From: an uncultured Verrucomicrobiota bacterium
GTDB lineage: Bacteria; Verrucomicrobiota; Verrucomicrobiia; Limisphaerales; UBA1096
DNA: 34,702 nt
Assembly (NCBI GenBank): GCA_913030945.1
Contig: CAJWEP010000008.1
Span: 1 to 34,702, forward strand
Direction: 5' to 3'
The first letter of the stretch is position 1. Each line of letters starts with the position of its first letter. Shown piece after piece: positions 1 through 34,702 of this stretch. The translations under genes were made by a program, and so were the position numbers. Below the pieces are notes generated by a model that saw nothing but the letters and a program-made list of their open reading frames with translations, ran no database searches and was not told the origin of the DNA.

Positions 1-411
1 GATGCCGTCGGCGTCGGTGTTGTAGCCCTTGGCGCGAATCTCACCGGTGGCCGGTCCAGGCAGTTGGCCAAGCGGCGTCCAGTCGCCGGAGTCGCTTTTC
101 GCCTCGAAACAAATCGTGTTCACCGCGCCCCAGGTCGTCGCTGACTCATCGAGTGCATCGACCAACTCGACGGCGAGCAGCTTGTGCGGAACGGTGAGGT
201 TGAGGCCGACGAAGTGCATCGCCCTCGCGCCCTCGATCGCTTGGCCAAGCGCGTCCGGGCTGACCTCGAACGCGAGGTATCGCCAGTCCAGCCCCAGCTT
301 GGCCAAGGCGGGATTGTGCATCGCTGGCGAGCCGGAGTGGCGGATCGGCTGGCCGTACACCGCACAAAAACGGGTGGCGGCGCCGATCGGTCTTTGGAAC
401 AAGTCATCCAC
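1..411 (-). CDS. aroE: Shikimate dehydrogenase, N-terminal part (3' end beyond window)
   Basis: This gene encodes the NADPH-dependent reduction of 3-dehydroshikimate to shikimate in the aromatic amino acid pathway (cytoplasm). Reading leftward from a GTG at 411, the first 137 residues show the AroE substrate-binding domain. It has a VYGQPIRHSGSPAMHN segment (shikimate-binding Ser residues), then GLNLTVPHK with the catalytic Lys, then TWGAVNTI leading to YNTDADGI. The reading frame runs off the left edge, so the Rossmann NADP domain is not visible. The GTG is chosen because the following DLFQRPIGA sequence resembles the usual start of the family; no clear ribosome-binding site is seen. One perfect copy of the CGCTTGGCCAAGCG palindrome lies inside, read as LGQA, and two partial copies flank it. 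The gene is divergent from the exopolysaccharide genes. Family identification is firm; the start is less so. Confidence 0.87.
   Translation of the reverse strand, partial: MDDLFQRPIGAATRFCAVYGQPIRHSGSPAMHNPALAKLGLDWRYLAFEVSPDALGQAIEGARAMHFVGLNLTVPHKLLAVELVDALDESATTWGAVNTICFEAKSDSGDWTPLGQLPGPATGEIRAKGYNTDADGI
238..251. repeat. Iterated palindrome CGCTTGGCCAAGCG, inside aroE
   Basis: Perfect 14-base palindrome. In the aroE frame it is read as LGQA, between the two halves of the substrate-binding domain. Confidence 0.9.
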
Positions 412-466
412 GCGCGCAGAGTAGGAACACCCCCACCCAGCGGAAAGGAGAAAAACAGCCAAGCCG

Positions 467-1867
467 TTGGCCATTATTGCTTTGCAATCCCGGGGCGAAA
501 AGCGTAATGGAAGCGGCCCTGCACGGGAAGGAAGGACCGGATTTCAAGCTCGGCTTCGCATTTTGGACCGCTTTAAACAGAGAGGAATTATCGGCTTGGC
601 CGCTGTTGGGCTGGCGCTTGGCCAAGCGGAGTTAGTGCAGGGCATTGAGCCGGAGGATATCCTGGCGCCGATCGTTGGCCCGGTTGTTGTGCTGCCGCAC
701 GTTTCGTTGTCGGAGCGTTATGACGACAACGTTTTTCTAATGAGCGACGAGCAGGGAAAGATCGATGATCTGGTGACCACGCTCTCGCCGGGCATCGGCC
801 TGCAGTTTGGCGAAAACATCCTCGACAGCAACTACATCGGGCTCGACTACACCATGAGTCAGCAGTGGTATGCAGAGCACGACGAACTCGACAGTGACAA
901 TCATGCCCTGACTTTCGCCATCAATTACCTGAAGGAAGGGAAGTTCACATTCACTGGAGGTGACATGATTCGTTTGGACAACGCCTTGTTGAAAGGCCGT
1001 GAGAGATCTTATTTTACCGATTTGGACGAAGGCACGCCAGAAACCAGGAGCATTCTGATCGAGCGCAAGTCGTTCAACGACCGATACCGTTTTGAATACA
1101 CGATCAGCCCGAAAACCAGCGTTTACGCTGCCACATCCTACAATGCCTCCGATTACAGTGAGGAACCACACTACTACTATCAGGATGTTTTTGGCACCCG
1201 CATACCGTATTCCTACTTTGATGTCGCCAACTGGAACAACACGGTTGGTTTTGGCTGGCAGGCTTTTGCCAAGATCAAGCTCTACGGCAGTTTCTTTTAT
1301 GGCATTTCGATGGTCGAAACCAACTTGGAAAGAATGGGGGAGCGACCAGACTCCGATTTTTTCGGCGGTCACATCTCCGCTGTGGGTGATTTTTCAGAGA
1401 AATTAAAGGGCAAGGTACAGGTGGGTTATCAGACCCGCCAATTTGATCGCCTCTCAAATGGATACGGAGGGGGCTCGCACGGCCTGCCTATTTTCGAGGC
1501 AGAGGTGGATTACGATTTTACCGAGAAAAGAACGGCCTCACTCACCTACAGGCATGGGGGCAATGTTTCGATCGAGAGCCCGGATTCCGCAGTGACCTCG
1601 GATTATATTATTTTGGAGGTTACTCAACAAATCGGTACGACAGGCAAACTCAGCGCCAACTTCGGCACCACTTACGAATTGGACACCTACGAAACCCGGG
1701 ATGCACGAGAGTACCAATATCTCAGGATGAACGCAGGGGTCTCCTACAGTTTCAACCAGTGGCTCAGATCAAGCCTAAGATACGATTTTGAGATGTTCGA
1801 CAGCAGCGAGGGGAATATTGACTATAACGTCAATCGCGTTATGTTGGGCCTTTCGGTTGGCTATTAA
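467..1867 (+). CDS. Outer-membrane beta-barrel protein of an exopolysaccharide locus
   Basis: I cannot name the exact family. The protein is rich in alternating aromatic/polar strands (for example LDYTMSQQWY and RYRFEYTISP) and ends in a strand closing with GLSVGY. This is typical of a large outer-membrane barrel such as the EpsL/BBP2-type proteins found next to Wza and Wzc. A hydrophobic signal segment, GIIGLAAVGLALGQA, lies around residues 39-54. The longest frame begins at a TTG (467), with AAAGGAG at 444-450 unusually far upstream. A later TTG at 563 would put the signal peptide nearer the N-terminus, so the start is unresolved. The stop is one base before the ATG of the Wza-like gene, implying one operon. 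The palindrome falls in the signal peptide. Role in polysaccharide secretion is inferred from context. Confidence 0.75.
   Translation: MAIIALQSRGEKRNGSGPAREGRTGFQARLRILDRFKQRGIIGLAAVGLALGQAELVQGIEPEDILAPIVGPVVVLPHVSLSERYDDNVFLMSDEQGKIDDLVTTLSPGIGLQFGENILDSNYIGLDYTMSQQWYAEHDELDSDNHALTFAINYLKEGKFTFTGGDMIRLDNALLKGRERSYFTDLDEGTPETRSILIERKSFNDRYRFEYTISPKTSVYAATSYNASDYSEEPHYYYQDVFGTRIPYSYFDVANWNNTVGFGWQAFAKIKLYGSFFYGISMVETNLERMGERPDSDFFGGHISAVGDFSEKLKGKVQVGYQTRQFDRLSNGYGGGSHGLPIFEAEVDYDFTEKRTASLTYRHGGNVSIESPDSAVTSDYIILEVTQQIGTTGKLSANFGTTYELDTYETRDAREYQYLRMNAGVSYSFNQWLRSSLRYDFEMFDSSEGNIDYNVNRVMLGLSVGY
615..628. repeat. Iterated palindrome in a signal-peptide region
   Basis: Perfect CGCTTGGCCAAGCG, read as LGQA at the end of the hydrophobic signal segment of the outer-membrane barrel gene. 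Confidence 0.9.
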
Positions 1868-1868
1868 G

Positions 1869-2504
1869 ATGAAAACTTTTACAAAAGGGGTTCAGCGAGT
1901 GGGTTGCGTGATTGCCGTGTGCGTTCTGCTTGGCCAAGCGGCGTTCGCCCAAGATGCGGCGACAGCCAAGGCCAAGACGGGCACCAAGGTGGATACCGAC
2001 CGCAAAATAGAAGCCCTCGACATGCTCACGGTCAACGTGTTTGGTGAGGAGGAGTTCAGTGGCACAAACAACAGCGGATTGGAGTTGAGGGTTTCATCGA
2101 CCGGTGAAGTGACGCTTTACCTGCTGGGCAGTGTTCAGGTGGCCGGAAAAACTCCCGCCGAGGCGGAGAGACATATTCGTGATCTGCTCAAGAAGGATTA
2201 CATCCGCGACCCTCATGTTTTGGTGCTCGTCAAGACCTACCGTGTCAGCAACGTCACTGTGATGGGGCAGGTAAGCAGCCCCGGCCTGATCGACCTGCCA
2301 GCGGAACGGCGGCTGGACATTCTGTCGGGCATTGCGCAGGCGGGCGGGTTCACCAAGTTGGCCAAAACGAGCAAGATTGACCTGACCCGGGGAGGCGTCA
2401 CCGAAACCTACGATTTGAATAAACTCAAAAGAGAGACCAATCCGGCCAAGAAAATCTGGCTGAGTCCGGACGACCTGATTTACGTCCACGAATCTGCATT
2501 TTAA
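1869..2504 (+). CDS. Wza-like polysaccharide export protein (periplasmic, SLBB domain)
   Basis: This 211-residue protein belongs to the Wza/OtnA polysaccharide export family, which forms the outer-membrane or periplasmic channel for capsule or exopolysaccharide. A signal peptide of about 27 residues ends at AAFAQ. The export domain follows (about residues 48-130), with the pattern LDMLTVNVFGEEEFSG and then VSSTGEVTLYLLGSVQVAGKT. An SLBB-type segment (about 130-205) includes VTVMGQVSSPGLIDLP and the closing LSPDDLIYV. It is shorter than full-length Wza (about 380 residues) and has no lipobox cysteine, like the short EpsE-type export proteins. The ATG at 1869 sits one base after the upstream stop, and the wzc-like gene begins just after its own stop, so the three genes look co-transcribed. 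A 13-base copy of the palindrome encodes LGQA in the signal peptide. Confidence 0.88.
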   Translation: MKTFTKGVQRVGCVIAVCVLLGQAAFAQDAATAKAKTGTKVDTDRKIEALDMLTVNVFGEEEFSGTNNSGLELRVSSTGEVTLYLLGSVQVAGKTPAEAERHIRDLLKKDYIRDPHVLVLVKTYRVSNVTVMGQVSSPGLIDLPAERRLDILSGIAQAGGFTKLAKTSKIDLTRGGVTETYDLNKLKRETNPAKKIWLSPDDLIYVHESAF

Positions 2505-2506
2505 TC

Positions 2507-4972
2507 GTGCCCATGGAGCAACAACAATTTGGGGAACCGAGGGAGGAGGGGCTTTTTGAGGAGTCCATCAATCTTCGCCATTACTGGCACATTATTCTTG
2601 AGCGGCGCTGGCTTGTGGCTGCCACATTTCTGGTGGTGATGGTGCTGTGCGTGTTTTATTTGTTCACCGCCACGCCCATATTCTCGGCGACAACCCGGCT
2701 GCAAATCGACAATGAAACAGAAAACTCGATGCGCATGGAGTCGTTCGTAATGGAGGGTAGGCAGGGGCAGGATTATCTGCAGACCCAATACAAGAACCTC
2801 CAAAGCCGTTCGCTGATGAAGATGGTTCTGGCCGAAACACTGCAGAACGCCAAGATTCTGGAGGGTGTCAAATCCGGAAAGCGTACTCCGAGTCAACTGG
2901 CCGCCTATGCTAACGCTGCGTTAGGTGACTTATCATCCGACATAGACAAAAAATTGTCCGGCTTGGCCAAGGAGGAAGTGGAGCAGCGGCTTGAACAAAT
3001 GGCAGTGGCCGGTTTTTTCGGACCAACAGGATACTCGAGCGGCAATGCCCCAGCCTTGACCAGGGAGGAGAATAAGCCACTTGTTCTCGGCAAGTTTGTC
3101 TTTCCGGAAAAGAAGGAAGAGGACGAGAACGAACCCGTTATTCCTCCCAGCTATGAGTCACTGCTCGGCAGGGTTTCGGGTGGCGTGACTATTTCTCCAA
3201 TCCGCCTCAGCCGATTGGTGGACGTTAGTGTGGAGAGCCCGAATCGCAACGAAGCGGCCATGATCGCCAACACGATCGTTTCCAAGTTTCTTGAGCAGGA
3301 CAACACACGCAAGCGCGGCAAGCTGACCAACGCCGTCGATTTCCTTCAGACGGAGGCCGCTAATCTTAGCGACAAGGTTCGGGATAACTTTGGGGAGCTG
3401 CTGAATTACAAGAGGGAAAATGACATCATCTCCCTTCAGGAAAGTCAGAACGTCACGTTGCAGGCGTTGATCCAGTCCCAGACCGACTACGATACTGCTC
3501 ACAGCGCCGAGGTCACAGCGGTGGCTGCAGCCGAAGAAGCGATCCGGATTTTTGAAGAAACCAAGCAGAATGGAACCATCCCATCTGTGGCTACCGATCC
3601 GGAGGTCAGAAAAATTCGTGGCGATCTGGCCTTGGCTGAAGCGGAACTGGCCCAACTGCTGAAGCGTTACCTTGAAAAATATCCCAAGGTCATCGAGAAA
3701 CGCGCCCAGATCGAGTCGCTGAAAGAGGGCTTGGCCAGTTCCGAGAAGCGAATTTTTGGTTCTATCCTAAACATAGCCCAGTTGGCCAAGGCAACCGCCT
3801 TGAACTTGAATGGAGTGTTGGAAATTCGCAAATCCGAACAGCAGGCAATGAACCAGAAGAGCATCCAGTACTATGCGCTGGAACGGGAGGCCAAGCAGTC
3901 CGAGACGTTGTACAATCTAGCTCTTCAGCGCCTGAAAGAAACCGAGTTGCAGGAGAAGGATATCGTCCAAAACATGCACGTCATCGACTTGGCCACGGCG
4001 CAGATGGCTCCGATCAAGCCGAAGAAAATGTTGACCCTCTTCCTCGGTATCGTGGGCGGCCTGGGGGCCGGCTTTGGCCTAGCCTTCTTCATGAACTTTC
4101 TCGATGACTCGATCAAGAGCCAGGACGACGTGGAGGCTTATCTCAAGCTGCCGTTCCTCGGATATGTTCCCAACATCAAGACCACCAGCGTCATCGAGCG
4201 GGATTTGCAGGCGCACCTGCATCCGCAATCCAACTCAGCGGAATCGTTTCGCACCATTCGCGCGGCCATTGCGCTTTCGCATCGCGCCGGAGATCTTCAG
4301 GTGATGGCCGTCACCAGCACCGTTCCCGCCGAGGGCAAGTCCCTTGTTGCCAGCAACCACGCCATCGTGACGGCGCAGACCGGCGTCAAGACGTTGCTGG
4401 TGGATTTCGACCTTCGCCGCCCCTCCGTTCACAAGGCGTTCCAGCTGCAGAGTCCTCGCGGCCTGTCATCGTATCTGCTTGGCAAGGTCGACAGCATTGA
4501 TGAAATCGTTCACCACGCCGAGGTGCCGAACCTGGACGTCATTTGTTGCGGCGCGGTTCCCAACAATCCGTCGGAGCTGGCCGGTTCGCAGCGGATGCGT
4601 GATTTCATCGAGGAGGTCAAGAAGAAATACGACAAGATCATGTTCGACTGCCCACCGGTCTCGGCTGTCAGCGACCCGCTGATGATTGCCGCAGCGACGG
4701 ACGGGATCATCTTTGTGAGCAAGTTCAACAAGATTCGCCGCGAGCACGCCCGCAAGACCGTGCAGCGAATCCAGGATGCCGGCATCAACATTGTCGGTGT
4801 CTGCATCAACGATCTCGATTTCGAGGGCAAGGATTCCTACTACTACTCCTATTACTATTACCAGAACCGCTACTACGCGAGTCACTACAAGAGCGACAAG
4901 CCGGACGGCAAAGATGGTAAGGAAGGGGAACCTGACTCGAAGAAGCCTGAAAAGGAATCAAGCGCGGCTTGA
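2507..4972 (+). CDS. Wzc-like polysaccharide co-polymerase with C-terminal BY-kinase
   Basis: This inner-membrane protein controls polysaccharide chain length and export. It has an N-terminal Wzz domain with a first membrane segment (about residues 33-55), a long periplasmic coiled-coil region (about 260-500), and a second membrane segment just after KPKKMLTLF (about 503-530). The cytoplasmic tyrosine autokinase domain carries Walker A VPAEGKS (606-612), Walker A' LLVDFDLRRP (Asp633, Asp635) and Walker B IMFDCPP (Asp714). A tyrosine cluster at about residues 778-796 is the usual autophosphorylation site. The frame can start at GTG 2507 or ATG 2513, either within a few bases of the preceding stop. 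No glycosyltransferases or Wzx/Wzy-type genes are in the window, so the sugar-assembly genes must lie elsewhere. Length (821) is slightly above the usual 720-790. Confidence 0.93.
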   Translation: MPMEQQQFGEPREEGLFEESINLRHYWHIILERRWLVAATFLVVMVLCVFYLFTATPIFSATTRLQIDNETENSMRMESFVMEGRQGQDYLQTQYKNLQSRSLMKMVLAETLQNAKILEGVKSGKRTPSQLAAYANAALGDLSSDIDKKLSGLAKEEVEQRLEQMAVAGFFGPTGYSSGNAPALTREENKPLVLGKFVFPEKKEEDENEPVIPPSYESLLGRVSGGVTISPIRLSRLVDVSVESPNRNEAAMIANTIVSKFLEQDNTRKRGKLTNAVDFLQTEAANLSDKVRDNFGELLNYKRENDIISLQESQNVTLQALIQSQTDYDTAHSAEVTAVAAAEEAIRIFEETKQNGTIPSVATDPEVRKIRGDLALAEAELAQLLKRYLEKYPKVIEKRAQIESLKEGLASSEKRIFGSILNIAQLAKATALNLNGVLEIRKSEQQAMNQKSIQYYALEREAKQSETLYNLALQRLKETELQEKDIVQNMHVIDLATAQMAPIKPKKMLTLFLGIVGGLGAGFGLAFFMNFLDDSIKSQDDVEAYLKLPFLGYVPNIKTTSVIERDLQAHLHPQSNSAESFRTIRAAIALSHRAGDLQVMAVTSTVPAEGKSLVASNHAIVTAQTGVKTLLVDFDLRRPSVHKAFQLQSPRGLSSYLLGKVDSIDEIVHHAEVPNLDVICCGAVPNNPSELAGSQRMRDFIEEVKKKYDKIMFDCPPVSAVSDPLMIAAATDGIIFVSKFNKIRREHARKTVQRIQDAGINIVGVCINDLDFEGKDSYYYSYYYYQNRYYASHYKSDKPDGKDGKEGEPDSKKPEKESSAA

Positions 4973-4973
4973 T

Positions 4974-4987
4974 CGCTTGGCCAAGCG
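4974..4987. repeat. Iterated palindrome one base after the wzc-like stop
   Basis: Perfect CGCTTGGCCAAGCG in the 66-base gap between the wzc-like gene and the helicase gene. It begins one base after the TGA at 4970-4972. No T-tract follows, so it is not a conventional terminator. Confidence 0.9.
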
Positions 4988-5038
4988 TTTGGTCAGTCCC
5001 GCAATGTTTTCACCCCGCTCCTAAAGCCACGCCGCCGG

Positions 5039-7072
5039 ATGGAGCTTTCCTCGCTGAACCCCGAGCAACGGCAGGCTGTGCGCACCGTTGACGGCCCGTT
5101 GCTCATCCTCGCCGGTGCCGGCACCGGCAAGACGCGCGTCATCACCAGCCGCGTGGCTTACATGATCGCGCGCGGCATCCGGCCCGGTAACATTCTTGCC
5201 GTCACTTTCACAAACAAAGCCGCCCGCGAGATGCAGGAACGTGTAAAAAGGCTGGTACCCAAGCGGCGCTTGACGGATGGGAACGGCCAAGCGGAGAAGC
5301 CGACGATCTGCACATTCCACTCGCTGTGCGTCCGCATCCTGCGTCGGCATATCACGAAGCTTGGCTACAAGAAAAATTTTGTTATCTACGATGCCGCTGA
5401 GCAACTGGGCGTGGTTCGCCGCATCTTGAGTCAGATTTCACTTGGATCGAGAAAGCCGGATCCCGGTGCCGTTCTGTCGCTGATAAGTCGCTGGCGAAAC
5501 ACCAATAGCGATGAGCTCGTTGCCGAGGATGAGGACTTGGCCGCCTTGGCCAAGCGCTTGGTTTCGACCTATCAACAAACACTCAAGGCCAGCAACGCCG
5601 TCGATTTCGATGACCTGATCCTGCTCGTGCTGCGACTGTTTGCGGAATGCTCCAAGGCGTTGAACGAATGCCGCGAGCGTTACCACTATATCATGGTGGA
5701 CGAGTATCAGGACACCAACCATTCGCAATTCCAGCTCGTGCACAGTTTGGCCAAGACACACCAGAATTTTTGCGTCGTCGGCGACGATGACCAGAGCATT
5801 TACGGATGGCGCGGTGCCGAGGTGGCCAATTTGCTCGATCTCGATAAACATTTTCCAGATGTGCAGGTGGTTAAGCTTGAGCAAAACTACCGCTCCACCA
5901 ACTCGATTCTTGAGGCTGCCAACGCGGTTATCAAAAACAATGTCCAGCGGCGTGCAAAAAAACTTTGGTCTGACAAGGGCGCGGGGGAGCCGATCATGCT
6001 TTGGGAGTTTCGCGATGATGAAGAGGAGGCGCAGGCGCTGGTGGAGGAGATCAACTACAATCGCAGCATCAAAAAGATAAAGTGGCGTGAACAGGCGATT
6101 CTGTTCCGGACCAACCAGCAATCTCGCCCGCTCGAGACGGCTCTGCGCAAGGCCGAAGTCCGCTATAATCTGGTCGGTGGGCAGAGTTTCTTTGACCGGC
6201 GCGAAATCCGCGATTTCGTCTCGTACCTTAAGCTGTTCCTGAACCCCGACGACGATAGCGGACTGCTGCGCATCGCAAACGTCCCGGCCCGGGGCCTCAG
6301 CAACACCACGATGGAGAAGTTGCTTGGCTTGAGCCAGGAGCGCGGCGGTTCGGTGTTTGCCGTGATGCGCGACGAGTCAGCGCTTGGCCAATTTCAGCGG
6401 CGTACAGTGGACAGCATCCTCGACTTTGTAGAACTGGTGGAGTCGACCAACGAGCGATTGAACCGTCCGATTGCATTACACTCGGCAAATCCGCTCAAGG
6501 CGTGGTGCACGGCGTGGCTCGATGAGGTGGAGTTGTTCCGTGAGATCCGGCGGATGGAGAAGGACGAGGAAACCGCCGAGAACCGTGTGCGCAACATCGT
6601 TGATCTGCTCGACTCGATGGATCCTGATTTCGTCCCGGCAGATCGCCCCGTGCCGGAACGGCTGCACCGCTTCCTCGAGCACATCTCGCTCGATCGCGAG
6701 CGCGACGAAGAGGACGAAGCCGGTGACGCTGTGACACTGATCACGGTGCACAGCTGTAAGGGACTGGAGTTCCCCCACGTGTTCATCGCTGGCGTGGAGG
6801 ATGGTCTGATCCCGCACGCCCGCTCGAAGGTTGAGGGGACGCTTGACGAGGAGCGACGGTTGTTTTACGTGGCAATCACGCGGGCGCAGAAGACGTTGGC
6901 CATGAGCCACTGCAAAAACCGCAGGAAATTCGGCGAACAAATTCCCTGCCACCCCTCGCCGTTTTTGAAGGAAATCCCCGAGGAACTGATCGTGCACGGC
7001 AACGAGGCGGAGCCGGTCTCGGAGGAGGAGGGGCTCGACTTTTTCGCCAACCTCAAGGCATCACTGGAGTGA
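5039..7072 (+). CDS. UvrD/Rep/PcrA-family superfamily 1 DNA helicase
   Basis: This is an ATP-dependent 3'-5' DNA helicase. All signature motifs are present in order: Q-motif LNPEQRQAV (6-14), Walker A AGAGTGKT (25-32), Ia [23 protein letters not shown] (about 219-227), [48 protein letters not shown] and [16 protein letters not shown]. The length of 677 is close to Rep (673) and shorter than UvrD/PcrA (about 720), and the UvrD-type C-terminal tail is missing. I therefore leave the gene unnamed. It probably acts in nucleotide-excision repair or replication-fork restart. The ATG at 5039 begins with [10 protein letters not shown], a standard start for the family. The gene lies 66 bases after the wzc-like gene and is probably not functionally linked to it. 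Confidence 0.95.
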
Positions 7073-7145
7073 TCGCGCTTTCCTTCGTTTTGGGGCTCAT
7101 TTAGGCTTCGCGCTTCGCTGCCGCTTGGCCAGCGAGCCGATTGAG

Positions 7146-8870
<1,725 letters not shown>

Positions 8871-8879
8871 GCCGCCCGG

Positions 8880-8893
8880 CGCTTGGCCAAGCG
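8880..8893. repeat. Iterated palindrome between glnS and mqnC
   Basis: Perfect CGCTTGGCCAAGCG, nine bases after the glnS stop and 15 bases before the preferred GTG of mqnC. Confidence 0.9.
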
Positions 8894-8908
8894 TGTTGCC
8901 TTTTGTCC

Positions 8909-10039
8909 GTGAATGACTACATTCCGCGTGTGGGCTTGGATGCCACCAAGGAGGCGCTCTGCCAAAAAACCTGGGATGGGGGGCGTGTGAGTGCCGACGA
9001 GGCGGTGCAGCTTTACGAGCTGCCGCTGCCGCAGCTTGGCGCGCTGGCGGATCGCCGCCGTCGATTGGCCAAGGCCGACGCCTACGGCGGGCGCGGCAAC
9101 GACATCGTCACCTACAACATCGACCGCAACATCAACTACACCAACGTCTGCGATGCGTACTGCAAGTTCTGCGCGTTTTGGCGGACGGAAAAACAGGACG
9201 ACTCATACGTGATCACCCACGACGAGATCGACCGGAAAATCGAGGAGACTATCGCGCTGGGTGGCACGCAGATTCTGATGCAAGGCGGGCATCATCCGAA
9301 GCTCAACAAGCAGTGGTACCTCGATCTGCTCTCGCATATCCGGGACAAGTTTCCACATATCAACATTCACGGCTTCAGCCCCAGTGAGTTCATCCATTTT
9401 CGTGACGTGTTTGGCGAGCCGCTGGAGTCGCTGATCCGGGATTTCCGCGACGCCGGCCTGGGCTCGATCCCCGGCGGCGGCGGCGAGATTTTGATTGATG
9501 AAGTCCGCCAACGCATCTCGCCGCTCAAGGCGATGAGCGATGACTGGCTGGAGGTGATGGCCGTGGCGCACAGGCTGGGCATGGCCTCGACGGCGACGAT
9601 GATGTTCGGCCACGTCGAGTCGCTCCGGCATCGGATTGAACATCTCGAGCGTGTCCGGCGTCAGCAGGACGAGACAGGAGGTTTCACGGCGTTCATTGTG
9701 TGGACATTCCAGGCGGAGAACACCCGGCTCAAGGCGACGCCGGTCGGAGCCCATGAATATTTGCGGATGCAGGCGATCAGCCGAATCTACCTCGACAACA
9801 TCCCGAACATCCAAAGCTCGTGGGTGACGCAGGGGCTCGAGATTGGCCAGGTCGCGCTGAAGTACGGCGCGAATGACCTGGGCAGCATCATGATCGAGGA
9901 AAATGTGGTTTCCGAGGCGGGTACGACTTTTCAAATGGGCGTCGCGGATATGAGGCGCCTGATCGAGGGCATCGGCTACGAGGCACGGCAGCGCGACAAC
10001 TGGTATCGGCTGGTCGATGGTCAAGCCGCAGCAGCGTGA
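8909..10039 (+). CDS. mqnC: Cyclic dehypoxanthine futalosine synthase (radical SAM)
   Basis: This enzyme catalyses the radical-SAM cyclisation of dehypoxanthine futalosine in the futalosine branch of menaquinone synthesis. The cluster-binding CX3CX2C motif is CDAYCKFC (Cys81, Cys85, Cys88 from the GTG). ILMQGGHHP, SIPGGGGEILIDEVR and IMIEENVVSEAG are patterns I associate with MqnC rather than MqnE or CofH. The frame is open further upstream into glnS, but GTG 8909 gives 376 residues, the usual length, and starts just beyond the intergenic palindrome; TTG 8903 is the alternative. The stop overlaps the GTG start of the secretin gene by four bases (GTGA), suggesting translational coupling between unrelated functions. 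MqnA, MqnB, MqnD and MqnE are not in the window. Confidence 0.92.
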   Translation: MNDYIPRVGLDATKEALCQKTWDGGRVSADEAVQLYELPLPQLGALADRRRRLAKADAYGGRGNDIVTYNIDRNINYTNVCDAYCKFCAFWRTEKQDDSYVITHDEIDRKIEETIALGGTQILMQGGHHPKLNKQWYLDLLSHIRDKFPHINIHGFSPSEFIHFRDVFGEPLESLIRDFRDAGLGSIPGGGGEILIDEVRQRISPLKAMSDDWLEVMAVAHRLGMASTATMMFGHVESLRHRIEHLERVRRQQDETGGFTAFIVWTFQAENTRLKATPVGAHEYLRMQAISRIYLDNIPNIQSSWVTQGLEIGQVALKYGANDLGSIMIEENVVSEAGTTFQMGVADMRRLIEGIGYEARQRDNWYRLVDGQAAAA

Positions 10040-12192
10040 CAAACAACAAGCGAAAACAAACGAATCGGTGGCAGCGCTTGGCCAAGCGCTGCATCGGCCT
10101 GGTCGTTGGCTTGGCGTTGGCGACGGCGGCCGGGTGCCAGTCGTCGAAGCAGGATACATCGGCGTCTCTGGCGAAAAGACGCACGGCCCGCCCATCTTCT
10201 TTCCCGCAAACCAACAGGACATTCAGCCTGAGCGATCGGGTGGAGTACAGCGCCGCCTACGACAAGGAACTCGAGTTCATCTTCCGCCTGTCCGAGAAGG
10301 GCAAGTGGGAGGAGGCCGAGGCCGAAGTGGGCTTGCTACTGCAGATACACCCGAAAGACCCGACGCTTCTGCGGATTGGTGAGTGGGTGGCCACACAGAA
10401 AAAACTGCTTCGCCAGCAGGCCATCGAGGATCGCATCCGCACCATCGATGCCAAGCAGACCGGGATGAACCCATCGATCAAGGATATCTGGAAGGATAAC
10501 AAGAGTCGCGGGTTGCCGCCGCGCAAGGATATCCGCGATGTCCTTGAGATGATCCAGGCCGAGCCGTACGTCCCTGAGACTTATGGAAAAACAATTACGA
10601 AACAGGGATTTTTGTTTGATGCACGAAGCAAACTCGGCCGCATGTCCGGCCTGCTCGACAACACGGTGTCAATCCAGACCGATGAGCAAACCGTGAAGGA
10701 CATTCTTTTCGACATCGGTGGCAAAGAGGGCATCAACTTTATCGCCGATCAGGGGCTTGCGCCGCTGGAGCAAAAGCTCACGCTCAACATCGACAGGGTG
10801 AAGTTGGGTGAACTGCTGAGCTACATTTCGCGCAACGCAGGTGTGCAGTTCCAGGTTGGGGAGGACCTGATCTGGGTGATCGACAGCAAAGCGTCTAAGG
10901 AATTGATCGAGCAGACGCGGTTTTACCGGTTGCGGAAGGGCTTCATGATGCCGGCACAATTTGGGCCGGAAGAGACCACCCTGGTGACCATGAAGCCGGA
11001 GAAAGGTCCAACCACCATCACCGAGACGGCCAAGTACAAGATGTTCGTCAACGACAGCATCACGAAAAGACCGTCGATCGAGGATGCGATCACGACGTTT
11101 TTCAAGGGCCCGGAATATATGATCGACTACGAGCGGAACCTCATTGTCGCCACCGGCTCGCCGGCGCAGCTCGAGGTTCTGGAGCGAATCATCGAGGAGT
11201 TTGACCGTCCGATTCAGCAGGTTTTGATCGAGGCGCGCTTCATCACAATCTCCGAGGCGGCGTTTCTCGATCTTGGTTTCCGGTGGGCATCCAGCGTTGC
11301 GAGCAATCCGCCACAAGACCAGACCGGGATCGGCAACGGAGCGCTGGGCAGCGAGGAGGGTCTGCTAACAAGGGTCACATTCAACAATGTGTTCAAGGAA
11401 AGCAGCATCCTCAGCAACGCTGACCTGTCCGCAGCGCTGACTGCACTCGAGCAGAGCGGCGAGAGCCAGTTGCTTAGTGCGCCGCGCCTGACGCTGCTCA
11501 ACAACCGGCCAGGCTCCATCAACGATGGCCAAGTGAACTACTTCTATGAGGAATTTACGATTGAGGAAACGTTGACCGAGCGCCAATACAGTCAGCGCTT
11601 GGTTCCAAAAGGTACCCCCAGCAAAATCACTGCGGGCGTTTCACTGGAGGTCGTGGCTAGCATTGGTGGAGATGGACAAAGTATCCTGATCGCGTTGCAC
11701 CCGGTGGTTAATCAAAATGTCAGCTATGTCTCACTCAAGGGCCAGACCTTCGATGAAGCTTCTGAGGGCGACCAGAACAAGCTCGAGATTTTCCTGCCCC
11801 AGTGGCGTACGCAGGAACTCGCCACTCGCGTGGTGGTCGGTTCCGGTCAAAGCGTCATGATGGGCGGTGTGCTCGAGCGCGAGCAGCGCACCATTGTCGA
11901 GTCGGTTCCGATTCTTGGCAACCTGCCCGGTATCGGCGCGATGTTTCGCAAACGTTCCACAATCGACAAGCCGCGGTATCTGCTAATTTTTGTCACCGCC
12001 ACGCTGGTCGATGAGGACGGCTCCTTCGTGACCTACGAGCAGCCCGGCGACGAGCGGCCAACTCCGGTCAGCCTGCCGAAGTCCCTACCGACACCGGGGC
12101 CGACGGCATTCCCGCCGCCCCAGCCCCCGGCCAAGCCAAGCGCTGAGTCAAGCGTGACCCCGGCTCCAACCAAGCCAGCTGAGGGCAAATAA
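10036..12192 (+). CDS. Secretin-family outer-membrane lipoprotein (GspD/PilQ-like)
   Basis: This is a secretin, the multimeric outer-membrane gate of type II secretion or type IV pilus systems. The N-terminus has a basic region, a hydrophobic stretch and a lipobox ATAAGC with Cys34. A helical, TPR-like region follows (about 70-140), then an N0-like domain (about 220-290, VKDILFDIGGKEGINFIAD). An N1-like repeat (about 350-395) leads into the secretin core, which begins at QVLIEARFITIS. The core includes LLSAPRLTLLNNRPGSI and the closing signature VPILGNLPGIGAMF followed by LLIFVTATLV. The last 45 residues are proline-rich. Translation starts at GTG 10036, overlapping mqnC by four bases. No other secretion or pilus gene is nearby, so its partner system is unknown. 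The palindrome here is extended to 18 bases and encodes RLAKR in the signal peptide. Confidence 0.9.
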   Translation: MTNNKRKQTNRWQRLAKRCIGLVVGLALATAAGCQSSKQDTSASLAKRRTARPSSFPQTNRTFSLSDRVEYSAAYDKELEFIFRLSEKGKWEEAEAEVGLLLQIHPKDPTLLRIGEWVATQKKLLRQQAIEDRIRTIDAKQTGMNPSIKDIWKDNKSRGLPPRKDIRDVLEMIQAEPYVPETYGKTITKQGFLFDARSKLGRMSGLLDNTVSIQTDEQTVKDILFDIGGKEGINFIADQGLAPLEQKLTLNIDRVKLGELLSYISRNAGVQFQVGEDLIWVIDSKASKELIEQTRFYRLRKGFMMPAQFGPEETTLVTMKPEKGPTTITETAKYKMFVNDSITKRPSIEDAITTFFKGPEYMIDYERNLIVATGSPAQLEVLERIIEEFDRPIQQVLIEARFITISEAAFLDLGFRWASSVASNPPQDQTGIGNGALGSEEGLLTRVTFNNVFKESSILSNADLSAALTALEQSGESQLLSAPRLTLLNNRPGSINDGQVNYFYEEFTIEETLTERQYSQRLVPKGTPSKITAGVSLEVVASIGGDGQSILIALHPVVNQNVSYVSLKGQTFDEASEGDQNKLEIFLPQWRTQELATRVVVGSGQSVMMGGVLEREQRTIVESVPILGNLPGIGAMFRKRSTIDKPRYLLIFVTATLVDEDGSFVTYEQPGDERPTPVSLPKSLPTPGPTAFPPPQPPAKPSAESSVTPAPTKPAEGK
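10073..10090. repeat. Extended 18-base iterated palindrome in the secretin signal peptide
   Basis: AGCGCTTGGCCAAGCGCT is a perfect 18-base palindrome containing the 14-mer core at 10075-10088. It is read as QRLAKRC and supplies basic residues of the signal-peptide n-region. Confidence 0.9.
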
Positions 12193-12197
12193 TCGTT

Positions 12198-12211
12198 CGC
12201 TTGGCCAAGCG
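12198..12211. repeat. Iterated palindrome between the secretin gene and purH
   Basis: Perfect CGCTTGGCCAAGCG, beginning six bases after the secretin stop in a 104-base gap. The T-rich run at 12221-12231 is about ten bases further on, too far to make it a normal intrinsic terminator. Confidence 0.9.
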
Positions 12212-12296
12212 GCATGTAGCTTGATTTTTTTGCCGCGGAAACGAACATTGCCAGGCCCACCACCGGGCCGGCAGCCGCAACCCGAACAACAGCATC

Positions 12297-13853
12297 ATGC
12301 CCAAGATTGAGAGCGCGCTCATTTCCGTTTCCGACAAGACCGATATCGTCCCGTTCGCCGAGGTGCTTTCCCGTGCCGGCGTCGAGATCATCTCCACCGG
12401 CGGCACCGCCAGTGTGCTGCGCGAGGCCGGCATTGAGGTGCAGGATCTCAGCGACTACACCGGCTTCCCCGAGATGCTCGACGGCCGCGTCAAGACGCTG
12501 CACCCCAAGGTCCATGGCGGCCTGCTTTTCCTGCGCGAGAACACCGAGCACACCGCCACCGCCGCCGAGCACGGTATCCGGCCAATCGATCTCGTTGTGG
12601 TGAATCTTTACCCGTTCGAGCAAACCGTGGCCAAGCCGGACGTCACCCTCGGGGACGCCATCGAGAACATCGACATCGGCGGCCCATCGATGCTTCGCAG
12701 CGCCGCCAAGAACCATCAGAGCGTCACGGTCATCGTTGATCCTGCCGACTACGGCCGCGTCGCCGATCAGGTTTCCTCCGGCGGTGAAACCACGCTTGAG
12801 CTTCGCCGTGAACTGGCTGTCAAGGTGTACTCACGAACCGCCGCCTACGACGGCGCGATTGCGCTGCACCTGGCCAACGTCTATGAGCAGGAGCAGCCCA
12901 GCGCAGATCTGCCGGGCAAGCTTGTCGTCCGCGCCGACAAGGCGCAGGACCTGCGCTACGGAGAAAACCCCCACCAACGCGCCGCCCTGTACGGGCGCTT
13001 CGGCGAGTTTTACCAGCAGCTTCACGGCAAGGCGCTCTCGTACAACAACATTCTCGACCTTACCGCTGCCGCCGGGTTGATCGTCGAGTTCGATGCCGAA
13101 CTGCCCACGCTCGCCATCCTAAAGCACACCAATGCCTGCGGCCTTGGCCAAGCAGACATTCTCTGCGACGCGTGGGACAAGGCCTACGCGACCGACCGGC
13201 AGGCGCCGTTCGGCGGCATCATCGCCTGCAACACCACGCTCGACCTCGCCACCGCCGAGGCGATCAGCGAAATCTTCACCGAGGTCATCGTCGCGCCCGA
13301 CTTTGAGGTCGACGCACTCGAGTTGCTGCAGCAGAAAAAAAACCTGCGCCTGGCCAAGCTGCTGCTCAACCCGGCCAACGCCGTGCCGTGGGATGTCCGC
13401 TCCGTCGGCGCCGAGTCGTTCCTCGTGCAGGAGCGCGACCTCCGGCAGACCACCGCTGTCGATCTCGAGATCGTCACCGAGCGCCACCCGTCCGAGGACG
13501 AACTCAAGGCGATGCTCTTCGGCTGGCGCGCCGTCAAGCACGTCAAGTCCAACGCCATCGTTTATGCCGCCAAGGATCGCACCCTCGGCGTGGGCGCCGG
13601 GCAGATGAGCCGCGTCGATGCCAGCCGCATCGCCGTCTGGAAGGCCGGCGAGGCCGGGCTCGACCTCAACGGCAGCGTCGTTTGTAGCGATGCCTTCTTC
13701 CCGTTCGCCGACGGTCTCATCGCCGCTGCCGAGGCCGGCGCGACCGCGGCCATACAGCCAGGCGGCTCCAAGCGTGACGATGAAGTCATTGCCGCCGCCA
13801 ATGAGCGCAACATGGCGATGGCTTTCACCGGAGGCAGGCACTTCAGGCACTGA
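12297..13853 (+). CDS. purH: Bifunctional AICAR transformylase / IMP cyclohydrolase
   Basis: PurH performs the last two steps of de novo purine synthesis, AICAR to FAICAR to IMP, in the cytoplasm. The N-terminal MGS-like cyclohydrolase domain (about 1-190) starts [16 protein letters not shown] and contains ISTGGTA and [14 protein letters not shown]. The transformylase domain follows, with [13 protein letters not shown], the catalytic Lys-His pair in [10 protein letters not shown], and [22 protein letters not shown]. It closes with [11 protein letters not shown] and [13 protein letters not shown]. The usual KHxNPCG motif reads KHTNACG here, with Pro replaced by Ala, but the catalytic residues are kept. 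The 518-residue length is standard. It starts at ATG 12297 after a 104-base gap, so it may have its own promoter, though none is obvious. Confidence 0.97.
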
Positions 13854-13854
13854 G

Positions 13855-13868
13855 CGCTTGGCCAAGCG
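13855..13868. repeat. Iterated palindrome one base after the purH stop
   Basis: Perfect CGCTTGGCCAAGCG immediately after the TGA at 13851-13853, in the same arrangement as after the wzc-like gene. Confidence 0.9.
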
Positions 13869-13915
13869 GAGGTTTTGTTGGCTGAACCGCCCGGCGGCGA
13901 TTAACTTGGCGCGGC

Positions 13916-14629
13916 GTGCTGACACACAGACCATGGAATCCCGAGTCGCTGCTCTGGCTTGGCTGCGCCTTCATGCTGGCCTTGGCCCCGGGCGCGGCCA
14001 TTGCCGGCCTGTTCGAGGACGGTTCGATCGCGCAGATGGCGGCCAACGTCACAGCGCTTCCCGTGGCTATCCTCGTCGCCGTCGCCGTTTGGCTTCAAGC
14101 CAGCCGCCGAGTTTACCGGGTGCCGATCCGGCTGGCGGATGCCTTCGGCTTCAACCGCAACAACACCGGCCGCTGCCTGCTGCTCGGCTTGGGAACGGGG
14201 CTTGGCCTGGTTCTCATCGCGATGACGCTTGCCTTGCTGACCAGCCGGTTGCTACAGGCCCTCGGGAATCAGGCCGAGCCGCAGAAGTTGGTTTCACTCA
14301 TCGCAGAAGAGGCGACCAAGCCGGACCAGACCGGCCTGCTGATTTTTTTCGTGGTGATGGCTGTCGCCGTCGCTCCGGTTGCGGAGGAGTTTCTATTTCG
14401 CGGCATCCTTTACCCGGCAATCAAGCAAATTGGTTATCCGCGCCTGGCTGCGATTGGCACGGCTCTTCTGTTCGCGCTGTTCCACGTCAACCTATTGACC
14501 TTCGCGTCGCTGACAGCCGTGGCGCTGGTGCTGATCGCATTGTACGAGTTCACCGACAATCTGATCGCTCCGATCATCGCTCACGCCGTTTTCAACGCCT
14601 CCAATTTAATCATGCTGTTTTGGCAATGA
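13916..14629 (+). CDS. CPBP-family intramembrane metalloprotease (Abi/CAAX-type)
   Basis: This multi-pass inner-membrane protein has about six hydrophobic segments in 237 residues. The CPBP signature is complete: AEEFLFRG (EExxxR motif, about 156-163), LFALFHVN with the second-motif His (about 190), and HAVFNASN with the third-motif His/Asn near the C-terminus. Members are putative site-II-type proteases related to Rce1, and some act in immunity or prenyl-protein processing. No substrate can be read from this context. Translation probably starts at GTG 13916, since no ATG lies before the first membrane segment. The stop overlaps the thiL start in an ATGA arrangement, indicating co-translation with thiL, tsaE and tsaB. 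Confidence 0.88.
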   Translation: MLTHRPWNPESLLWLGCAFMLALAPGAAIAGLFEDGSIAQMAANVTALPVAILVAVAVWLQASRRVYRVPIRLADAFGFNRNNTGRCLLLGLGTGLGLVLIAMTLALLTSRLLQALGNQAEPQKLVSLIAEEATKPDQTGLLIFFVVMAVAVAPVAEEFLFRGILYPAIKQIGYPRLAAIGTALLFALFHVNLLTFASLTAVALVLIALYEFTDNLIAPIIAHAVFNASNLIMLFWQ

Positions 14630-15585
14630 GCAAAGCCACTCGCAACTCCGGGCCGGACGAACTTGAGTTGATCTTGCGGCTAACGGCCAAGCTGCCGGTT
14701 GGCGACTCGGTGGTCGTTGGCGCGGGCGACGATTGCGCCGTGATCGACGCCGGAGTACCCGGCCTGTGGCAGCTTCACAAGACCGACGCCGTGGTCAAGG
14801 GCATCCATTTCACCAGTGACTCCGATCCACGGCAGGTCGGCCACAAGGCGCTTGGCCGCGCAATGAGCGACATCGCCGCGATGGCCGGCACGCCGCGCTG
14901 GGCCACGGTCACGCTTGGCCTGCCTGACGGCTTCGACGCCCAACGCATCGAGTCGGTTTACGACGGCATGGCCGCCTTGGCCCAGCGGCACGAGGTGTCG
15001 CTCGTCGGCGGCGAAACGGTGGCCAACCCGGATCGGCTTTTCATCGGCGTGTCGCTCGTCGGCGAGGTGGAGCGGGACAAATGCATCCTGCGCAGCGGCG
15101 CGGCCGTGGGCGACGGCGTGTGGGTCACCGGCGAACTGGGCGGCTCGATCGCCGGGCATCATCTCGCGTTCACGCCGCGACTGGCCGAGGCGCGCTGGCT
15201 TGCAGCCCGTTTTAAGCCCAGCGCCATGATCGATCTCAGCGACGGCCTGGCTGGCGACCTTGGCCATCTGCTCAACAAAGCCAGCGCCGGCGCCGAGTTG
15301 CTCGAGTCCGCCTTGCCGATCCGGCGCGAGGCCCGGCTGCGCGCCCGCGAATCGGAGGCCGCCAAGCCGCCACTGCTGGCCGCGCTGACCGACGGCGAGG
15401 ATTACGAGCTATGTTTCACGCTTGGCCAGGGCCAGGCCGTCGATCTGCTCGACCGGTTCAAACAGGAATTCCCCGACACGCCGCTGAGTTGCGTCGGCAA
15501 AATCGTCAGGCAGCCGGGACTCAAGATCCGCCAAAAAACTGGCCTCATGGAGATCCCCACCCGTGGACACGTTCATTTCCAATAG
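14626..15585 (+). CDS. thiL: Thiamine-monophosphate kinase
   Basis: ThiL phosphorylates thiamine monophosphate to the cofactor thiamine diphosphate. The protein belongs to the PurM-like ATP-binding fold. Diagnostic segments are GAGDDCAVID (metal and ATP binding, about 27-36), KTDAVVKGIHF, GHKALGRAMSDIAAMAG, LVGGETVANP and MIDLSDGLAGDLGHLL. The end is LTDGEDYELCFTL. Length is 319 residues, as expected. The ATG at 14626 overlaps the CPBP stop (ATGA), and the C-terminus overlaps the start of tsaE by 23 bases. The gene is rich in partial versions of the palindrome (for example CGCTTGGCC at 14849 and 15419) but has no perfect copy. Confidence 0.95.
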   Translation: MSKATRNSGPDELELILRLTAKLPVGDSVVVGAGDDCAVIDAGVPGLWQLHKTDAVVKGIHFTSDSDPRQVGHKALGRAMSDIAAMAGTPRWATVTLGLPDGFDAQRIESVYDGMAALAQRHEVSLVGGETVANPDRLFIGVSLVGEVERDKCILRSGAAVGDGVWVTGELGGSIAGHHLAFTPRLAEARWLAARFKPSAMIDLSDGLAGDLGHLLNKASAGAELLESALPIRREARLRARESEAAKPPLLAALTDGEDYELCFTLGQGQAVDLLDRFKQEFPDTPLSCVGKIVRQPGLKIRQKTGLMEIPTRGHVHFQ

Positions 15586-16062
15586 CCCGGCAGATACCTT
15601 CGAGCTGGGTCGGCGCTGGGCGGCCGAACTGCGCCCCGGCTGGGTCGTCGGCCTCATCGGCGACCTCGGCACCGGCAAGACGCAACTCGTCAAGGGCCTC
15701 GCCGCCGGGCTGGGAGTCACGGGCACCGTCACCTCGCCGACGTTCGCGCTGTTGCAGGAGCACAGTGGCGGCGCGCTGCCGCTGGCGCACATCGACCTGT
15801 ACCGGCTGGAAAGCCAGCAGGAAATCGTCGGCGCGGGACTCGAGCATTATCTCACATTGCCCGACGGCGTCGCCGCGGTCGAGTGGTTTGAGCGTTGGCT
15901 CGGCAGCGACTGGCAGCCGGGCCAGCCGCTGCCGGGCCAGCTCCATGTCGCCTGGCGCCGGACCGGGTCCATCCGGCCGATGGCCAAGCGCTGCGGCTCG
16001 TCCGGTTTTCAGACGAGGGCGAAACCAGGCGGAGGATCGTTCATGAAGATTTTGGCCATTGA
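15563..16062 (+). CDS. tsaE: TsaE, t6A-synthesis ATPase, with probable internal frameshift
   Basis: TsaE is the P-loop ATPase that supports TsaB/TsaD in making the t6A modification at position 37 of ANN-decoding tRNAs. It shows Walker A GDLGTGKT (33-40), TSPTF (57-61), HIDLYRLE and AVEWFERW. In the initial frame translation does not stop but runs straight into TsaB, giving an apparent 370-residue fusion. However, from about 15975 the -1 frame reads ADGQALRLVRFSDEG and ends in a TGA at 16060-16062. This looks like a genuine TsaE C-terminus, whereas the continuing frame gives low-complexity GSSGFQTRAKPGGGSF. I infer a single-base loss between about 15950 and 15985, either a sequencing or assembly error or a real mutation. 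The end given is that of the shifted frame. The start is GTG 15563, inside the end of thiL. Confidence 0.75.
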
Positions 16063-16675
16063 GTTTTCGTCCGACCACCGGAGCGTCGCGGTGTTGGACG
16101 GCGGGCGGCTTCTCGCGGAGCAGACAGTCACTGAGGGCCGGGACACCGCCGCGGTTGCGCTGATCGAGTCCGCGCTTGGCCAAGCCAAAGTCGGGCGGTC
16201 GGAGATAGAGTGCATCGCTGTCGGCCTCGGCCCCGGCTCTTACACCGGCATCCGTGCAGCGATCGCGCTGACACAGGGTTGGCAACTTGCGCTTGGCGTG
16301 AAGGTGTTGGGCGTGGACAGTTTGGAGGCCCTGGCCAGGGGCGAGCAGGCCGGCGGGCGTCGTGGCGAAGTCACGCTGGCGGTGGACGCCCAGCGCGGGG
16401 AGTTTTACCTGGCCCGTTTCGAGTTGGCCGCCGACGGCATCCGCAGCATCGAGCCGACGCGCTTGGCCAAGCGGGAGGAATACGAGTCACTGCTCACCGC
16501 TGGCCGGCCCGTCATCGGTCCCGGCTTGGGCGACACATTTCCCGCTGCTGAACACGTTGGCTGTTTGGCCGCCGGGCAGAACGATTTCGTTGAGGCCTCC
16601 CAACTCGAGCCAGTCTATCTCCGGCAGGTCGATTTCGTTAAAGCACCACCCCAGCGCGAGATTCCACCTGTCTAG
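16043..16675 (+). CDS. tsaB: TsaB, t6A-synthesis partner protein
   Basis: TsaB (YeaZ) is the inactive ASKHA-fold partner that dimerises with TsaD (Kae1) for transfer of threonylcarbamoyl to tRNA. Family features are MKILAIEFSS at the start, AVGLGPGSYTGIRAAIAL (about 59-76) and LGVDSLEALA. The ATG at 16043 has a strong ribosome-binding site, GGAGGA at 16031-16036, six bases upstream. This supports a separate TsaB protein although the frame is continuous with tsaE upstream. The 210-residue length is typical. A RimI domain, sometimes fused at this end, is absent. The gene ends convergently with the NIL-domain gene, with a gap of about 15 bases. A perfect palindrome encodes TRLAKR about two-thirds of the way through. 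Confidence 0.92.
   Translation: MKILAIEFSSDHRSVAVLDGGRLLAEQTVTEGRDTAAVALIESALGQAKVGRSEIECIAVGLGPGSYTGIRAAIALTQGWQLALGVKVLGVDSLEALARGEQAGGRRGEVTLAVDAQRGEFYLARFELAADGIRSIEPTRLAKREEYESLLTAGRPVIGPGLGDTFPAAEHVGCLAAGQNDFVEASQLEPVYLRQVDFVKAPPQREIPPV
16460..16473. repeat. Iterated palindrome inside tsaB
   Basis: Perfect CGCTTGGCCAAGCG, read as RLAKR in a variable part of TsaB. Confidence 0.9.
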
Positions 16676-16690
16676 CCAAGGGCGTTGCGC

Positions 16691-16984
16691 TCAGCTCTCG
16701 ATGACGTTGATCTCGACCGGCTCGACGCTGATGCCCTTGCGGCCCAGCCAGGTGATGGCTTTTTTCACGTCGTCGGCCAGGCCGTCAAGCTCGAGGCAGA
16801 CCAGGCCAATTTCATCTGTCACGCTTGCCTGGCGGACGTTGGTGATGACGGGGAACTTTTGTGAAAGCTCCCACACCACCGGCTTGGTGATGAGTTTGGG
16901 CGGAAACATGAGCCAAAGGCGCGCGGTCTTGCGGGCCTTGGCTGCCGGCTTGGCTTTGCGGGCCGCCCTTTTTTTGGCTGCCAT
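16691..16984 (-). CDS. NIL-domain protein (ACT-like, methionine-linked)
   Basis: This is the last gene of the SAM-riboswitch operon. After a Lys/Ala-rich N-terminal tail (residues 1-20), the NIL domain fills the remainder. It shows RLWLMFPPKLITKPVVWEL, then FPVITNVRQASVTDEIGLV and the ending ISVEPVEINVIE. The same ACT-like fold is found at the C-terminus of the MetN methionine importer, where it senses methionine, and fused to ferredoxin in proteins implicated in archaeal homocysteine synthesis. Its presence here therefore points to methionine metabolism; the exact role (sensor or assembly partner) is unknown. ATG 16984 has a good ribosome-binding site (GGGGAGG, complementary to 16992-16998). 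It lies 17 bases from the sulfur-carrier gene. Confidence 0.85.
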   Translation of the reverse strand: MAAKKRAARKAKPAAKARKTARLWLMFPPKLITKPVVWELSQKFPVITNVRQASVTDEIGLVCLELDGLADDVKKAITWLGRKGISVEPVEINVIES

Positions 16985-17001
16985 GGTGTTGCCTCCCCAG
17001 G

Positions 17002-17277
17002 TCAGCCGCCGGCGATTGCCGGGATGATGCTGACGTCGTCGCCGTCCTTGAGCGGGGTGGCCCGGTTTTCGAGGAACCGGATGTCCTCCTCGTTGACGTA
17101 CACGTTGACGAAGCGGCGAACCTCGCCGTCTTCGCCGACGAGGCGCTCCTTGATGCCAGGGAACTTGCCTTCGAGTTCATCGATCGCCGCGCCGATCGTT
17201 ACGGACTCGACCTCGACGGTTTCCTGCTCGTTGGTGAGCTTCCGCAACGGAGTGGGGATTCTTACTGTTACTGCCAT
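17002..17277 (-). CDS. MoaD/ThiS-family ubiquitin-like sulfur carrier
   Basis: This 91-residue beta-grasp protein ends in IPAIAGG, the di-glycine tail that is adenylated and converted to a thiocarboxylate in MoaD, ThiS and CysO. The start AVTVRIPTPLRKLT and the segment FVNVYVNEEDIRFL, then LKDGDDVSIIPAIAGG, follow the MoaD pattern. It lies between the threonine-synthase-like gene and the NIL gene, downstream of a SAM riboswitch. I infer that it donates sulfur for homocysteine formation, by analogy with the thiocarboxylate carrier in Wolinella methionine synthesis and CysO in mycobacterial cysteine synthesis. No ThiF/MoeB activating enzyme is nearby, so activation would need one encoded elsewhere. 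A role in molybdopterin or thiamine synthesis is the alternative but fits the context less well. Confidence 0.9.
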   Translation of the reverse strand: MAVTVRIPTPLRKLTNEQETVEVESVTIGAAIDELEGKFPGIKERLVGEDGEVRRFVNVYVNEEDIRFLENRATPLKDGDDVSIIPAIAGG

Positions 17278-17295
17278 GCTGAAATGGGTCCTGGA

Positions 17296-18555
<1,260 letters not shown>

Positions 18556-18595
18556 TGTTCTGCTTCCGTTGCGAAAGGTTGGGATTGAGTGGGAC

Positions 18596-18628
18596 AAAAA
18601 AAGCCCCTTCCCGGAAGACGAGAAGGGG
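18596..18628 (-). terminator. Riboswitch-controlled intrinsic terminator upstream of thrC-like gene
   Basis: Read leftward, CCCCTTC pairs with GAAGGGG (7 bp, 11-base loop) and is followed by C and then seven T residues (18602-18596). It lies between the SAM-I aptamer and the start codon, the normal position of an expression platform. Confidence 0.9.
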
Positions 18629-18649
18629 TGAAAATTAATTCCGCGATCT

Positions 18650-18769
18650 CGTCCCATTTTTCCTGGCAACGCGCCGGGCTGGAATTGGCACCTAGGCGTT
18701 GGCTTCGCGGGCCAACCGGTTGCCGTGGTGTCATCGGGCCAAATCCCTCAACCACTCTTAATGAGAACG
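18650..18769 (-). ncRNA. SAM-I (S-box) riboswitch aptamer
   Basis: Read leftward, the conserved SAM-I core is present in order: TTAAGAG, then GAGGGATTTGGCCC, TGA, CCACGGCAACC and GGTGCCAATTCC. P1 can form from CGTTCT (18769-18764) and GGGACG (18655-18650), P2 from GTGGT/ACCAC, and P3 from GTTGGC/GCCAAC. Binding of S-adenosylmethionine would stabilise P1 and allow the downstream terminator to form. This switches the thrC-like–sulfur carrier–NIL operon off when SAM is plentiful. The conserved motifs make a T-box or other leader unlikely. Confidence 0.94.
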
Positions 18770-18790
18770 CCGCCAAGGCGGCGACGCCAG

Positions 18791-18819
18791 ATGAAGCGTA
18801 AAACGGACCAATTTGTCAA
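18791..18819 (-). promoter_or_regulatory. Possible promoter for the SAM-riboswitch operon
   Basis: A perfect -35 hexamer TTGACA (18819-18814) lies at the very end of the DUF2061 gene, with CTTCAT 17 bases downstream as a poor -10. Its position about 20 bases before the aptamer is right. The weak -10 keeps confidence modest. Confidence 0.45.
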
Positions 18820-19076
18820 ACACTATCGATGTTTTCCCCTGTTTTCGGTAGTCCCTGCCCAAATGGAACCCTTACCCATGCCCGCTCGTGGAAGTAGTAC
18901 ACGACAAACTTGACCACAAACTCAATCGCCCCGATTTGCAATGCCTGGGCCTGTTCGCCGGTGATGCAGTAAGCAATCACGACTGTTGTGAAGGTCGCCA
19001 CCAGACGCCACGTGAATCCTTTCAGGGCACTGCGCATTGGCGATTCAGTCAATAAAGGTGCATTTTCTGTCATCAT
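18816..19076 (-). CDS. DUF2061-family small membrane protein
   Basis: This 86-residue protein carries the DUF2061 pattern: KGFTWRLVATFTTVVIAYCITG (first membrane segment), then IGAIEFVVKFVVYYFHERAW (second segment with the conserved Tyr-His-Glu-Arg-Ala-Trp end). Function is unknown. The family is sometimes found near sulfur-assimilation genes, and here it lies directly upstream of, and in the same direction as, the SAM-controlled operon. The gene ends before the aptamer, so it is not itself under riboswitch control. Translation starts at ATG 19076 or 19073. A near-perfect palindrome lies 26 bases upstream of the start. Confidence 0.8.
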   Translation of the reverse strand: MMTENAPLLTESPMRSALKGFTWRLVATFTTVVIAYCITGEQAQALQIGAIEFVVKFVVYYFHERAWVRVPFGQGLPKTGENIDSV

Positions 19077-19101
19077 TTTTAAGACGGATACCGAGCCAAG
19101 A

Positions 19102-19114
19102 GCTTGGCCAAGCG
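19102..19114. repeat. Near-perfect iterated palindrome upstream of DUF2061 gene
   Basis: GCTTGGCCAAGCG matches 13 of the 14 bases of the repeat unit. It lies in the divergent region between the DUF2061 gene and the dehydrogenase gene. Confidence 0.85.
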
Positions 19115-19229
19115 ACTCCAGAACGGCAATGTACGCCTTTAATCTCTACTATGTCAATGGGGATTGTAGTAAAATTGCAAAACCTTGTTTTTTCTTGTTG
19201 TTTTGTCTTTTTGCCGCTTGGTTTGGGTC

Positions 19230-21722
19230 GTGTTTCGCCGTCTTTTCTTCGTTTTCTCTTGGCTTGGTCTGTTTGCACTGGCCCTTTTCGCCGCTGAGCC
19301 GGAGGCTGCCAAGGAGAATCTTCCCCGCTTAAAACCAACCGAGACGGCTGATGCCCTTGGCACGTTCACGCTCAAGCCCGGTTTTCGCATCGAGTTGGCC
19401 GCCGCCGAGCCGTTGGTCACCGATCCGGTGGCGATGGCGTTCGACGAGAACAGCCGGTTGTACGTCATCGAGATGATCGGCTACTCCGAACACCGCGACG
19501 ACAAACTTGGCCAAGTGCGGCTGCTCGAGGATACCGACGGCGATGGCCGCTTCGACCGATCGACCGTCTTTGCCGGCGACCTGGCCTGGCCAACGGCGAT
19601 CGCCTGCTTCGACGGCGGCGTGTTTGTCGGCGTGACGCCGGACATTCTTTACTTGAAAGACACCGACGGTGACCGAAGGGCCGACGAGCGGCGTGTCGTG
19701 TTCACCGGCTTCGGCAACGAAGTGACCAAGCTCAACATGCAGTCTCTGATGAACAGTTTTCGCTGGGGGCTGGACAATCGCATTCACGGCACTGCCAGCG
19801 CAACGCCTGGGAAAGTGCGAGTTGTAGGCAAGCCGGAACGCGGCACGGTCTCTTTTCGGCGAGGCGATTTTTCGTTCGACCCGCGTGCTCTCGACTTCCG
19901 GCTCGAGAGCGGCGGCGCGCAACACGGGATGGATTTTGATGCCGCCGGACGGAAGTTCGTCTGCAGCAACAGCCACCACATCCAGCAGGTGATGTACGAG
20001 CGGCGTTACGCCGGGGCGAATCCGAACTTCAGTCCGCCCTCGCCGCTGGTGGACATCCCGGTGGACGGCGCCTCGGCGACGGTTTTCCGGCTGAGCTCGG
20101 ACGAGGCGTGGCGGGTGATCCGTACGCGCTGGCGTGTTGCCAAGCAAGTGTCCGGGCCGGTGGAGGGCGGCGGCCGTCCGTCAGGTTATTTCACGGCGGC
20201 CACCGGCGTGACGATTTACGATGGGCACGCTTGGCCAAGCGCCTTCAGCGGCGACGCATTCATTGCCGATGCTGGGAGCAACTTGGTTCACCGGAAAAAA
20301 CTTCGGGGCGATTGGATACAACTCAAAGCCGAGCGGCCCGGCGACGAGAGCGACCGGGAGTTCCTCGCATCGACCGACAACTGGTTTCGGCCGGTCCAAA
20401 TGGAGATCGGCCCGGACGGCGCGCTGTACATCGCCGACATGTACCGCGAAGTAATCGAGCACCCGTGGTCGCTGCCGCACGGGATCAAGCAGCATATCGA
20501 CCTCGACAGCGGCAATGACCGCGGTCGTATTTACCGAATCGTGCTTGAAAACTTCGTTCAACCGAAGCTGCCCCGACTTGGCCAAGTGACAGTAGCCAAG
20601 TTGGTTGCGACGCTCGACCATCCGAACGGCTGGCATCGCGGCACGGCGGCTCGGCTGTTGTACGAGCGGCGTGACCCAGCGGCCGTTGAGCCGGTTCGCC
20701 GCTTGGCCAAGCGAGGCAAAACAGCCCTCGGCAGGATCGGCGCCAACTACTTACTGGCAGCGTTGGATGCGCTCAAGAGCGTCGACCTCGTGCCGGCATT
20801 GGCCGACGAATCGCTGGTTGTGCGTGCCCATACCATTCGCCTGGCGGAGGATTTTTTACCCAAGCTCAAGCCCGGTGTCGCCGGGCAGGCGGCGGTGTTC
20901 GACTCGCCGTTGGCTGCCGGCCTGCGCCGTCTGGCCAATGACCCGGCTGCGCAGGTGCGTTATCAGCTTGGTTGGACGCTTGGCGTGGTGCTCTTTCCCG
21001 GCAAACCGGCCGCAGTGGCAACGCTGTTGAAACATGGCGCGGGAGATCGCTGGCAACAGGCGGCCGCGCTTAATGCCGCCACCGAGAACCACGCGAAGAT
21101 TGTCGAGGCGCTGAAGGCTGACGAGGCATTTGCAAAATCGAAAACCGGCGCGGAGATCGTGAAGCAGCTTGAGGCGATGGCGGCGGGCCGCTTGGCTAGG
21201 GTCACCACCGGCTCGGCGAGCCAGTATCATGCGCAAGTCTTCAAGCCGAAAACTAGGGTGAACCCGGATCGGGCCAAGGCGGTCGAGCAATTCCGTCCGG
21301 CCTTGGCCAAGCGCGGTCGTGCGGCAGCAGGCAAGGCCACGTTCGAGCAGCGCTGTGCTGCCTGCCACCAACTCGGGGGCGTGGGGCGTGCCATCGGGCC
21401 GGATCTGAAATCAACCCGGGCAAACGGGGCCGAGAAAATGCTCGTCAGCTTGATCGATCCGAATCGCGAAGTGGCGCCGCAGTTCCTGCTGTTCACCCTG
21501 CGCTTGGCCAAGGGCGACGGGGCGCTCGTCGGGATGATCGCCAACGAAAACGCGTCCGTGGTGGAGTTGATTCAGCCCGACGGAAGTGAGAGGAGCGTAC
21601 GCCGTGCCGAGGTGCGCTCGATCGAGTCGACCGGCCTGTCGCTGATGCCGGCGGGGCTGGAGGCGGGGTTGAGCACCGGGCAGATGGCGGATTTGCTGGC
21701 GTGGCTGCTGGAGGCGGGGTGA
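19230..21722 (+). CDS. PVC-type membrane-bound dehydrogenase with HEAT region and cytochrome c domain
   Basis: This large exported protein is of a type abundant in Planctomycetes and Verrucomicrobia. After a signal peptide ending near ALFAAE comes a sugar-dehydrogenase-like beta-propeller (about 25-430). It includes AMAFDENSRLYVIEM, DTDGDGRFDRSTVFAG, GGAQHGMDFDAAGRKFV and GPDGALYIADMYREVIEHP. A HEAT-like helical region follows (about 440-650), then a C-terminal c-type heme domain with CAACH (about residue 708) and a distal VAPQFLLF segment. It is probably periplasmic electron transfer coupled to oxidation of a sugar or other small molecule; the substrate is unknown. GTG 19230 is preferred because it gives a compact signal peptide (MFRRLFFVFSWLGLF); the frame is open back to TTG 19185. 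At least six copies of the palindrome core fall within it, read in more than one frame. Confidence 0.85.
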   Translation: MFRRLFFVFSWLGLFALALFAAEPEAAKENLPRLKPTETADALGTFTLKPGFRIELAAAEPLVTDPVAMAFDENSRLYVIEMIGYSEHRDDKLGQVRLLEDTDGDGRFDRSTVFAGDLAWPTAIACFDGGVFVGVTPDILYLKDTDGDRRADERRVVFTGFGNEVTKLNMQSLMNSFRWGLDNRIHGTASATPGKVRVVGKPERGTVSFRRGDFSFDPRALDFRLESGGAQHGMDFDAAGRKFVCSNSHHIQQVMYERRYAGANPNFSPPSPLVDIPVDGASATVFRLSSDEAWRVIRTRWRVAKQVSGPVEGGGRPSGYFTAATGVTIYDGHAWPSAFSGDAFIADAGSNLVHRKKLRGDWIQLKAERPGDESDREFLASTDNWFRPVQMEIGPDGALYIADMYREVIEHPWSLPHGIKQHIDLDSGNDRGRIYRIVLENFVQPKLPRLGQVTVAKLVATLDHPNGWHRGTAARLLYERRDPAAVEPVRRLAKRGKTALGRIGANYLLAALDALKSVDLVPALADESLVVRAHTIRLAEDFLPKLKPGVAGQAAVFDSPLAAGLRRLANDPAAQVRYQLGWTLGVVLFPGKPAAVATLLKHGAGDRWQQAAALNAATENHAKIVEALKADEAFAKSKTGAEIVKQLEAMAAGRLARVTTGSASQYHAQVFKPKTRVNPDRAKAVEQFRPALAKRGRAAAGKATFEQRCAACHQLGGVGRAIGPDLKSTRANGAEKMLVSLIDPNREVAPQFLLFTLRLAKGDGALVGMIANENASVVELIQPDGSERSVRRAEVRSIESTGLSLMPAGLEAGLSTGQMADLLAWLLEAG
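20228..20241. repeat. Iterated palindrome inside the dehydrogenase gene (AWPS frame)
   Basis: Perfect CGCTTGGCCAAGCG read as HAWPSA in the propeller domain. It is a different frame from the copy 470 bases downstream. Confidence 0.9.
20700..20713. repeat. Iterated palindrome inside the dehydrogenase gene (RLAKR frame)
   Basis: Perfect CGCTTGGCCAAGCG read as RRLAKR in the HEAT-like region. Confidence 0.9.
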
Positions 21723-21732
21723 GGCTGAAGGC

Positions 21733-21760
21733 AAAAAGGCAGCGCCGGGATGGCGCTGCC
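21733..21760 (-). terminator. Intrinsic terminator of the flagellin gene
   Basis: Read leftward, GGCAGCGCC and GGCGCTGCC form a perfect 9-bp stem with a 5-base loop, followed directly by TTTTT (21737-21733). It lies about 80 bases beyond the flagellin stop and 11 bases after the dehydrogenase stop, so it may also limit rightward readthrough. Confidence 0.85.
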
Positions 21761-21839
21761 TAGTTGTTGCACGAGAATGGGCCGACTCCGAACTTGGAGA
21801 GCCACATTCCCTGGGTTTTCCCTCCTTGGAAAATCAGGT

Positions 21840-22664
21840 TCAGGTGATCAATTGGAGGGCCGCCTTAGGCATGATGTTCGCCTGGGTCAGCATCGAGGTT
21901 CCGCTCTGGACTAGAATGTTGAAACGGGCATATTCGGTGGTCTCCTCGGCCACGTCGACGTCGAGAATCCGGCTGTTGGTTGCTGACAGGTTTTCGTTGA
22001 GCAGGCCCACCTGGCTGCGGGTGACGTTCAGGCGCTGGATGTTTGCGCCGATGTTCGCGCGCATGTCGGCGAGATTCTGAATGGCAGTCTGGATGTTGCT
22101 CAACGCGGAGGAGGCGCTGGTGGTCGTGTAGATCGCGGAGGTGGCACTGTCAAACGCGCGGGCCAGGCCGGTTGTCGCTGTGGTGGAGTTCAGGTTCAGC
22201 GCGTTCATGGTGAACGTGTTGGCGTCGCTGTCGATGGTGACTTCTGTCCCGGTGCCGGCAAACAGCGACACGCTGTTGAAGTCCTTTGTCCCGATGTCGC
22301 TGATGTAGTTCTGCAGCTGGGTGAACTCGACCGAGTAGTTCGAGCGATCCGTGTTCGTCTTGGTGATGTCCATGGCGAGCACGGTCAATTCACTCATTCG
22401 GTCGAGGGCGTGCATCACCTTTTGGGTGAAGCCGTCCTGCGTTTGGGAGAAAGACACCGCGTTGCCGAGGTTATTCATCGCGGCCGAGTTTCGGCTGATT
22501 TGTGCGGTGAACCGACTGCTCACCGCCAGCCCTGCGGCGTCGTCTTGTGGTTGGACGATCCGGGATCCGGTGGAGAGTCGTGATAGGGATTTCGTTAAGT
22601 TTCGCTGGGAAGTGTCCAGCATGCGGGCGCCAGTCATGGCGGCCAGGTTCGTATTGATTATCAT
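21840..22664 (-). CDS. fliC: Flagellin
   Basis: This 274-residue flagellin consists of the conserved D0/D1 regions with a short central region. The N-terminus has MIINTNLAAM, then LSRLSTGSRIVQPQDDAAGLAVS. The C-terminus has IQNLADMRANIGANIQRL, ENLSATNSRILDVDVAEETTEYAR and NILVQSGTSMLTQANIMPKAALQLI. All are diagnostic of secreted filament subunits of the bacterial flagellum. The lack of a large variable D2/D3 domain puts it with short flagellins such as B. subtilis Hag. No other motility or chemotaxis gene is in the window. No convincing sigma-28 or sigma-54 promoter was found upstream. It has no copy of the palindrome core. Confidence 0.96.
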   Translation of the reverse strand: MIINTNLAAMTGARMLDTSQRNLTKSLSRLSTGSRIVQPQDDAAGLAVSSRFTAQISRNSAAMNNLGNAVSFSQTQDGFTQKVMHALDRMSELTVLAMDITKTNTDRSNYSVEFTQLQNYISDIGTKDFNSVSLFAGTGTEVTIDSDANTFTMNALNLNSTTATTGLARAFDSATSAIYTTTSASSALSNIQTAIQNLADMRANIGANIQRLNVTRSQVGLLNENLSATNSRILDVDVAEETTEYARFNILVQSGTSMLTQANIMPKAALQLIT

Positions 22665-22735
22665 TTCGACAAATCCGTTTGTCTTTTACAGCATTGGCAT
22701 CCGTGCCGCTGATGAACCTTTCTGATGGGTGATTC

Positions 22736-22760
22736 AAAAACCCTTGAGGAACCGTTCCTC
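22736..22760 (-). terminator. Possible terminator between nfo and flagellin
   Basis: Read leftward, GAGGAA-CGG-TTCCTC is a perfect 6-bp hairpin, followed by AAGGG and then TTTTT. The five-base gap before the T-run makes it weaker than a typical terminator. Its likely job is to end the nfo transcript ahead of the flagellin gene. Confidence 0.45.
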
Positions 22761-22836
22761 GTGCAACGCAATCAGTATCGGCAGCGAACGGTTTTCCTTT
22801 AGGATTTTTTTCTTATTGACGCCGACTGGGCCGAAA

Positions 22837-23712
22837 TCACCCCGTTTTCTGGGGGCGTTTTGCCTTTTTGAGCAGCGAGCGGAGGGTGGCCAAGTTTGCG
22901 ATGTCCTCATGCAGGTCGGGCGACTTGGGCGTCTCGAGGCAGCCGGGTGTGTCGGCAAACCTCGGGTCGTTGACGATGTGCGCGAACGCCTTTTTGCCCA
23001 TCAACCCGTGGCCAATGTGGTCGTGCCGGTCGACCCGCGAATTGAGCCCGGTCTTCGAGTCGTTCAGGTGAAACGCTAGCACCTGCTCCAGGCCGATCAT
23101 CCGCCCGACCTCGGCGATCGCGGCGTCCCAGCCCTTGCGCGTGCGGATGTCGTAACCGGCGGCGAAGAAGTGTGCCGTGTCGAGACAAACGCCGAGCCGT
23201 TCCGGCTGCTTGACGTGCTCAAAAATATCGGCGAGGTGGCGGATGCGGTGGCCTAGGTAGGTGCCCTGCCCGGCGGTATTCTCGAGCGCAATGCGCACCG
23301 GTGATTTTTTCGTGGCCCGGAAGATCCCGTTGAGCGCTCGCGCGATGCGCTTCACGCCGGTTTTGTCGCCTTGGCCAAGGTGCGCGCCGGGATGCAGCAC
23401 GAGAAAGGGAACCCCGAGCGTCGTAGCAATCTCGATTTCCTGCGTGAGCGACTTGATCGACTTGTCGCGGTTGTTGCCGTCCGGCCCGGCGAGGTTGATG
23501 AGGTAGCCGGCGTGGCCGAACACCGTCCCCACGTCGCCTTTGGCCAACTCGATCGCGAAGCGCTCGGCGTCGGCCGGCTTGGGTGGCTTGCCGAACCACT
23601 GCATGTTGCTTTTGACAAAAATCTGAGTGCTTTCGCAATCAACCGAGCGGGCGCGCTCGATGGCCTTCCAAGCGCCGCCTGCGGTGGACATGTGGGAACC
23701 GAGTTTCATCAT
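22837..23712 (-). CDS. nfo: Endonuclease IV (AP endonuclease)
   Basis: Nfo cleaves abasic sites in base-excision repair, using three zinc ions in a TIM barrel. The family features are visible: MKLGSHMSTAGG at the start (conserved His), QIFVKSNMQW, GHAGYLINLAG, LVLHPGAH (metal His), ALENTAGQG (metal Glu), GVCLDTAHFFAAGYD (Asp and His ligands), FHLNDSK, and DRHDHIGHGLMG (His/Asp/His ligands). The start is one of two adjacent ATG codons, 23712 or 23709. The frame is open further upstream but only through palindrome-rich intergenic DNA. The resulting 291 residues match the family (about 280-300). It is transcribed divergently from the histidine kinase. Confidence 0.96.
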   Translation of the reverse strand: MMKLGSHMSTAGGAWKAIERARSVDCESTQIFVKSNMQWFGKPPKPADAERFAIELAKGDVGTVFGHAGYLINLAGPDGNNRDKSIKSLTQEIEIATTLGVPFLVLHPGAHLGQGDKTGVKRIARALNGIFRATKKSPVRIALENTAGQGTYLGHRIRHLADIFEHVKQPERLGVCLDTAHFFAAGYDIRTRKGWDAAIAEVGRMIGLEQVLAFHLNDSKTGLNSRVDRHDHIGHGLMGKKAFAHIVNDPRFADTPGCLETPKSPDLHEDIANLATLRSLLKKAKRPQKTG

Positions 23713-23723
23713 TGCACCGCCCG

Positions 23724-23737
23724 GCTTGGCCAAGCGG
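23724..23737. repeat. Near-perfect iterated palindrome upstream of nfo
   Basis: GCTTGGCCAAGCG (13 of 14 bases), 13 bases upstream of the nfo start. It is the first of three copies in the divergent nfo/kinase region; the third is the shorter CTGGCCAAGCG at 23833-23843. Confidence 0.85.
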
Positions 23738-23797
23738 GGCGGCAGTCTGTTCCGGGCGCCCGGCCCGGTAAAGCGCCGATCGGGATGTGCGCGAATG

Positions 23798-23811
23798 CGC
23801 TTGGCCAAGCG
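23798..23811. repeat. Iterated palindrome in the nfo/histidine-kinase intergenic region
   Basis: Perfect CGCTTGGCCAAGCG, 45 bases upstream of the kinase ATG. Confidence 0.9.
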
Positions 23812-23855
23812 GGGGGGAGTTTCTACCCTTGGCTGGCCAAGCGAATGCCCTTCGC

Positions 23856-26800
23856 ATGACGAATCCAAGCAACAAAGCACCATCCACTGATCCTGCCGGC
23901 AACCCTGAAGTTTTCGATGGTGTCGTGGTGGGCATTTTTCGCTCCACGGAGGAGGGCCGGTATGTCTACGCCAACCACCGGCTGGCGGAGCTTTACGGGT
24001 ACGATTCACCGGCGCAGCTGATCGAGGCCATCGGGGACATCGAGGGGCAGCTGTACGTGGAGCCAAAGCAGCGGGATTTATTCCTGAAGCTCATCCAGCA
24101 ACAGGGGCGCATCGAGCAGTTCGAGTCGGAGATTTTCCGCCGGGATGGATCCCGGATCTGGATCTCGGAGACAGCCCGGACGGTGCGGGACGTGTCCGGC
24201 CGGGTGCTTTTCTACGAGGGCACCGTGCAGGATATTGCCGAGCAGAAGGAAGCCGAACTGGAGCTGCGCCGCTCGGAGATTTTGTTTCACTCGCTGGTGG
24301 AAAACCTGCCGCAGAACATTTTCCGCAAGGATGCCGCTGGGAAATTCACCTTTGCCAACAACCGGTTCTGCGAGGAACTGGGGAAGACGCGCCGGGAAAT
24401 CATCGGCAAAACCGACCTTGATTTTTTCCCCGCTGACCTCGCTAAAAAGTACAGGGAGGACGACATCGGCATTATGGAGAGCGGCGAGTCGCTGGACACG
24501 GTGGAGGAACACGTCACGCCGGAGGGGGAAAAATCGTGGGTGCAAGTCGTCAAGACGCCGATCCGCGACGAGGCCGGGCGGTGCACCGGCGTGCAGGGCA
24601 TCTTTTGGGATGTCACCCAGCAGAGGCGCACCGAGATCGCGCTGGCGCATGAGCGCGACCTGTTGCGCACGCTGCTCGACAACATCCCGGACAGGATTTA
24701 TTTCAAGGATCGCGATAGCCGGTTTCTGATGATCAGCCGGGCCGTGGCCAAAGACTTCGGGCTCGATGATCCCGGCGAGGCGGTTGGCAAAAAAGACGCC
24801 GATTTTTTTAGCGAGGAACACGCCCGGCTCGCGCTCGAGGACGAGCAGGCCATCCTCGAGACCGGCCAGTCCATCATTGGCAAGACGGAAAAGGAAACCT
24901 GGAACGACGGCCGCGAAGGTTGGGTGTTGACGACCAAGATGCCGATGAGAAACGCCGATGGGGAAATCGTTGGGACGTTCGGCATTTCCAAGGACATCAC
25001 CGTCCTGAAGGAGGCCGAGGCCGAACTGGCCCAGGCCCGGGATGCCGCGCTGGAGTCGACGAGGGTCAAGTCGGAGTTTCTCGCCAACACCAGTCATGAG
25101 ATTCGCACTCCGATGAACGCCATCATGGGCATGACCGGGCTGCTGCTGGAAACGCCGCTGAACGAGCAGCAGCGCGAATTCCTCAACACCATCCGGCAGA
25201 GCGCCGACGCGCTGCTGGGGGTCATCAACGACATCCTTGACTTCTCGAAAATCGAGGCGCGCAAGCTTGTGATTGAGGAGGCCCCGTTTGACCTCCGAGA
25301 TACGGTCGAGAGCGCCGTGGATCTTTTGGCGGAGCGGGCCCAGAGCAAGGGGCTGCATCTGGCCTGCCTTGTGTTCGAGGACGTGTGGACGGGTGTCATC
25401 GGCGACTCGGGGCGGCTGCGCCAAATCGTGACCAACCTTATTGGCAACGCGATCAAGTTTACCGAGCAGGGCGAGGTCACGGTGCGGCTCAGCACCGTTG
25501 GTGAGACTGGCCGCGAGGTGACGGTTCGCTGCGAGATTGTTGACACTGGCATCGGCATTCCTTTGGAGGTTCAAAAGCACCTGTTTCAGCCGTTCACTCA
25601 GGGGGATGGGTCACTTTCCCGCCGATACGGGGGCACCGGCCTTGGCCTGACCATCTCCAAGCAGTTGACCGAGATCATGGGCGGCCGGATTGGGTTTGAC
25701 AGCAAACTGGGACAGGGATCGAGTTTTTGGTTTGAACTGCCCTTGCGCAAGCAGCTCGAGTCCGGCACGGCGGAGGCGCAGCGGCAACTGTTGGCTGGCC
25801 TACATGTGTTGGTTGTCGATGACAACGAGACCAACCACCAGATTCTGCGCCACCAACTGCGCTCGAGGCGGATAAAGACTACCGAGGCTTGCGAGGCGGC
25901 TGGGGCGTTGCAGTTGCTCCAGGAGGCTGTCACCACCGACTTTCCCTTTCGGGTGGTCATTCTGGACAGTGAAATGCCGGAGGAGGACAGCTTCGGCCTG
26001 GCCCGGGCCATCAAGGATGATCTGCTTTTTACCGAGTTGAAGTTGATCCTGCTGACCCCGATGGGGAATGTATTGCCGCCCGACTCCTGGCAGGGCGCCG
26101 GCATCGATGACTGCCTAGCTAGGCCGGTCAAACAATCCCGGTTGCTCGAGTGCATCACTCGCCTGATCAACGGGGAAGCCGTTTCTGCCGACCGTCCATC
26201 CGCCGATGAACACGCAAAGGGCGAGGCCAAGCCGCTCAGGGTATTGGTGGCGGAAGACAACCAGGTGAACCGCAAAGTCCTACTGCTGCAACTCGGGAAA
26301 CTCGGCTACACGGCGGACGCCGTGGTCAACGGACTGGAGGCGTTCGAGGCGATCCGCAAAACGCCCTACGATGTGGTGCTGATGGATTGCCACATGCCGG
26401 AGATGAACGGCTACGAGGCTACCCGCGCCATCCGTCAACTCCCGGGACGCACTCGGCAGATCCGCATCCTGGCGGTCACTGCAAACGCAGACCCGGACGA
26501 AAAACGAAAATGCCTCGATGCCGGCGTCGATGCCTATCTCATCAAGCCGATCGACCTCGAGCAGCTTGGTCAGGCGCTGGGCGGGATCGCCGGCGAAATT
26601 GGCGCGATGCGGGGGGAAGCCGGCTCAGGCGACACCGACTCCATTGTCGAGGGCCTTCTCTCCTTTGGCGATGCCGCCGTGGTTGCGGAACTGATAGACT
26701 TGTTTCTGCAGGACGCCCCGGCCCGGCTGACCCAAGCCAGGGAGGCGCTGGCTGCCGGCAACGCCGCCGAGGCTGGCGAAGCGGCCCACTCGCTCAAAGG

Positions 26801-26975
26801 CAGCGCCCGCAACCTTCGGGCCGGGCAATTAGCCAAGGCGTGTGAAGCTCTTGAAAAAATGGGGACAGGGTCGCTGGACGATGCCGGGTTCCAGCTTGGC
26901 CAAGTGGAGGCTGAGTTAAAAAAAGTCACCGCCCTGCTCAAGGAGCAAAAGAAGGAGCTTGGCCAAGCCGGCTAA
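23856..26975 (+). CDS. PAS-rich hybrid histidine kinase with two receivers and an HPt domain
   Basis: This 1039-residue sensor kinase has no membrane segment, so it is probably cytoplasmic. Three PAS/PAC units occupy about residues 20-395 (for example IFRSTEEGRYVYANHRLAEL, NIFRKDAAGKFTFANNRF and RIYFKDRDSRFLMISRAV). The HisKA box is SHEIRTPMNAIMG with His414. The ATPase domain has GNAIKF (N box, about 530), DTGIGIP and GTGLGLTIS. The first receiver has VVDDNE and Asp704 in ILDSEMPE; the second has VAEDNQ and Asp844 in LMDCHMPE, with Lys in LIKPID. The HPt phosphorelay His is His978 in AHSLKGSA. It therefore contains a full phosphorelay except the output regulator, which is not nearby. Two palindrome cores sit in its last 80 bases, one forming the C-terminal LGQAG. 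Confidence 0.95.
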   Translation: MTNPSNKAPSTDPAGNPEVFDGVVVGIFRSTEEGRYVYANHRLAELYGYDSPAQLIEAIGDIEGQLYVEPKQRDLFLKLIQQQGRIEQFESEIFRRDGSRIWISETARTVRDVSGRVLFYEGTVQDIAEQKEAELELRRSEILFHSLVENLPQNIFRKDAAGKFTFANNRFCEELGKTRREIIGKTDLDFFPADLAKKYREDDIGIMESGESLDTVEEHVTPEGEKSWVQVVKTPIRDEAGRCTGVQGIFWDVTQQRRTEIALAHERDLLRTLLDNIPDRIYFKDRDSRFLMISRAVAKDFGLDDPGEAVGKKDADFFSEEHARLALEDEQAILETGQSIIGKTEKETWNDGREGWVLTTKMPMRNADGEIVGTFGISKDITVLKEAEAELAQARDAALESTRVKSEFLANTSHEIRTPMNAIMGMTGLLLETPLNEQQREFLNTIRQSADALLGVINDILDFSKIEARKLVIEEAPFDLRDTVESAVDLLAERAQSKGLHLACLVFEDVWTGVIGDSGRLRQIVTNLIGNAIKFTEQGEVTVRLSTVGETGREVTVRCEIVDTGIGIPLEVQKHLFQPFTQGDGSLSRRYGGTGLGLTISKQLTEIMGGRIGFDSKLGQGSSFWFELPLRKQLESGTAEAQRQLLAGLHVLVVDDNETNHQILRHQLRSRRIKTTEACEAAGALQLLQEAVTTDFPFRVVILDSEMPEEDSFGLARAIKDDLLFTELKLILLTPMGNVLPPDSWQGAGIDDCLARPVKQSRLLECITRLINGEAVSADRPSADEHAKGEAKPLRVLVAEDNQVNRKVLLLQLGKLGYTADAVVNGLEAFEAIRKTPYDVVLMDCHMPEMNGYEATRAIRQLPGRTRQIRILAVTANADPDEKRKCLDAGVDAYLIKPIDLEQLGQALGGIAGEIGAMRGEAGSGDTDSIVEGLLSFGDAAVVAELIDLFLQDAPARLTQAREALAAGNAAEAGEAAHSLKGSARNLRAGQLAKACEALEKMGTGSLDDAGFQLGQVEAELKKVTALLKEQKKELGQAG

Positions 26976-27469
26976 TGCGCCCGCCCGCGCTGGAGCGCAA
27001 ACCAGCCGCCCAGCCCGATGACGGCGGCCCATCCGGCGGTCTGCCCCCACGGTGAGCCAAAGACCACCGTCGCGTTGAACCACATGAAGGCCATGAAACA
27101 ATGCAGCGCCGCGCCCACCCAAGCCGGTCGGTTTTCGTGGCTCCGCTTGGCCAGGTGCCACCAGGCGGCATCCGCCAGCCAAGCCAGGGCGAAGGCGTAA
27201 TTCAGATAAAGCCCGAGGCCGGTGTCGACACCGGTGACTTTTACAGTCTCCGCGGTTGTGGCCGCCAGCGCCTTGGCATGACTCCAACCGTGCTCGAAGT
27301 GGAAGGCGCAGACCATGTGCGCTAGGAAAGCCACCAGGCCAAGTAACCACCAGCCGTTGCCGCTTGGCCCGGTGCTGCAACCCCGACCTCGGCAGCAGGC
27401 CAGCGCGAGTCCATACCCCGCGAAGGCAAGGAACGCCGTCAGTCGAATCGCCCACTCGGCACCGTCCAC
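26972..27469 (-). CDS. Small multi-pass membrane protein, function unknown
   Basis: I do not recognise this family. The protein is 165 residues with about five hydrophobic segments. The first spans about 8-26 and the last lies near the C-terminus. Tryptophan and histidine residues are frequent, as in FHFEHGWSHAKA, and a possible conserved GVDTGLGLYLNYAFALAW stretch lies between segments 2 and 3. The sequence AWWHLAKR after segment 3 contains a partial palindrome. It overlaps the end of the histidine kinase gene convergently by three bases, so the two do not share a transcript. Coding status is supported by the consistent membrane profile over the full length and the lack of another open candidate in this stretch. 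Confidence 0.6.
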   Translation of the reverse strand: MDGAEWAIRLTAFLAFAGYGLALACCRGRGCSTGPSGNGWWLLGLVAFLAHMVCAFHFEHGWSHAKALAATTAETVKVTGVDTGLGLYLNYAFALAWLADAAWWHLAKRSHENRPAWVGAALHCFMAFMWFNATVVFGSPWGQTAGWAAVIGLGGWFALQRGRAH

Positions 27470-27532
27470 GCCCCGGGCATAAATGAGAGGCGAGCCACTT
27501 GCGAGTTTTTTTGCAGCAGGCCGATTAACCCC

Positions 27533-27561
27533 TTGACGGGCAAAAAAAATCGTTTAACTAA
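27533..27561 (+). promoter_or_regulatory. Possible promoter in the hppA leader
   Basis: TTGACG at 27533-27538, then an A-rich spacer and TTTAACTAA around 27553-27561 (spacer 16-17 bases). This would leave a leader of about 160 bases before hppA, in which I recognise no riboswitch or other structured RNA. Confidence 0.35.
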
Positions 27562-27729
27562 AGGGCGTGCGCGAGGAGGTTTCGCCCGGTTCAACTCGAT
27601 AAATCATGATGCTCGGCCCCATTTCCGGGTTAGCCATTTTGCCTATTTCCGCTGCCTTGCGGCATCGCGTTTCTTGTGTTCTGAACGGTTGGCACTTTCC
27701 ACCCACGATTTCTACCCTGACAAATACCA

Positions 27730-29925
<2,196 letters not shown>

Positions 29926-29930
29926 CGAAC

Positions 29931-29946
29931 GCGATCGAGCGATCGC
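29931..29946. repeat. Short inverted repeat between hppA and tsaC
   Basis: GCGATCG and CGATCGC are separated by two bases, five bases after the hppA stop. There is no T-tract. It is the only clear palindromic element between genes here that is not of the TTGGCCAA type. Confidence 0.45.
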
Positions 29947-29958
29947 CCCGCCCAAGCC

Positions 29959-30960
29959 GTGACTGAACCGAGCGAACAACCCTTCAGCACGGAGATTCAA
30001 CCGGCGGACGCGCCCGGCGCGCTTGGCCAGGCGGCCGGACTGCTTGGCCAGGGGCAGCTCGTCGCGCTGCCGACCGAGACCGTTTACGGCTTAGCCGCCG
30101 ACGCCCGCTCGCCCGGGGCCGTCGCCCGCATCTTCAAGGCCAAGGGCCGTCCTGCCGGCAATCCACTCATCGTTCACGTTGATTCTGTCGAGATGGCGAA
30201 GGGCTGCGTCGCCGCTTGGCCAAGTGCTGCCTCTCAATTGGCCGGGGCGTTTTGGCCCGGGCCACTGTCATTCGTTCTGCCCAAGGCCGACTTGATTCCG
30301 GACATCGTCACCGCCGGGGGGCCAACCGTGGCCGTTCGCTGCCCCGCGCATCCGTTGATGCGCTCCGTGCTGGCCAAATGCGGCTTCCCGCTGGCGGCCC
30401 CAAGCGCGAACCGCTCGAGCCGCGTGTCGCCAACCCGGGCGGAGCACGTCGTCGATCAACTTGGCGGCCACATTCCACTGGTGCTCGACGGCGGAGCGTG
30501 CGACATCGGCATCGAGTCCACCGTGCTCGACCTCACCGGCGACACGCCGACCATCCTGCGGCCTGGAATAATTTCGCTTGGCCAGCTGCAAGCTGTCATC
30601 GGTTCGGTGGCGGTGGCTAAGCCGCCTGCCGGCGACGAGTCGCTGAAAAGCCCCGGCCAACTTCAACAACACTACTCGCCGCAGGCAAAACTGGTGGTCT
30701 GCGGCGATCTGGCGGCTGCGCTTGGCCAAGTGGACGAGGCGACCCACGTCATTGCCCGCGAGCCGGCACCTGCCACTTGGCCAAGCGAGCTCTGGCATCG
30801 CTTGCCGGACGCCGCTCCCGACTTCGCAAGGGAACTTTACGACACGTTGCATCGCTGCGACCGTCTCGGCGCAGAAACCATTTTGGTGCAATCACTTCCT
30901 AGCACTGACGAATGGGCTGCGCTCCGGGATCGCCTGAACCGTGCCGGTGCCGTGGCTTAA
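29959..30960 (+). CDS. tsaC: L-threonylcarbamoyladenylate synthase (Sua5/TsaC type)
   Basis: This enzyme makes threonylcarbamoyl-AMP from threonine, bicarbonate and ATP, the first step of tRNA t6A synthesis. The YrdC domain spans about 20-205: [69 protein letters not shown] and [21 protein letters not shown] linker with [10 protein letters not shown] then leads to a C-terminal Sua5 domain (about 235-333), so this is the long Sua5 form. GTG 29959 follows hppA by 33 bases. Together with tsaE and tsaB earlier in the window, only tsaD of the t6A pathway is missing. The gene holds about six full or partial copies of the palindrome, the densest in the window, read as LGQA, LGQG, AWPS and LGQV. Confidence 0.95.
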
Positions 30961-30973
30961 AGGCTTTTGGAGC

Positions 30974-31005
30974 AAAAAATGCGGGCGCCCCTAGCGGGAC
31001 GCCCG
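30974..31005 (-). terminator. Intrinsic terminator of the FmdB-like gene
   Basis: Read leftward, CGGGCGTCCC and GGGGCGCCCG form a stem with one mismatch and a short loop (CTAG-type), then CA and TTTTTT (30979-30974). It ends the minus-strand zinc-ribbon gene and lies 13 bases after the tsaC stop. A second small hairpin, TGGCCG/CGGCCA at 31035-31052, lies between it and the gene. Confidence 0.75.
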
Positions 31006-31142
31006 TCAACCCAAACAACCAAACCAACCTCCTTTGGCCGCAAAAACGGCCATCTTAGGTCATGCCCACAATCGCGGACATCGGGGGCTCCGACGCGCAA
31101 TCGGGACGAATTGTTCATTCTTTTTTAAGAAACAACCATCCG

Positions 31143-31397
31143 TTACTGCCGCTCGTATTCGCCTTTGCCGAGTTTTTTGTAAACCGTGAAGCCGGCTTTT
31201 TTTGCATCGGTGATCGAAAGCGGCTTGAGATGGGTGGGGGTGCTGAAGCCGGAGATGATCTTGCGCACCGGCCGCCTGCACGCCGGGCACTTCTCAAGCG
31301 GCTTGGCTGAAACTGGGCGGCGCAGGGTGAAGCCGGGGCCGCCGCATGGTTTGCAATCGCCCTTGCCGTCGCACAGTTCGTATTCGTAAATCGGCAT
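31143..31397 (-). CDS. FmdB-family zinc-ribbon protein
   Basis: This 84-residue protein begins MPIYEYELCD, like FmdB-type putative regulatory proteins, whose short zinc ribbon is built from two cysteine pairs. Here the first pair region is expanded (CDGKGDCKPCGG) and the second is KCPACRRPVRKIISGF, so more cysteines are present than the usual four. The C-terminal part (TDAKKAGFTVYKKLGKGEYER) resembles the tail often found in these proteins. Function is unknown; the proposed regulatory role comes from family history only. It is followed on its strand by a good terminator and is divergent from the NYN-nuclease gene. Confidence 0.8.
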   Translation of the reverse strand: MPIYEYELCDGKGDCKPCGGPGFTLRRPVSAKPLEKCPACRRPVRKIISGFSTPTHLKPLSITDAKKAGFTVYKKLGKGEYERQ

Positions 31398-31431
31398 TGC
31401 CGTCGTCGCAGCAAGCTACCACCAAACCAGA

Positions 31432-31445
31432 CGCTTGGCCAAGCG
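31432..31445. repeat. Iterated palindrome between the FmdB-like and NYN genes
   Basis: Perfect CGCTTGGCCAAGCG in the 73-base divergent gap, 25 bases upstream of the NYN-gene ATG. Confidence 0.9.
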
Positions 31446-31470
31446 CGGCCAAACACGTAGCGTCGGGCGC

Positions 31471-31944
31471 ATGGGGATCGTTCGCGTTCTGGTGGATGGA
31501 TACAGCCTTCTGCATCACTGGCCGGAACTGGCGCCGGGTCAGGTGCGTCATTCGTTCCATGCCCGCGAGGCGCTGGTGGCGGCGCTAACCCAGTATCAGG
31601 ATTCGTCCTGCACACCGGTCACGGTTATCTTTGACGGTGGTGGCGCGCCGCCCGACACGCCGAAAAACGAGACGGCAAGGGACGGCATCGAAGTGCTCTT
31701 TTCCAAGAAAGGCCAGACGGCCGACCAGATCATCGAGCGGGTGGCCCATCTGATGAAGCCATACGGCGAGGTGTTGGCGGTGACCAACGACTATGCCGAA
31801 CGTGAGACGGTCATCAGCCTCGGCGGCTCGGCCTGCAGTTGTGAGAATTTTTTGGAGATTCTCGATGACGTTGTGGGCGATATGCAGTTGGGTGTGGCCA
31901 AGCACAACAAGCTCGAGCGTAAAGGCTACAAGCGCAGCGGTTGA
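31471..31944 (+). CDS. YacP-like NYN-domain ribonuclease
   Basis: This 157-residue protein of the YacP/NYN family has a PIN-like fold with acidic active-site residues. Visible elements are VRVLVDGYSLLHHWPEL (first Asp), VTVIFDGGGAP (second Asp), IEVLFSKKGQTADQIIE (third Asp) and VLAVTNDYAERETVISLG (fourth Asp). The Bacillus relative Rae1 is a ribosome-associated mRNA endonuclease, so a role in RNA turnover is likely but not shown. ATG 31471 is chosen because upstream in-frame codons come from the intergenic palindrome. The gene ends 41 bases before the fumarase operon and may be transcribed with it. Confidence 0.88.
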   Translation: MGIVRVLVDGYSLLHHWPELAPGQVRHSFHAREALVAALTQYQDSSCTPVTVIFDGGGAPPDTPKNETARDGIEVLFSKKGQTADQIIERVAHLMKPYGEVLAVTNDYAERETVISLGGSACSCENFLEILDDVVGDMQLGVAKHNKLERKGYKRSG

Positions 31945-31985
31945 GCCTAGACACTACACGCTTCAGTTCCTACGCTCCCTGCCGC

Positions 31986-32864
31986 ATGAGCAGGCTCAGT
32001 GAGTCATTAATTGAATTAATCCGGCGCACCTCGGTGGAGATCCCCGACGATGTTCAGTCGGCGATCCTGCGTGGTATGGAACAGGAGAAGGAGGGAACCA
32101 TTGCCAAGTCGGCTTTGGAGATCATCGAGCGCAACATCGATTTGGCCAAGCGCAAGTCGCAGCCAGTGTGCCAGGACACCGGCTGCATTTTGTTTTACGT
32201 TGATTGCCCGGTGGGTCTGGATCAGGTCGAGTTCGAGCAGGAAGCACGCGAGGCGGTCAAGGAGGCAACCCAGCTTGGTTACCTGCGGCAAAACTCGGTG
32301 GACTCGATCACTGGCAAAAACGACGGCACCAATGTTGGCCCTGGCTCGCCGAACCTGCATTTTCACCAGCATGCCTCCGACGATATTGCCGTCCGTCTCG
32401 TGCTCAAGGGCGGTGGCTGCGAGAATGTCGGTTTGCAATTTGCTCTACCCAACACCCAGCTATCGGCCGGCCGCGACCTCGACGGCTGCCGCAAGGTGAT
32501 TCTCGAGGCGGTACATCAGGCGCAGGGCAAAGGCTGCGGTCCGGGCATTCTTGGCGTGTGCATCGGTGGCGATCGAGCGTCCGGCTACGAGCTGTCCAAG
32601 CGCGAATTTCTCCGTAAACTTGATGATCGCAACTCCGATCCCAAGCTCGACGAACTCGAGCAGGACATCCTTAGGACCGCCAACGAGCTGGGTATAGGTC
32701 CCATGGGCTTCGGCGGCAAAACAACACTGCTTGGCGTGAAGATCGGCACCGCCAATCGCGTGCCGGCGTCGTATTTCGTGAGTGTCAGCTACATGTGCTG
32801 GGCCTTCCGCCGCCACGGAGCGATGCTGGCCAGCGACGGCGAAATCACCGGTTGGCTTTATTGA
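31986..32864 (+). CDS. Class I (iron-sulfur) fumarate hydratase, alpha subunit
   Basis: This subunit carries the catalytic 4Fe-4S cluster of two-subunit class I fumarases and the related tartrate dehydratases. Cysteines likely to bind the cluster are in PVCQDTGCILFY, GGGCENVGL and GCGPGILGVCIGGDR. Other signatures are GTNVGPGSPNLHFHQ and IGPMGFGGKTTLLGVKIG. The enzyme interconverts fumarate and malate in the TCA cycle. Length is 292 residues, as for the family. The ATG at 31986 begins SRLSESLIELIRRTS. The beta subunit follows after 12 bases, so the two form an operon. L-tartrate dehydratase cannot be excluded from sequence alone, but fumarase is the commoner assignment outside enterobacteria. 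Confidence 0.92.
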   Translation: MSRLSESLIELIRRTSVEIPDDVQSAILRGMEQEKEGTIAKSALEIIERNIDLAKRKSQPVCQDTGCILFYVDCPVGLDQVEFEQEAREAVKEATQLGYLRQNSVDSITGKNDGTNVGPGSPNLHFHQHASDDIAVRLVLKGGGCENVGLQFALPNTQLSAGRDLDGCRKVILEAVHQAQGKGCGPGILGVCIGGDRASGYELSKREFLRKLDDRNSDPKLDELEQDILRTANELGIGPMGFGGKTTLLGVKIGTANRVPASYFVSVSYMCWAFRRHGAMLASDGEITGWLY

Positions 32865-32876
32865 ACGAAACGCAGC

Positions 32877-33455
32877 ATGACTCACAATCTTTCCAGTCCA
32901 ATATCAGAGGAGGCAATTCGCGAATTGAAGGTTGGCGATCAGGTTTTGATCTCCGGCACGGTGTTCACAGGGCGCGATGCGGTGCACAAGTATCTGCACG
33001 ATGGCGGCGAGTTGCCGGACGGCGTCAATCTCGATGGCGGCATCCTGTATCATTGCGGGCCGGTTGTATTGAGGGACGAAAACGATGAGTGGAAGGTGAC
33101 AGCCGCCGGGCCGACAACTTCCATCCGAGAGGAGCCGTACCAGGGCGATATCATGAAGCAGTTCGGCATCCGCGGCGTGATCGGCAAGGGCGGCATGGCG
33201 GACAAGACACTTGCCGCCTGTCAGGAGCACGGCGCAGTTTATCTGCACGCCATCGGCGGCGCAGCGCAGGTGCTGGCCGAGTGCATCACCAGGGTGCGCG
33301 ATGTGCACATGCTTGAGGAGTTTGGCTCGCCGGAGGCGATCTGGGAATTCGAGGTGCAGGACTTCCCCGCTGTGGTCACGATGGATTCACACGGGGAATC
33401 CTTGCACAAGGACATCCTCGCTAAGAGCGAGGATGCTTTGGCTCAACGGCATTAA
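32877..33455 (+). CDS. Class I fumarate hydratase, beta subunit
   Basis: This subunit supplies the C-terminal swivelling domain of the two-subunit fumarase. Diagnostic segments are LKVGDQVLISGTVFTGRDAVHK, LYHCGPVV, AAGPTTSIREEPYQGDIMKQFGIRGVIGKGGM and VYLHAIGGAAQVLAE, followed by FGSPEAIWEFEVQDFPAVVTMDSHG. In 192 residues it covers the whole domain. The short 12-base gap to the alpha subunit and matching direction show an operon. It converges with the LamG-protein gene, with a gap of about 20 bases and no clear terminator between. Confidence 0.93.
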   Translation: MTHNLSSPISEEAIRELKVGDQVLISGTVFTGRDAVHKYLHDGGELPDGVNLDGGILYHCGPVVLRDENDEWKVTAAGPTTSIREEPYQGDIMKQFGIRGVIGKGGMADKTLAACQEHGAVYLHAIGGAAQVLAECITRVRDVHMLEEFGSPEAIWEFEVQDFPAVVTMDSHGESLHKDILAKSEDALAQRH

Positions 33456-33476
33456 ACTTTCGTTCGTTCCGGTTTC

Positions 33477-34702
33477 TTAATTTACCGCCCGGAAGAATCC
33501 GGCCTCGCCGAGTTCATTGAGGTTCAATTGTAACGGGGCGTCCACGTTTTCCCACGGTCCGATTACACTTGGGGCAGCCTGCAATGAGCCGGAACTGGTG
33601 TTGATGATGATCACGCCGTCACCCTCCTCGAGTGTGACGACTGGCGGCTCCGCTTGGTCACCTTCCTGTTCCACCGGGACGACTATCATCGTGTCAGCGG
33701 CGATCTCGTTATTGCCTGCGTCGCGGACGCCGTTGATTGTCACCTTGGCTTCCTTCGACTCAATGCCGTAGGCGACGATCCGCACGGAGCGACCGTCACT
33801 GAGGTACTTAAGCGATTCAATCTTTGCGCCCTCGATCTGGAACGTGCCCGGAATCGCCTGGCCCTTTGGCCCCTCAATGGTGAAGGCAGGCCCGGCTCCT
33901 GTACTCCAGTTGGCATCGGTCATGTTATTCAAATCGCCATTAAACTCGTTTACGGAGATGTCCTCCAGAATATCCCCGCTCAGTTCGTCAAACTGGTAGT
34001 AGGCCAAGAGGCCTTCCTCTTCGCCTGAGAGCGGCTTGTTCATCCACTCCTGCAACTCCTCCTCAGTGCGAACCACCTCCCAGATGCGAACTTCGTCCAA
34101 CTGGCCATTGGTGAATTCGGACACACCCTGATACGCCCCGAGATAGGCCTGACCGTTGATCACCGGCAGCGGGTTCGGGCCGGAATCACGCTCGGCCACA
34201 AGTTCCCCGTCCAGGTAGCTCCTGAACCCGCCAACCCAATCCTGTTCCCAGGTCATGGCCACGTGATGCCAATCGCCATCGTTGGCCGGGCCAACCGCAA
34301 TGCCGGCGCCCGTGCCGCCATCGGTGGAGATGATGTGCAGCCCGTTCCAACCGGCCACGAAGTACTCGCCGTCCTGCCAGCGCACCGCCGACTGGAACGA
34401 CTCGCCCTTGAACCAGTACTCGACCGTGATCGCCCAGCCGTCGCTGAGAATCTGAGGAATATCGTCCGGCAGCGCGACGCTTGCGCCTTCACCATCGAAC
34501 ATCAGCGAGCCGCCGCTGCCCAAGTCGGGGTTGCGAATCAGATCGTTGAACGTGATGTTTAGTGTTGTCGGCAACTCGAAGCCCTCGAGTGGCGCTTGGC
34601 CAAGTGGCGCCTCGGAGATCGTCCAATTACGGTCGCCCATTCCCATTAGCACACCGTCGTATCCCTCAAGCAGATCCGGCAAAACCGTACCACTCACTTC
34701 AT
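33477..34702 (-). CDS. LamG-domain exported protein, C-terminal part (5' end beyond window)
   Basis: At least 408 residues of a larger protein are visible; the frame is open through the right edge, so start and signal peptide are not in view. A concanavalin-like LamG domain spans about 60-235: LMFDGEGASVALP, WAITVEYWFKG, HIISTDGGTG, DWHHVAMTWEQ, FRSYLDGELVAERDSG, FTNGQLDEVRIWEVVRTEEEL and LLAYYQFDEL. A region that looks like an immunoglobulin-like or bacterial Ig-type fold follows. The protein closes with SVIGPWENVDAP and GFFRAVN, a tail often seen at the end of large exported Verrucomicrobia proteins. It probably acts in carbohydrate binding or surface attachment, but no substrate is indicated. 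A palindrome-like GGCGCTTGGCCAAGTGGCGCC lies at 34591-34611. Confidence 0.78.
   Translation of the reverse strand, partial: EVSGTVLPDLLEGYDGVLMGMGDRNWTISEAPLGQAPLEGFELPTTLNITFNDLIRNPDLGSGGSLMFDGEGASVALPDDIPQILSDGWAITVEYWFKGESFQSAVRWQDGEYFVAGWNGLHIISTDGGTGAGIAVGPANDGDWHHVAMTWEQDWVGGFRSYLDGELVAERDSGPNPLPVINGQAYLGAYQGVSEFTNGQLDEVRIWEVVRTEEELQEWMNKPLSGEEEGLLAYYQFDELSGDILEDISVNEFNGDLNNMTDANWSTGAGPAFTIEGPKGQAIPGTFQIEGAKIESLKYLSDGRSVRIVAYGIESKEAKVTINGVRDAGNNEIAADTMIVVPVEQEGDQAEPPVVTLEEGDGVIIINTSSGSLQAAPSVIGPWENVDAPLQLNLNELGEAGFFRAVN

Follow-up and report, generated by a model that had tools for sequence, protein, structure and literature searches.

The apparent TsaE-TsaB fusion of an uncultured Verrucomicrobiota bacterium is very probably a frame break caused by a 26-base insertion in tsaE

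TsaE and TsaB both belong to the machinery that makes the t6A modification of tRNA in bacteria. A single open reading frame in the DNA of an uncultured Verrucomicrobiota bacterium raises the question of whether this organism makes the two as one protein. The frame lies in a stretch of 34,702 nucleotides that was analyzed as a whole (hereafter the window); it occupies 15563..16675 on the + strand, starts with GTG and encodes 370 aa with no internal stop. PF02367 (TsaE) covers residues 7-112 (E 6.6e-30) and TIGR03725 (TsaB) covers residues 163-354 (E 2.9e-36), which bears out the continuous TsaE-TsaB reading that had been proposed from the sequence alone. All profile scores exceed their curated cut-offs: 104.1 bits against 26.6 for the TsaE P-loop ATPase domain (PF02367), 87.2 against 60.1 for TsaE (TIGR00150), and 125.4 against 69.3 for TsaB (TIGR03725), the last along profile positions 1-212 of 212 from tsaB's own start. 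The 370-aa frame is more than a chance open reading frame, as each half corresponds to a genuine gene product. The source genome holds one copy each of tsaE and tsaB and one clear tsaD. Nevertheless, we consider it very probable (about 0.92) that tsaE and tsaB are separate, overlapping genes here and that the "fusion" is a frame break produced by a 26-base insertion, which arose by mutation or through an assembly fault. The features of the locus are as follows.

14668..15585 (start approximate), + strand: thiL (thiamine-phosphate kinase), upstream of tsaE; TIGR01379, E 4.6e-68, and the list of open reading frames.
15563..15930, + strand: N-terminal and ATPase part of tsaE, intact, in frame 0; PF02367, E 6.6e-30; 70-89% identity with congeners over residues 1-124.
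15931..15956, + strand: 26-base insertion breaking the tsaE frame; missing in 15/15 congeners; MAFFT alignment, gap columns and a repeat check.
15958..16062, + strand: true 3' end of tsaE in the -1 frame, PDRVHPADGQALRLVRFSDEGETRRRIVHEDFGH and then TGA at 16060-16062; about 50-71% identity with congener TsaE tails.
16031..16036, + strand: tsaB ribosome-binding site GGAGGA, seen in the sequence within the 3' end of tsaE.
16043..16675, + strand: tsaB, which encodes 210 aa from an ATG of its own and on which the insertion has no effect; TIGR03725, E 2.9e-36.
16043..16062, + strand: out-of-frame tsaE/tsaB overlap of 20 bases, kept in 80/85 relatives.

The last 23 bases of thiL likewise form the start of tsaE (15563-15585), read in a different frame; thiL, tsaE and tsaB are three consecutive genes, each overlapping the next.

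The fused protein was used as a query against 58 genomes, from the genus up to the order. Within the genus, 16 of 21 genomes matched it, the window's own genome included, and tsaE and tsaB were adjacent yet separate genes in 15/15 congeners. Congener TsaE is 157 aa long (158 aa in one), ends in (H/Y)ED(F/I/V)(G/S)x and reaches its stop 20 bases into tsaB. The congeners together with 74 loci from further genomes gave, after removal of redundancy, 85 non-redundant pairs in which both genes were readable, and the genes were separate in every one. A relative with the same fused frame would have spoken for an established fusion, and none was found (0/85). The overlap is exactly 20 bases in 80 of these pairs, with TsaE ending in (H/Y)EDFGx, and the remaining five (L030, L084, L106, L108 and L125) have a 4-base ATGA overlap. 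No single frame spanning TsaE and TsaB occurred among the matches listed for the 179 genomes with matches in an order-wide search, a listing in which a fusion should stand close to the head. The 78 genomes with matches in a phylum-wide search likewise held no such frame, and a literature search of limited breadth found no description of a TsaE-TsaB fusion. In one class member (L135), tsaE and tsaB appeared as one match; this is not a fusion, as two stops lie inside it. The suspicion that the fusion is only apparent, and the product of a frameshift, therefore agrees with the two overlapping genes seen in all relatives examined.

The closest database records are marine Verrucomicrobiota metagenome-assembled genomes (MAGs), such as Pedosphaera sp. 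ALOHA_A2.0_41. As a separate observation, four MAGs (L072, L082, L122 and L128) carry tsaE-tsaB pairs of this order's type under the titles Methylacidimicrobium fagopyrum, Akkermansia muciniphila (two) and Candidatus Omnitrophota; these titles, or the binning, may be wrong.

Alignment with the TsaE of relatives placed the frame change precisely. In the junction DNA alignment (MAFFT) against 14 of the 15 congeners, the sole gap corresponds to a 26-base insertion at 15931-15956, and the 15th congener carries an additional codon at another point. The placement may slide to 15936-15961, as GCCGG flanks both ends. TsaE homology runs in frame 0 through residues 1-124 up to 15934 and resumes from 15958 in the -1 frame with residues 124-157; since 26 leaves a remainder of two on division by three, the insertion gives the -1 shift that is observed. 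The break thus lies close to where it had been predicted, whereas the predicted cause, a single base missing between 15950 and 15985, gives way to 26 extra bases. Within the insert, positions 15932-15941 repeat 15917-15926 (CCGGGCCAGC), a 10-base copy from 15 bases upstream, and the inner 21 bases begin with GCCAG and end with CTGGC, a 5-base inverted repeat. The copy and the inverted repeat would fit replication slippage or a template switch. No exact template of at least 11 bases was found elsewhere in the window. In the source genome, a 29-mer of the insert had no other copy at up to three mismatches, and a 19-mer gave scattered weak matches only. A chimeric join within the source genome would be expected to leave a second copy of the insert, and the assembly contains none.

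The last part of tsaE is preserved downstream of the insertion. As the sequence-only reading had recognized, the -1 frame encodes a true TsaE C-terminus, PADGQALRLVRFSDEGETRRRIVHEDFGH, with its TGA at 16060-16062, and relative to the tsaB ATG at 16043 this stop gives the same 20-base overlap as in relatives. Of the six window-private bases 3' of the insertion, five occupy third positions in the -1 frame (binomial 0.018), which indicates that this sequence kept evolving as a TsaE tail once the lineages had diverged. The Pfam match does not separate fused from intact TsaE, as it reaches no further than 104-105 of 128 even in congeners, and a sequence profile against the PDB also ended short of the tail; the tail was therefore examined by structure. 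An AlphaFold2 model of a congener TsaE (mean pLDDT 93.7) matches the solved Bacillus subtilis and Thermotoga maritima TsaE over practically the whole length and places strands at residues 134-142 and 148-156. Congeners encode this C-terminal beta-hairpin in the frame of the rest of the gene; here, judging from the model, the last two beta-strands are encoded solely in the -1 frame, and the fused frame substitutes an unrelated linker for them. The tsaB gene keeps its own start, as had been noted, with GGAGGA (16031-16036) six bases upstream of the ATG at 16043; counted from this ATG, its product is 92% identical to that of the nearest congener over 210 residues.

The open frame between the two genes carries little weight by itself. 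In 5/15 congeners, the tsaB frame is likewise open over the 28 codons required upstream of its ATG, so the continuity is unremarkable and a weak coincidence. Given the substitutions that follow the -1 frame, the replaced strands, the retained tsaB start and ribosome-binding site, and this coincidental continuity, it is unlikely that the fused frame represents the actual product.

Overall, we propose that tsaE and tsaB, with their 20-base overlap, are probably translationally coupled and that a 26-base insertion in the variable tsaE linker, just ahead of the last beta-hairpin, shifts the frame by -1 relative to the gene's own tail. Frame 0 then happens to coincide with the tsaB frame, with no stop between them, so that the pair reads as a single gene. 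TsaB should still be translated from its own ATG. The insertion may have arisen recently by mutation in the sequenced strain, or it may be a metagenome assembly fault, and such a fault might consist of a wholly spurious insertion or of a true 27-base in-frame insertion from which one base was lost. If the insertion is real, the cell would make a TsaE that lacks the C-terminal hairpin, along with some TsaE'-TsaB read-through protein. The gene is single-copy and usually important, and a real insertion disrupting it is unlikely to be kept for long unless TsaE remains functional in its truncated form; the loss of the TsaE tail in such a gene favors either an artefact or a mutation of very recent date. 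In our judgement, which was not computed, a real 26-base mutation is a tentative choice with the same claim as an in-frame insertion that lost a base, a wholly spurious insertion is somewhat unlikely, and the small remainder goes to a functional fusion or other causes.

The loss of a single base at 15950-15985 therefore survives only as a second event on a 27-base in-frame expansion of the linker, a sub-case of the frame break rather than an addition to it, and in that form it may be entertained without being favored. The length of TsaE varies most at this linker across the order, so in-frame insertions are tolerated there and a 27-base expansion is not absurd; one-base losses are also a common sequence error. 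However, the alignment with 14/15 congeners has no gap other than the insertion, and this account needs two events rather than one. Moreover, no homopolymer longer than four occurs within 15863-16062, and every other comparable gene in the 34.7-kb window keeps one frame relative to congeners, which indicates that indels are not a general feature of the contig. A candidate second frameshift, in a histidine kinase near 23815, was rejected; its upstream part overlaps an opposite-strand neighbor and is merely an extension of the open reading frame.

A genuine, functional TsaE-TsaB fusion made by the insertion in this species is very unlikely. The frame is fully open, and the two proteins work in one complex: TsaE of T. 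maritima sits on TsaDB and contacts TsaB (PMC11648230). However, no relative examined is fused, both final TsaE strands are replaced by an unrelated linker, recent substitutions respect the -1 frame, and the locus retains an intact -1 tail, 20-base overlap and tsaB ribosome-binding site. Slightly less credible still is the specific version in which this marine Verrucomicrobiota species has fixed the insertion and makes a working fusion that lacks the last hairpin and keeps the ATPase tethered to its partner. Programmed frameshifting from frame 0 to the TsaE tail would require the -1 shift that is seen, yet we regard it as highly improbable, as no slippery heptamer (XXXYYYZ) lies within 15863-16062, in line with the first impression of the sequence, and TsaE occupies one unshifted frame in 15/15 congeners.

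A separate feature of this DNA is a 14-base palindrome, CGCTTGGCCAAGCG, one copy of which lies inside tsaB. There are 476 copies in the 3.41-Mb genome (reversed control, 1), and the window has 12 (positions 238, 615, 4974, 8880, 10075, 12198, 13855, 16460, 20228, 20700, 23798 and 31432) against 0.0008 expected from dinucleotides. All 21 genomes of the genus contain it, in 1 to 1174 copies (control, 0-1). We take it to resemble the cyanobacterial HIP1 palindrome, and a literature search for a highly iterated palindrome in Verrucomicrobia found nothing.

Reading the locus as a frame break keeps a false gene-fusion annotation, and hence a false link, out of databases, and the strict 20-base tsaE/tsaB overlap, kept across the order, is a useful annotation check for both genes. 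The 370-aa frame is best classed as a frame break in one sequence and not as a new architecture, and both of its domains are ordinary family members. As in the ordinary bacterial tsaE-tsaB pair (TIGR00150 plus TIGR03725), both domains pass the curated cut-offs, and the genes follow thiL in the same order and direction as in relatives, with the same 20-base overlap geometry; the difference is the 26-base insertion that interrupts tsaE shortly before its end. Domain fusions of the t6A type are known: YrdC-like and Kae1-like domains are joined in TobZ and HypF, and MJ1130 is a Kae1/Bud32 fusion (PMC9654439). The present frame resembles them in holding two t6A-synthesis-related domains in one open frame. 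However, TobZ, HypF and MJ1130 are established proteins, whereas the fused frame described here is confined to a single sequence, in which it abolishes a conserved portion of TsaE.
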